From the NCBI GenBank assembly GCA_001600095.1, contig BCIX01000004.1, positions 1,926,586 through 1,990,585 on the forward strand: a stretch of 64,000 bases of DNA. The letters run 5' to 3'. The position numbers were made by a program, and so were the translations under genes. Below the pieces are notes generated by a model, which was given only the letters and a program-made list of their open reading frames with translations, had not been told where the DNA came from and made no database searches. This DNA is from Bullera alba (Eukaryota > Basidiomycota > Tremellomycetes > Tremellales > Bulleraceae). Shown in pieces: positions 1-64,000 of the stretch (its first letter is position 1; each line of letters starts with the position of its first letter).

Positions 1-839
1 CCGTGTCCGTCAATTGCCCCGTGATAGTTTGGATGACAGTCACAACAGGTCCTCCTCCTCCTGGGTTGGCCGGTGAAGTGGGACTAGAGGATGTAGGTGG
101 TGAAGTCGTGGGCGAAGTGGTCGGGGCTGCGGATATGGGAGGTGAGGTAACTTGAGCAGAAGTAATCGAGCTCGTGGGGACTGATGATATCGGTGAGGAT
201 TGCGCTTGGCTCGAGAATGGGGCAGAACTCTCTGCTGGAACTGAAGGGCCAGGTGCAGAGGTCGACTGAGCCTCAGAGACAGATGGAGCCGAGCTGGAGC
301 TGGACTGTACTGCCGATGAGGGAGCGATAGATGATGGTGCAACTGACGAGCTCGGTTCAGGCACCGATGTCGACGTTGTGGGGGCCACAGATGGCTCGAT
401 GGAGCTGGCAGCGGAGCTTGATTCGGGTGGCAGACTGGAGGAGAGCGATGTGGACGGGTCAATATCGGTGGGATCAGTTGAAGCGGTTGCAGGTGCCGAA
501 GTGGGCGGAGTCGTAGTGGGAGACGTAGTGGGAGTGGGAATTGACGAAGATGGGGGATCAGGTTCGGAGTTTGAGGGAACACTCGTCAACGAACTGTCAA
601 AACTGAGCAAGTCACGACTAAATTGTGAGCAGCACTCACCTGGTCTGAGGAGATGGAGCCGAGGTCGCCGTTGACGCCGTCGCTGCCACCGAAGCTGATA
701 GCGCCGTCGAGCCGGAGATTTGCTGTCTCCTGATTGCCGTCACGACGCCACCATTTGGAAGCTGCGGCAGTGCACCGGTGATGCCGGTCAAAGTTGCTCC
801 TATCGATATCCAAGTCACGATACGCATACTCAAGACCAT
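1..839 (-). CDS. Secreted or membrane-anchored Ser/Thr/Pro-rich protein, N-terminal part
   Basis: The product is a cell-surface-type protein, incomplete because it runs off the left edge. Exon 1 (640-839) begins MVLSMRIVTWISIG, giving a hydrophobic signal peptide that ends near GALPQ; an in-frame internal Met (827) or an upstream Met (923) are alternative starts. A short intron (about 603-639, GTGAGT donor, CTCAG acceptor; an alternative acceptor 9 nt on keeps the frame) joins it to a long exon coding almost only Ser, Thr, Pro and Ala, a likely O-glycosylated stalk. It ends at the edge in a Gly run followed by VVTVIQTITG, a pattern often seen in fungal single-pass surface proteins before the membrane segment. 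Function is unknown. The signal peptide and low-complexity stalk are seen directly; the membrane anchor is inferred. Confidence 0.6.
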
Positions 840-1269
840 GGCAGTGTTGAGATTGTCTCCATTGAAGACAAGTGAGGTGTGTATGGACGAATGAGGAGGA
901 CACTCGAGGATAACTAGCTCCAACGTGCCAACGGGCTGTGCTGAAAAAAAAGTGTATGCTAAAGGGTCGTCAAGTTTGCCGTCATCTTGTCATCTTGTCA
1001 TCTGCTCTGCACTTAGCACACAATATTGTCTGTTCTCACCACGCCTTCACCACATCACACCTGTTCCATACACGTAGCCAGGGACGGCAAGCTGAAGATT
1101 CATCATTGAACAATGCCATCGGGCGTACAACGACCTAACGAAGACCTCTAAGACAACCCTTTTACCAACGTTTCTCACTTATGGAGTCCGGCTCTAAATG
1201 CCTTCGGCTCTATCAACTTTACTGACTACGATCATACTGGAACAATACTGATTGCTATCTTAACCTCTT
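840..1269. other. Intergenic region
   Basis: This holds the upstream region of the surface-protein gene and the 3' flank of the first UNC93-like gene. I see no further coding region. Confidence 0.5.
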
Positions 1270-3149
1270 CTAGAGCTGCTCCTGGGCGACTGCCTTCTCC
1301 GCGGCGGCCTTGACGGGTGCTGCGTCGACGACATCATCGAAATCCTGTGGTTTCTCCGGAACGTTTCTGATCAAACCGACCATACAAGGGATCGTGAGGA
1401 CCAGGATGGCGCAGTTGACGTACAGAGGGATCCGCTTGTCCTTGGAGTTCGAGTTGATAGCATAGGTCACTGCACTGCCGGCGGATTCGAAAGCTCGGAA
1501 GAGACCACCGGTACGCGAACTCGCTTTGACATCGGTGGAGAAGGTGCCGAGGATCCAGTAGAGGTTCATCTGACACCAGAAACCGCTGATGTAGACGATC
1601 AAGTAAGGGAGGTATGCGGCAGCCCAAGCTGCACCGTCTCTACAACACTTATCAGCAAGTGTATTTCGGGAATATGACATGAGAGCTGGGACAGGAGGCA
1701 TGTACTCACCGACCATAATCGTAGATGTAGTACGTCTCGGTTTTGGTACCAACACCCCATCGACCGTAGTTGACACCGGCCCAGATGAAACATGCGACCT
1801 GAGGAACAAGCCAGACGCTCAGGCCAATCCAAGCTCTGGTCTTCTGTGTGAATCTGGGTGTATCGAGCAGTAGTCCGTATAGGAGAACGGTAACCACAGT
1901 GCATATTGCTAAAATGGCGATCAGTGATTGGGCTAGCAGACGGAAAGGACTCAAACCGACTCACGGGTGATCAAGGATGACAGCGCTCGAGATCGGACAC
2001 TGAAGTGAAGCGCGAGGTAGGTGTTGTACGTGCCTCCGTAGAAGAACGAGTAGAAGGCGGGGAAAAACATGAGCAGTGTCTAAGCGCTATCAGTATTTGA
2101 CCCAAGATGTCATATCGACCATCACACACCCTAGGGCTCTTGAGGTGCAGCATCAATGCCTTGAGCTCGGATAGCCAGGAGACGTTGGGGGACATGGGTA
2201 CTCTTGTCCCATCGTATCGTCGAACTTTCTTGGTCTGCGATAGTAGCCAAGAGATAAGACCACCAGAAGCCTCTGCGATAAGGTCAGTCCCGCTCCCCAT
2301 ATCACTTTCAGTGAGACCCACCGAATCCGATGAAGATTAGATATGTCGACCACGCAACACCACCGCTCGATGTGTCCTTGGAGTTGTTGCCAAAGTTGAT
2401 CGCACCACCGGCAATCGTACCAGAGTTCCTCATAGCCACCCAGATACCGAGGTACTTGCCCCTCTTGTCGGCCTCGGGATATGACAGCATGGCCGTCGAC
2501 TCTCCAACGTAGAGTAGGGCATTGGTGAAGCCTGCGATGACCTTTCGATTTGAGTTAGCACAGAGTGACGGGCCTCGGAGAAGACACTGGACCTACTCGA
2601 GATGCAAGCAGATATCCTTGGATGCCAAACCGCGCCTGGGCGTAGTATCCAGTGCCATTGAGAACATAACAGGTAGACGAGATGACACAGGCCCATTTGA
2701 TACCGATCTTGTTGATCACGGGGCCTACGCAAACATCAGTCAGACAACATAGACAACGAGGGTATTGCCAACTCACCTCCGAAGAAGGCCATGACACAAC
2801 TTCCGGCATAGTTGAGCGACGTTGCCAGGTTTGCTAGATATGGCGACTTGAGACCTCCTCCACCCAGCAAGTTGATCGCATCTGTCATAGCCGGGCCAAC
2901 AAAGGCGAGACTGAAAGCGAAGTCAGTATGGGGGATGTTGGCATCGCTGTTGGAGTCGACCTACCATCCGAATATGATCATCTGGAAGAAAACCGAGCGG
3001 TACATCTTTGTCCACTTGGGCGCGGACAGGTACCCATGGTCAACCTCGTCATCGGCATATTCTGCTTCGGATAGAGTGCTGTCCAAAGGTGGAACATCTT
3101 GCACCTCTACGGCAAAGTCGAGCTTGTCGTCGGTCTTGGGGGTAGTCAT
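1270..3149 (-). CDS. UNC93-like (DUF895) MFS membrane transporter, copy 1
   Basis: Multi-pass membrane protein of the UNC93/DUF895 branch of the MFS; the substrate is unknown for the fungal members. I assign eight exons: 2965-3149, 2777-2910, 2597-2724, 2322-2541, 2130-2272, 1965-2079, 1710-1908, 1270-1639, giving 497 residues with every phase consistent. The start is MTTPKTDDK; an acidic cytosolic N terminus precedes TM1 (MIIFGCLAFVGPAM). Family landmarks are the glycine-rich LLGGGGLKSPYLANLA, YPEADKRGKYLGIWVAMRNSG, FYSFFYGGTYNTY and near the end NLYWILGTFSTD plus a short acidic tail. A longer upstream Met exists but would lie in a region not conserved with the downstream copy. The next gene (4048-5929) is a tandem duplicate with the same exon lengths. 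Family assignment is strong; the role is not known. Confidence 0.88.
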
Positions 3150-4047
3150 GTTGTGTCGAAGAAGGCTGTTCCACTTGAGCCGAAGATACTCGTTTCGCAC
3201 TCCATCTGTCGTAGCTTTATACCCTCGAGAGAGTAGTGGATATCTGTCACCTGACGTCCATGAGCGGCAGTGAGTAGCGAGCGATCTAGCCGGCGATGCT
3301 TTCGCCGGGTTAGACCTTATCAACCCCTTATCAGACCCATCTTGCCGACGCCAGTGAACCTGTCTTCGACAAGCGCACTCCGCATCCTATTTCCAGCGCG
3401 ACCTCGGGACTATCCCTGACTGTCCGCAAGTCACGCAGAGTCAGGCGGTGGAGCCAAGGGGGGACGAGGAGGGAGTCAGGGGACAAGGAGGGATATTAGC
3501 GGGCTTAATGAAGCTGCTGGACAATCGGGACATCGCGGAAAAATAGCTCTTCGGGTTTACGATAACCTTGGTGGGTTGACGAATGACGAGGGTCCTGTCG
3601 GGTCCTGCCCGGCGAGCCAGGTTCCAGCAGAGCTACCAGCGGGCCAGCAGGTCCCGGCCATCCAGCCGTAGGCGGTGCAGGCTTGTCCAGACGCGGCATA
3701 CAAGTCGCTGACTTATCCAGTAGTCTCTACTGCCGCTGCTACTTCCAAGCAGGTACGCATTTGTCTTCCTACAGCTCCGCTCACCCGATCCCAGCTTCTG
3801 TACAAGCTATGTCCGCCTCGTTTCTCATTCTGCCCTACAGTCTCATACTCCATGTCGTTTCCAAGATGCCCACTAGTACATCTGGAGAGAGATGAAGAAC
3901 GAACAACTGCATTGCGCATACAAAGATCCAAACGACGACTAGAAGTGACAACCCTGAACTCTTCTATTATCCCATTAGCCCCCGAGACCTGGACAACCTA
4001 TCACTATACTTGAACAATGCGGATAATCATCTTATGCACTCTCTTGT
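3150..4047. promoter_or_regulatory. Promoter of UNC93-like copy 1 and 3' flank of copy 2
   Basis: No gene found. Two blocks recur upstream of copy 2. The first is CCCTTATCAGACCCA (3325-3339) followed by TTGCCGACG and AGTGA, about 175-190 bp before each ATG. The second is AGCTCTTCGGGT...TTTACG around 3545-3560. TTATC is a GATA-factor core (GATAA), and a second one lies a few bases upstream at 3317-3321. Control by a GATA factor is an inference. Confidence 0.4.
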
Positions 4048-5929
4048 CTAGAGCTGCTCCTGGGCGAGAGTCTTCTCAGCAGCCGCCTTGACTGGAGCAG
4101 CTTCGACGACATCATCGAAGTCCTGTGGTTTCTCGGGAACAAGCCTGATCAAGGCTACCATACAGGGAATGGTGACGACGAGGATGGCGCAGTTGACATA
4201 CAGAGGGATCCGCTTGTCACCAGAGTTCGAGTTGACGGCGTAGGTGACCGCACTGCCGGCGGCTTCAAAGGCTCGGAATAGACCACCGGTTCGGGAACTG
4301 GCCTTGACGTCGGTGGAAAAGGTGCCGAGGATCCAGTAGAGGTTCATCTGACACCAGTACCCGCTGGTGTAGATGATCAGGTATGGAAGATACGCCCCAG
4401 CCCAAGCGGCGCCGTCTCTAAATCCACCACTATCAGCATGTACTCTGACACGATGGAACTGAGAAGCTAGTCAGAGACTCACCGGCCATAGTCGTAGATG
4501 TAGTATGTCTCGTCGGTGGTTCCAACGCCCCATCGACCATAGTTGACTCCAGTCCAGATGAAGCAGGCGGCTTGGGGGACGAGCCACACTCCGAAAGAGA
4601 TCCAAGCTCGGTTCTTCTGCGAGAACCTGGTCGAGTCGAGGAGTAGACCGTAAAGGAGCACAGTGACGACAGTGCAGATGGCTAAGATGGTGTTAGGACC
4701 ACATACTGTGATAGAGAGGACTGTATGGTACTCACGGGTGATCAGCGAGGAGAGAGCTCGAGACCGGACACTGAAGTGGAGTGCGAGGTAGGTGTTGTAC
4801 GTTCCTCCGTAGAAGAAGGAGTAAAAGGCTGGGAAGAACATGAGGAGTGTCTACACAAAGTTAGCATGTAGTCATACAGCTCCGCGGCACTCGTTACCCA
4901 CCCTTGGGCTCTTGAGATGCAGCATCAATGCCTTGAGTTCGGCCATCCAGGACATGTTTGGCGACATGGGGACTCTGGTACCGTCGTACCGCCTGACCTT
5001 CTTGGTTGGAGATAGCGTCCAGGAGATGATACCGCCAGAGGCCTCTGCAAACGGGGTCAGCATGAACCTCGCGGATAGCTATAAGACACTCACCAAAGCC
5101 AATGAAGATGAGATACGTCGACCAGGCGACACCCCCACCGGCAGAGTTCTTCGAGTTGTTGCCAAAGTTGATTGCTCCCCCGGCGATAGCGCCAGAGTTC
5201 CTCATAGCCGCCCAGATGCCAAGGTACTTTCCCCTCTTGTCGGCTTCCGGGTATGACAACATTGCGGTCGATTCGCCAACGTAGAGCAGGGCGTTGGTGA
5301 AACCTCCAATTACCTAGGAGAGCGAGGTCAGCACGGAGACTTGTGAACGAGTCGATTCACTTACTCGTGCCGAGAGCAAATATGCGGATAGACCATATCG
5401 CGCCTGGGCGTAGTATCCACTACCGGCGAGGACGTAGAAGGTGGCAGAGATGACACAAGCCCATTTGATGCCAATCTTGTTGATGACGGGGCCTAGGCAG
5501 TATGGTCAGCCGGAATTCAGCAAAGACCAAGCGTGCAATCAACCACTCACCTCCGAAAAAGGCCATGATGCAACTCGCGGCGTAGTTGAGCGATGATGCC
5601 AGATTGGCGAGGTAGGGCGACTTGAGACCTCCTCCACCGAGCAGGTTGATGGCATCTGTCATGGCCGGACCGACAAAGGCGAGACTAAAGAGCGAGTCAG
5701 TACAATGATACCCACCTATTCAGCCATAGCCAGAGCCGACTTACCACCCGAAGATGATCATCTGGAAGAAGACGGATCGGTAGAACTTGGTCAACTTGGG
5801 TGCGGCCAAGTACGCATGATCGACATCGTCATCGGCATACTCTTCCTGAGACTGAGAGCTGTGGAGAGGTGGAACATCTTGGACATCCACCGCGTAGTCT
5901 AGCTTGTCGTCTTCTTTGCGAGTCGCCAT
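4048..5929 (-). CDS. UNC93-like (DUF895) MFS membrane transporter, copy 2
   Basis: Tandem paralogue of the preceding transporter. Exons: 5745-5929, 5551-5684, 5365-5492, 5094-5313, 4902-5044, 4736-4850, 4483-4681, 4048-4417. All eight have exactly the lengths of copy 1 (185, 134, 128, 220, 143, 115, 199, 370 nt), again giving 497 residues, whereas intron sequences and lengths have diverged. Start MATRKEDDKLDYAV; the same landmarks are present, such as CLAFVGPAMTDAINLLGGGG, YPEADKRGKYLGIW and NLYWILGTFSTDVKA. The exons have drifted mainly at silent or conservative positions, so both copies appear to be under selection. The promoter carries the same two blocks as copy 1. Substrate unknown. Confidence 0.88.
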
Positions 5930-7518
5930 GTTGAATTTGAAGCTGACCTGACGACTTGGTTTGCACTTTGTGGAGACTCGTGAAGGTTGTCTTGGACTCC
6001 GTCCACCATCATCTTATACCATCCAGGCCGGAGCTCCATGTCCATCAGCTGATGCCCCATGCACGGCAGTGACTACCGACCGACCTGTCCTACGCTGGCT
6101 CCAGCGTGGTATGTTGTCTTATCAGACCCAGCGTTGCCGACGGGAGTGAGCAGCTTAGGACAAGCGACCATCTTATTGGCAGTCCAGCATTGGCTTGGCA
6201 TTCCCGTATTCCTAGACCCCAGTTGGACAGTTGGCTCGTAAACTCTCGTGAAGCTAGGTGAAGCCTGGTGAAGCTACGTGAAGAGGCGAGGCGCGGGGTA
6301 AGGTAAGTAGTTTAAGCTGGGATCTACAGGGCAGTACAGGAGAGTCTAGGAGAAGCTATGTACAAGGCCACTCACACGATAGTGCGGCGCCTTGGCTCGC
6401 CTGGGGAACTCTTGGAATCCTGAATTGATAGCTCTTCGGGTGTTCTTCGGGTTTACGTATCGCCCTCTAGATGAGATGCCATTTCCGCTGATCTGCCAAG
6501 TAACAGCAAGTTGAAGCAACCCACAGCCTCTCCTAGCCGACCGGGCCTTATCAGGCCGTCAGAAGTGTGGATAGTGAGAGAAGCAGTATCGTGTGAGGGC
6601 GGGAGAGTTGGTTGATGAGTTTGTTGGTTTGCGAAAGCATCTCAGATCTGTGCGTGACTTCTGAAGGAGCGTAATGGCTCTCCATGCGAACTCTGGGTCT
6701 GTGACTGCCACCTTCACAATGCATGCACTAGCTTGAGCTGAGGTCCCGGACAACCTCATAGTTCATGCATGAATCACGTCTCTTGACTGTTGCCAGCATC
6801 TGCTTGCCCCCGACGAGCCCCACATCGCTATCAAGCTGCTGACGGCGACGTTATGATAGCCAGTTTCTAACAAGCGTCGCTTAATTCATCAGGTTGTTTC
6901 GGTCCGCCCTTTGCCGGATTGCGGACCACCCCTGGACCACCGTAGTTACAGTCAGCGGCGACGAGTCACGCTGACATGCTGATGCAGGGGAGTTGTCGAC
7001 CCGGAGTCTAGCTTGGCCTTGCGATTTGCAGGTACCTGATCACCAGATTGCTGGAGCAGACGGGGAACGGTATGGTGAGGTCTTCTATGAAGTGGTTACC
7101 AGCGCCCTGCACGGCATCTTTACTTTGGCGGGGCCGCCCACCAAAGGATAGCATGCGATCAGTGTTGTCTTGCTCGTGTCAGCCTGCCACTCTCCGTCAC
7201 CTCAGCCTATTGAGAGACCTGATGACCGATTACTGAGCCCTGTACTTAGCGCACAGAAGCATCCCATGTCCTAACATCTTGAGCATTATTCAGCGCCTCA
7301 GGCCGGCCTAGGGCGGCCTCAAGGCCTGTCGGTGGCAGACCCGGCTCTGCTTCACCTTCTCACGGTACCCTCCGATCTTCAGCACCGATCTGCGCCCCCT
7401 CCGCTGTGGACTTCAACTCTGATATCATACCGCACCATCGGACCTCTCTTCGCCACAATGTGATCTCAATTCGACAATCAACCAGACGTGTACACGCAGC
7501 GCTAGTTATTCAGCTGCA
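5930..7518. other. Long intergenic region with promoter of UNC93-like copy 2
   Basis: About 1.6 kb without a credible gene. Near the transporter it carries CTTATCAGACCCA at 6118-6130 and AGCTCTTCGGGT/GTTCTTCGGGTTTACG at 6428-6458, shared with the promoter of copy 1. At about 6248-6284 there is a short array of four imperfect GTGAAGC units. The right end is presumably the promoter and 5' UTR of the NYN-domain gene. Short open frames here have no family features and no splice partners. Confidence 0.4.
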
Positions 7519-10009
7519 ATGGGAGCCACGGCGGCAGCCAAGGCTGCGAGGAAAGCGAGGAGGATGGTCAAGGCCGAAGCCGAAGCCGCTGAGGTGGCGA
7601 TGGATCTGGAGGAGGACTTTGATCCTTCGATTCTGGGTTTAGCATCGAGTGAGGCAAAGGAGGAGGCCGGGAAGGACAGCAAGGATGCCAATGGAGAGAT
7701 TATGGCCACGGAGGCAGCGGCAGAGGAGGCGATACCGGTGGCGATCGAATTCGTCGATCCGTGTTCAGACCTCTTGCGGTCACTGCGAGAGTCATCGGCA
7801 GGACGAATGGCCGAGATTCGGCAAGCCGACTCAATCGAATGGGACCTAAAGCTGGAAGTGGTGGAGGATGAGAAGCTGGATGAGAAGATGGATGAGAAGC
7901 TGGATGAGAAGCCGCTTCTGTCGACGGATCAGATGCCGGAGTCGATCGTGGAGCTGGAAAACAAGCTGGACGATAAGATGGAAGATAGGATACCTGGGAT
8001 GGAGGCCTCTGCCATTGAACCGACTAGCGATGAGGTTGAGATCAACCCAACACCAAATATCGACATCGAGCAATTGGAAAAGTCAGCCCATACCCCACCT
8101 GAAGTCAAATCGAACGACTTCGCTATCGACAGCTCCAACCACACCAGTGTCGACCCGCCACAGGTTGACGATCGCTCGAGCCTTGATACCCGGACATCTG
8201 CCCTTCCCCTACCGGTTTCCACCCTCGATCTCAATCTTTCAGCCGATCTCACGGAGGATGAGGGGTCGACAGTCCTCACGGACTTTAACACCGATACCGA
8301 GACTGTCTCGACGTTTCACGAGGGCGGGGAGACTAGCACTGCCAACAGGGCATCTCAAGACAAATTGTCACAGAAGCCTAAACTCATCTTACGCAAGATG
8401 AAGGTTCGAGTGCCCAACTCGCGATTCTCTAGAGTCCGCTATCGACTATCCAGGGCGATCGACGGCGTGGAAGATCCAGTCACCGGTTCCACCGACGTCG
8501 AAACATCGGGTGAGAGGGAACACGTCAACGCATCCGACGCCGGCCGCGTCGAATGCAAACCCACCCCACCAACCTTTCTCAACGACTTTCACAGTCAATT
8601 CGGTCCGGAGCAGTACGAGGCGCTTATCCAAAAGGCCAAAGAGTATTCCACCACCGGAACTCTCCTGCCCGAACACGTTCGCGACCTCATACCGGCCTTA
8701 GACGACCTCTCCTCCGCCGTCACAATGGCAAACTCCATTCGAAGGCATCTCGACCTTCCGACGTTGAGAATGGTCAAATCGAACCGAATACAAATACTCA
8801 GAACGGCTGCTAAAACAAGGGAATCACTTTATTTATCCCTCATTACCTCTCTCTCTCTCCCGCTCGCTCCGTCCCCTGCCCAGGGCACAGACACGGATAA
8901 CGAAACCGACGGGACAGACGACGAGAGGGTCAAGATCTCACTCACCCCGACCAACCTCGAGGTTATGCAGAAGACGCTGCCTCAAGTGTTTCCTGGGGAG
9001 AAGAGTCAGATGAAGAAGTTTCTCGCGGAAGCCGGGCCTGGGGCCTATGGCGAGAAAGGTGGAAAGGTCGCTTGGACAGGAGGTGTTGGGCGAGTCGTGG
9101 GCGCAGAAGGCGGGTTTAGGGGGAAAAGGCAGGATGGGGATGTCCACGTGTTCGTCGATCAGTGCGTGCCTTGATCTCTGGCGTCAAGGCTTGCATACTG
9201 ACATTGGCGACAGCTCCAACATCCTTTATGGCCTCTTACACGCTCTCTACTCGAACTCGTCGTCATCACTTCCGCCGAAACATCTTCGAACGATGTCGCT
9301 CCCCTGCCTCTCCCTCCTCCTCCGCAGAGGGCGCTACACTCCACCTGGTACACTTCATCTGGTTGCTTCCTCCCCACTGAAGCAGAACCTCGTCGATCTC
9401 GTACGGCTAGGATGGGAGGTCAGCGTGTTGAAACGCGTGGAGATCATGTCGGACGAGGTGGAGGATCCCAATGCACTCAGCCTCACACCCAAGCCCATGG
9501 ACCGAATTCCGGCGGAGCATGGGGCTACACATCCGCCTGAGCGTGGAGTCAAGGAGAGCATAGGGTTGAGGCGATACAAGGAACAAGGCGTGGACGAGAT
9601 TTTGCACCTAAAAGTGCTGCAGACGCTCAATCAAAGACCCGCTGTTCCCGCCAAGGGCGAACCTGGCTACGCGAAGGGGAAGAAGGCAGGTACACTGGTA
9701 CTAGCCACTGGAGACGCTAGAGGAGGACAATTCAACCAAGATGGCTTTGTGGGCGGCGTGCGAGAGGCTCTCAAGCGGGGCTGGCATGTCGAGCTATGGT
9801 CTTTCCGAGCAGGTAAGTCTCAAATGCCATCAAAGCGATCTGAATGACATTGACGAACACCCTGCATAGGCATGTCTCGGACCTGGAGGGATACCGCCGT
9901 GAGAGAGGGCTGGTTCCAAGATGGGCGATTCGAGCTTTACCCTATGGATCAGTGGGCGGAACAGTTAGTCGAGGTCGCCGAAAGCGGACAAGACGAGCTG
10001 TATCAGTAG
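7519..10009 (+). CDS. NYN-domain protein (putative PIN-like RNase) with long acidic N terminus
   Basis: NYN domains are PIN-fold, metal-dependent nucleases acting on RNA. Exons 7519-9161, 9214-9812 and 9870-10009 give 793 residues. The N-terminal 300 residues are low-complexity and acidic, with a short DEKLDEK/MDEKLDEK tandem repeat (about 7867-7914). A predicted helical region of unknown type follows (about residues 350-470). The NYN core starts at the first splice junction, which builds VFVDHSNILYGLL, where the Asp is the expected catalytic residue. It continues to LVLATGDARGGQFNQDGF, with the second conserved Asp, and ends with HVELWSFRAGMSRTW. Splicing is needed to complete the VFVDHSNI motif, which supports the intron. 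Target RNA is unknown. The SET-domain gene follows on the same strand 411 bp later. Confidence 0.82.
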
Positions 10010-10420
10010 TAGTCTACCTCGCAAGCCAGATGTCTCCATATGCAATGCGATCCTCGCTGGATAGTCGATCTTGTGTCTAGCTCGTGTCTGTTCCCTCAGC
10101 GGGATTTTTGGACAGATGGTCCGAGGAAGGTCCGGCGTGTGAGAGCCTACATGTGTCGATGGTGCCGTATATACTTGTTACATACGGCTCATACCTCAAA
10201 GGGGGACAGTGTCGGAGCTCTAGCTCATGTGGACACCGAAGGCGTATGGATGCACACGTACTGCTGCTTTGCATGTCATCGTCCAGGTAAAGGGAGAGCT
10301 TTTCTATGAACCGTGGGCGCGGATTGATCAATCAGCAATTTCGACAACCTCGATCTTCCCGTTTGTACATTTACATTGCGACCGACGTATCAACTTGCTT
10401 GCTGTGGCTCGAGGGACTGG
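10010..10420. other. Intergenic region between NYN and SET genes
   Basis: 3' flank of the NYN gene and upstream region of the SET gene. Several short open frames overlap here but none shows a family motif. I see no structural element. Confidence 0.4.
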
Positions 10421-12517
10421 ATGGAAGAGCTCGCCGGGCGAAGCGAGGACGACCAATGGCGTCGACTGCTTGAGTGGGCTTCGGGCTACAACGGCTTCGA
10501 GTGTCATGTGGAGTGGAAACCGGTGCCAGGTGAATTCGATCGGTCAAGATGTCAATTTCACAGGGCTAGGAGCTGATAGGGGACTTGTTAAGGCGCTGGA
10601 AGGGGTCTAGTGGTCGATTCATCGGGATCAGTAAGTCGATTGGATCGTTGTATTGGCCTTAGACTGACTATCTGGCAGAAACCAGACCTCTTGGTGATCC
10701 CACCAGAGATGTTGATCAATCCCCTCACTCTGGCATCCTCACCGGACAATATCATCCCGTTGCATCTCTTCCCCGTACAGCGTCTCGATGATGGTCATCC
10801 TCGCAAACGCCGCAAGACGAATCGCTACGTCTCATCCTCTACCTATTCGAGCATCCTGACTGGAGCCAGCGAGAAAAGGTCAGAAACGGTGGATAAAGTC
10901 GAATCGAAACCTCTGAACACCACTCAACTCCTCACTCTCTTTCTCGCTGTGAATCGCGGGTCCAACGCCAAGCGACCGAGCAAGTGGAGCCGTTATCTAG
11001 ACACTCTTCCGGAAACATTCAGACCCTGGCATCCGCTCACATGGCTGGTTGCGGAGACTCTGTCAAAGGACAAAGCGGCCACCGCAAGCTTAGCAGGGGA
11101 GACTGGCGTCGAGGATGGGGATGACAAAGTAGAAACACTTTCAAAGCTGGTCGCATTGGCGCCTAGGGAACCCAGGAGGAAGATCTTGGGGGTGAAAGCT
11201 CGTTACGATGCGGATTTGGTAGTACTGCGGGAAGTCCTGGTATGTCCGCCATTATGACCATAGTGCTGATCCCTAAGAAAGTAGAGGAGCCGTTCAAATC
11301 TGCTTATAATGAGAGAATCACGGACGAAGATCTGCTCTGGGCTTGGCTGAACGGTGCGTCTTGACCAGAATCGAAGTCTCATAGGAGTCTGTATTGAGAG
11401 CTGACACCGATTACCATTTCAGTCAATACACGGTCTGTTTCCATCCCACTGGGATTCGATGGCCCGACGGAGCTCTACAATCACTCGCTTGTGCCCGTGC
11501 TCGATCTTATCAACCATTCATCGGATCCAGATGTTTGCGTGCCCAAACCAGAGCTGGACACCATCAGCAAATCCAGTGGACCGAAATTGAGGTTGAGGCC
11601 CACTCCTTGGAACCCTACGCCGCACTTGATACCAGGTCAGTTGCTGCGAGTCACCGTTTGGCAGTGTCACTGACTCCAGGCAGGCAAGATCGGCCTCAAG
11701 ATCCACTCCCGACCTGGAGGTATGAAAATCGGCGAGGAATTGCGGTTTCAATACCACGCCCAGCCGACATCCGAGATGTGGGCAGAATATGGCTTCATCG
11801 AGCTGCCGTCGACGAGCGGTCCTTCAAGATCGAAGCGAGATGCAGAGGAGGCGACCTTGGAGCCGGACATTGATAATAGGGATCAGAAAGGTTCTCGCAA
11901 GAAGATAAAGGTCGAGGGCGAATCTGGCGTTGTTGCGGAGGTGGTAGAAGCAGTGGGAGGGGCAAAATCAGGACAAATCCGGTGGAACGATTTGCACCAC
12001 GGATCAATCGATGTCGAAGATGTCCCATTGGAGATGTGGGAAGGAGTGGATCATCAGACGGAGAAAGAAGACGCTTTGAAGGCCATCAACTGTCATACGT
12101 GAGTTACATGGCGACACGACCACGACACCACGCCTCTAGGCCGTTGCCCAGTTGAGACATCGCTGAGCTCCCTTCAGGAATATCAGGATCGAATCACATC
12201 CCTCGCCCCACCCATCTCGGTCACTGGTGATGTCACTCCGAGTCATAAACTTGCCTCAAGAACAGATCGGCCGACTGGTCGGAATCGCACAAGGCGCCAT
12301 CGAGTACATATCGCCGGAGAATGAAGCTGCGGTGGAGGAGGATCTGGAGAGACTTTGTCATAGGCTGGTTAATCAGGCCGAGCAAGCCGTCGCCGAAATA
12401 GACGCCCTAGAGGAGGATTGCAAGTGTTCGGCAGAGGAAGCGTTCACGGCAACGAGGCTGCTGTGGGAGGAGGTTTACAGCCTAGCATCAGACTGCCGGA
12501 TGAGCCATCGGGTGTAG
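10421..12517 (+). CDS. SET-domain protein lysine methyltransferase (SETD3/SETD6/Rkm type)
   Basis: Predicted SAM-dependent lysine methyltransferase of the class with a large insert in the SET domain and a C-terminal Rubis-substrate-binding-like region. Yeast members methylate ribosomal proteins. Exons: 10421-10529, 10593-10630, 10679-11239, 11278-11353, 11423-11635, 11684-12098, 12178-12517, giving 583 residues with continuous phases. Splicing assembles GAGRGLVVDSSG, the N-terminal GRG motif of SET, then LLVIPPEMLINPLTL. The active-site motif LDLINHSSDP lies at about residues 300-310 and GEELRFQYHAQPTSEMWAEYGF follows, carrying the C-terminal SET Tyr. The last 110 residues are helical. The first intron boundary (acceptor 10592) was chosen because it restores GRGLV; other acceptors give a stop. 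The substrate cannot be told from sequence. Confidence 0.8.
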
Positions 12518-12989
12518 ATGGACGAGATGTACGTGAGAAGTGCCGTTGCACGCAGTCCAAGAATAATGCATAGAGGACAGCATTGTTGCGTCGTTCGCGA
12601 TCGAGATCCGTCGAGCGAGGACGAGCGTGAGCGGCGTCGCTGAAGTGACTACGTGGCTGATTCATGACCGAGGTCTGAAGCTCTGAAGAGCGGAGCGCTG
12701 AGCAACTGCCATGCTATGCACACATGCAACCCACCTAGATCATGGTGGCCGGATGGCCGGAGGGAGCTTGTGGGGCTCCCCTTGTGGCCTCCACTTCCTT
12801 CGGTCACAGTGAGTCACCGTTCCCCCAGCTGCCAGCACTTGCCAGCATCAGAGATCAAAACACGTTCGCATGAACCCGAGGCTGTTGACCATCTACATAT
12901 AAGAGCTGCGAGTCATGTGTGTCTCTTACCCTAATCATTTCAGTCAATACATCAGTGCAGACTTCCGAGTTTGACCAGCCATAGCAAAA
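12518..12989. promoter_or_regulatory. Promoter of aldo/keto reductase 1
   Basis: Intergenic. A block GGCCTCCACTTCCTTCGGTCAC ends near 12807, about 185 bp before the ATG. A closely similar block ending near 14717 lies about 180 bp before the second reductase gene. No other gene seen. Confidence 0.35.
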
Positions 12990-14400
12990 ATGTCTACTTC
13001 TCAGCTTACGCTCGCTGGCAAGCCCGTCGGCCGTATGGGGTGAGCACAGTACCGGGCTCGGACAAGTATGATGACTAGACCACTATGCTGATCAGGTCTC
13101 AGCTTCGGCCTCATGCAGCTCACATGGACTCCAGAGCCAAAGTCTGACGAAGTCTCTTTTGCGGCTATGAAGTGAGTCAGTCAGCTTTACACAGTCGCAA
13201 CCAGCTGACCGACGCTTGCAGAGCTGCAGCGGATGTCGGTGGCACGGCCTGGTCGACAGCCATGTTCTACGGCAACCCCGGTCATCTTACTGATAACATC
13301 AAGCTGATCAGGAGGTTTTTTGACAAGGTAAGTCCTCAATTCGTGCTCGTTCTTCAGCTGATCTTCTGCCAGTATCCCGAGTATGAAGACAGGATTGTGC
13401 TCGTTGTCAAAGGCGGATTGGACGATTCTTTCGGCTTTCCAAAGGGGTGGGTGGACTTGTACCAGTCACATATTCACAGGGTATCACTGCTGATCACATG
13501 CACTCCTGCAGTGACCTGGTCGAATTCGCTCGAGGGGAGCTCAAGCGATGCCAGGAGCTTCTGGGCAACAAGAAGATCGATGTGTATAGCATCGCCAGAG
13601 TTTACAAGAATGTCGAAGAGATCTTCCGAGACGTCAAGGTGCTGCACGACGAGGGTCTCTTCGCGGAAGTCGGAGCAAGCGAGATCAGCGCTGGCTCTCT
13701 GGAGAAGGCCCACAAAGTCAGTCATCTCAATGCGTGATCCGACACTAGGTTTCTGGATCACTGATAATACGCTCAGATCGTGCCAATCTCCGTCGTTGAG
13801 ATCGAGGTGTCGCTGTGGTCATACGAGCAGCCAGCCCAAGACGTCATCAAATGGTCAACCAAAAACAAGGTCCCCGTCTTGGCTTACTCTCCACTTGGCC
13901 GAGGATTCATCACGAGAACTTTCAAGACTCCGGAGGATGTTCCCAAGGGTTCCGTACAGAGCCATTCCCCTAGGTTCCACGGCGAGGCCTTTTACGACAA
14001 CCTCAAGCTGGTCGACGAACTCGACAAGCTTGCTGAGGAGAAGGGTCTCAAGACACCTCAATTGGCTTTGGCTTGGGTGTGCGGTCTTAACCCATACGTG
14101 AGGGACCAGATTCAGGCCGACGGTATGATATCAGAACTGTCGCTTATTCAGGCTGCAGATGATCCCAATCCCAGGATCCTCGGATCCGGAGAGGGTCAAG
14201 TCCAACATCCAAGCAGCCGAGATCCAGCTCACGGATAAGGATCTCGAGGGAATCAACAAGATCCTCGCCAACTTCAAGGTCAAAGGTGGCCGATATCCGG
14301 AAGCACGATCCGCTGAATTGGTGAGTCACGAATTGTTCTATCGATCCTGTTTGCCCGCTACATACTGACGGACTCGTGATTCTAGATGGAGCATCAATAG
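12990..14400 (+). CDS. Aldo/keto reductase, pyridoxal-reductase-like, copy 1
   Basis: NADPH-dependent reductase resembling the AKR8 pyridoxal reductase of fission yeast, which converts pyridoxal to pyridoxine. Exons: 12990-13039, 13103-13171, 13222-13327, 13373-13446, 13512-13716, 13777-14097, 14159-14320, 14386-14400; 333 residues. The final coding exon has only 15 nt (MEHQ, stop). Visible features are GFGLMQLTW near the N terminus, AMFYGNPGH with the catalytic Tyr, IVLVVKGG with the catalytic Lys, the barrel strands VEIEVSLWS and PVLAYSPLGRGF, and the cofactor-binding MIPIPGSSDPERVKSN. The usual AKR catalytic His is replaced (SIARVYKN), as in pyridoxal reductases. The tandem duplicate lies directly downstream. 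Fold assignment is firm; pyridoxal as substrate is a family-based inference. Confidence 0.85.
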
Positions 14401-14892
14401 CCATCAGGTACGCCTGGGCGGATCAGGCCTCTCACGAGGTGTCCAGTGATCACAGAGAGTAAGGAACCCGCTGCTCTGTAGTCTACGTTCTGATAGTATT
14501 CCATAATTCTAGCTATATGACTATGGAGATGTAATAGTCAAATGCGCGACTAGCAGTGGTCCCCTCTGCAAATGGTAGGCTGTGGTCCTCGTTGTGGTGG
14601 GTAGTAATAGTATGAGAAGCACTCAAGGGTCGAAGAACAGAAAACAGATTCGCACGGTTGAACCGCCACGTGGTTGACCATCTCGGCCTTGCCTCCACCT
14701 CCACCTTGTTCGGTCACCGGGAATTCGAAGTAGACGATCTACTTTCAACGCATCATCCACATCCCCGAGTCTCTCAATCGTCTATATTAGAGCGATTACA
14801 GGTCACAGGTCTCTCCATCTTTCCGATACATCAGCTTACACCCACATACGACCTCGTACCACTCATCAGAACCTCACTGCCAGTACCTCATC
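14401..14892. promoter_or_regulatory. Spacer and promoter of aldo/keto reductase 2
   Basis: Contains the 3' flank of copy 1 and the promoter of copy 2, including the GCCTCCAC...TTCGGTCAC block (about 14692-14717) shared with copy 1. No gene seen. Confidence 0.35.
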
Positions 14893-16283
14893 ATGTCCGC
14901 ACCACAACTCACGCTCGCAGGCAAACCCGTCGGACGTATGGGGTGAGTAGGGGTACTTCGATCTGGTCGTCAAGCTAATCGAATCCTAGCTTTGGTCTCA
15001 TGCAGCTCACATGGACGCCTGAGCCAAAGTCCGATGAGGTCTCTTTCGCTGCCATGAAGTGAGCATCCATGAATGCACAGTTGCGAGTACTCGCTGATCG
15101 ATCGATGTAGAGCCGCTGCAGACGCAGGAGCTACTGCTTGGTCGACAGCCATGTTCTACGGCAACCCAGGCCACCACACTGCCAACATTGAGCTCATCAG
15201 GAGGTTCTTCGACAAGGTGAGCTGCCGTACTATTATCGAGACCTTTGCTGAGATCCATCCAGTACCCCGAATACGAAGACAAGATTGTGCTCGTCGTCAA
15301 GGGCGGAATAGACGAGTCCTTCAGCTTCCCAAAGGAGTGAGTCTTACCCGTCACTCCAGTATGTGTGGTATGGTACATCGCTGATCATCTTCGCACGTCA
15401 GAAATGCCATCGAATACTCCCGTCAAGAACTCAAACGCTGCCAACAGCTCCTCGGCAGCAAGATGATCGACGTGTATACCATCTCGAGAGTTTACAAAGA
15501 CGTAGAAGAGATCTTCAGGGAGGTCAAGGTCCTGTACGATGAAGGGCTATTTGGCGCTGTTGGAGCGAGTGAGATCACCGCTGAGGCTCTCGAGAAAGCT
15601 CATAAGGTCAGTTCGACCGAGGTGTACTCAGACCGACGAATGGTATCGACAGCTGATGTCCCTCTCTTAGATCGTTCCGATCTCCGTTATCGAGATCGAG
15701 GTCTCTCTGTGGTCATACGAGCAGGAAATCAAAGACGCCATCAAATGGTCTACCGAGAACAAGGTGCCGATCTTCGCTTACTCCCCCCTCGGTCGAGGTT
15801 TCATCACTCGAACATTCAAGTCTCCCGAGGACATTCCAGAAGGTTCCTTCCAGAAACATTGCCCCAGATTCCAGGGCGAGGCGTTCTACGACAACCTCAA
15901 GCTGGTCGATGAGCTTGATAAGCTCGCCGAGGAGAAAGGTCTCAAGACACCACAGCTAGCTCTAGCTTGGGTCTGCGGTCTCAACCCATACGTAAGTGGA
16001 ATACTATTTGATCTCGGAATCATCACTGACTGAGACTGCAGATGATTCCAATCCCAGGGTCTTCTGATCCGGAGCGGGTCAAGTCAAACACACGAGCCGC
16101 CGATATCAAGCTCACAGACAAAGACTTGCAAGGAATCAACGACATCTTGGCCAACTTCGAGGTCAAGGGCGGGCGATACCCAGAATCGCATTCTGCCGTT
16201 CTGGTGAGTCACCACTCATTGTCTGACTTTCTCATCCCGGCTCTACGCTGACCTACTTGTCTTCATAGATGGAGAATCAGTAA
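14893..16283 (+). CDS. Aldo/keto reductase, pyridoxal-reductase-like, copy 2
   Basis: Tandem paralogue of the upstream reductase. Exons: 14893-14942, 14990-15058, 15111-15216, 15263-15336, 15402-15606, 15671-15991, 16042-16203, 16269-16283. Their lengths (50, 69, 106, 74, 205, 321, 162, 15 nt) equal those of copy 1 exactly, giving 333 residues; introns have diverged. Key features are kept: AMFYGNPGHHT, IVLVVKGG, VIEIEVSLWS, PIFAYSPLGRGF, MIPIPGSSDPERVKSN, and the four-residue terminal exon MENQ. As in copy 1 the standard catalytic His is absent (TISRVYKD). Transcribed toward the minus-strand repeat region; the 3' ends of this gene and gene A face each other. Confidence 0.85.
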
Positions 16284-16667
16284 GACACAAGTAGTGCCGG
16301 AGGGAAACAGTCTGCGTATACAGATCTTTCCAGTATTGAAGGAGCGCGGAGAGCGAGCTGTCCGGACCCGAGGATAGTGCGATGGATATACATGTCATGG
16401 AGATGCAGCTGTACAATATAAATGAAATAGGACCGGATTCTTGTATTCTCAGACTGTAGCCTCTGTACGATGCACAGTGCTCTGTACGAGTCAAACTGGG
16501 CGGAGCAAAAGACAATTTTGCATTCGTGACGTCGCGACTATAGTACGTACAAGGAGTTCGAGTACAACAAGTTCGTGGCATCCTAGATCATGGCTTTTGG
16601 GCGACGGTGATAGGGCAAAATGGAGCTTTTGGTGGAGGAGGCAGAGATGAGAGTTCGCGCAGCTAAT
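16284..16667 (-). other. Terminal 3' UTR exon of gene A and tail-to-tail spacer
   Basis: After the acceptor of cassette copy 1 (CCCGGTAG-type, here GGTAGATTAG) the gene A transcript would continue here until its poly(A) site, facing the 3' end of the reductase gene. No open frame with family features. Assignment as terminal exon is inferred by analogy with genes C and D. Confidence 0.4.
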
Positions 16668-17141
16668 CTACCGGGCGTCAGCGCAACCCGGCAGGTCCTT
16701 TTCCTCCCAGACTCCAGAAACCAAACAGGATAACGAAGAGTGAGGGAGTCAAGTGGGGATACGATACAACTGTGATCGATCACTCCGGCGCGAAGGAGAC
16801 CCTACCAGAAGCGAAATCGAAGATCGATCTCGGTCCCAGCAGATGGATACCGTGGTGCGAACGACATGGGCGTCCCGACGAGTAGCACCACAGGACAGGA
16901 CCAGATTTGTAATGTACTCCCACCAGACGCAGTTGAGGTGACACGACCTCGCTCGGCGATACGCTGATTGTCCGTGGAGGGGATCTAGGCGTACGAAAAG
17001 TTCAGGATGGGATCCCTAGCTCTCGCAAGTCGCCTCAACCGCTCAACACCGCGCGGCATTGAGATTGGCCCCACGGACAGCAGGACCGAATCAAGCTTAG
17101 GTCATGCCACTTCCAGCAAGCAAATCAAGAGGTCTACTCAC
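16668..17141 (-). repeat. Structured 3' UTR intron cassette, copy 1 (gene A)
   Basis: 474 nt from GTGAGTAGACC to the TAG that follows TTGCGCTGACGCCCGG. It keeps the shared core elements: TTGCTTGCTGGAAGTGGC near the donor, CTCCTTCGCGCCGGAG, and the terminal hairpin with the CTGAC branch point in its loop. The central outer stem here is GGTGC...GCACC enclosing GGG-ACG-CCC. Confidence 0.75.
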
Positions 17142-17239
17142 GATTGCTATCTCCAACACCTCGCGCTCCTACTGAGATCTTCGGTCGGATGGTTGATAAG
17201 GTGTTGGGGAAGAGTGGAGATCGTATCGAGCCACAGCGG

Positions 17240-17709
17240 CTACCGGGAGTCAGCGCAACCCGGCAGGTCCTTTTCTTCCCAAACTCCAGACACCAAATAG
17301 GATAACGAAGAGTGAGGGAGTCAAGTGGGGGTACGGTGCAACTCTAACTGATCACTCCGGCGCGAAGGAGATCCTACTGGAAGAGGAATCGAAAGTCGAT
17401 CCCAATCCCAGTATACGGACACAGTGGTGCTCACGACAAGGGGCGTCCCCGATGTGTAGCACCATAGGACAGAATCAGAACCGTAAGGTATCCCCACCAG
17501 ACACAGATGAAGTGGAATAGCCTTGCATGACAATACACTGGCTGAAGACGGAGGGGATGCGTACGAAAAGTTCAGGACGAATCCCTAGCTCTCGCAAGTC
17601 GCCTCGACCGCTCGACACCGCGGGGTGCCAAGATTGGCCCCGCCGACAGTAGGATCGAATCACACTCGGCCACGACACTTCCAGCAAGCAAATGAAAGGA
17701 TCTACTCAC
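17240..17709 (-). repeat. Structured 3' UTR intron cassette, copy 2 (gene A)
   Basis: 470 nt, GTGAGTAGATCC to CTCCCGGTAG. Central helix GGTGCT...AGCACC enclosing GGGG-ACG-CCCC; the CTCC-GGCGCGAA-GGAG hairpin (read on the + strand) is unchanged. It is separated from copy 1 by a 98-nt presumptive exon and from copy 3 by 232 nt. Confidence 0.75.
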
Positions 17710-17941
17710 GATCGCCTCCTAGACTCCCGATATGCTTGTCAAACTAGTCCAACGAAGGTGATAGACGAATCGAGTCGATCTCCAAAAGGGTGATGTTGTT
17801 TCAGCGGTGTCTCCGTGGGTAATGGAAGGAGTCACCGGTCGTGGTGAGGTGTTGAGATAGTGTGAGATGGATACAATGTGTCCAAATAGGACGTGACCAG
17901 GGGGAGCGAGAAAGGGTTGAAGTCGAGTCGAGATGTCACAA

Positions 17942-18414
17942 CTACCGGGCGTCAGCGCATCCCGGCAGGTCCTTTTCCTCCTAAACTCATGACACCGAGA
18001 TGGATAACATGGAATGAAGGAGTCAAGTGGGGGTAAGATACATCTCTGATCGATCACTCCGGCGCGAAGGAGATCCCGCTAGAAGAGGGATCGAAAATCG
18101 ATCCCAGTCCAAGTGTTTGGATACAGTGGAGAAGTGGCAGAAGCGTCCCCGCTGCACGACTCCACTGGACAAGATCAGAGCTGGAGCGTCTCCCCACCAG
18201 ACAGGGTAGTGAAGTGGCACAACTTTGCCCGGCGATACGCTGACTGCCAACGTAGGGGAGCTGTACGACAAGTTCAGGACCGGTCCCCTAGCTCTCGCAA
18301 GTCAAACTCGACCGCGCAACGCCGCGCGGCGTTGCGATGGGCTCCGCGGACAGCAGGATCGGATCAGGTGTGGGTCAAGCCACTTCCAGCAAGCGACTTG
18401 TGAAGTCTACTCAC
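17942..18414 (-). repeat. Structured 3' UTR intron cassette, copy 3 (gene A)
   Basis: 473 nt. Its donor lies 27 nt after the stop codon of gene A. Central helix GTGGAG...CTCCAC enclosing GCAG...CTGC: different bases from copies 1 and 2 but pairing is kept. The terminal stem has one change (GCGCATCCCGG on the + strand). Confidence 0.75.
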
Positions 18415-18441
18415 ATTCGATGGCAGTCTTCTGGTCGCCTG

Positions 18442-19454
18442 TTACGTCGAGTCGGACTCCACTGTCAAGGCATTACCAGATTGATCATTGTGGGTCGATG
18501 AGCTTCCGATGTGTGCTGTCTGTTGGATCCTAGCTTCAAGCTCGACTGGGGGAAGCGATTCGCTCGCGTCAGCGAACACTTTTGTCGTATCGAAGCGGAC
18601 CACCAGGATAGAGGCTCGGTAAATACTCACTGTTCCTTCTCGTGGTGGCAGCCCAGAACGCCTTGTATCGTATACCCCTCTTTGCGGCCTTTGAGAGGGT
18701 CTCGTCTTGTGAACCTGCCTCTGACGACCCTCCGATGCTTCTCTGATAGCTATCTCCGCGGTCCACTTTCATCCAGAAGTATTAGCGAGCATCCTTGTCG
18801 CTACGAGAAAAGGGCGTCTCCGACATCAAACTCACTAGATGTAGGGCTCTTGAGTCGGATGTATCGACTACGTGAGGGTCTTTTTGGTTCCTCGGAACAG
18901 CTGACCGATTCCTCGTCCTCCCCTTGGCTCTCCTCGTCCCACTTTTCTCCCTCGTCGTTCCACCTTTCTCCCTCCTCGTCGTTTTGTTCTTCCTCCCTGT
19001 TCTCCTCTCCAGTAGCGCACTCGTTTTCGGACACCTCCTCCTCGGGATGTTCCTCTTCTTCACGCGATTGAGATGACGAGGCTTGAACAGGCGTACACAA
19101 CTGCTCGACTTCGTCCATCTCCAAGAGGTCCTCCAGCATTTGGATTCTCAACTTGAATTTGCGAGTCTCGACGACTCTAGAACCAGTATACGCAAGGATA
19201 CGTATGACCGCGAGGTCTTCCGGGGTTTGGTCGCGTCCGAAAGGTCGAGTATTCACGGCGCTGCGCTGCACGTTGTTGTATGACGGTGGCCTTGGGGTCC
19301 GCTGTTGCACTGGCCTGTCGCGACTGAATACGTCTCTAGCCTCGTAGGCGAGGTTTCTTGGTCCAACTTCCATCTTGTCGGTGGTGGTAGATTTTGATCG
19401 CGATTCGAAGAGAGCGGGGGGATTCTTAATAGCGATGGGCGGCGCCTTTATCAT
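18442..19454 (-). CDS. Gene A: coiled-coil/acidic protein of the VEDLC family
   Basis: Unknown function. Exons 18836-19454, 18631-18765 and 18442-18545 give 285 residues. A 5' UTR intron (19483-19530, CTAAC branch point) precedes the start MIKAPPIAIK. Residues 1-80 are polar; a helical region with spaced leucines (RKFKLRIQMLEDLLEM) ends in DEVEQLC, the variant of the VEDLC motif found in genes B-D. Next comes a very acidic stretch of about 60 residues (EEEEHPEEEVSENE and similar), then a basic segment (RPSRSRYIRLKSP). Exon 2 is 135 nt with phase-1 introns on both sides, as in C and D, and the last coding exon is 104 nt, as in C, showing common descent despite low protein identity. TAA is followed after 27 nt by the first of three structured introns. 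I recognise no known domain. Confidence 0.68.
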
Positions 19455-20044
19455 CCCCTCGGCAAACTCGACTCGATGGGACCTGGGTATATCGTTAGCC
19501 GTTTCAGAGTTGACTTCCTGATCTACTCACTAGAGGACCTCGTGGGAACCACTGGACTTGGAAGGAGCGAGGAGCGCGAGGCCTGAATGATTGCATCAGT
19601 AGGATTTGCTCAGATCTTCCCCCTCTGGTGACCAGTTCCAGAAGCTGTGCAGTCAAAATCGAAATCCAGCTAGACTGCTGTACCGGTCAAGGCACGCATC
19701 TGTGGCAGCGTGGTAGATCTGTCATCAGGCATAACGCCGTATCCACTGCGACGATAGCGAAATTGGCGGTGATGAAGACACCTATACATGAGGTAAATTG
19801 CTACAAGTCCGTTTACACGTACAACAACAAAATGGGGCAGACATAGCGAATGCCCAACAAGTGCAAGTTGCGCTGATGGGTAGAATCGTATAACGAAGAC
19901 GTCAAATGAGGAATGTGAAGGATGCGCAGACATGCAGTGATGGACTCCAAGAGCTGTAGGGCGAGTCAGTCATCGCTACGGGTCTGGCTATTGCGGAGAT
20001 TTCTCACCTGCTCCAAGCTCGAGGAGTGTATTGCCCGATGTCAT
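19455..20044 (-). other. 5' UTR and promoter of gene A, 3' UTR of gene B
   Basis: Contains the small 5' UTR intron of gene A at 19483-19530. Downstream of gene B a possible donor (GAGCAG/GTGAGA, near 20010) is present, but there is no copy of the structured cassette: the CCGGCGCGAAGGAG and CAGCGCAACCCGGCAG cores are absent. Confidence 0.45.
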
Positions 20045-20677
20045 TCACGCGGACACGACGCTCACGTCCGACGTCGAAGTCGATTCATTGTTTGAGCTGG
20101 GATGAGGTCGCTTCAGATGTGTGCTTCGAGCCTTGACTGGCAAATTGATCTCTGCGAGCGCTCGTCAGTGTCATACTTCAGCATTGTGGACGAGCGAAAA
20201 GGCAGAGAGTTCTCGAAGCAGTGACGACTCACTAGATTTGGCCTTCATACTTTTCCGAGCAAAGTACTTCTGGCTCCGTGCAAACTTCTTATGCCTCCAC
20301 GATAGGCTTGAGACTTGTGTCTCTTGATGACTATCATCATCCGCACGGTGATCTCCCCCAATGCCGTCGACGCTGTCCCCCGGATGAGATGCCTCGCCTT
20401 CTTCAAGCGAGCACAGATCCTCTACGGTCTGTTCGTCTGCTTCTTCCTCCTCGAGCTCCTTTCTCAGATCGTTTAGTCCTAATTTGGTGGCGTACTCGAG
20501 CAGAACTTGCTTGTCGACGGAGACGATGAGTTCCCTTCGATCTTGATTGAGGAACGCGGCGATATCTTTGACCGAAAGACGAGGTTGAGGAGGTCTAGGG
20601 ATGGGTTGATTTGGCGAGAATCGCGATGGCCCCGCTGCGATCCCCGCGCGGGCTTGTTGCGACGATAGAGACTCCAT
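20045..20677 (-). CDS. Gene B: coiled-coil/acidic protein of the VEDLC family
   Basis: Unknown function. Two coding exons, 20233-20677 and 20045-20136, give 178 residues. The start MESLSSQQARAG lies just after a likely 5' UTR acceptor (ATCCAG). The motif order matches its neighbours: Pro-rich segment (PIPRPPQPRLS), helix (LLEYATKLGLNDLRKELEEEEADE), TVEDLCSLEEGEAS, an acidic/His segment, a basic segment (RHKKFARSQKYFARKS), and a Ser/Thr-rich end. It lacks the 135-nt middle exon of A, C and D and lacks the 3' UTR cassette. The gene may be an early-diverging member or one that lost the extra exon. Confidence 0.62.
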
Positions 20678-21476
20678 CTGCTCGGGCCACTGGATATGAT
20701 GTCGATGTAGACGATGGCTTGTCGATAATAGTGTATCGTTACGATAGTTAGCTGGCGGACACGCGTGTAAGACTCGTTCACAGCGTGATGGGACTGATGT
20801 GGTCTCGGGTTGAACGATGCGGCGTAAACCGGGCGACAACGCTTACAGGTTGTGGCGTTCTCGCCAATGGATTGTTGTGGTAGGTGAGAGCGTCGAACGA
20901 TTGGCCGAGCGGGTCTCTGACCGCACCAGAGTACTTGTAGAGCACAGTAGAGTAGAGTAGAGTACGAGGAGTCCAGGTCAGAATCGGCTTCTACACGCGT
21001 CGAGATCGCCGAGACTGGGCGATTGGCAAATCGAGTGTTCCGACGGAACCCGTCGGAAGATCGGGATCTGGCGAGTCACTGTACTGAGGCGGGTGGCTGC
21101 TGGCCGACCGACTGGAATTGGATGCGAGCTCTTCGCTGCGTAGAGTGCTAGGTGAAAACCTGTCGTGACTGCAACGATGGGTGAACGTATCTGACTGATA
21201 TATAGACTTGGAGTGAACAAGCGGAATACATGTGCGAGATATACAAGTTACAATCTACAACAAGACGATTCTAAGTCACAATTTTGAGGGCAGTGAACTG
21301 TGGGTCCCGCCATAGTCCATGCTGCTGTTTCTCAGACGGATCGACAGATTGCGAGTGTACAGTGCGAGATCCATGGTCGTGGTGATGACAGTGGGGCAGA
21401 GCGATGTCTGCGGTACGTGGCGTTGAAGGCGTAATCGTGGAAGGTCGTAAGTCGTGAATGCGTTGAGTCGAAGCAG
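20678..21476 (-). other. Upstream region of gene B and terminal 3' UTR exon of gene C
   Basis: 21236-21476 is the terminal 3' UTR exon of gene C, recognisable because it matches the end of gene D (about 23230-23501), including GGCGGGACCCAC and the CTTGTATATCTCGCACA-type end. The rest is promoter and 5' UTR of gene B. No coding region seen. Confidence 0.45.
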
Positions 21477-21944
21477 CTACCGGGCGTCAGCGCAACCCGG
21501 CAGGTCTTTCTCGTCCCGAGCTGATGCAACTGAGGGGAAGAAGCAAGAAGTTCGGGAGTCAAGTGAGAGATACGCTTCACCTCTGACTGATCACTCCGGC
21601 GCGAAGGAGAACTCATCGGGAAAGATCGCTCTGATCCCGACTTGTATACAGTGGGGCAAACGTAGAGGCGTCCCCCTACGCCGCTTCCATAGGACAAAAT
21701 CAGAGGTGAAGCGTACCCCTCACCAGGAACTGTGAAGTGAAGCGTCTCTTTGCCCGTCCATGCCGTGAACTGAAGCGCCGGGGGGCCGTAAGTTCAGCAT
21801 GGGCCGGTCCCATACTCCCAAAATCAGCTCGACCACACAGAGGTTGTCGCCATACTGTGCCGCAAATGCTACGTCACAAGCAGCCAGGATGGATTCAGGT
21901 GTAGGAGCAGTCACTTCGAGCAAGTGATCCGAGAAATCACTTAC
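21477..21944 (-). repeat. Structured 3' UTR intron cassette, copy 4 (gene C)
   Basis: 468 nt, GTAAGTGATT to GACGCCCGGTAG. The donor lies 12 nt after the stop codon of gene C. It is the clearest copy for structure: 21571-21586 and 21700-21715 form a perfect 16-nt inverted repeat, enclosing the hairpins CGTAGAGG-CGTC-CCCCTACG (21661-21680) and CTCC-GGCGCGAA-GGAG. The terminal stem is 21477-21484 with 21496-21503, loop of 11 nt holding the complement of GCGCTGAC. Confidence 0.8.
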
Positions 21945-21956
21945 TTCGGACTCCCA

Positions 21957-22796
21957 TCATTCTTCCTGGGAAGCTATCGCGTGAAGCGATACGGATCCAC
22001 CGGTGTGACTGGATGAGCCTTCGCCATTGTTTGAGTGCGAAGGACCAGCCTGGCCGTCGACTGGAAGGGGCACTTGTCAGCTTCCGGCTAAGCTTGTCCT
22101 ATGGCACTATGCTATCATCTACTCACAAGCCGAAAGTGTTTTAGCTGCCTTGAGTTCCTCAACCCGCTTGGTCTTGCGCTCCACCCATAGAGAGGGGTCC
22201 TGATCTGAGTTCTCCGCATCAGAGTCCGGTGAACCCTCATGTGACCTGTACCCTCGTTCACCTGAGATGTAGTCAGCAATGATACGCGATGCAGGTCATT
22301 TCCCAGCGAGCACAAGCTTACCATTGTGGCCTGGCCTGTTGTTTCGGCTTCGGTTGGCTCGTTTCTGTGTTCCTGATGCTGGGGGGGATGGTGTACCAGC
22401 TTCTGAGCTACTCGGAGTAGCCTCTGCCGACTCTTCCTCCCAAACTTCCTCCATTTCAGACCTCTCGTCGGCTGACCCCTCATCGACACCACATAGATCC
22501 TCGACTTCCTCGACTTCCCCCCTCTCGATGACGTCTTCCAGCGATTCGATTTTCCGCTTCAGCTGTCGAATTGTGACATCCTGCTCGGCTAGACGTGCGA
22601 CGATACCCAGTAAAGCCAATTCGCCGCTGGTCTGCTCTGTGTCCGGGAAGTTTGGATCCACCTCGTAGACTCCTGGGATGTCGACGTATGCTGGGGGGCC
22701 ACCGACGCGTCGGACTCGTCGTTCAGCTGTGTACACCGCTGCGGTTCGCAGTGCCATATGAACATAGGCGCTCCTGGCTGTGGTGTCTTCTGGCAT
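21957..22796 (-). CDS. Gene C: coiled-coil/acidic protein of the VEDLC family
   Basis: Unknown function; close paralogue of gene D. Exons 22322-22796, 22127-22261 and 21957-22060, 237 residues. The start MPEDTTARSAYVHMALRTAA sits directly behind the acceptor of a 5' UTR intron (22801-22889). Order: an N-terminal block shared with D (PPAYVDIPGVYEVDP), a coiled coil (LARLAEQDVTIRQLKRKIESLEDVIERG in sense, with heptad leucines/isoleucines), VEEVEDLCGVDEGSADE, a Glu/Ser-rich acidic part, a basic RANRSRNNRPGHNG, then exon 2 (135 nt) with RGYRSHEGSPDS. TGA is followed after 12 nt by one structured intron. Strong conservation with D at the N terminus and coiled coil suggests a functional dimerising protein; no enzymatic motif is visible. 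Confidence 0.72.
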
Positions 22797-23501
22797 TTCG
22801 CTGGCGAGATAGGCGTAATAGGTGTAAGGGAGGGGAAGAGTAGGGAAGAAGCATAGCTGAGGTCAATCCCCTGCTTTGTTATAACTCACAAGAGGGCCAT
22901 CATGGCGACTGCCTCTGCTACCCCTTTGCGTTTTGGCTAGATCTTGCAGCTGGCCCAGTGGTCGACTGACTTCTCCTTGCGCTCCTCTGCGGGTACCTAG
23001 GCATCAGTCTGGGCTGAGAGGATCGGCAAGAGTCCTCAGGTGGTCCTCTGCGAATAGCCGAAATCCAAGAGCGATGCGGTCCAGATTGTGATAATTGAAC
23101 ACAACCTGAAACGACGGAGGGCATATTCTTGGGCGGTCAGATCGGTCAGATCGAGTCGAATCAGACACATGCGCCGTGAGCTGGTTGTAGGGGTGGTCAT
23201 CACTCGACTCCATGGGTAGGTACGAGTGACATTTGTGCGAGATATACAAACTACAGAGCTACAAGTTACAACTTTGAACAAGTCTACAATTCGACAAGAC
23301 GATCCTAAACTATAATTTTGGAGAGCAGTGGGTCCCGCCATGACTCATGCTGTACCTCAAACCGTTGGATAAATGAGGAGTTTACAAGTCGGGATATGTA
23401 GTGATGACGGTGATAGTGAGATAACATGGTGTGTGATGTATGGGGGTGTTGAAGGTGTAGTCATCAAGGGTCGTGATCCGAAGTGCGTCGGGTCAAAGCA
23501 G
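22797..23501 (-). other. 5' UTR intron and promoter of gene C; terminal 3' UTR exon of gene D
   Basis: The 5' UTR intron of C (22801-22889) and about 360 bp upstream match the region in front of gene D (27372-27800), e.g. CCCCTTTGCGTTTTGGCTAG and GTGATAATTGAACACAAC. The left part (about 23230-23501) is the terminal 3' UTR exon of D. The whole gene plus promoter was therefore duplicated. Confidence 0.55.
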
Positions 23502-23978
23502 CTACCAGGAGTCAGCGCAACCCGGCAGGTCTTTCTCGTCCCAAACTTCTGCAACTGAGGAAAGAAGGATGGGAGTCGAGTAAGCGATACGCTTCGCCTC
23601 TGATCGATCACTCTGGCGCGAGGGAGATCCCGTTGGGATTAGTACTTCCACCGAAGTAGAAGACTCTAGTCCCAACTTGGATACAGTGGGCCGAGCACAG
23701 GAGCGTCCTCCTGTGCAGCTCCATAGGACATAATCAGGGGTGAAGCGTATCTCTCACCAAGAACAGTGAAGTGATCGTTCTCTTCGCCCGTCAATGCCCG
23801 TGACTGAAGTGCCGGGGATGCCGTCCGACAGTATGAGCCGGTCCCACACTCCCGCGTTCAAGCTCACCACACAGAGGTTCTCACACTGCCGTGATGCCGA
23901 AGCTTCGTCACAACAGCCAGGATTGAATCGGGTGTGGGAGATGTCACTTCGAATAGAGGATCCGAGAGGATCACTCAC
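23502..23978 (-). repeat. Structured 3' UTR intron cassette, copy 5 (gene D)
   Basis: 477 nt, last cassette of gene D. Hairpin CACAGGAG-CGTC-CTCCTGTG (23696-23715, + strand) replaces CGTAGGGG/CCCCTACG of other copies with full pairing, a clear covariation. In the terminal stem CCCGGTAG has become CCTGGTAG, leaving a G-U pair. TAG acceptor intact. Confidence 0.78.
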
Positions 23979-24143
23979 CTCAGATCGTTATCGTCAAGTC
24001 GGGATGGTCATGTAGAGGCTAGAGCCGTAATGAGACTTTCGAGTACAGTGATGCAGCGACGGAGCGAATGCGATGTGTTATAAGTCGGAGTAGAGGCAAT
24101 GTGATGGTCACATGGTTGAGAGCGATATTGAACCCGAAGTGAT

Positions 24144-24607
24144 TACCGGGAGTCAGCGCAACCCGGCAGGTCGTTTTCGTCCCGAACTACAGCCCCGGGA
24201 TAAGAAGCAAAGAGTCGGGGAGTCAAGTGAGGGATACGCTTCACCTCTGATTGGTCACTCCGGCGCGAAGAAGAACTCATCGGGAAAGATCACTCTGATC
24301 CCGACTTGTATACAGTGGGACAAACGTAGGGGCGTCCCCCTACGCAGCTTCCATCGGACAAAATCATAGGTGAAGCGTATCCCTCACCAGGAACTGTGAA
24401 GTGAGGCATTTCTCCGCCCGTCAATACCTTGACTGAAGCGCCGGGGATGCCGTACGTTCAGTATGGGCCGGTCCCATACTCCCGCAATCAGCTCACCACA
24501 CGGAGGCTTTCGCACTCCCGTGCTGCCGAAGCTGCGTCACAGCAGCCAGGATTGAATCGAGTGTGGGAGATGTCACTTCGAGTGGAGGATCCGAGAGAAT
24601 CACTCAC
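24144..24607 (-). repeat. Structured 3' UTR intron cassette, copy 6 (gene D), acceptor mutated
   Basis: All core elements are present, but the position of the 3' splice site reads CCCGGTAA instead of CCCGGTAG, so the usual AG is lost. The GTGAGT donor, hairpins and CTGAC are intact. If spliced at all, it must use a later AG or be skipped to the acceptor of copy 5. Confidence 0.7.
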
Positions 24608-24774
24608 CCCAAGATCGTTATCGTCAAGCCGGGATGGTCAAGTCGAGTCGTAATGAGATTGAGGATATCGAGTACAATGATACAGCGAGGGAGCGAATGC
24701 GATGTGTGATAAGTCGAAGCAGAGGCAGGGTGATGGTGACATGGTTGGAGTCGAAGTTGTTGAACTCGAAGTAA

Positions 24775-25258
24775 CTACCGGGAGTCAGCGCAACCCGGCA
24801 GGTCGTTTTCATCCCAAACTACAGCCCCGGGATAAGAAGCAAAGAGTTGGGGAGTCAAGTGAGGGATACGCTTCACGTCTGTCGATCACTCCGGCGCGAG
24901 GGAGATCTCATCAGGGTATGAGATTCCCACCGAGATGGGAGACTCATATCCCGAGTCGATACCGTGGTGCAAACACACGAGCATCCCCATGCGAAGCCTC
25001 CACAGGACAAAAGCAGAGGTGAAGCATACTCCTCGCCCGAAGCTGTGAAGTGAATCCTCTCCTTTCCTGTCCATGCCACGAACTGAAGCGCCGGGGGGCA
25101 GTAAGTTCAGCACAGGCCGGTCCCATACTCCCAAAATCAGCTCGACCACACAGAGGTTGTCGCCATACTGTGCCGCAAATGCTACGTCACAAGCAGCCGG
25201 GATGGATTCAGGAGTTGGAAAAGTCACTTCGAGTAGGAGATTCGAACGAATCACTTAC
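24775..25258 (-). repeat. Structured 3' UTR intron cassette, copy 7 (gene D)
   Basis: 484 nt, the longest copy. The central hairpin CGCATGGG-GATG-CTCGTGTG (minus strand) keeps eight pairs through several G-U pairs although its sequence differs from copies 8 and 9. Terminal stem and CTGAC loop intact; TAG acceptor. Confidence 0.76.
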
Positions 25259-25397
25259 CTCGTGATTGTAGTGATCCAGTCCAAGTGAAAGTTCGAGTGC
25301 GGAGTATAGCGACAAAGCGAATGCAGTACGTGGTGAGTCGAAGTACAGGAAGTGTAATGATGGCGTTGTTGGTGACGATGTGCGTGAAGTCGAACAG

Positions 25398-25864
25398 CTA
25401 CCGGGCGTCAGCGCAACCCAGCAGGTCTTTCTCGTCCCGAACTGCGGTCAAATTGGAAGGAAGACAGAAGTTCGGGAGTCAAGTGAGAGATACCCTTCAC
25501 CTCTGATTGATCACTCCGGCGCGAAGGAGAACTCATCGGGAAAGATCGCTCTGATCCCGATTTGTATACAGTGGGGCAAACGTAGGAGCGTCCCCCTACG
25601 CAGCTTCCATAGGACAAAATCAGAGGTGAAGCGTACCCCTCACCAGGAACGCGAAGTGAAGCATCTCCTTGCCTGTCAATGCTCTTAACTGAAGTACCGG
25701 GGAGTCGTACACACAGTATGGGCCGTCTCCATACTGCTACAATCAACTCGACCACACGGAGGTTGTCGCCGTACCGTGCCGCTAGTGCTACGCCACAAAC
25801 AGCAAGGATGGAATAAGGGGTTGGAGAAGTCACTTCGAGTAGGGGATTCGAATGAATCACTTAC
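25398..25864 (-). repeat. Structured 3' UTR intron cassette, copy 8 (gene D)
   Basis: 467 nt, nearly identical to copy 9. One change in the terminal stem (CCCAGCAG instead of CCCGGCAG on the + strand) leaves a G-U pair. Flanked on both sides by 139-nt presumptive exons of similar sequence. Confidence 0.78.
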
Positions 25865-26003
25865 CTCGTGATCGCAAGGGTCCAGTTCAAGTGAAAGTTC
25901 GAATGTAAGATATGTCGAGAAAGCGAATAAGATGTATGGTGAGTCGAAGTAGAGGAAGTGTAATGATGACGATGTTGGTGACGATGCGCGTGAAGTCGAA
26001 CAG

Positions 26004-26470
26004 CTACCGGGCGTCAGCGCAACCCGGCAGGTCTTTCTCGTCCCGAACTACGGTCAAATTGAAAAGAAGACAGAAGTTCGGGAGTCAAGTGAGAGATACG
26101 CTTCAACTCTAATTGATCACTCCGGCGCGAAGGAGAACTCATCGGGAAAGATCGCTCTGATCCCGACATGTATACAGTGGAGCATACGTAGGGGCGTCCC
26201 CCTACGCAGCTTCCATAGGACAAAATCAGAGGTGAAGCGTACCCCTCACCAGGAACGTGAAGTGAAGCATCTCCTTGCCTGTCCATGCTCTCGACTGAAG
26301 TACCGGGGAGCCGTACACACAGTATGGGCCGTCTCCATACTGCTACAATCAACTCGACCACACGGAGGTTGTCGCCGTACCGTGCCGCTAATGCTACGCC
26401 ACAAACAGCAAGGATGGAATCAGGGGTTGGGGAAGTCACTTCGAGCAAGTGTTTCGAGAGAATCACTTAC
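26004..26470 (-). repeat. Structured 3' UTR intron cassette, copy 9 (gene D)
   Basis: 467 nt, first cassette of gene D; its donor (AAAG/GTAAGTGATT) lies 18 nt after the stop codon. Contains CACTT-GCTCG-AAGTG near the donor, the perfect hairpin CGTAGGGG-GACG-CCCCTACG, TCGGGATC...GATCTTTCCCGA, CTCC...GGAG, CCCGAACT...AGTTCGGG and the terminal stem. Confidence 0.8.
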
Positions 26471-26488
26471 CTTTGGGATTAAGCCGCG

Positions 26489-27367
26489 TCATGCTCGATC
26501 GAAGACGCGAGTCTCGCCGGCTGGCACCGATGTCGGGTCTCGAGGCGTTCGTGTTCCATCGGAGCGACTAGAGGAACCTTCGCCGACAACTGACGGATAG
26601 GGGGTGTCTCCTCGTGCTAGAAGAGAGGCGTGTCAGCGGCTGCTCTTCCCTCTCTTCAACTCACTCGTTCTTTTCATTCTGATCATCTTCTGATATCCAG
26701 CTCGTCCGGATTTCCTGTTGGCTCGCGACGAAGGACCAGGTTGTTCGTCTTCCTCTTCAGCGTCCGGAGACCCCTCATGTGACCTGTACCTTTGTTCACC
26801 TGAGAGGCAATCAGTATTGGAACGAGCTCCACATCAAAGCGTAGCCTGCAAAAGCTTACCAATGCGGCCTGGCCTGGTGGTTCGGCTTCGAGTAGCCTGT
26901 TTCTGCGTCTCGGACGGTGACGGAGACTGTGGATCTCCTTCTGAGGAGGAAGAGGGTGACTCTGACTCTGCTTCTGGGCTGCTCGAAGTAGCCTCTGACG
27001 ATTCTTCCTCCCAAAACTCCTCGATATCGGACCTCTCGACGGCTGATCCCTCGTCGACACCACATAGGTCCTCGACTTCCTCTATCTCCCCCCTCTCGAT
27101 GATATCTTCCAGCAATTCGATTTTTCGTTTCAGCTTTCGAATCGTGACGTCCTTTTTGGCTAGGGAAGCGACGATGCCGAGTAAAGCCAATTCGCCGGTG
27201 GTTTGCTGTGTGTCCTGAAAGTCTGGATCCACCTCGTAGACTCCTGGGATGTCGACATATGCAGGAGGAACACCGACGCGTGGGACTCGTGCTGCAGCTG
27301 TGTACCCCGCTGCGGTTCGGAGGGCCATGTGGACATAGGCTCTCCGGGCTCTGGTGTCTTCTGGCAT
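26489..27367 (-). CDS. Gene D: coiled-coil/acidic protein of the VEDLC family
   Basis: Unknown function; closest to gene C. Exons 26860-27367, 26665-26799 and 26489-26616, 256 residues. The start MPEDTRARRAYVHMALRTAA follows the acceptor of an 88-nt 5' UTR intron (27372-27459). It shares with C the block PPAYVDIPGVYEVDPDF, a coiled coil (KKDVTIRKLKRKIELLEDII), EIEEVEDLCGVDEGSA, an acidic Ser-rich part (about residues 115-150), a basic segment (RSRTTRPGRIG) and the 135-nt second exon (RYRSHEGSPDAEEEDE). The last exon is Ser/Thr/Pro-rich. TGA is followed by five tandem structured introns spread over 3 kb, so the 3' UTR gene segment is far longer than the coding part. No known domain recognised. 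Confidence 0.72.
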
Positions 27368-28221
27368 TTCGCTGGCGAAATAGGTGTAATAGGTGTAAGG
27401 GAGGGGAAGAGTAGGGAAGAAGCATAGCAAGGTCAACCGCCTGCTTCGTTATAACTCACCAGAGGGAATCATGGCGTCTGCCTCTGCTACCCCTTTGCGT
27501 TTTGGCTAGATCTCGCAGCCGGTCCACTGGTCCACTGTCCTCTCCTTGCGCCTCTCTGCAGGTACCTAGGAATCAGTCTAGGTTTATAGGATCGGCAAGG
27601 GTCCTCAGAGGGTCCTCTGGGAATAGCCGAGATCCGAGAGCGATGCAGCTCAGATCGTGATAATTGAACACAACTTGAAACGACGGGGCCTATATTCTTG
27701 GCCGGTCAGATCGGTCAGATCGAGTCGAATCAGACACGTGCGCCGTGAGCTGAATTGAAGCGGCCATCACTCGACTCCATGGCTAGATACGAGTCACGCC
27801 GTGTCTCGTCGATGATGAGCAGGCGATTTAACAGCTGAAAGTTGGCTGAAATGATGGATTGAGAGTTGTTTGAGAGTACGTTCGAATGATGTGTTTGGAG
27901 GTCTGGTCGATCGTCGGAAGGGATGGGCGGCCGAGTTTGTAATGGCTTCGGACGAAGCCGCTAATCGACTTTGCGGCTGTTCCGATCGGCGATTACAAGA
28001 CGACTAGAAGCGAAGACGCCCGGCATTACGATTCTCTTAATCGAGCCGAGCTTAAGCTTAACGGATCGGACAACTTGCCAACCGTTGACCGATTGCTGAC
28101 AGGTGACGACAAGGCTACAAGCTAAAGTGCTCTCTGTAAAGTGAACCGATACATAGAGGAGGTGTTTGAATCAACTTGATGTAGAAGTCAACGACTCGCA
28201 ATCATCGTCTCTCAGCCGCCG
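27368..28221. promoter_or_regulatory. Divergent promoter region of gene D and the Na+/H+ antiporter
   Basis: 27372-27459 is the 5' UTR intron of D, and up to about 27800 the sequence is duplicated in front of gene C. An upstream ATG (CGCCATGATTCCCTCTG/GTGAGT) lies in the first UTR exon of D and could act as a short upstream frame. The remaining 400 bp toward the antiporter show nothing I can name. Confidence 0.45.
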
Positions 28222-30370
28222 ATGGTGTCACTAGACCTCAGCGATGAGCAGCGAATGTGAGTGGAAGTCGCAGTTGCCTTATAGCGCTGACTAACCCGTC
28301 CGATCACAGCTCCCTCTTACTCCTCTTCTTCGGAGCGTTCTTGCTCATTTTCGGCTTGACCTCCTTCGTCATTCGAGGACGTTTCTACTTGTCGACTGCC
28401 CCACTGGCTCTCATATGTGGTATCGCCTTCGGACCACGAGGAGCAAAGTGAGTTTTGCAGCTGCGAGAGACCATCAAAGCTGACACACCATCAGACTCTT
28501 GTGGATTTTGCCAGGGACATGGGAGAACGCATCAGAGAATGACGAGTCGAAGGACACGCTGCTATGGGTGAGCTGATAGGCAGAAGATCTACCGGCATGT
28601 CGAGGCTGATGCTCGTCGTCCCAGCTCGCCAGGATCATTCTCGGCATTCAAGTCCTCTCCTCCGGCGTTACGCTGCCGAGCAAATTGTTCATCAAACCTC
28701 GCATGGGAAAGAGTCTTTTGGCCCTTCTAGGACCGGTCATGTTATCGTCAGTGGCTATTTCAGGTCTCCTGGCCAAGGCGTGAGTGCTCCACATCAGAGA
28801 AATCGAGATCTTCGCTCACTTGTCTGCCAGGATATTTCCCTCATTGACCTGGATGGAGGCATTTGTCATCGGTGGATGTTTAGGGTGCGCATTCTTCTGA
28901 TCATAGTCGTACATCTCGCTGACGATGCTGCAGTCCCACAGATCCTGTCCTGGCTGCATCTGTGGTCAAGGGTACTTTCGCTGAGCGCCATGTACCTCCA
29001 TTCATCCGGGATCTGCTCCTAGTGAGTTCGCGGAACATCGAAATCGATCGCGGATCGGACACTAACGTGCACAGTGCGAATCTGGAATCAACGACGGCGC
29101 TGCCACACCATACCTCAAGATCCCTCTCCTCCTTCTCGCCTCTGCCTCGCCTGCAAAGGAGTACTTCCTCACCACTCTTCTACGAGAGACGGCCGTAGGC
29201 ATGGTTGGTGGCTTTGCACTCGGTAGTCTGGCCAGACTCTGCTGGGACGCTGCTGCGCGGAGGAATTGGATCGACAAAGAAAGTAGACTGGTCTGGACTA
29301 TCGCTCTGGCACTCTTCACCACTGGCATAGTGAGTGATTACCACATCAGTCATTTGGTCTCCTTGCTGACCGTCCCAGTTCACCCTCATCGAGTCAAATG
29401 AGCTGTTGGCCTGTTTCTTCTGCGGCACGGCCATGAATTGGAGCGGACACTTACATGACGATGTACGTTTCAGACTTGGCTTGTGAAGGATACCGGGCCG
29501 CTGACTCAAAGATCGGTAGGACCTTCACTCGCACTTTTCGGAAGGTATCGACGCGCTCCTGGACGTAGCGGTGTTTACCACATTGGGAACGGTCCTACCC
29601 TGGGATCAGTGGCTCAACAAAGAGAGCCCAGTGACACTTGGCCGACTTTTCCTATTTGGTGCTGCCGTCATCCTCATCCGTCGCCTACCTTCGGTCATCT
29701 TGTTGCAGAAGCTCGTCCCCGAGATCAGGTCGATGCGAGAAGCTTGTTTCGTCGGGTGGTTTGGGCCGATGGGTGTAGGTGCACTGTACTACGCTCTCAA
29801 GTCAGGTGAGTGGGATTGTTGGGCCCGCAAAAGCTCTCGGGCTGACACTTGTATCGATAGCTGAAGGAATACCAACGCATTCGGCGCTGAAGCAACAGCT
29901 CTTTACGATCGTATCATGGGTGGTTTTCCTCAGCACCTTGATACACGGAACAACGGTGCCTCTGGCAGCATTGGGATCATCGGTACACCCCGCGTTCCAT
30001 CCTCGATTCATGGTAACAGAAGAGAGATTTGCCGGAACACCTGGAAATCCCGACGAGGAGACGCCTCTCATCGATAACTCTGGTGACAGGGACGAGGGAA
30101 AGCCAATCACCCGGAAAGAGATTGACAGGATCCTAACCGGAGATCACGGGGACGAGGAGTCGCTGGACTCCAGGCAGGCGGATGCGCTCATTGGTCATGG
30201 ATCGGGTCTCAAAGGTTGGGGAAGAGGACGTGTGACGGTGTTTGTCGAAGGAAACAAGCTGCTCATATGCGACGAGGAGGGTGAGTTCTCTGATACCTTT
30301 AGTGAACTGAACTCTGTGCTGACTTGACCGTCTCTTTCCAGGTGATGTATCGATACGCAGGATTGAATGA
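28222..30370 (+). CDS. NHA1: Plasma-membrane Na+(K+)/H+ antiporter (Nha1/Sod2 type)
   Basis: Exports Na+/K+ in exchange for H+ at the plasma membrane. Eleven exons: 28222-28256, 28310-28447, 28495-28567, 28625-28779, 28831-28884, 28934-29021, 29075-29329, 29379-29462, 29520-29805, 29861-30280, 30342-30370, giving 538 residues. Start MVSLDLSDEQR, then TM1. Family motifs: GIAFGPRGAK, GVTLPSKL, TDPVLAASVVKGTFAERHVP with the ion-binding Asp, ESGINDGA, and SMREACFVGWFGPMGVGALYY in the late TM region. The C-terminal hydrophilic tail is short (about 110 residues), much shorter than budding yeast Nha1 and more like fission yeast Sod2. The exon 9 acceptor (29519) is the least certain junction. Confidence 0.88.
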
Positions 30371-30701
30371 CGTTGTACATACAGTGGCAGGATGTAGCCT
30401 TAAGAGACAGAACAAATGCCTCCATGCCATGACATTGACGAGATTCCGGGCCGCAGAAAGAGCCGCTTGTGCAAAGCTCCGGTATTCAGCCGGAACATCG
30501 GAAAACGTGTGCCCAGTGGCTTTAGGGTGCGCCGGAAGTTGCGGGAGGGAAGAGCATGCAATGGGGACCACGCAGTACATGTCATCGAGCACACTCCTGT
30601 TGATCATCGTGTCATACGTCGTGATTGCTGTTGGCGTGGTTAGTTGGTACTCCGTGCTGTTGAGTATGCTGGCTCAACTGGACCGGTGAACCAAAACCAA
30701 C
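30371..30701. other. Intergenic region
   Basis: Short spacer between two same-strand genes. Nothing recognisable. Confidence 0.4.
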
Positions 30702-32673
30702 ATGCGTCAGCTCCACTTGTTCCGCTCGCAATCGCCTTCGGGCATCAGACTGGAAGTTGAACTCCATCAAAATCCACTGGTGCTGTATCCTCTAGACCCG
30801 GCAGAACAGAATGACGGGGAGCATTCTCGACACCTTGGAGCCACCGTGGTCTGCTCGACTGGCAAGAAAAGGGAGATAGGAGGGATAACCGTGATCAGGA
30901 GGGTGTTGGTCAAACGCAAATTTCAGAACAAGTGGACGCCCTGGGAGACACTTCAGATCAATGAGACGTCAGTCCTTCAGCACTGTATCCTAGACGAGGG
31001 CATACATCGGTAAGTCTTCCTCATCGACTGCTTGTTGTGCAGCAGATGCGACATAACAAGTCTCATGATGCTAAATGTGTATTTAGATTCGAGCTGTCGT
31101 TGCCCTTCCCGCACAACGTTCCCGAATCTCGAGTCACACACCATGACCGAATTCTACACCACGTTCAGGCGGTTCTGCTCGACGTACCACCTACATATCT
31201 CACAGCATCAACATCCCGTCTACCGTCGAACCTCCCGGTGCGCAGTCCCAGCTCGAAGTTGGGCAAAATCTCCCGCAAATCCAAAGGCAAAATCGCTCCG
31301 ACTGCCCTGGCGTTAAATCAGCCTTTGGACCGCCCAGAGCTGGTCGACGAAATCTTCGAGGAAGGATCAGAATCACAGCATGATGTCTTGGCTACATGCA
31401 GCAAGACGTTCGAAGTCGTCAGAAGCACAGGCTCCAAGGGCGATGTGCCTGGAATCAACTGGGGCTCTATGGTCAGACTACCTGATTCGGGCAAACTGTA
31501 CCTTCGCTGCTCCAGTGACCTGGTGAGTCGGCCATCTATAACCAGTAGAGTCAGGTATTGATCATGGTATAGTTTGTGCTTGGCTCTCGACTCGACTTCC
31601 AACTGGACTTTGTCAACCTAGGTCAAGATACGACAATCCATGCCGTCTCGGCCAAATTGATCCAAGAAACTGGAACACCCCTCAAGGCCGAACTTCCTGA
31701 TCTCTCATCCCCTTCGGCCTCGACTACCAACCTCGCTTTGCCCACCAGTACCACTCGCGATCGCCCTCGTCGCTCGGGTCTGGGCAGACTATCCTCTTTT
31801 CTCTCGTCAATCAAGGAGAAGCCGCCTGTGCCCAAATCATCCGTGCTGGACGAGTATCGACTCCTAGGCGAGGGAGAAGACCACGTGATCACTCCTCAAG
31901 GGTTCTTGCTCCGTCATGGGACGAATCTCTGGCAAGGATCAATTTCTCAAGCGGCAACTGAGGACGAGAGTGAGGCTGCACCAAACGCTATCACACCAAT
32001 CTTCAGTCGTTCCAGGGCACAGGCCCCCGAAATCGCAGACTCCGATCTCAAAGCCGCGGTCGACGGGGACGAGGACTCGACACAAGTCACATCTTCGACT
32101 CTGAGGATGCATCGGAGAGTTCATCTTCCCTCGGACATCCACGGCTGTTGTCCCACTTCCGACACTTTGGCTCCGGTACTGGCCACAGTGTCACATTCGC
32201 TCGAAGTCGATGTCATCTACTCCATCTTTGGTCAGGACAGACTGGGCAAACCGCTACCCCCAAGTGGTCCGCAGGAAGGGGAGATGAGACTGCAGAGGGC
32301 AATGACCGAGGTCAACTTGGCGGCATGTACAGTCGGTCCAGCGACAATTCAACCTCCATCATACGGCCCAGCTCACGCCGCTACACTCACTGTGCCCAAG
32401 TCTCGTCCGCAAGCTTCGTTATCGCCCATCAGGAGGACATTGTCTAGGGCATCTTCGGCATATCGCAAAGAGCCAATCAACAAAGTCGTCCCAAAAGCAC
32501 GTACAATACCGCACTCTCGCTCCTTCAAGGCATCGAATGGTGTGACTGTAGGCGCAAAAGCAGTCTTCTATCCCGAGGGACAGCTGGAAGAGGCATTGAT
32601 CAAGCATCAGCAGAGCCATGCCGACTGTGCTTGTGGCTCTGAAGCTCCCAGATTCGAGGTTATCGTGGAGTAG
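30702..32673 (+). CDS. Arrestin-like protein
   Basis: Probably an arrestin-fold adaptor, the type that links ubiquitin ligases to membrane cargo in fungi. Exons 30702-31009, 31087-31522, 31573-32673, 614 residues. The N-terminal part has the alternating beta pattern of arrestin N domains (RLEVELHQNPLVLYPLDP, then GATVVCSTGKKREIGGITV, and after the first intron FELSLPFPHNVPES). After a Ser/Lys-rich insert a C-domain-like start appears (FVLGSRLDFQLDFVNL). The C-terminal 250 residues are Ser/Pro-rich and mostly disordered, ending in a Cys/His-containing SHADCACGSEAPR. No clear PPxY motif was found. The fold assignment rests on pattern rather than a decisive motif. Confidence 0.55.
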
Positions 32674-33155
32674 GAAGCTAGCAGACATGGCGGTGGGCTC
32701 AGGTTTCGGAACAGCAAGTTGAGCAGAAGGAGTCTTGGGATTTTGAGGAACGGATTCCACATAGATGGGCAGGTGATTCAGCGGGTCTGATTGACGATAT
32801 GAGCGACGAGCATGTACAGTGAGAAGGCCTAAAGAATACGAAGATAGATGCATGCAGAGCTTAGGATCACCCAAAAGCTACCGCTAACATACTCATATCG
32901 ATCCCTGCTCACCACGACCGAGCTGCAGACTCACTCGTACGTCTCGTCAATATCGCTTGCGGTAGGACATCGATGTAAGCAGTAATCGTCAGAAGAAGAG
33001 TTGCGGAGTAGTATGGCCAGTCTGAACACTTGATGAGTTCCGATGTTAGATACTACGCACATGCGATATGTAATACATGGTGTGTGATGGAATGGGATAT
33101 GCAATGACTTCCGGTTAACTTCTGACTACTTCTCCTTTTGGCCCTCTTCGTGACC
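32674..33155. other. Intergenic region between convergent genes
   Basis: 3' flanks of the arrestin-like gene and of the amino-acid permease. No gene or structural element recognised. Confidence 0.4.
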
Positions 33156-34808
33156 TCAAACCGAGTTTGAGTTGTCAGCACATGACCAAGCCAATGTGCC
33201 CCCCGACTCCTGGTACGTCGAGATGATCTCGCGTATCGCGCCATACGTCCCCGCCACCATGATGAAGCACCCAAAGGCAATGACGAATAGGCTGATGGCG
33301 TAATTCGTCTTCCAACGCCAGTTCCGTATCGTGTCCCGATGATGGTCATACAGCCACATTCCCCCCGTCGGCTGGTACGACATGAGCGGGACGAATAACG
33401 CTCCGATGAGGGAGACTAGCCCTCCGAAAATGGGTACTGCGCTAGCGATGATGTATGCGATGAGGGTGATAGCGCCCACACATCCCAACCAGGTCATCCA
33501 GTGAGTCGGGGTGTTGGCGGACAGATGCCTCGAGTCTCGTAAAAGTCGAACGAAAAGGAGTTTGGCGGGAAACTAGACGGTTCGAGTCAGCTCCGTCTAT
33601 AGGACTCCTGTAATAGGGACCGTCGTACTCACGTGGGTGATAAGCACGGTGGATAGCAAAATACCAGGCAGTGCGAGTCCGTAGCACACCTTCTTCATCA
33701 AAACACCGGCGCTGCCAAGAGCTGGGTTCGAGACGTAGCTTCCGCAGTAGTAGTACACCACAATGCCGACGACCTGGAGAGTCAGCCGTGGGTCGAGACT
33801 CCTCACTCACCAGATACATGACCGTCAAGACCGTTTGAGCCATGGCCAGACTCTTTCGGAAGTCCCTGGGGTCCTTCATCTCCGCAATGACACTGAAGAA
33901 AGCTGGGATACCGCCGTACGCGAAGATCAGGGTACCGATCGCAGCAATCGCTTTGTGGAAGGGGGGTTTCTTGAACAATTTGAAGTCTGGTTCCCAGACC
34001 ACATTGGCGGGAACATCGGCGGGTCTGTCTTGAACGCCAACAGCGACGGTGAGCGTCAAAGCTAGTCATGACATGAGCTTGGCTTCTATGGTTGACGAAT
34101 TGAGACTCACTCGCGATGACCACACTGGCTGTACCGATCCAAGCCAGCCAAGACATCCGATTCAGAGTACGGATACTGGCCAGCAGTAGAGCGAGGATAG
34201 CGGCGACGGCGGTGAAGACGGCGCTACACGTGCCATGGGTTGAAACAGCGTTGAGAGCGATAGAAGTGCTGATCATTCCGGATCCAGCGACAAAGATCCA
34301 GCCTGTAAAAGGTCAGCAGATGGCTTCCAAGACTCTGATGTGAAGAACTCACACAGCAAGAAAGCAGCGCAGAGGATCTCTCGACTGATCCGACCGGTCA
34401 TGAGCATACCGGCGTCGTCGACACCGTATACTGAAGGATGGTTGATCTTGAATGACTGGATCTGCATACTGCACCAAGTCGTAATAGCCGCCAGAGCCAG
34501 CATGCAGATGACACCAGGAATCAGGCCCAAAGTGTCGAAAACGGATGGTATCGACAATACACCGAGTCCCATCATCGTTTTGATCATAATGACTCCTGAC
34601 ATGACCCATCCAGTCTACCCGTCAGTCACTTCCTGTTCGTACGTCGACTCACCGAGCGGTACTGAGGTCCTTGGTCCACATCGCCGAACACCGCGTCGCG
34701 GTTCACGTCTCTCGGCTTGAGCTCGTTCTCCTCCAACTCGCTCAAGTGCGCCGGTCCGGTGTCCTGCGAATCTGGCGAATGCGCGTGCTTGCTGTCCTTC
34801 CGTGTCAT
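33156..34808 (-). CDS. Amino-acid permease, AAAP family (Aa_trans)
   Basis: Proton-coupled amino-acid transporter resembling the neutral/aromatic amino-acid permeases of filamentous fungi. Exons: 34653-34808, 34353-34614, 34111-34302, 33811-34061, 33633-33773, 33156-33572, 472 residues. A hydrophilic acidic N terminus (MTRKDSKHAHSPDSQ) leads to TM1 (GVIMIKTMMGLGVLSIPSVF), the AAAP signature region. IFAYGGIPAFFSVIAEMKDPRDF is also typical, as is the C terminus MVAGTYGAIREII...SGGTLAWSCADNSNSV. All splice phases agree. Substrate range cannot be told from sequence. Confidence 0.88.
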
Positions 34809-35840
34809 CGAGTTGGTGTAGTAGATGAGCAGACAACGAGATCAAGCCAGCAGATCAAGGCAGGAAATTTCCCTTGCTCGCTAAGTGGGGCCACGGGTGT
34901 TGACCTCGCTTAGCGAACTAGTGAGCGGGGTCATGTCGAGTGGCGATCGAGTCGACCCAAAAGTTGAGGCTGAACGTAACGTCGTGCCATGGTCCATTGA
35001 TAGTCCATCATCCATCTTATAGCCCATCTTCTCCATGTTTCCTTCGAGCTGCGTCGGAGTTGGCAAAGACAACGATCGGTTGAGGAATAGGATGTTGAGT
35101 AAACGAGAACCAATAGCGCGATCGAAAACCACTAGTACTTGGCGAAAAACTTTAACTCGGCCAATTTCAGCTCATCGACCCCATCGACCTCTTCCGATTC
35201 TACTCGTCTCGTTTCACCTTGAGGCTACCTGGAAGGCGATCCGGATCTCTTGGTACGACAACCCGGCTCGAATCAGCACACTCATATCGTCAAGTTGATA
35301 TCGCTGGACCTCACCCATGTAATACCATCGCGTTTCAGAACTGGAGAGCCTGGCTTGCCCGCCCACTGCAACTCCTTTGATTCTGCGACAGGGGCTATTT
35401 GGGAATATGTGATCAGCATAGGAACAGTGCCTTGCGACGCAGGCGTCTGGCCCACTCTGGTACATCCCTGAGAGAGACGGTGAGCAGCCATTTGCTGATC
35501 GCAATAACGGGGATTCTACCACTCCTTCGACGTGATCAGTCACGCCGCAGACCCCTTTTTCCACAGGCAAATCCCCAATGGCAACCGAGACGAGCATCTC
35601 GCCACGACACGGAACCGTTCATGACAGACAATCCAGCCGCAAAGAACGCCGCGACAACCACAGGGGTACCTGAATGACTCTCGGTAGCGAGCAAGAGAGT
35701 CGATGTTGGTGTGTCTCAAGCGAATTGCGCCAACATCTTCACATCAGTGACTGTATCGACTATCAGCTAATGTATAAGATGAGAGAAAGGCATATAGAGG
35801 CATGTAGCTGAAGATCAACACCGCTCATCTGCGCTCAACA
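34809..35840. other. Divergent intergenic region
   Basis: About 1 kb between the permease and a small secreted-protein gene, so both promoters lie here. Short open frames on both strands have no start context, partner exons or family motif. I see no repeat or RNA structure. Confidence 0.4.
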
Positions 35841-36456
35841 ATGGTCCCCAAGATCAAAGTACTACTCGTCGCCATCTCCTGCCTCGGCACCGTCGTTGGA
35901 TTATCACTCGACCTCGAACACCCGACCCCAGCAAGATCACTGAAACAAGCCACTCGACAACAGATAGTCACCAGAGCATCTCGCTCTAGAGCTCTTCCCA
36001 AGCGACAAACCAGCGCAGCTCCATTCCCCGACTGCCCAGGCTTTGTGAAGACTGGCTTTGTGCCCTATGCAAATTACTTTGGAGTCGATATTGCCGGCAC
36101 ACCAGACGTCTACACTATCACCATGGAGCGCTCGGACTGTAATCGCCGTTGCGAAAGCGACCCCAGTGAGTGTCCTATCCAGGTTTGAGTGTTAGACACT
36201 GACATCCAGACTCGTAGATTGCCGTTTCACAACTTACAACCCGACCTCCCACGGGTGCTTCCTGGTCTACAACTACTTTTATCCTTTCCCTGGGGCCTTC
36301 GAGGCAACGTTCCGAGGCCTGACTTGCGCCGAAAGCCAGGATGCAGGTGAGAGACTCCTATTGAACTCTAGCGCGCATAGAACGCGCTGACCCGATACAC
36401 CGCCAGTTGTGGGCTTTCCCGAGGCGAAATGCTGCAATGAGTATCGCGCGAATTGA
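35841..36456 (+). CDS. Small secreted Cys-rich protein (PAN/apple-like pattern)
   Basis: Exons 35841-36165, 36218-36346, 36407-36456, 167 residues. A signal peptide (MVPKIKVLLVAISCLGTVVG) is followed by a pro-region that ends in a Lys-Arg site (SRALPKRQ), suggesting Kex2 processing. The mature part has eight Cys; the core DCNRRCESDPNCRFTTYNP...GCFLVYNY resembles the central Cys pattern of PAN/apple domains, and the end is AKCCNEYRAN. Function unknown; candidates are a cell-surface lectin-like or effector-like protein. The intron phases (1, 1) are consistent. Confidence 0.6.
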
Positions 36457-37613
36457 CGCACGACTCTGTCTTCCCTGTTTCTACTTTCTGGGCGTCTTTG
36501 CGATTCGAAATTCGACAAGATGACAGTGTCAGCCGCATGCAATATGATGTGTCTTCGAGCTCACTCGGACCAGTGATTTGAGATACTATTGGCGCTTCAC
36601 TGAGGCATGCACGATTCTTTCCGAGTTGCTTGGCCATATCCTGCCATATCCCTCCAGTCCTCCATAGTCGCTGAAAACACTGCTACATCATTGGTCAGTC
36701 GAGACAGTATGCCGTGAGCGGTCGGTATTCCACGCCCGCAAAGATCGACCGTCTGGACTGTGAGGACCGAGGACGACGCTCACCGGGACAGCAGCGAGTC
36801 AGCAGAGATCGGCAGCGACGACCTATTAGCCTCTGCTTCTCTCTGCTTCATCGGAATCAGACGTTGCACTCGTTGAGCGCGCGCCACCGGATCTGCCAAG
36901 ACGCCCCGTGCACCCACCTCCACATCCCGAGTCCTGCCAAACGCCGCAACCCCAGAGGTCGACATCCCGGGCTGATACCGTCCACATCAAGCTTCACATG
37001 CTCGTAATCTCGTACGAACAGCAGTTGAACAACTCCCCTCTGCTCTTCTCTGCTGCTCCAGGCTGCTCACCAAGTGCTTCCCCTTGCTTTCCCTCGCCAA
37101 GATAACCAGACGGCGCTACTAGAGGCTACTAGATAGCGGAAGACTCAGGGAGCCCCAGCTCTTCTCCGGTTGGCCCGTCAACTGCCGTGGGGGAAAATCC
37201 CGATAGATCCTATCGCCCTACAGAAGCCTGCAGATGGTTCAGTCACTATTCAGTCTCCGCTGATTCCAGTTCCTCCGCATGGTGCGGGGAAAGAATCGTC
37301 TTGGCAGGATCTCGATCGCTGGTATGTCACTGGCTGTCACTGGGATTCGAAAACAGAACCGGTACGGACCGGTCGTTACAGGTAGTTACGGCCACAACGT
37401 TATGGTCAGAGAGGTTGGATTCGAAAATACAACTGTCCGACTCGTCTTGGCGAGGAAGTTGGCCCCGGTCGGCCCCGTATGGGGCTCTGATATCGCAGAG
37501 GAGCTCTCAAGAGCTCTTATTATATATTGATGGCCCCGGGAGACGATACTGAGCAGGCCTCAGAGCTCAAGAACGAGTAGACCTAACCCAACAGTCAAAG
37601 CTCAAAAGCCAAC
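36457..37613. other. Intergenic region
   Basis: About 1.15 kb between two same-strand genes. It includes the promoter of the MFS gene. Open frames here are short and lack family features. Nothing else recognised. Confidence 0.4.
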
Positions 37614-39273
37614 ATGTCGACTCCAGCTCACCACTCCCACATCGAAGACAGCAAGGTCGATGTCGATCACGTGGAAGATGCCGTCTCGATCAACGAGAAA
37701 GATGTCGTGGACAAGAACGTCGACTACTCTGGTTTCGCCCAGAAGACCGACCCAGCGGAGATCAAATTGGTCAGAAAGCTGGATCTTCACATCATGGTGA
37801 GTTCAGTCCATGTAGATGTTCGCTTACGGTATAGACCTCCCTCTGGGCCATGTACTGGCTCAACTACCTCGACCGAAATGCCATCGCCCTTGCGAGACGT
37901 GAGTCACCTCTGTAATACCTTGGCTAACGAGTAGTGTCCACACTCGAGGACGACCTTGGCATCACCGATGTTCAGTACCAGACCTGTGTTTCCATCCTCT
38001 TTGTCGGATACGTCATCACCGGTGTCCCCTCCAACATGTTGATGACCCGAATCAAACCCTCGCTCTTCCTCTGCTGCATCATGATCACCTGGTCCATCCT
38101 CTCCATCTGCACCGCGTTCAGCAAGAACTTTGTCGGTCTCCTCCTCACTCGATTCTTCCTCGGTGTCGTCGAAGCACCATACTACCCCGGCGCTCTACTC
38201 ATCATCTCCAACTTCTACACTCGAACCGAAGTCGCCACACGAATCGCCATCCTCTACACCGGTAACATCCTCGCCACAGCCTTCGCGGGCTTGATCGCTG
38301 CGGGTATCTTCCAGCTCGACACCAAACTTGGTTATGCCGGTTGGCAATGGCTATTCATCATCCAAGGTGCTGCCACGGGTCTTGTTGCTCTCATCGCCTA
38401 CCCTTTCCTTCCGGACAGTCCCCTCAACACCCGATGGCTCACCCCCTCGGAACGTCAACATGCCCACGACCGTCTTCAGCGAGACAAGGTCGATCAGACT
38501 GAGCAGGGTTCCGTATGGTCTGGTTTGTTGCAAGCTGTCAAGGACCCAAGAGTATGGCTCTTCTGCCTCATGCAGAACCTTCATCTCAGGTGAGTACACT
38601 CGACTCACTCCCGGACAATCAACTGACATTTCGCAGTGCAAATGGCTTCAAGAACTTCTTCCCCTCTGTCGTCAGGACACTCGGCTTCAGTCCCGTCATC
38701 ACACTCGTGCTCACCTGCCCTCCATACTTGCTCGCCGGTATCTTTACCATCGTCGTCTCCCTCACATCCGGCAAGTACAACGAGCGAACTTGGCACATCA
38801 CCGTTTGCAAAGCGATCGCCATCCTTGGTTTTGCTCTGGCACCTGCTACCCTGAACACTGCTACGCGATACGTCGCTATGTGTAAGTCCACTCAGCTGCT
38901 GTATGGACATCATCTGACCCCCATTAGGCATCTTCACGATCGGAACGTACGGTGTCAACTCGATCATCCTCGGATGGGCTGCTACCGTTTGCTCCCAGAC
39001 CGTCGAGAAGAAAGCCGTCACCATCGCCATGATCACCTCGCTGTCCAACGCGTCGTTCATCTACACCCCATACCTGTTCAAGGACAGTGACAGACCTCGA
39101 TACACTATCGGTGAGTTTGACCTTTGTCGTTCATTGTTGACAATGTAGCAATGTCTGCCATGGCCGCTTTCTCGCTCGGTACTGCCTTGCTCGCTTGGGT
39201 CCTCCGAATCATCCTTCGAAGGCAGAACAAGACACTCGCCATGACTGGAGCTCCTACAAAGTACCCCTACTAG
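37614..39273 (+). CDS. MFS permease, Dal5/allantoate (ACS) family
   Basis: Twelve-TM transporter for an organic anion or vitamin-like solute. Exons: 37614-37796, 37835-37898, 37935-38589, 38637-38881, 38928-39110, 39149-39273, 484 residues. Features: hydrophilic N terminus (about 55 residues), AMYWLNYLDRNAIALAR typical of ACS TM1, LLLTRFFLGVVEAPYYPGALLI in TM4-5, the central loop FLPDSPLNTRWLTPSER, and GTYGVNSIILGW in TM10. The residues around TM1 and TM4 match the allantoate/nicotinate/pantothenate branch but do not fix the substrate. Confidence 0.85.
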
Positions 39274-39566
39274 ATGGCGAGGTATCCGTTTCGCTTCTGC
39301 ACTGCGCTTGCTATATCGTCCTCGTTCCAAAAAGGTTATATTTGATCTATTGTATGTTCGTCTTGAATGCAGGAAATCTGTGGCTACTCGCATCTACTCG
39401 CAGTGCTTCCATGTTTCGAGTTCAGATTCTCAAGTCTTCAAGTCTCGAGCTCTCGAAGGTGTAAAGCAGAAGCATCACCGCTATGTAGACCGATGGCAGT
39501 GTCTTTTGCATTCTTTCTATGGTTCTATTAATCTAGAGAAACCTTATGAGGCGAGACTTGAACTCT

Positions 39567-40703
39567 TTACTGAGAACAAGTAGATGTCACGGAACTGTTG
39601 TGGACTACTACACCCTCGATAGCGCTGAACCATCCAGCCTCCTTGCTCGAGAGCTTTCCGTCACGAGCCGCTCTCACCCAGTCATCCACAACCTCCCCTA
39701 TGATCCTATTGGCGTCGGCACCGGAGATCGAGCCGAGTAGAGGCACAAGAGCAGCTCGAAGTTCGGCATTGTCGCCCACCAGACCACCGGCCAGTAGAGG
39801 CATATCGGTGAATGTTCCGTGGACCGCTCCTGTCACGCCGAGAACGACCTTGGCTCCAGTGGAATTGGCGTACATGCTTGCCCAAGAATCGTCCGAGGTC
39901 AAGTTTCGTTCCTCATTGGCGGTCGAAATGAAAGTCCGATTAACACCCTTGTCGAGCACTTGACCGAAGTAGCTGCCGTCGAGGTTCATCCCAGAGGTGA
40001 TACGAGTGTCGTTGATCATGGCGTTGGCGGCGGTAGCACCACCGTAAGAGTGGCCAAAGGCGTGGATCAACCCATCGTAGTTGAAGCCTAGAGTGGCGTT
40101 GGAGCGTACTTGGTCCATGACGAAGCTCACATCGGCAGTCCTAACACCAAGTGCGGTGGCGAGTTGCTCTTCCGATTCGAGATCCAGACCGTATACTGTA
40201 GAGCCGTCGTCGAAGGTCACTGCTGCTGCGTCGTAGGGGTGGTCGATGGTAATGACGGTATGGCCGTAGGAGGCGACTGTCTTAGCGAGATAGTTGTAGA
40301 TCAGACGAGAGTTGCCTAGACCCGGAGAGAAGATGAGCACGGCTTTAGTGTTGGATGGCTTGGCGTGACGAGCTGGTGAGCAAGATGATACCTGGAAGGT
40401 GGAGAAGGTCCCGTTTGGCACGATGCTGCTGTAGAGCGAGTCGTAAGCGGAAGCAACTGGAGGAGGCATGTATGCCGTCGTGACCTCATTGCAGGTACCA
40501 TGGCCGGAGGGTGCAAAGACAGAGAGCATGAGTCTTCGTTGAACAGACTCTGGGGCGTAAGGGTCGAGTCGGTTCGGGTCGACCAGCTCGAGGGTGGAGA
40601 TGGAGACATTTCCACTACCAGATTTGGGAATGGCGCGGGCCGACGTTGTGATGACGGTGAGTAGTGGCGCGAGGAGGGATATAGTGGATAGAGAGAACAT
40701 CAT
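39567..40703 (-). CDS. Secreted PAF-acetylhydrolase-like lipase/esterase
   Basis: Serine esterase acting on short-chain phospholipids or related esters, predicted extracellular. Intronless, 378 residues from the double Met (MMFSLSTISLLAPLLTVI) that begins the signal peptide. The nucleophile elbow is AFGHSYGGATA; the acid is probably the Asp in MNLDGSYFG and the base the His in GAVHGTFTDMPLL, the order of PAF acetylhydrolases. Six or more N-glycosylation sequons are present (e.g. NGTF, NRTF, NLTS). The reading frame stays open for 111 codons upstream of the chosen start into the promoter, but that part codes low-complexity SRSRSRDRGRS and would bury the signal peptide, so I start at 40703. Confidence 0.8.
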   Translation of the reverse strand: MMFSLSTISLLAPLLTVITTSARAIPKSGSGNVSISTLELVDPNRLDPYAPESVQRRLMLSVFAPSGHGTCNEVTTAYMPPPVASAYDSLYSSIVPNGTFSTFQVSSCSPARHAKPSNTKAVLIFSPGLGNSRLIYNYLAKTVASYGHTVITIDHPYDAAAVTFDDGSTVYGLDLESEEQLATALGVRTADVSFVMDQVRSNATLGFNYDGLIHAFGHSYGGATAANAMINDTRITSGMNLDGSYFGQVLDKGVNRTFISTANEERNLTSDDSWASMYANSTGAKVVLGVTGAVHGTFTDMPLLAGGLVGDNAELRAALVPLLGSISGADANRIIGEVVDDWVRAARDGKLSSKEAGWFSAIEGVVVHNSSVTSTCSQ

Positions 40704-41060
40704 GTTGATGGTGTGATCGTGTAAGATGGGTGATTGGAAGAGAGAGACGCTGGGCGAGGTCTGTTTATATAGACCACTGATAATCGACTGGTGGACTTGG
40801 AAGCTTCGGCCTCGGTCTCGGCTTCGGCTTCGGCTTCGAATGTTTGGCAGGGGCTGTGCGTCCGATAGCGCCGTACGCCCCGAGCTACTCGTACTGGGAC
40901 TGGTTAGATCCACTGGAGACCTTGCTTGGCCCGATGTCGCTTCATAGATCTTGCATGTATCCATCGTCATGTACATCGCTTGCGGCCGTTTCTGCCCAAC
41001 CCTCAATTTCTTCGGCCTGAGATCGGCTTCGCACATCAGCCTCCGGACTCAAGCGACAAC
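40704..41060. promoter_or_regulatory. Lipase promoter with CGG-rich hexamer repeat
   Basis: Spacer between the regulator gene and the lipase on the same strand. At 40804-40837 there is an array of CTTCGG/CTCGGT units, about 100-135 bp before the lipase ATG. Similar arrays precede the regulator and lie in the TauD/permease spacer. Confidence 0.45.
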
Positions 41061-43449
41061 TCACGCTATGAACAGGGTTTCTCCCTTCTTGTACATGTAT
41101 GACACGATTGTATCCACCTCCGAATTGACATTGGCAGATTCTATCACAGTCAGCAAAGTGCGTCTCGAACGTATGAGATCGATTGTCATACCCAAGTGAC
41201 AACCGAGTCGGGCCAAACGCTTGCTTTCGCGGAGTAGGATTCGAGCCATGTCTCGCCAAAGGCTATTACAATGTCAGCGTCATCCGACTATCCCGGCCGA
41301 GACGTACATTACGATAAACAGACTGATATCCCCTAGGTGATCCTTCTGGATCAGCTTCGATGTGCGATGAACGACTCACCTCAGTATCGAGACAACGCAG
41401 AATGCCGACCATCCGCCGCACGACACTCAAGCAGGCCAAGTTTTCTCCCTCGTAAGAGTTGTTGTCGGTCAGGTACATCTCCACACCTGCAAGGAGAAAG
41501 TGCTGCATGTCAGTCAACGTACATCGATATGGGTCCTCACCAAGGTCGCCGAGCGGGCCGATATTGTCATTCTCCCTTGATTCGGGGTCAAGGCGAGGAG
41601 ATTTGAAGGGATCTGACTCTTTAACCTGGTCAGAGCGTGGGATATAGTCTCATCTGACATATGCCGAGATGTCGATGGCTTCAGATTTTGGATGTCGAAG
41701 CGATTCCGCAGTGATGCCAGGTACATGAGCAGAACCGGTTGGACGGCGAACCTATACGATGTCAGCTTGGTACATGTATCAGTGTTCGACTCACGTATCC
41801 CGCTCGATCGTCGAGGTGTCAAGTTGGTAACCGTCTCCATCTTGAAATAGCTGAGTGAGCTGAAAGTCTGGATTGGAGAATGTGCCCGTTTCGTCCGCCT
41901 CTAGTCAGCGATAGACTCATCGAAGCCGGAACTCACCTTCTCGTACTCCCACCAAGCACGGGGTAACGGCGTACTGATCGTTTCATGATCGATGGCATTC
42001 GGCCAATCCCAGCCCACAGCTGCACATCGATCTATGAGGAAGACTCCCCAGCTTGATCTCTTTCAGTCTTGGTCTCGCTCAAACACTCACAAGGCATATA
42101 TCCTATCCGCGAGCTCGACGTGTGTTGTCGGAGGCGGGAGATATGTGCTGTGGTGCCTGCGGAGTAGACGCAGACCTTGCTGACGATTGATGAATCGGGA
42201 AGAGGGGATCTGGTTCAGACCACAAGCTATAGCAAGTCTCCTTATCAACAACTTGACTTGACGGCGACACCCACCTTGCCGCGACGCCGATCATTGTCCA
42301 AGCCTATCAGGTCAGCAAATGATGTTTCATGTTTGTCCTACCGTGGTTGACATACAGAAAGGTACTCGTCACATGATACCAACCACGTAGCGAGCAGAGT
42401 TGCTGCTCGTAGCGCATCGAGTGGCTGATGACTGGCCAACTCGGTGGCATCGAACACAGCTGCCCTCGCAGCGAGATAGACATCCCGCTCCCTTTTACTC
42501 CACTGTGGATCTTTCCGACCGAGCGTATGCGCAACTACCAATAGCTGAGGATGGTCAGCGAAGTCGAACCGGATGCGCACTCACCATTGACAAGAGCAAA
42601 CAGACGTGAGGTCGCTCGCTTGAATCATGGGACGACAGCCGTTTGTAAAACGACGAGATGTGCATTTCCAACCCATAGACTCGCTGTTGACAGAAGTAGG
42701 CGGGGAAACTATCGTCAGCGAAGAACCAATCTCAGAACTTACAGGTAATCTTGCTCCGCCGGGGAGAAGTAGTCGGAAACATTGGTAGGCCGTCCTTTAA
42801 GCTGATCCGCAGTAGCTGCGTCTATGCCTGGTATCTGCAGTAGGTCGGACCAGGAGATGTCATCCCAAGTTGAAGGTAGTGCTTGATCCTGATGAGTCCC
42901 TTGATCAGATAGCACGGGCAGAAACGAGTGATTGTGCGTCGGCTCAGAAGACCAACTCCAAGGCTGATTCGACGATCCTGAGGAATTTGTCGGCGTTTCT
43001 AGCGAGAAAGGAGTCGAGTGTGTCGTGCCATGTGATCCTGAGGAATCGCCAAGATCTATCGGCGTTGAAGAGATAGTCTGTAGTACCGGAGTCGTGCCCT
43101 TCTTCTTGGTGCCCGGGACATAGACACAAGGTCTGCCAGATCGCAGACAGCTCGCACAGCTGGGTCGTTCGCCCGTACATTTCTACAGTGACTCGAATAT
43201 CAGCTTATGCAAGTGTACAAGTTGATGCCATGATCGCTCACAGTCTTTCGCTGATAGCATGCCGCACAAGCAAGCCCACTGAAGACTCAAAGAGTCAGGC
43301 ATGGATACCGTTATGGTATAGGATATCACGCACCGTCGGATGGGCGGCTTCGCTGAGCGAATAGGCAGTGTCGGTTGATCTTCGAATTCTCCCGTTCCGT
43401 GACCATTCCGTGCAGCCCCACTGCCGTCACCGGGCTGCCGGGAGCCCAT
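41061..43449 (-). CDS. Zn(II)2Cys6 transcription factor with fungal_trans domain
   Basis: Nuclear DNA-binding regulator. Fourteen exons: 43334-43449, 43242-43278, 42743-43182, 42585-42708, 42356-42544, 42275-42303, 42091-42237, 41937-42057, 41795-41898, 41541-41751, 41380-41502, 41308-41342, 41192-41262, 41061-41140; 608 residues, all phases agreeing. The first introns build the cluster CAACYQRKTKC...CASCLRSGRPC, spacing C-x2-C-x6-C-x6-C-x2-C-x6-C. A Ser/Thr-rich linker follows, then the fungal regulatory middle homology region (SDYFSPAEQDYLF, RPHVCLLLSM, SHQPLDALRAATLLATWL, SSWGVFLIDRCAAVGW). Several introns are only 33-37 nt. The C terminus is uncertain: I end at TGA 41061; a donor just before it could splice into the frame of the downstream lipase. 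Confidence 0.82.
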
Positions 43450-43801
43450 GTGTCAATGAGGAGACAGCAGTCTGCAGCAGGTGATTGAGTAAAAGTCGAC
43501 ATCGGAACGTGCGATGTTGTTGAGGAGGTCGACCTATAACGGCTTCGGCTTCGGCCTCGGAATCAAAATCTTCCGATCGGACCCTGAGACCCTGAGATCC
43601 CCCCCGGCGCATTGACCGCCGACCTCCGCCAACGTCGAAGGATGTTCTGATGTTGAACGTTCGCTCACTTTACTGGTTGACTTGACAGTAGACCTGCACG
43701 TGCGAGATCAGCTCCAGTATGAGATCTCGTATCGAACTGCCTATATATATCCAACAAGAAAGATGGCAGGAATTCAACACCTGCTCCACCAGCCCGCCGA
43801 A
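43450..43801. promoter_or_regulatory. Divergent promoter of regulator and acid phosphatase
   Basis: 43540-43560 carries CGGCTTCGGCTTCGGCCTCGG, about 90-110 bp before the regulator ATG. A TATA box (CCTATATATATCC, about 43740-43752) lies 50-60 bp before the phosphatase ATG at 43802. Its closeness to an earlier in-frame ATG (43763) argues that transcription starts after that ATG. Confidence 0.5.
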
Positions 43802-45764
43802 ATGCTCAGTCTCGCTCTCCCCCTCGCTTTGGCCGCATCGGCCACCGCAGCAACTGTTGACATGACAGCTTTCGGACCTCGGTACCCGCCTCAGTCGAGC
43901 AAATACAGCTCTATAGCCAATGTGCTCAACGCTACGGGTGCTCCAGGCATCTACGACTCGTCTGTGACTCCCGACTCCCAGTATGGCACCTACAACTGGT
44001 GTAACATGCCCCACGTCCGAGGTGAGCTACCGTCGAGTCGGTGTGATGATGTAACTAGAGCTCACTCTGCCTTGCATAGCCAATGAGTACCCCATGCCTG
44101 ACCCTCAATACAGCTTGGAGTATGTCGAGGTCATACATCGACACCACAAGCGGACTCCATACGCCAGCAACGTCTTTCCCAAGGAGGATATCACTTGGGA
44201 CTGTTCATCCAATGGTCCTTTCTCTTACGCTCGGAATGCTTCTGGACTAGCAAATGATGTCTCTCCGGTCTCTTGGCAAGCTTTCAGAGATGAGACAAAT
44301 CCCTGGGCAGCCGCTGCGCCAACTGGATTCGCCGGGTCGAGCTGCCAGTTCCCCCAGATGACAGCGGTAGGTCAGCCTTTCTCCCGCTGTAGACCATACT
44401 GACCTTCTGTTATAGGCATCGCTTGAGGATTCGCACATTCACGGTCAAGACCTTCGAGGAGTATACCACGACAAGCTGGGTTTCTTACCGGAGTACCACA
44501 ACTACACCGAAGTGGCATTCAGGGTAACGAACAATGTAAGTGCCTGTCTAGCTCCAGATCGATAGCTGATCAAACTGCTTGTATAGGTGATCACCTCACA
44601 GGTACTAGGAGGTCTAGCGAAAGGGCTCTACCCTGACTTGAATGATCTGGCTGCTCATATACAAGTGAGTCAAGCATGTATTGGGAGTTTCTAACCATCT
44701 TCCGTTATAGAGCTCTGCCTTTGACTCTCTCGAACCTACCTTCACGTGCAAGCTCGCCAATCAGCTCCGTGCCAACTACACGGGATCAAACAAGAACTGG
44801 GCCGGTCACCTCGAAGCCGCATCATCAGTGTACGACAAGCTGGACGCAGTCTCTGGTATCCCTCGAGGAGACGATGGAGGATGGCATACGTGAGTTGGTC
44901 TTAGCAAACACAGTGACAAATGTTGACTCGTATCACATAGCTCTTTCGACCAGTCAGTCGTTGCTTCCTTCCTCACTTTGACCGACGACTAATCCTGTTC
45001 CAGTTACTATGACAATCTGAGCGCCAAGCAGTGCCAGTAAGTCCATTTTAAGTAATGATGCTTTTCCTCGGCTTACCCATCTCAGCATGAAGAATCTTCC
45101 TTGCAACTCAAATGGAACCGGCGCCTGCGTCGACCAGGATCTCGCCAACACGGTGTACCGGATGGGGCAGTTCGGTAGGTTACCCCTCTTAAACACGGAT
45201 TATTAGCTGACACTCTCCGCAGAATACTCGTACCAGTTCCGTGATGCCGAAAACTCTACCGCCTACTCCGCACTGAGGTCAGGACCGTGGATGCTAGAGG
45301 TCAAGGATCATATCGAATCGAGAATCGCCGGTGGTCCAGTCAAATACCGACACAACATCGCTCATGATGGTTCATTGGCTCCGTTGCTGGGATTCCTGCA
45401 GATCGATCAGATGGTCTGGCCTGGTGAGTGGAACTGCCCATATTGATTTCCCAAGCTAACGGTACGCGATCAGGTATGGGATCTGAGTGAGTCACTATGC
45501 CAGCGAGATACCGGACTTTACTGATACGTACTGAACAGGGTCGTCTTTGAGCTATGGAAGAACACCTCGAGCGAACGATTCATCAGGGTTCTATGGGGTG
45601 GACAGCCGATGAAGACGTCGACGCCCCTTGGAACCTTGTCTATGGTCCCGCTGGCGAGCTTCATGAAGGTGAGCCTCGAGCTCCTTACTATGACTGACGT
45701 GATTCAGTTCCTCGATGACTCGATACCCAAGAACATGGTGGAGCTCTGCTCGGCGACTGCTTAA
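43802..45764 (+). CDS. Secreted histidine acid phosphatase (phytase-like)
   Basis: Releases phosphate from organic esters outside the cell. Twelve exons: 43802-44021, 44080-44366, 44416-44535, 44587-44664, 44711-44889, 44941-44952, 45004-45036, 45086-45174, 45223-45423, 45474-45486, 45539-45668, 45708-45764; 472 residues. Two micro-exons have 12 and 13 nt. The start MLSLALPLALAASATA gives a clean signal peptide; an in-frame Met at 43763 is also possible. The catalytic site is VIHRHHKRTPYASN, the RHGxRxP motif with His in place of Gly. The proton donor is the HD pair in AHDGSLAPLLG. Many Cys and N-glycosylation sequons fit a secreted enzyme. Confidence 0.85.
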
Positions 45765-46231
45765 TGATCATATAGAAGGGTATCACGTCAAAAAGCTCTC
45801 AAGGGTAGCAAAAGGCTTATAATGCATCCTCTTGTGTTTGTCGGTCTACTCTTGTTCTCGGAACTGACATCTGGCACCTAGTACAGCCCCCCAAATCTCT
45901 AGCGCAGATTGGTTGCATATGGGCTGAAGATCAGCCAGGACCTCGTAAGTATTTTGACATGTCCAATCCTGGTCGTCAGAGCTGTCCCATTGCGCGTCCT
46001 TCCAATCTCCCGACCAACAGCGTTGATAGGTCACAGAGGACTGACGATCAGTAAAGTCCTCGTGTCTTGGAATCTCAGCTAGAGGCCACGTACTCCAAGG
46101 TAGCTGTTATAAATGACGATGCTCAGAGGAGTAAGATACGACGACTGTGTACTGACTGCATAGAGCTGGGCTCATGGTACTGGACTGAACGGTGCGTATC
46201 AAAGCTGGACGCAAGGCTGCCCTCCGATAGG
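45765..46231. other. Intergenic region between convergent genes
   Basis: 3' flanks only. A 62-codon minus-strand frame at 45846-46034 has no family features. Nothing else seen. Confidence 0.4.
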
Positions 46232-46826
46232 CTATAGCTTGTTGTCCGACTGTTTGTCCTTCTTCCCGAACGGTCCCATGCCCTCTGCCTGTTCTACTCC
46301 AGCTACTGGGTTCACCCAAGCTGCCCGATGTTCCGAGAAGATCTCCACTTGGGGCTTGAGCATCGTGTTGTGCAGGGTATGGTTGTCGATGATACCCCCT
46401 CGCATGAATCGAGTGCCAGGAGCGACGGAGCCCGCTCGGAACATCAGAGTGCCGCAGGTCTTGCAGAACGAATTGGACATTGTACCCCCGGTGGCTGTGG
46501 TCTTTGATTGGGAAAAGACTGTCAAGTTGTCTTCGCCTCTGGTGAAACGGGTGTGAGAGTCGAGCGAGGTGAAGTTGGTCGCGAACATCGACGCGGAGAC
46601 CTTTCGACAATCGGAGCAGTGACATACGAAGGTGTTGACCAGTCCTGGAGCTTGTAATGGCTACTCATGGTCAGTCAGAACTCTTGGTTGATGACAAAAT
46701 ACCCACAATGACCATCTGGACCTTTCCACAGGCACATGTCGCTGTGGCCTCCTTGTCATTGGACCACCCGTCATCCGTCAAGCCTTGGAGCGGGAAGTCG
46801 TCGTTTCTTGAGTCTGACCCAGACAT
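46232..46826 (-). CDS. GFA/CENP-V domain protein (glutathione-dependent formaldehyde-activating fold)
   Basis: Small zinc-binding protein of the Mss4-like fold; many fungal members are uncharacterised. Exons 46707-46826 and 46232-46660, 182 residues. Zinc ligands are visible in order: TCACGKVQ, FVCHCSDCRK and FCKTCGTLMF, the expected Cys pattern of the family, with TGGTMSNSFC between. The C terminus is charged (FGKKDKQSDNKL). Catalytic activity is not established for this family in fungi. Confidence 0.82.
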
Positions 46827-47090
46827 TTCAATCGTCCTACGGCGAAGTGTTCAAGACGTGAAGAGATGTGAATCGAGAACAGTCTTTTGGGCTGACATAG
46901 GCAAGAGATGCATGTGTTCTGTCTGATCAATTATATGGTAGAAGGGGCGATGGTGCCGCATCACCCGCCGGCACACCGAGTGGAGGAAGGGTGGAGGTCA
47001 CGGCAACTCGGTTGCCGACACTCCGGTGCTATGACACAATGACATCCCTGGTGCCTACGTCCTATAGCTTCCTAGCTCCGGCGTTTGAGT

Positions 47091-48341
47091 TTACAAAGCA
47101 TTCTGGAACGAAGCAAAGGCTGGCTTGGGATTGTAGTCGAAATCGTACAGTGTAGCAGCACCCTCTCCCGCGAACACCCCCGGAATCCACGAGAAGTAGT
47201 CATTGAATCCCCATACAGTGACGCCGGGACATCGATCGTTCTGCACACAGACAGTGACGACATCGGCATATTCTTGTGCTCTGTACAGGGTCAGCGGTAC
47301 TCAAGTGATGAGATCACTGATACTCACTGGATACCCAGCCAGGTAGAGTTGGTCACGCCTCGATTGTCGACTGGAGCACGGATGTCAAGCTCCGTGATAG
47401 CCACGTCCAATCCCAAATCGGTGAATTGCTTCATGCTGGCTGATAGGTCCTTGGGCGTGGTGCCAGCGACAAAGTGAGATTCGAAGCCGATGCCATCCAA
47501 AGGATGACCTTGAGCCAGCAGACTCTTCGACAACTCCAGGAGAGCGAGAGACTTGTTGTTCACGGACTCAATGTTGTAGTCGTTGATGTATAGCTTGACG
47601 TTTGGAGCTGCAGCTCGAGCGTAATCGAGCTAATCCTCAGTCAGCGTACTCATCACCAGTTCAGGAGATGGACCTACCGCGATGCCTAGATAGTCTTCTC
47701 CCAAGACATTATACCAAACGCTATCGCGAAGAGTACCGTTGTCGTAGTAGGCTATCGGTTAGCTAGGTCTTGCGGGGCAGACTCACGTTCGTTGATCACG
47801 TCAAAGGCGTATAGATCATTGCCGTATCTGCCCATCACAGCATCAATATGCTCTTTGAGGACCGCCTTGAGCTCGTCTGCGTCTGTGATGTTAGTAACAT
47901 AGGCCGGACTATCGCACATCAGCGTTGTTGTCTTTTAAATGACCTACGTTTGTTGGTGCCAAACAAAGTTGTGTCCTCGGACGTATGACGAGGTCTTCTT
48001 TGCTTCTGCGATAATCTTCGAGATCAGCCCCGTTCAATACATCAACTCACGATATCACTGCCAGTCCAGTTGAACGTTCCTCTCGTTGGCTGTATGACTT
48101 CCCACTTCATCTCGTTTTCAGGCGTGTATTGATTGAACTCTTGCTCGAGGATTGGCTGATATCGAGGCTCGGCAAAGTAGAACGACTGCCACGCATTGCC
48201 GACGTAGAGCTTTCCTGCCTTCTCAGCCAGCGAGGCTAGGGAACAATCGGCTTTGTTGGAAGAATCACATGTCCAGCGCTTGGAGATGGGGCTACCAAGT
48301 GCGGAGCTGGAGAGAGCGAGAAGATGGAGTAGTGCGAACAT
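47091..48341 (-). CDS. Secreted endo-1,4-beta-xylanase, GH10
   Basis: Hydrolyses the xylan backbone outside the cell. Exons: 48051-48341, 47948-48015, 47787-47908, 47678-47751, 47328-47629, 47091-47280; 348 residues. Signal peptide MFALLHLLALSSSALG, then SKRWTCDSS. GH10 landmarks: NQYTPENEMKWE, VRGHNFVWHQQTP, AFDVINEP with the acid/base Glu at the third splice junction, and AITELDIRAP with the nucleophile Glu, then VTVWGFNDYFSW. No carbohydrate-binding module. The second exon acceptor (after CTCGAAG) was chosen because it restores VRGHNFVWHQQT in frame. Confidence 0.9.
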
Positions 48342-49326
48342 GGTGACTGGACGACCAAGAATCGTACGTACCAGACCATCATCTTATACGATCTGAAGCT
48401 CCGTCGAGGTTAGCTCATCCGTCTATTGCACCGTAGTATCCTCCGAGATGACCAGATGGCAGATTGCACAAGCGGTCCACCAAGTGAGCTACGAGCCCGC
48501 GAATTGACCGACGCAAGACGCTAGTGAACGCTCGATCGATGGATCTTGAGGCTATCTTGAGCGAGTGTCGGGGTTGCGGGAGGATCTGCTCCGAGCGGGG
48601 ATCTGATAGTACTTTGAGTAAGCTTGTTGAACAGATCGAGCCCGTTATCGATCAGGTGATCCAAACGTGTCCGGGGGATTCGCGCTGGAATCGAGCCGGC
48701 GCCGTTAGCGGCCGGATCCTCTTCGATGACGGTCGACGGCATTTGACTAGGGTCACAGCTGTCTTCAATGACATTGCTGTGTGCCGAGGAGGCCGTAGAT
48801 GCAAAGGCTTCATCAGTCGCCAGTTGTGTTCAATGAGCAAGTGTGAGGTCTAGGATAGAAGGACTGGAGAATGTAAGCTCAGATTTTTCGGCCGATTGCG
48901 GGCCAAGCCAGCAAACTTCGGGATAGTCGGAATTTCGGGCAGCTGCCTTCTTCCCTCTTCTTCCCATCAACAACCTGCCATCAGGCATCAGGCCTCAGGA
49001 CCGGCGTCTATGTGTTCGAGAAAGCTGATGCTTTGAGAATCGAGAGCACAGGCTAGGACGTCTATCATCCTCGGTAGTGACTAGCCAACGATTCTCCTGA
49101 GCCCGGGGGAGCCGACTGGTCTTCGACATGCAGCAAAATCTGACGAGCAGGATTTTTATTCCTGCTTCGGAGCCGGATGCTCATACCGACGAGTCGAGTT
49201 GACTGCAGGAGATCGATAATTGTCAGTAAGACCTCTACTACTGTTGTCATAATCAGTGTAAGCCAATTCCTTTCCAGCCACCTCCAGCTCCTCCTGATCT
49301 TCAGATAGTATCCCGGCTAGAGCACC
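48342..49326. other. Intergenic region
   Basis: Nearly 1 kb between divergent genes. A 109-codon plus-strand frame (48524-48853) has no recognisable domain and no intron partners. A tRNA-like A-box on the minus strand near 48410-48500 lacks a matching B-box. No gene is called. Confidence 0.4.
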
Positions 49327-50916
49327 ATGACGCCAACTACCCCTCAGCCTGCCATCACCGAGGATTTTATTGATTCTGCTCCGGCGTCTACTCCCAATGT
49401 ACCAGCAGGAACGACCCATCTTCCGCTCCATCCGATCACACTATGGCCTGTCGGCTTTGTTGATTCTGTCCTGGTCTTTCCGGGCGCACTGGATCGAGAA
49501 CGTCTTAAGGCTGCTGTGAGGTCTCTAACCGAAGTATGGCCAAACCTCTGTGGTCGATATGTGAGGAGAGGACCAAACTCCAATCCGGATGAGAGCGAGT
49601 TCGCGGTAAGTCTACCCTCACATATCTTGACTGATACCGTTAGATTCACCTCACGCAATCACCAATAAAGCTCGAAACGTTGACAGTCGAGGCAGACTAC
49701 CCGTATCCCGACACCAATGTCGTTCAACCAGGAATTGGGCCGTACGCCGCATCGCTACCCCAGAACTTTCACCTTCCAGATTCTGATTCTTCGCTATTCG
49801 CTCTCCGCCTCACTACCCTGCTTCCTTCTGGCCGTTCGGTTCTGGGAGTAACTGTCAGTCATGTGTTTGCCGATGGGGCTACGGGAAACAGAATCCTTCA
49901 CCACTTGTCCCACTTCTACCACCACGGCACAGCACTTTCGCCCGAAAGCTTACCAACTTTCTTCCCTCATATCCACTTGCCAAATTACCCTCCATCGCAT
50001 CAAGTCATCGAGGAGAATCTTGTCGGTCAGGTAGTCCCGAGAGACCTGAGCGAAGTCCACGCCGGGTATACGGGAGGTGCTGTGGGTAGTGAGCAGACGA
50101 CGGTCAGACTATCCAGGAAGGAACTTGCGATGATAAGAGGAGAATCAGGAAGCACTCAGAAGCTGAGCGACCAGGATCTCCTCAGCGGGTGGTGGATCAC
50201 CCTTCTAGAACGTATTGGAGAGCAAAAGATCGATAGGATCATCTACACGATCAATGTGAGTTCAAGTACTGTTCCACTCCGAGAACTGTCCCGCTGACGA
50301 GGTTATAGTACCGCAACCTCGTTCGAGACCATCCCTCCTTCCCAGCTACTCTTCCCACTCTTTCCGCCAATGTCTCGCAGATGCGACTCATCAATGTGGC
50401 TGAGGATGCAGCCGACACGACCTCTTCGAGCAGGATCATTCGCAGCCGTGACATCGCCGAGACGGTGAGGTCGGAACTTGTTCGTCTCAGAACAGATCAC
50501 ACCACTACCTTGAACTGGCTCAGCACTGCTGCCGCAAAACTCGAGGAAGCAGCTATGAATGGACAAGGACAGCTGATTCTCCCTCCGCCGGGAGAAGTCA
50601 TGATCAACTCGAACCTTCGGTGAGTTGTTCATTGGGTCCGTTGTCAGCACTGCCTACCGATCATGTGAGCTGATCCCGCAGATACGACTGGACTCCTTCA
50701 TTTGGTTTCCCCGCTCGAACCGTCAACTTCCACACCGGTTTCTCCATGCCTCGGGTGATGCGAGTCTTCGAGGCCAACCCGGCGAGCATGAATGGCGAGC
50801 CACTGGGTGAAGAAGTCGGCATCGAGATCATCTTCAACGTGGATAAGAGCGAAGACACTAAGCAGAGGCTACATGACGCATTGAAAGAAGACAGGCGAAG
50901 ATGGGAGTCGGCCTGA
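49327..50916 (+). CDS. BAHD-like acyltransferase (transferase family)
   Basis: Acyl-CoA-dependent transferase acting on an alcohol or amine; substrates unknown. Exons 49327-49605, 49644-50255, 50309-50619, 50682-50916; 478 residues. The catalytic HxxxD motif is VSHVFADGATGN at about residue 175. The N-terminal half has the typical entry HPITLWPVGFVDSVLVFP and LTEVWPNLCGRYVRRG. The usual DFGWG motif near the C terminus appears as the weaker YDWTPSFGFPARTV. Such fungal genes sit in both primary and secondary metabolism; no biosynthetic cluster is visible around this one. Confidence 0.78.
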
Positions 50917-51289
50917 AACGGCATCGGAATGGTCAACCGGGATGGAGGTATGGGAAGGAGTCATTTCGATCTCGAGTCTCGTAGCCGAGGGTCTGGCCCA
51001 GCTTTCCGGCCCAGCTTTCCGTTGTGGTCCTTGAGCCTACTGTTGTACACAGCTCGGCATATGCAGATGCTTTCCTTCATCATGCATGTGTCCTACTCGT
51101 AGTGTTCTGCGCACCGTTGCTATGCTGGGTAGTTACTGGGTGGACGTCTGCCACGTGAAATAGATTCCGAACCCATGCGAGATCTCGGGCCGTCGGGCTG
51201 TCCGGGCATCACTCAACCACCACTTCACTCAGCGACCAAGTTCTGTACAGAGCTGGAGTCTTGATGCTGAACATCCAACGACTACCAAT
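50917..51289. other. Intergenic region
   Basis: 3' flank of the acyltransferase and promoter of the next gene. Nothing recognised. Confidence 0.4.
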
Positions 51290-52563
51290 ATGCCCAGCTT
51301 GTTGACAGGACTCCTTCTCGCCGTCGCACTCAGCGTATACCCTCTGCTCGGACTGTACAGCCGCTTGGTAGTACTCGGCGCTTTCCGATCACCCGCTTTG
51401 CCAGTCAGTCATTTCGCCTCGGAGACATTTGTGATCCCCGAGATTCAACAAGCAGAGGACTTTGCCTATCACCAACCGTCAGGTCTAATCTTCTTCCTGG
51501 GTCAGGGAGATCCATCAAGCAGGCTGTCATGGTATCCCGCTCTCAACATCCTCGACAACCCTGCAAAGGCCGCGACCGCGGCTGGTCAGATCTGGGCTTT
51601 GGATCCAAAGGTAGGTGGATCCCGATGAGCTGTGCTAACATCTAGACCTGGAAACCTAAGCGTGTACCGATCACAAACTGGCATGCTCCCTTCGTCACCC
51701 ATGGGATTGACATCCACATCCCCTCCAATGACCCCAACACCTTTTACCTCCACGCAGTGAATCACAGACCACCGGCAAAAGGAGTACCCGGACCGACCGA
51801 CTCCGTGGTCGAAGTCTTCAAAGTGGACCTATCTGCTTTCACTGCCACTCATCTGAAGACTGTATCCCACCCGACTATACACACCCCCAACGATATCCTC
51901 TCCCTCGGTCCATACGAGTTCCTCGTCACCAACGACCACGCCAACGTTGATGGACTATTACGCTCGGCGGAGGAGATCCTCACCCTGCAACTGGCCAGCC
52001 GCACGACACTCATCCATGTCAATGCCGCGACTGGTGTCGAGGCCAAAGTGGTCAAAACAGGCATACACTCTGCCAACGGACTTGGACGTGATGCCTCGGG
52101 CAATATCGTCCTGATGTCGGCAGCCAGCGGCAGATTGGCCATACTAGATGATCAATACGCCGTCAAGACATCCACTTTCTTCGACACTACTCTCGACAAT
52201 CCCACCTACTACGCAGATCCAGACGCAACTACTACCTCTGACGCTTCGGCCCACATCCTAGCCGGTATCATGACTGCAGTGGACATTCGTGATCACGCTC
52301 GAGACCCAAGGTTCAACTTCCGATCGGTCATCTGGCTCGCCCGTGAGAGGAATGGTGTATGGGAAAAGAAGAAGCTCTTGGAGGACGATGGCGAGTGGTT
52401 GAACTTCGCTACCACTGCGATGTTGCTTCCCATTGGGGACACCGGCTCGAAGAAGGAGGCATGGGTGGTAGCTACGGGAGTACTGGCCAGGGGTGTATCT
52501 GTTGGGCGAGTCGACTTGACCGAATGGGCTTCGGGTCATGGCCTGCCGAAGAACAAAGCCTAA
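51290..52563 (+). CDS. Paraoxonase/arylesterase-like beta-propeller protein
   Basis: Six-bladed propeller enzyme of the paraoxonase/SMP-30 superfamily, likely hydrolysing lactones or aryl esters with calcium. Exons 51290-51610 and 51646-52563; 412 residues. A hydrophobic N-terminal segment (MPSLLTGLLLAVALSVYPLL) acts as signal or anchor. Signature blade: TIHTPNDILSLGPYEFLVTNDH, where Asn-Asp and the later Asn-Asp-His fit calcium ligands and the catalytic His. HGIDIHIPSNDPNTFYLHAVNH and IHSANGLGRDASGNIVLMS are further propeller motifs. Confidence 0.75.
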
Positions 52564-53489
52564 AGCCGAATAGATGATGACGAGTGCGGAGCCAGGCGGA
52601 GCAATGTGGAGTCCTCCTCGCTAAGATGCATGTTCACGTACGTGGCGTTCATCAAGTCGACTTTTGCGGATACTCAGGGTTGTGCGCGGTAGCTCATGCC
52701 CTCTCATGCCTGCTCATGCATCTTATGCGGCCTCGATGCTGCCTAGATACATTGGTCTCGATCCACCTCGATCAACCTCGTCCTGTATACTGTATCAGCC
52801 CCGCTTTTTCTAGCTACGTCTCCCTAAACTTGGCCCTCTTTGGCTTTCTGTGGTCGTCTGTCAGGGGACGGAGAGCATGGACCGCCCAACATGACCCTTT
52901 CACTACACCTCTCCATGGATTACAGTTGTCGATAAGGTGGTGGGAAGAGGTCATAAGCTTGTACAGGCTTGTACGGATAGCCCGATCACTGCTGACATAC
53001 TTGTGAGTACACGGGCAAGAGGGGGACGACCGAGGAATACACCAGTCAAGCTCTGTCGACGTCTCGCTCTGACGGTCTGACGAGGTTCTAACGCTATGCC
53101 AAGTCCGCCGAGTCATTTTGAAGGTTGGGGCTTTGGCTGACTTTAGGAACTTTGGGAGACTTTGGCTACAAGCAGCAGCAGTGCGGAGGTGATAGTCCTG
53201 GAAAGTAGAACCCGCCTGGCGCCGCTCCACGGCCGAAAACACCTGCATCTGCCGCCAGCTGCCGCCGGCTCCCCTCCCTGCAGGATGACACAATCTACTT
53301 ACCAGATCATCCGTCCGGAAGTATCACCGGCCCGGAAGTCAATCAAAGACGTCACTAACGCAACTTTCAGCTTTGAGTTGTTGTTAGCTCGAGAGTCGAG
53401 ACAGTCCAGCTCAGGTTTTTGTTCTTCTAGGGTCTTGGGCAGATATAGCATGGCCAAGATGTTGACGTTTGACATCCTCTCACATCAAC
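52564..53489. other. Intergenic region
   Basis: About 0.9 kb between same-strand genes; holds the sugar-porter promoter. No credible gene or element. Confidence 0.4.
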
Positions 53490-55600
53490 ATGGCTACTCG
53501 GACTGCCAACATGAAACCTGCGCAAGAGCATCGCGAAAACGCAACCCCAGACTTTGTCCTCCCGGTCGTCGACCTCGAAGAAGCAGCTAGGTTCAAGCCC
53601 TCTAGAGTTCGTGGCAAGCATGTCATGTGGCTAGTGACCTTTGTGGCCGGCATGGGAGTGAGTAGATGTCCATGGTCATCGCTGACGAGCAGTTCACCAT
53701 GTTTGGATATGATCAAGGTGTCTTGAGCAGTCTTCTCACCTTGCCGTCTTTCCGAGAGACATTCCCGTCGACGGCAACTGGCTTTGGATACGCACAATCC
53801 CTTCTGGTGGCGGTCTGTGAGTCGGATTCGACCTTGAATACGATGCTGACATTGCAGATCAACTGGGATGTATGCTTGGTGCGCTGCTTAATCTGTACGC
53901 CGGTGATAAACTTGGCCGAATCAAGACGCTCTATGTGTAAGTTACCTCTCGAGGCTTCGCTGACTTTCAGCGCCGGTATCGGAATCATCATTGGCACCAT
54001 CCTTCAAGCCGCTTCAGTCAACTATGGCATGATGATCTTTGCTCGTATCTTCAACGGCATCTTCAACGGGATGCTCACATCTACTGTGCCGACGTACCAG
54101 TCCGAATGTTCCAGGCCCGAGAGGCGAGGACCGGATGTTATGATCTCTGCGACCGTCAACATCTTCGTGAGTCATTTCAATTGGTGCATAGCTGAAGATA
54201 AGGGTCTCATGTGTAGCTACTGGGTTGGGCTTGCTTTCTACTACAGTAAGCTTGTTCTAACTTCTCTCTTTGATCATCTGAGCTGACCTGTCTCATAGCC
54301 TCCGGTCAAATTTCCTGGCGATTCCCCGTCACTTTCCAATGTGTTTTCACCTTTGCCATGTGAGTACTCTGATTCCAGCTTTGCTGACGATCAGGCTCGG
54401 AGCAATGTGGGCATTCCGTGCACCTGAATCACCTCGATGGTTGGCTGCCAAAGGTCGACATGCCGAAGCTATTGCCGTTCTCGCTGCTCTGCAGAACGCT
54501 CCAGTGACCGACGCAGAGGTTCTCCGCACCTGGACTGGTATAGTCGAACTTAACGCCCAGTCTGTCGGCGATTTCGCTCTCAAGGAGTTGGCGACCAGCG
54601 GTCCTGCCCAACACCTCAGGCGAACACTCCTTGGAGTCCTCGCTCAGGCGTTCCAGCAGCTCACAGGTATCAAGTGAGTACACCACCAGTGAACTAGAGC
54701 TGATATCAGTCTCATCACCTACTATCTCACCTCGGTACTCGAAGACAACATGGGATTGGACGGCGAGATGTCGCGAATCATCGCAGGTGTCAACGGAACT
54801 TGCTACTTCCTCACCGCGTGAGTCCATGACCGGTACCAGGATCTGACCTTCCTCAGAGCCATCGCCATCTTTGTCATCGAGCGACTGGGAAGACGAAACC
54901 TGATGCTCTGGACCGCTGTTCTCATGGGAGCCACCATGGCTATCTTGGCTGGTCTCTACGAAGAGGTTTTCTCCGGCAACACGGCCGCACAAGTCATCTC
55001 TGTCCTTTGCTTGTTCTTGTTCAACTCCTGGTTCTCGGTCGGCTGGCTCGGTATCACTTGGCTATACCCAGCTGAGATTACGCCTTTGCGAATCCGAGCG
55101 GTGAGTTCTTCAGCAGAGGTTGAGAGCGACACTGATGGTGATTCAGCCTGCCAACGGTCTTTCTACTGCGTCCAACTGGCTGTGGAACTTCTTCGTGGTA
55201 TGTGGGCTTTGTGTAGTCGGCTATGCCGAGACTGACTTCTCTAGGTGATGGTGACTGGACCGATGTTCGCCAATATTCGATGGGGTACCTACGTCTTCTT
55301 CGCCGCGCTCAACTTCTTCCTCATCTGGCCGGTAGTCTACCTGTTCTTCCCCGAAACTAAGGGCAGATCCCTTGAAGAGGTGCGTTCCCGATCGATGACC
55401 TTTGCTGACAATATCAGCTGGACCTGATGTTCGCGGATTCCTACCACAACCACAAGAACGTCGTTAAGATGTCTACGTCGGGCGATGTGCCAAAGGTCCT
55501 GGCCCGCGATATTGAAGCCGGGACGGCAAAGCCAACAACCGAAAAGCGATCAGCCGTAGAGGAATCCCGGAGAGAGTCAGCCACCTCGACAGTCTCGTAG
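53490..55600 (+). CDS. MFS sugar porter (hexose/pentose-type transporter)
   Basis: Sugar transporter of the plasma membrane. Twelve exons: 53490-53657, 53693-53816, 53858-53936, 53971-54166, 54203-54245, 54299-54359, 54395-54673, 54710-54817, 54857-55100, 55147-55197, 55245-55379, 55418-55600; 556 residues. Motifs: FGYDQGVLSSLL in TM1, GDKLGRIKTLYV (the D-R/K-x-G-R type loop), RAPESPRWLAAKGRHAEA after TM6, FQQLTGINLITYY in TM7, and FPETKGRSLEE after TM12. The C-terminal tail is about 70 residues. Introns are 34-53 nt. Substrate undetermined; the xylanase and LPMO elsewhere in the window make a pentose possible but not shown. Confidence 0.88.
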
Positions 55601-56594
55601 TGTCGCATCGTACATCGTATGCAAACGACTCATGAACGTCAAGACACGCCGTCATGCCTATAAGTAGCTCCCAGCCCGTTGCTGTCGTTTTGTAATGCGA
55701 AAGTGTCCATCATAGTTTTCATCGTGTCGTAGGAAGTTACATGTTCGATACACGATCGTTTGAGGTGGTAGATGCCGACCGCTCTTCATCAGTATCACGT
55801 ATAGCAATAGGAGCATTATCGTACTCATAGTCGTTCCCTCTGAGATGGGTCCGGTCTCCTAATACCGCTAGAGCATCTCATAAAGTACAATTGGTGATCG
55901 AGGATCGATGAAGCCTTAGCCTTATAGCCTGTACTCGCAAGTTGAAGCGCTGAATATACGCGCTATGTATTGCTCTTACATGATCGGCCTCCGCTCAATT
56001 TCGGTTCCCGACGTACGACATGCTTAAATGCTTGCAAGGCGGAGTAGGACTGCCTGCTGGACGGGCACGGAGCTGGGCGCGGACTGTACAATCAGCCTGC
56101 CGAAGCCTGCCGATGGCTGCCGGTGGCTACTGTACTGTCATTTACCCTACTCAACCCTCCCTCTTCCTCCCTCACTCTCCTGCGACCTCCTGCAGCTCCG
56201 CCTGCCTCCTCAGGCTTCCTCCTGCAAGCAGCTTCAACACAGTTCAACACTCGTCGATCCCCCGGCAACACGGTGTGGCGTCGTGCCGTTAAGTCACAGG
56301 GTACGTGCCTGTTCAGGCCTGCTCGTGCCTGTCCCGCTTTGCACATTGCGGGGCTAACTAGGGCTGACTGACTGTGTTTATTCTGGGCCGCCGCCGTCCC
56401 GCCCACTTGTTGTGACTCGAGAGCTTGTGAGAGTCTGTGCACTGTGGGTGCCATCCTGTGCCATCCCGGTCAATCGGCCAGATACACCCCCGATCATCCA
56501 GAGTACAAGTAGAAATGGCGCAGTTAAGAAACGAGACCGCCAATCCACCTTCCTGTATTTGTTATCACCCACTGCTCGTTGCCCTCCATCCACC
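55601..56594. other. Intergenic region with CT-rich stretch
   Basis: Holds the 3' flank of the sugar porter and promoter of a small secreted-protein gene. A CCTCC/CTGC-rich stretch lies at about 56150-56235. Overlapping open frames there are low-complexity and not called. Confidence 0.4.
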
Positions 56595-57383
56595 ATGCAC
56601 CTCGCCCATATCTACACACTCATCACCATGGCGCTGCTAGCAGTAGCGCTCGCGGCGCCCGAAGCGCTACCAACGCCAAAGCCCGCGTCGAAACTTCGAC
56701 AGATGAGTCGGGCAGAGCTCAAGGCGAGGAACGAGCACCCAGAGCTATTTGGCAAACGACAGAACAACGAACCGGCAAAGAGTTATGCCCATGTGGAGAC
56801 TTGTGTCACATACCAAGACTCTACGACGACTCAATACGTCACCAACACGTTCTACAATACCATCCCGCCCTCGCCTTCACCATCTCCTCCTTCATCTCGA
56901 AAGCGTGGCTTGGGCGAGGGTCGATTCATTCTCGAAGCGGACGAAGTTGCATCGTATCTGATTGGAGGGGGCCAATTCGAGTAGTGAGTACAAGATGTAT
57001 TGACCTCGCTGAATCGTTCAGTGGTAATGGTACACTCTACGTCGACCTTGATTGGATGTCCCAGCTCGAAAAGTACTCTCGACCCAATCTTCAGGGTCGA
57101 GTGAGCCGCTACCTCAAGAATGCCGTCGGATCCGTCCTCATGCCCATAACCATCCCACACTACAAGACGTGGAAGAGGTCGCTCGACGAAGATGCCTTGT
57201 TCCACTTTACGCATCAGTGAGTTAGAACTATATTGACGTTGCTGACGAGTCAGGACGGCCATCAGGGCGGTCGACATCGAGCAACTGGAGCAGGCTCTTT
57301 TGGCAAGACCAGACTTCACCGAGGTTCAGTTCCTCGGCGTCAAGGTGGACCGAAAGTTCTTGGAAGTAGCGACGTCGTTCTGA
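56595..57383 (+). CDS. Secreted protein of unknown family with dibasic sites
   Basis: Exons 56595-56983, 57022-57216, 57254-57383; 237 residues. Signal peptide MHLAHIYTLITMALLAVALAAP. A polar region ends in ELFGKRQ, a likely Kex2 site, and a second dibasic site lies in SSRKRGLGEG after a Ser/Pro linker. The C-terminal half (ADEVASYLIGGGQFEYGNG to the end) is mixed alpha/beta without Cys and has no motif I can name. Splice phases agree and both introns have GCTGA-type branch points, so the model is sound although the function is not known. Confidence 0.6.
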
Positions 57384-57605
57384 GCACATGAACAATCATA
57401 GAGCTGCTATGGCTGGGATCTCGCGAGGCTTTGAGAAAGACTGGACTTATATTGGTGTACTTACTGAAAATGCAATAGACTACGATCGGCAGACTACGAG
57501 ATACCTCTCTAGCCACGACAGCATCCAGACCTTCCAAATCTCAGGAGACTATTCTGCATTTCACTTAACAACTACGTCTTCGATACAACACCACAATCAC
57601 TACAA

Positions 57606-59109
57606 CTAATATGTCCCGTAATCCTTACCAGCCAGGAATCGCTTAATGTCCAAAGCCTCAGCGCGGGACTTTGACTTTGGATCGAAGAATGGCTTCTCCG
57701 CCAAGGAAGACACTCTAGTGCCCTACAACAGTCAGTACTGACCGCGATGGGCGCGACTCACGTGTCGTTCTCCGTCATAATCGTAAGACACAGTGTGAAT
57801 GGTCGATCGGTTGTCCCAGATGGCGGATGTGCCGGGGGTCCAGTGGAAACGGATCTGAATGTCGGTGGATCGCTCGTAAACGCCGTATAGGTAGTTGAGG
57901 AGAGCGTCGGACTCTGGTTTGTCGAAGCCTTCGATACCGACAGTCATGGCTTGGTTGACTGGAAGAGGGAGAGAGAAGATCAGCTTTTTGTCTTTGCGAT
58001 CGACTGCGGACTTACTCCAGAGAGCTTTCCACCCTGTAGCGGCGTTGGTCCTGATCAGAGGATGGACACGAGTGACGAAAGTAGGTTCGGCGTCTGGGTT
58101 GTTCTCGTCCTTGTACTTGTGCGCAGAGCGGTAGATACCACTGGATGTCAGCCCAAAGATGCTACATTGCAACTCACTTTAGACCCTCAAGAACCTTTTG
58201 AAGTCCGGGCGATAGCTTATCGAACGCAGCATAGCCAGATGCCCACAGTGTGTCACCGCCCTGCATGCTTTTAGCCTCAGATCAGGTGGTCTGGTTCACT
58301 TACAACTTCGGGGACTGTGTCTTGGTGAAGGTGGGTGTAGCCTGGAGGGTAAGCCTCGTGAACGAGATCGGTATGCCAGCCTGTTCATCAGCGATTGTTC
58401 TGTAGGTTCGGACATACCGAATTGACCTCCTCCGTAAGGCACTCTCCAACTCCTGCCCTTTAGGATCGTATCTTTTCGACCCTGCTCCCAGATCAGGGAG
58501 ACACCTCCTCCCACGCCTGGCACCTGAGGAGCCTGTGGATGTCGTTCGATCTCGCCGTGACCTCGCCGTCAGCACTGAAGCCTGCCTTGCAACTCACCAA
58601 GGTACAAGCCAAGTTCCTGTTGCTGTTGAGGAGAGATGTCTTGGTCCCGGAAGAAGACCACCGATCGCTCTGCGACAAGTAATGCTAGCTCATCTCGCTG
58701 TTGATCGGTCAAGTCCTTCAGCTGGAGCCCGATGATCTCGGTCTAAGTGGGATATCAGTACATCCGTGGTATGATCAGCCTGGAGTTGACTCACACCGAT
58801 GTGAGTCGAAAGATGCTTGACCTCCTTGGCGGCAGAGAACAATGCCTTCTTGTCTTTGTCGGCTCTGGTGGCAGGGTCGACATACTCTCTCAGCTCAGTC
58901 CTGATCCCCGCCACTTGTTGCACGAATTCTGGCTTTGGGGGAAAGTAGGGGTACCCCTTGGAGAGATCGATTCCAGCCTTCTGGTATCGCTTCAGAGTGT
59001 TGTCGGGAGGAAGATGAAGATCGTCGACGGTAAGCGATTGGAGGCGCTTTTTCAGATCGGCAATATCCTCTACCGGCGCCGGGGTGTTGTCAAGTGCGAT
59101 GGGAGCCAT
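57606..59109 (-). CDS. TauD/TfdA-family 2-oxoglutarate dioxygenase (sulfonate dioxygenase-like)
   Basis: Fe(II)/2-oxoglutarate dioxygenase; the yeast relative Jlp1 releases sulfite from taurine and other sulfonates. Exons: 58795-59109, 58598-58742, 58418-58561, 58304-58380, 58178-58260, 58016-58140, 57762-57958, 57606-57722; 400 residues. The iron ligands His and Asp lie in GWHTDLVHEAYPPGY; the distal His is in NRSTIHTVSYDYDGER. The N-terminal LHLPPDNTLKRYQKAGIDLSKGYPYFP is typical of fungal members. A further Met (59145) is in frame; I prefer 59109 for its GCCATGG context. Divergent from the permease at 59603, which suggests joint control of uptake and breakdown. Confidence 0.85.
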
Positions 59110-59602
59110 GGCGGATGTGTTATCGTGAACGATACCGAAAAACATCGATCATGACTGGCTGCTTATAACCTGACGATGTCAGAAGAGGCTGACTGATGCT
59201 TACAGAGATGCTTACTCATGCCTCAAGGCGACATTCAGCGCAATCAATCGCCGAATAGACAACTCGGACAAATCGCGGCTTCGGCTTCGCGCGAAATGGT
59301 GTTCGGATGGCGCAAGATTCGGGAGTCGACACTATCAAAGCTATCCCAAGCACATCATACCCTCGTCCGCGTACGCATCTGGACACATGCGTTCGACATT
59401 GCTTGGCAAAGATAAGGACGATGGTGCCAGTCCGACTCAGCAGATGGTTGGCAATCCGGAAATAGCTTTCCGCCGTCCAATCGGGGAGGTGCCTGATGCG
59501 ATCGTGCAACTGACGATCCCTAATCCTAGATCCTTCCAGATTCTATATGAGACAGCCCCCTGAGCTAGCGCTGATCTTTCATCCCTCGCAGATCTCCTCA
59601 CA
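59110..59602. promoter_or_regulatory. Shared divergent promoter of dioxygenase and permease
   Basis: 493 bp between two divergent start codons. It contains CGGCTTCGGCTTCGCG (about 59276-59290), the same CGG-type repeat seen before the Zn2Cys6 regulator and the lipase. Confidence 0.4.
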
Positions 59603-61694
59603 ATGTCCAAGACGCACTCCACTCCGGAGGTGCTTCCACAGGAATTGGTCAACCGCGATGTTCAAGCCCTCAACGAGTCAGGTGTGGTTCACAAAGCCAC
59701 CTGGAAGGGCCGAGTATGGGACACGCTCGACCTTCAAGACCCCAAGGAGCGAAAGATGATGTTCAAGGTCGACGCCATCATCTTGACTCTCGCCTCGGTG
59801 AGTGAATCCGATACGCGCGGTGCTGACTTGGCAGCTTGGCTACTTTATCAAGAACTTGGATCAAACCAATGTCAATTCGGCAGTAAGTACGGCCGAGTCG
59901 TTACGACGGATGAAACTGACTTGTTTCAGTTCCTCTCGGGTATGAAAGAAGACCTCAACATGCACGGCAACGAGCTCGTCACTGCAGTCACCCTTTGGAA
60001 TGTCGGCTATGTTATTGGTCAGATCCCGATCAATCTGATACTCACACGAGTTGATCCCAGATGGGTCATTCCAACCGTGAGTCAACACCTCTGGGGACGT
60101 GATCGGAGCTCAATATAACAGCTCGAGCTTGTATGGGGTTTGTTGACCCTGCTCAACTACCTGGTCAAAGACGTCAAGGCACTGTACGCGATTCGCTTCC
60201 TCGTCGGTCTATTCGAGTGAGTTCTGCGTCATCAGCCTGAGCTTACATTAGGTCTGGCTTCTACCCCGCCATTCACTACATCTTGGGTAGTTGGTACACT
60301 CCAAGAGAGATTGGTAAACGAGCGATGATCTTCTGGCTTGCTGGAACGATAGGTAAGTCAGCTTCAATGATCATAGCTGATGTAAAGGACAAATGTTCTC
60401 TGGTATCTTACAAGCCGCTACGTATAAGAACCTCGATGGTATACACGGTATCGCGGGATGGAGGTACGTTCTGTCCTGGAGACGTGAACTGACAATAAGG
60501 TGGCTGTTCATCGTCGACGCTGTAATCACCCTACCCATCGCTGTTGCTGGATACTTCTTGTATCCATCGCTACCTCTGCAAGGAAAGAAAGCGTGGTGGC
60601 TCACAGCAGAGGTGAGTCGGCTTCTGTAGATCGAGGCTAATCTGCAGGAGCATCAATTGTCACGCGATCGCCTTGTCAACTACGGAAAAGCGGGAAAGAC
60701 TCCTTGGACTTGGTCCAGAGTTCGAACTCTCTTTGGTCACTGGCATACATACCTCTTGCGTGAGTTCACCTCCCCGGACGGCGCTGACACCTAGCCGTCA
60801 TTTACGTCCTCTGGAACAATGCGTATCCTCAGAATCCCGTCGGATATTGGCTACGGTCCTTCAACGACAAGAAGAACCCACCCAAGCCAGGCACTACGTT
60901 CACCGTTCAAGAAATCAATCAACGTGAGTGAGACGTCTCAAGCGTAGCTGAAGAGCAGTACCTTTACCTGGTCAGGGTATCTTCATCGTCGTAGCCCTCT
61001 CTTGGGCATGGCTGTCTGATGGACCTTTGAGAGGCAGACGTTGGCCATTTATCTACATCGGAGCCGTCATCTCGGTATGTTTAAGGGAGACTGTCCAAGC
61101 TGATCTCAGATCATCTTCGCTGCTGTCTTGCGTCAGAGAGATCTATACGAAACCCCGATCTGGGGAACAATGGTTCTTTATTGGTTCTGCATAATAGGGG
61201 TGAGTCAATATTGGGGATCACCGCTGACAAGCAGTGTGGAGCGGGACCACTCATCCTCACTTGGATCAACGAGATCTGCGCAGCCGACACAGAGAAGCGA
61301 GCGGTCCTCGTTGCCGCTGCGAATGATCTGGCTTATGTTGTACAGTGTGTGGTGAGTACAGTTGTAGGTGAGCATGCTGACATCAGGCGCCCAACTTTGT
61401 GTGGAAGACGGTCGACTTTCCCAAAGCGAAGAAGGGTTGGACGTGGTCTATCGTCCTTAACGTCATTCTCAGTGAGTTAAAGACAACATATGTTGCTGAC
61501 GTACAGTGCTCTGGACCTCGACTGTGTTGCTGCTCCTTCGATTTGATAGGAAGAAGGCGCTTCGCGGCGAAGAGCATTTCCCCAGCCCGTCAAGTCCGGT
61601 GGAGGATATCGAGAGCAAGAGTGAGGTGTCGGACACCTTGGACCAAGTGGCTGTCTTGGAGAGAGAGGTACAGGCGAAGAATGCGCTGCGATAG
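59603..61694 (+). CDS. MFS permease, Dal5 family, candidate sulfonate transporter
   Basis: Fourteen exons: 59603-59797, 59835-59882, 59930-60076, 60122-60216, 60252-60352, 60388-60463, 60500-60611, 60648-60759, 60795-60923, 60959-61074, 61110-61199, 61235-61351, 61387-61471, 61507-61694; 536 residues. TM1 region [16 protein letters not shown] and [19 protein letters not shown] are characteristic of the Dal5/Fen2/Tna1/Vht1 group. Further on: [66 protein letters not shown]. The C-terminal tail is acidic. The family includes pantothenate, biotin, nicotinate, allantoate and organosulfur carriers; the sulfonate assignment rests only on the divergent TauD neighbour. Introns are mostly 34-52 nt. Confidence 0.82.
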
Positions 61695-62990
61695 GGATCA
61701 GCTTTGGATTTGTCGGTATTTGTTAGGTCATAGAGTAGCTGCAAGGGAAATTGCGAAATGCAATCGGTCTTCTACTTCATCGTGATTGTCCCAGGTCAGA
61801 CTCGTTGGTCAGCAAGTGTAGAGGCGACTGGACTGGAGAGCAATCTGAGAAACGGATCCTTCGCGAGTATATCAAGAGATCATGTTGGGGTCGGCGTAGA
61901 AGTACTGTTATTAGGGGCTGGCCCTGCCTAGCCAGTGTCTCCTCTGCCGCGGACTTTACATGTACAGTACATTGTCTCATGTTCTGACGAAGCATGTCAT
62001 TCCGCGGGCTTTGAAGCGGATCAACAGGAAACGACCTCGACACTCAAATCTCAATCGACACTCGACAGCAGAATCGCAGATCTACCCGCAGACGCTTAGC
62101 GTATAGCCCGTACGGTGCGGCTCTGACGCGCTTAAGCGCTTATCACTTTTGATGACACGTCATGCCATGTCATCTCCCCGAAGTAAACTCGCGGATCTAG
62201 ATCTGCTACCAGCTGCTCAGGTTGTCTGCCGCTTGCTTCACCGATGATCTCCACATAGTTGATTACAACAATCAAAACACTTGTACTGATCTGCTTCGAC
62301 TACCACCCTTCTACCATGCAAGGGAAATACACGACCCGGCCAGTCACTACACTCGAATGATGCGCTCAGCAGGATGACATCTCTGGCGATATTCAAGCCG
62401 CTGCAAGTCACTCCTTGCTCGCACCGACCACTTTTCACAGGATGGCTGATATGACTGATGGAAGAAATGGAAGATCAGGCATGATGACGAGGGTCAATCT
62501 AGAGCCTCCGGGAGGCTGTGCGGGATGGAGTGAACGAGAGAGCGGCGAGAATATCGCCTCTTCAGACCAACCCCTTAGGCGCTCAGTCTTGGCTCGAGGC
62601 AGTGATGTCCGTTGATAGATTTGTCTGGCCCAACAAGTGAGTTCACTACGGCGAGACCGAGGCCTACTGATGAACTATCCCGCTACAGAGTCTTGAAGGG
62701 ATACTCAACTGGTAAAGCATTCTCCCCTTGCTGATCAACTCTCGACAGATTACCTACGACCCCGGGGATGATCTATGAAACGCCTTTGACCCGTGTTTCA
62801 AGGAGCGATAGCACGGAGTCGCGAATCTACGACGTTCCAGGAGTTGCAACACCGATCATGGACTATGCTATAAGTACGGCGCATGAGGCCTTTTACGACA
62901 GCCATCCCCATTCATCGGTCTTTCATCTTCGCCTCAACTTCATCTTGATACACGGACTGGTTCCTGTAACCCCACCACACTCCTTTCATC
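61695..62990. other. Intergenic region
   Basis: About 1.3 kb between same-strand genes, including the LPMO promoter. No gene with family support; short open frames lack introns and motifs. Confidence 0.4.
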
Positions 62991-64000
62991 ATGTCGTTCC
63001 TGCTACTGGCCATGACTGTCGTTCCTGCCTACTTCACTATGGTTCAAGGCCATATGGCCGTCTGGCATTCATCCGTCTATGGTTTCGATCAGCCCTACGA
63101 ACCGGTCACACCTCTTGCCAACAAACCGTTCGGAGACTGGGTAGGTTCAAGAACTCCTCTCCCTACATGTATGACTCGTACCAGTGGCTTACTATCCTTT
63201 GTGTTCTAGTGGTTCCACGGCAATGCCAACGACAATCCTACCGAAGTCATGTCTCTGGTCCCGGGAAGCGATCTTACCGTCGAACTTGCTTGTCGCAAAG
63301 CTCATAGCTCTTACGGAGGTGGACAGGCTACCGCGGATGCCTGTCCTATCGACTCTGGTGCCTATCATGCGGGTGGTACAACAGACGTCAAGAGCGGCTG
63401 GGAGGGAAACTCGGAGAGCTCTCTGCTTGGCTGCGCCATGGCAATCGCCTTCAAACCCAACGCTGCGGATGTTCAACCCGAAGACTTCACTGTCATGTCT
63501 GTTCAAGAAAGGTGTGTTCGACAACGGATGACCACCTTCGCTCTACCCTCCAATCTACCCGCTTGTCCAGAAGGTGGTTGTACATGCGCCTGGTTCTGGC
63601 AGGGCAAGAACTCGGCACTCGAGATGTACATGACCGGATTCCGGTGTGATGTCGAAGGTGGAGCTCAAGGCGGCAACTATCCTACTCCAGCACCTCCTAA
63701 ACGAGGCGGAGACTTCAGTGGACCGACTCAACCGATGTACTGGGCCAACACACCAACAAACCTCGACTACACCCCCACATACGAGACCAAGCCTTCGTAC
63801 AACTCTGCTTTTGGCTGGAAGAATGGAGCCCAGACTTCTGCTTTCGGCGCTGGAGGTTCAGTCAACCCGAACGGTGCTCCTAATCTTGTTGCAAACTCGA
63901 CGGCGGTGACTCCTAGGCCCAGTTCTAGCTCTGGCCCTGTGATTGAGAATGACGAGGAGGAGCTTCTGGAGGAGCCTGAGGAAGAGGCGGAGGTGGAACC
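62991..64000 (+). CDS. Secreted AA14-like lytic polysaccharide monooxygenase, 3' end beyond window
   Basis: Copper oxidase likely acting on xylan-coated cellulose. Exon 1 62991-63140 and exon 2 from 63210 to the edge, at least 313 residues seen. Signal peptide MSFLLLAMTVVPAYFTMVQG ends before His, giving the N-terminal His of LPMOs: HMAVWHSSVYGFDQPYEP. The splice junction forms FGDWWFHGN. Later CTCAWFWQGKNSALEMYMTGFRC matches the conserved end of AA14 domains. After the domain come a Pro/Ser-rich linker and, at the edge, a strongly acidic run (EEEELLEEPEEEAEVE). Assigned to AA14 by the N-terminal motif and the CAWFW/MYMxGF block; a related copper-binding surface protein is possible. Confidence 0.75.

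Follow-up and report, generated by a model that had tools for sequence, protein, structure and literature searches.

Nine related segments on the minus strand of the window (the whole 64,000-nt stretch of Bullera alba DNA that was analysed) are, judging from their sequence, very probably spliceosomal introns that also form one structured RNA family. Pattern scans of the 19.4-Mb genome yielded 24 family copies on four contigs, 9 in the window and 15 outside. The explanation preferred here, to which a probability of about one half is given, is that a stable structured RNA would be released from this family by splicing. The earlier note had called the element previously undescribed. This agrees with the Rfam comparison, in which cmscan of positions 16300-27700 (E up to 5) gave no match above threshold and a CRISPR-repeat far below it (E 2.6) as sole hit, and with the open-licence literature, where a comparable intron family was not found. 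The copies, their spacers and the neighbouring genes are arranged as follows.

27367..26489, minus strand: host gene 1, encoding an acidic protein that carries an EVEDLC motif; stop codon 26491-26489
26470..26004, minus strand: W1, structured intron copy of 467 nt, 18 nt downstream of the host gene 1 stop codon
26003..25865, minus strand: spacer exon W1/W2, 139 nt, G-poor, with weak predicted structure
25864..25398, minus strand: W2, structured intron copy of 467 nt, 94% identical to W1; P1 not predicted when folded with flanks
25397..25259, minus strand: spacer exon W2/W3
25258..24775, minus strand: W3, structured intron copy of 484 nt
24774..24608, minus strand: spacer exon W3/W4
24607..24143, minus strand: W4, structured intron copy of 465 nt, TAA in place of TAG; acceptor apparently lost
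24142..23979, minus strand: spacer W4/W5
23978..23502, minus strand: W5, structured intron copy of 477 nt; P5 not predicted when folded with flanks
22796..21957, minus strand: host gene 2, a paralogue whose exon 1 is 78% identical to that of gene 1; stop codon 21959-21957
21944..21477, minus strand: W6, structured intron copy of 468 nt, 12 nt downstream of the host gene 2 stop codon
20677..20045, minus strand: gene 3, probable relative by its VEDLC motif only, without a structured intron
20007..19954, minus strand: ordinary-looking 54-nt intron (GTGAGA...CTGAC...CAG), 37 nt past the stop of gene 3
19373..18442 (start approximate), minus strand: host gene 4, of the family of genes 1 and 2; stop codon 18444-18442
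18414..17942, minus strand: W7, structured intron copy of 473 nt, 27 nt downstream of the host gene 4 stop codon
17941..17710, minus strand: spacer exon W7/W8
17709..17240, minus strand: W8, structured intron copy of 470 nt
17239..17142, minus strand: spacer exon W8/W9
17141..16668, minus strand: W9, structured intron copy of 474 nt

All nine segments that had been reported between 26470 and 16668 were recovered by sequence and alignment. The reported start and end (GTRAGT; CTGAC followed by TAG) hold as well: GTRAGT opens 9/9 copies and TAG closes 8/9, the exception being the one already singled out as copy 6, counted from low coordinates, which is W4. CTGAC is present in all nine, with the branch A 10 nt before the last intron base. 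With the boundaries set in the present analysis the lengths are 465-484 nt, against 464-484 nt before, and the distances of 18, 12 and 27 nt between stop codon and first copy bear out the 12-27 nt given for the three host genes. The core sequences named previously are likewise present in the window copies. Over their full length the nine segments are 65-94% identical (36 pairs).

Host gene 1 reads as three coding exons with introns at 26859-26800 and 26664-26617, and no Pfam family was found in it above the cut-off; the same was observed for nine host-region proteins in all and for three zinc-finger-like proteins. In a search of 5.8 billion proteins, gene 1 gave 6 matches, two of them the window's own (P0001, P0005) and four from other sources, and a zinc-finger-like gene gave 1 match. 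Gene 3 was unmatched in the protein comparisons that define the acidic family; its ordinary-looking intron occupies a place comparable to that of the structured introns of the neighbouring host genes. When W1-W3 are spliced in silico, two frames run through the junctions without a stop, which may reflect the low G content of the spacers. In the array around C4:1446k one frame stays open across five junctions, to which little weight is given.

Over the whole genome, the pattern scans gave 20, 2 and 22 matches against 0 in each reversed-pattern control, and a scan with a shorter pattern gave 23 against 1, so that by sequence the family exceeds chance. The search for the 15 additional copies relied on their 3' hairpin, and a GTRAGT was chosen as the start of each; all 24 copies come from one genome. 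A scan with the 5' motif (31 matches, 26 in its control) was excluded from the copy count. Among 18 loose matches, C6:1051854, C6:1075105 and C6:1204379 were rejected, the last after initial inclusion in the alignment, because it lies inside a coding frame that we take to be WD-repeat-like. The shorter-pattern match C5:144891 was also rejected. C5 gave no R1 or R2 covariance-model hit, and C4:992757 is likewise without a hit of either model. An exact-pattern search of viral contigs and prokaryote genomes returned 0 hits. The family members are unusually long introns of 303-484 nt, with a single copy of 628 nt.

The claim that the element is an intron-borne RNA confined to the 3' UTRs of one gene family stands in its first half: an intron-borne RNA element fits well, since the copies have intron signals and sharply defined ends and share an RNA structure that shows covariation. 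The confinement is not supported. There are 12 host positions, of which four lie behind genes that protein matches place in the acidic family, four follow genes tied to it by a short motif only, two (C4:1450959 and C2:2366376) follow genes with C-terminal cysteine-histidine motifs of zinc-finger-like appearance, and two (the five-copy array C4:1446541-1448325, and C6:1048198) follow no recognised gene. At C4:1614151 the likely frame is open up to the intron and meets a stop only beyond it; here the intron seems, from the sequence, to interrupt a reading frame.

The signals of a U2-type intron recur throughout the family. GTRAGT starts 24/24 copies, 15 of these by choice of start, and exonic AG directly precedes the intron in 12/24; the (A)AG of a 5' splice site is enriched there. 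YAG ends 23/24 copies, all except W4. The branch site is CTGAC in 22 copies, CTAAC in one and CTGAT in one, and its A lies 10 nt before the last intron base in 23 copies and 13 nt before it in one (CTRAY). Compared between clusters, the copies show a positional identity of 0.22-0.30 at exon positions -30 to -4, 0.43/0.50/0.35 at -3 to -1 and 1.00/1.00/0.64/1.00/1.00/1.00 over the GTRAGT. Inside the 3' end of the intron the values are 0.53-1.00, with 0.93 for the final base, and they fall to 0.28 at +1. The value at +2 is 0.58, which is counted among the points against the preferred explanation. The 1.00 values at GTRAGT, part of the 3' identity and part of the agreement of the branch site are due to the way in which the 15 non-window copies were selected. 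By the same comparison, the exonic (A)AG and the fall in identity outside the introns do not stem from this selection, and similarity between clusters is seen to begin and end at the intron boundaries. The two copies C4:1448325 and C4:1450959 illustrate this: they are 0.79 alike inside, while their flanks (0.50 and 0.53) are at the shuffled level.

Sharp boundaries of this kind, with one pair 79% identical inside and flanks at background, are also what would be expected of introner-like selfish introns that spread by copying into new sites, where the structure would aid the copying, e.g. by reverse splicing or by reverse transcription from the 3' hairpin. The occurrence behind more than one kind of host gene points the same way, and so does P5, the terminal hairpin, as the most conserved part of the intron, though the copies were found by P5. 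This explanation is nevertheless considered unlikely. Only 24 copies were found and they lie mostly near stop codons; most of the closest pairs are within tandem arrays or paralogous genes. The marks of DNA-transposon introners were not found in the 24 copies: the longest adjacent repeat that could be a target-site duplication is 2 nt, and on average 2.7 of 10 terminal positions are complementary, about chance for a terminal inverted repeat. Their absence is compatible with a fungal introner, because ascomycetes are described as an outlier in this respect in PMC9860276. As to copy number, the family of 24 exceeds the threshold of at least five sequence-similar introns per genome that is cited in PMC12403724. 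What bears on the further introner criterion, insertion in many unrelated genes, is the mix of 12 host positions listed above.

In PMC4457414 and PMC9860276, the introner-like elements of Pezizomycotina are similarly families of alike spliceosomal introns in one genome, and in the first survey reported by the latter these fungi are the only non-aquatic introner group. The introns described here differ in their few copies, mostly near stops, in the few kinds of host gene, in a length of 303-484 nt, in one multi-domain fold, and in the lack of a detected target-site duplication or terminal inverted repeat. The sister stwintrons of Hypoxylaceae and Xylariaceae, as presented in PMC9024468 and PMC12403724, are likewise introns that occur repeatedly in fungi, and their predicted structure hides splice elements. 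Those, however, are nested introns whose terminal inverted repeats join both ends, whereas here each end has a separate hairpin. In an unsystematic look at the copy alignments, no nested intron was noticed.

The clusters share a predicted fold outline that runs from P1 through P5 over the whole intron length. P1 is a hairpin of which one strand is the 5' splice site; it is followed by two long branched domains, P2 and P3, by P4 and a short linker, and by the terminal hairpin P5, which holds the branch point in its loop and the acceptor AG in its stem. In W1 the elements are predicted as follows.

26470..26445, minus strand: P1, 5' strand GTAAGTG (the 5' splice site) pairing with CACTTGC
26443..26259, minus strand: P2 domain (approximate limits), branched, inner helix CYTG-ATT-CNNT / ANNG-N-CARG
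26255..26089, minus strand: P3 domain (approximate limits), closing helix GGTGAGGGGTACG.../...CGTATCTCTCAC
26083..26041, minus strand: P4, TCCCGAACT pairing with AGTTCGGGA
26030..26004, minus strand: P5, CTGCCGGG / CCCGGTAG; the loop carries CTGAC, and the acceptor AG falls within the 3' strand

The CTCC-TTCGCGCC-GGAG hairpin of the earlier note sits in the P3 domain of W1. As judged from the alignments, P1 and the P2 inner helix covary across clusters by compensatory changes. In an alignment of 23/24 copies (leaving out C2:2366376, whose start rests on GTRAGT alone), 86.1% of P1 cells are paired and 29 are changed on both sides, compared to 32-45% paired and at most 10 such cells in slid-alignment controls. 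The both-side changes in P1 are not above shuffles, 148/500 of which reach the same number, and its pair types are weakly above them (39/500 reach the observed value). In the P2 inner helix, 164/168 cells are paired over 21 copies against a shuffled mean of 148.6 and a maximum of 157 in 5000, in a test of 21/24 copies whose 3' strands were hand-picked from the motif, which favours pairing. Another alignment, also of 21/24 copies, leaves out C4:1447428, C6:1048917 and C2:2366376; in the first of these, the P2 inner helix pairs poorly by eye. P5 has 99.4% of its cells paired over 21 copies and zero pairs changed on both sides, and in the 3' module as a whole 281/500 shuffles reach the module's observed number of both-side changes. 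It is the most conserved part of the intron, though again this was the part by which copies were found.

Ordinary tandem or segmental duplication of one long intron, with an RNA that has no function, would account for the local duplications W1-W6 and W7-W9, which partly include the spacers; as these alignments indicate, the arrays arose by duplication of intron and spacer exon as a unit. The compensatory changes seen between clusters in both P1 and P2, and the better preservation of introns than flanks, leave this as a very improbable account of the whole family.

Folding energies have a mean z of -4.2 over 24 copies and are ordinary in two of them (C4:1448325, z -0.53; C6:1048917, z +0.70). 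Per nucleotide, the folding energy is -0.38 to -0.42 kcal/mol for the nine introns of the window and -0.06 to -0.26 for six of its spacers. Such an alternation of structured domains with weakly structured spacers would suit an array of domains that is kept in the mature 3' UTR, the GT...AG being part of the fold and not an intron. This is improbable: 5/6 of the first P1 5'-strand positions are invariant while their partner varies (in part a result of start selection), the enriched exonic (A)AG lies beyond the helices described here, and the branch site with YAG suits spliceosomal signals.

The main rival to a stable released RNA is regulated retention. Here the structure would be a cis-acting splicing switch, with the 5' splice site hidden in P1 and the acceptor in P5 until a factor or a change in conditions opens both and allows splicing; whether the intron is retained or removed would then determine how the host mRNA is exported, degraded or translated. 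Strong pairing with flanks (mean probability 0.86 for the GTRAGT hexamer and 0.88 for AG) speaks for the switch. In the same single-sequence folding, however, P1 falls below 0.5 in 9/24 copies (P5 in 7/24, and neither is predicted in W7), and the switch leaves unexplained why as many as 5 copies stand in tandem, why there are two large domains inside the intron and why some copies follow no recognised gene. It is regarded as rather unlikely, if the most serious of the alternatives.

According to the preferred explanation, release of a stable RNA, the spliceosome would excise the structured introns, which would then be debranched and persist as linear structured RNA with a hairpin cap at each end. 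The exons past the stop codon would be little more than carriers, and the arrays would raise the dose of RNA. Against this, a hairpin-held 5' splice site should hinder splicing, and W4 is without an acceptor AG. More tentatively, the family may represent a class of large multi-domain noncoding RNA that is coextensive with a spliceosomal intron, in which the spliceosome would be the processing enzyme, the ends would be splice-signal hairpins and tandem arrays behind fast-evolving genes would be the production units.

In intron-encoded snoRNA host genes, too, carrier exons surround functional RNA that lies inside the introns. The arrangement proposed here is alike in both respects, but the fold reaches both intron ends, and no Rfam snoRNA match was found in window positions 16300-27700. 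Group II splicing was set aside, as Rfam gave no match above threshold in that region. HAC1-type introns are cut by Ire1 in hairpin loops. They also resemble the present introns in having hairpins at both ends, and HAC1-type splicing was set aside in view of the GT-AG, branch-point and U1-type exon signals and of splice sites that lie in stems instead of cut loops; the boundary hairpins of HAC1-type introns are mentioned in PMC4937481. A possible working model is provided by the human FLEXI RNAs, which are described in PMC11460701 as structured introns that persist in linear form and terminate at the splice sites. FLEXIs are defined there by a length limit of 300 nt and were detected by sequencing, whereas the introns described here are one homologous family and mostly longer. 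Those human FLEXIs that were tested were exonuclease-sensitive according to the same paper, which counts against the preferred explanation.

The usual view is that repeated introns are selfish sequence and that structured RNAs in introns are isolated cases. If the preferred explanation is true, this would be a family that keeps its structure from the first to the last intron base, with the 5' splice site in a helix, and the excised intron, as the modelled fold suggests, may be a working RNA. Two questions would then become testable in one organism, namely how the spliceosome acts at sequestered sites and whether an excised intron can be a gene product. The family also supplies covariance models with which other fungi can be searched.

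Nine related segments of 465-484 nt lie on the minus strand of the window, from 26470 to 16668, at the positions reported in the earlier note. Its description of their ends also holds: the copies start with GTRAGT and end with CTGAC-N-CCYGGTAG, the exception being 24607-24143, which ends in TAA. The claimed proximity to stop codons was likewise borne out, as three stops lie 18, 12 and 27 nt upstream of the first copy after each. If the others are spliced, the copy at 24143-24607 (TAA, not TAG) is perhaps retained or skipped to the next acceptor at 23502. The window (C4:1926586-1990585) stops about 1 kb short of the end of contig C4, and the arrays are therefore located ~38-48 kb from the contig end.

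The 19.4-Mb assembly (seven contigs) was scanned for the 3' hairpin. The pattern gave 20 matches against none in the reversed control, a shorter pattern 23 against one, a degenerate pattern 22 against none, and a form with one extra loop base 2 against none. The degenerate and extra-base matches together make up a family of 24 copies, distributed as follows by contig position:

Window, minus strand: nine copies (W1-W9, numbered from 26470 down)
C4:1446541-1450959: six copies
C4:1614151: one copy
C6: five copies
C1: two copies
C2: one copy

Starts of the 15 copies elsewhere in the genome were placed at an upstream GTRAGT. This motif is single within 700 nt in 13 of them, and a second, more distant one is found for C4:1614151 and C6:1053152. 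The copies are 303-484 nt long, and the degenerate copy C6:1048917 reaches 628 nt. A covariance model of each intron end was searched against 138 kb of this genome. With the 3' model, 24/24 ends were recovered (E ≤ 1). Of the 26 matches to the 5' model, 23 are family ends and three are weak (E 0.056-0.28); C2:2366376 gave no 5' match in this space. As the search was confined to 138 kb, distant members may be missing from the count of 24.

The boundaries were compared position by position, ungapped, between copies from different clusters; the values are counts over copy pairs, so that related copies are counted more than once. Exon positions -30 to -4 show background identity (0.22-0.30), followed by a rise to 0.43, 0.50 and 0.35 at -3 to -1. 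The first six intron positions reach 1.00, 1.00, 0.64, 1.00, 1.00 and 1.00, partly due to the choice of starts; the exonic rise is independent of that choice and falls outside the described helices. By sequence, this profile is that of a 5' splice site, AAG/GTRAGT. At the 3' end, identity is high through the last intron base (0.93) and drops to 0.28 at +1. Position +2 shows 0.58 identity against 0.28 and 0.25 for its neighbors (24 copies), with no explanation at hand. The branch site is CTGAC in 22 copies, CTAAC in one and CTGAT in one, and the branch A lies 10 nt before the last intron base in 23/24 (13 nt in the other). The splice-signal profile makes the long structured segments candidate introns. 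Four ordinary introns examined in these genes are 48-60 nt long. Gene 3, probably related to the host genes by its VEDLC motif only, contains an ordinary-looking 54-nt intron (window 20007-19954) 37 nt past its stop codon. It occupies the place where the host genes carry the ~470-nt structured one.

The host positions number 12. Window genes 1, 2 and 4 and the gene before C4:1614151 form a family of acidic short proteins (mutual matches E 7.6e-7 to 7.9e-68). The genes before C6:1053152, C6:1073408, C6:1206129 and the C1 pair have only the short motif EVE(D/E/Q)(L/M)C or AAEQLC in common with it; the first two match one another well and the C6:1206129 gene weakly (E 0.069). No Pfam family was above the cut-off for the host-region proteins. 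C4:1450959 and C2:2366376 sit downstream of genes with C-terminal cysteine-histidine motifs, which we take to resemble retroelement Gag proteins. Three such genes, without a Pfam match, and the five-copy array are listed in local coordinates of further stretches of this genome:

L060 6147-6998: cysteine-histidine-motif gene
L066 3210-3926: cysteine-histidine-motif gene
L074 3190-3663: cysteine-histidine-motif gene
L060 2640-4726: five-copy array C4:1446k, spacers of 53-169 nt between introns

A structured intron follows two of the three genes; at the third, C2:339704, the covariance models found no copy in the 6 kb examined. No recognizable gene lies upstream of the five-copy array or of C6:1048198. 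One reading frame is open over all five junctions of this array, a weak sign of coding. The likely frame at C4:1614151 runs open to the intron and, if spliced, would stop four codons on. The six spacers in the window contain little G (12-22%) and have a predicted energy per nt of -0.06 to -0.26, compared with -0.38 to -0.42 in its nine introns.

Judged by likeness, array growth is by duplication of the intron with its downstream spacer, as in W1 and W2, where likeness is 94% for the introns and 93% for the flanks downstream of them (best 60 of 276 pairs). Elsewhere in the window, 22213-23183 and 26751-27752 form a tandem segmental duplication of two host-gene copies with their upstream regions (pieces 74-88% identical, spacing ~4.5 kb), and 13148-16033 holds two tandem, apparently paralogous frames, presumably aldo/keto reductases (14000-14102 and 15894-15996 are 84% identical). 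The introns can outlast their flanks: C4:1448325 and C4:1450959 have interiors that are 79% alike, and their flanks score 0.50 and 0.53, where shuffling gives 0.50 and 0.51 (best 60 of 276 pairs). The 24 copies show no adjacent target-site duplication longer than 2 nt, and terminal inverted repeats in them do not exceed chance. The intron may thus move as a unit.

Cluster-by-cluster folding predicts one common outline. It is clear in W1-W6, W7-W9 and the C6 group, can be made out in the C4 group among the output listed, and is less clear in the C1 pair. In the predicted P1, the first bases GTRAGTRR pair with YACTTGC or one of its variants. Two further domains are long: P2, which contains an inner helix formed by CYTG-ATT-CNNT and ANNG-N-CARG, and P3, which is apparently reduced in the 303-329 nt copies. 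P4 is a stem of highly variable sequence. A linker terminating in GACC leads to P5, where CTGCCGGG pairs with CCCGGYAG, placing the branch site in the loop and the AG in the stem. Even the degenerate C6:1048917 retains this hairpin with altered letters (CCGCCAGG/CCTGGTGG).

Divergent copies were aligned for these tests with a sequence aligner. For P1 (23 copies), 86.1% of cells are paired and 29 are changed on both sides, against 32-45% and at most 10 when slid by 1 to 3 columns. In 500 shuffles, neither the paired percentage nor the 29 cells nor the covariation score is ever reached; 148 of them attain the count of both-side-changed pairs and 39 that of pair types. On the 5' strand of P1, five of the first six positions are invariant, and the partner strand varies. 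The P2 helix, with 3' strands picked by hand, is paired in 164/168 cells (21 copies); 5000 shuffles average 148.6 and reach 157 at most. Its forms include CAAT/ATTG, CAGT/ACTG, CGAT/ATCG and CCAT/ATGG. In P5, 99.4% of cells are paired (21 copies); the third pair is G-U, G-C or A-U, and no pair is changed on both sides. For the whole 3' module, in a non-structural alignment, 6/500 shuffles reach the covariation score and 281/500 the number of both-side-changed pairs. Folding energy is below dinucleotide shuffles (mean z -4.2, 24 copies) and not unusual in C4:1448325 (z -0.53) and C6:1048917 (z +0.70). When flanks are included, pairing probability averages 0.86 at GTRAGT, 0.25 at the branch A and 0.88 at the AG; it is below 0.5 for P1 in 9/24 copies and for P5 in 7/24. 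Because the predicted P1 hides the 5' splice site, a splicing switch acting in cis is the chief rival to a role for the excised intron.

Under the broad definition in PMC12403724 (at least five similar introns), the family could be named introners. Its spread across genes is limited, however, and neither target-site duplications nor terminal inverted repeats were seen in the 24 copies. PMC9860276 gives pezizomycotina as the sole non-aquatic group with introners in its first survey. In sister stwintrons it is terminal repeats that bring the intron ends together (PMC9024468 and PMC12403724). The portion consulted of a survey of fungal structured RNAs (PMC5640933) contains no such element, and no description of this family was found in the open-licence literature searched on the subject. 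In Cryptococcus neoformans, introns in UTRs are less conserved and likelier to be retained than those in ORFs (PMC5006051). FLEXI RNAs are the nearest functional model for the present family, which is described here from one genome, although the FLEXI RNAs tested in PMC11460701 were exonuclease-sensitive.

It is our opinion, on indirect grounds, that the intron itself would be the product, because the structure is flush with both ends, the fold has several domains, the copies form arrays and the exons are without visible content. The structured intron would be spliced out and debranched, and the freed linear intron would be shielded by a hairpin at either end.
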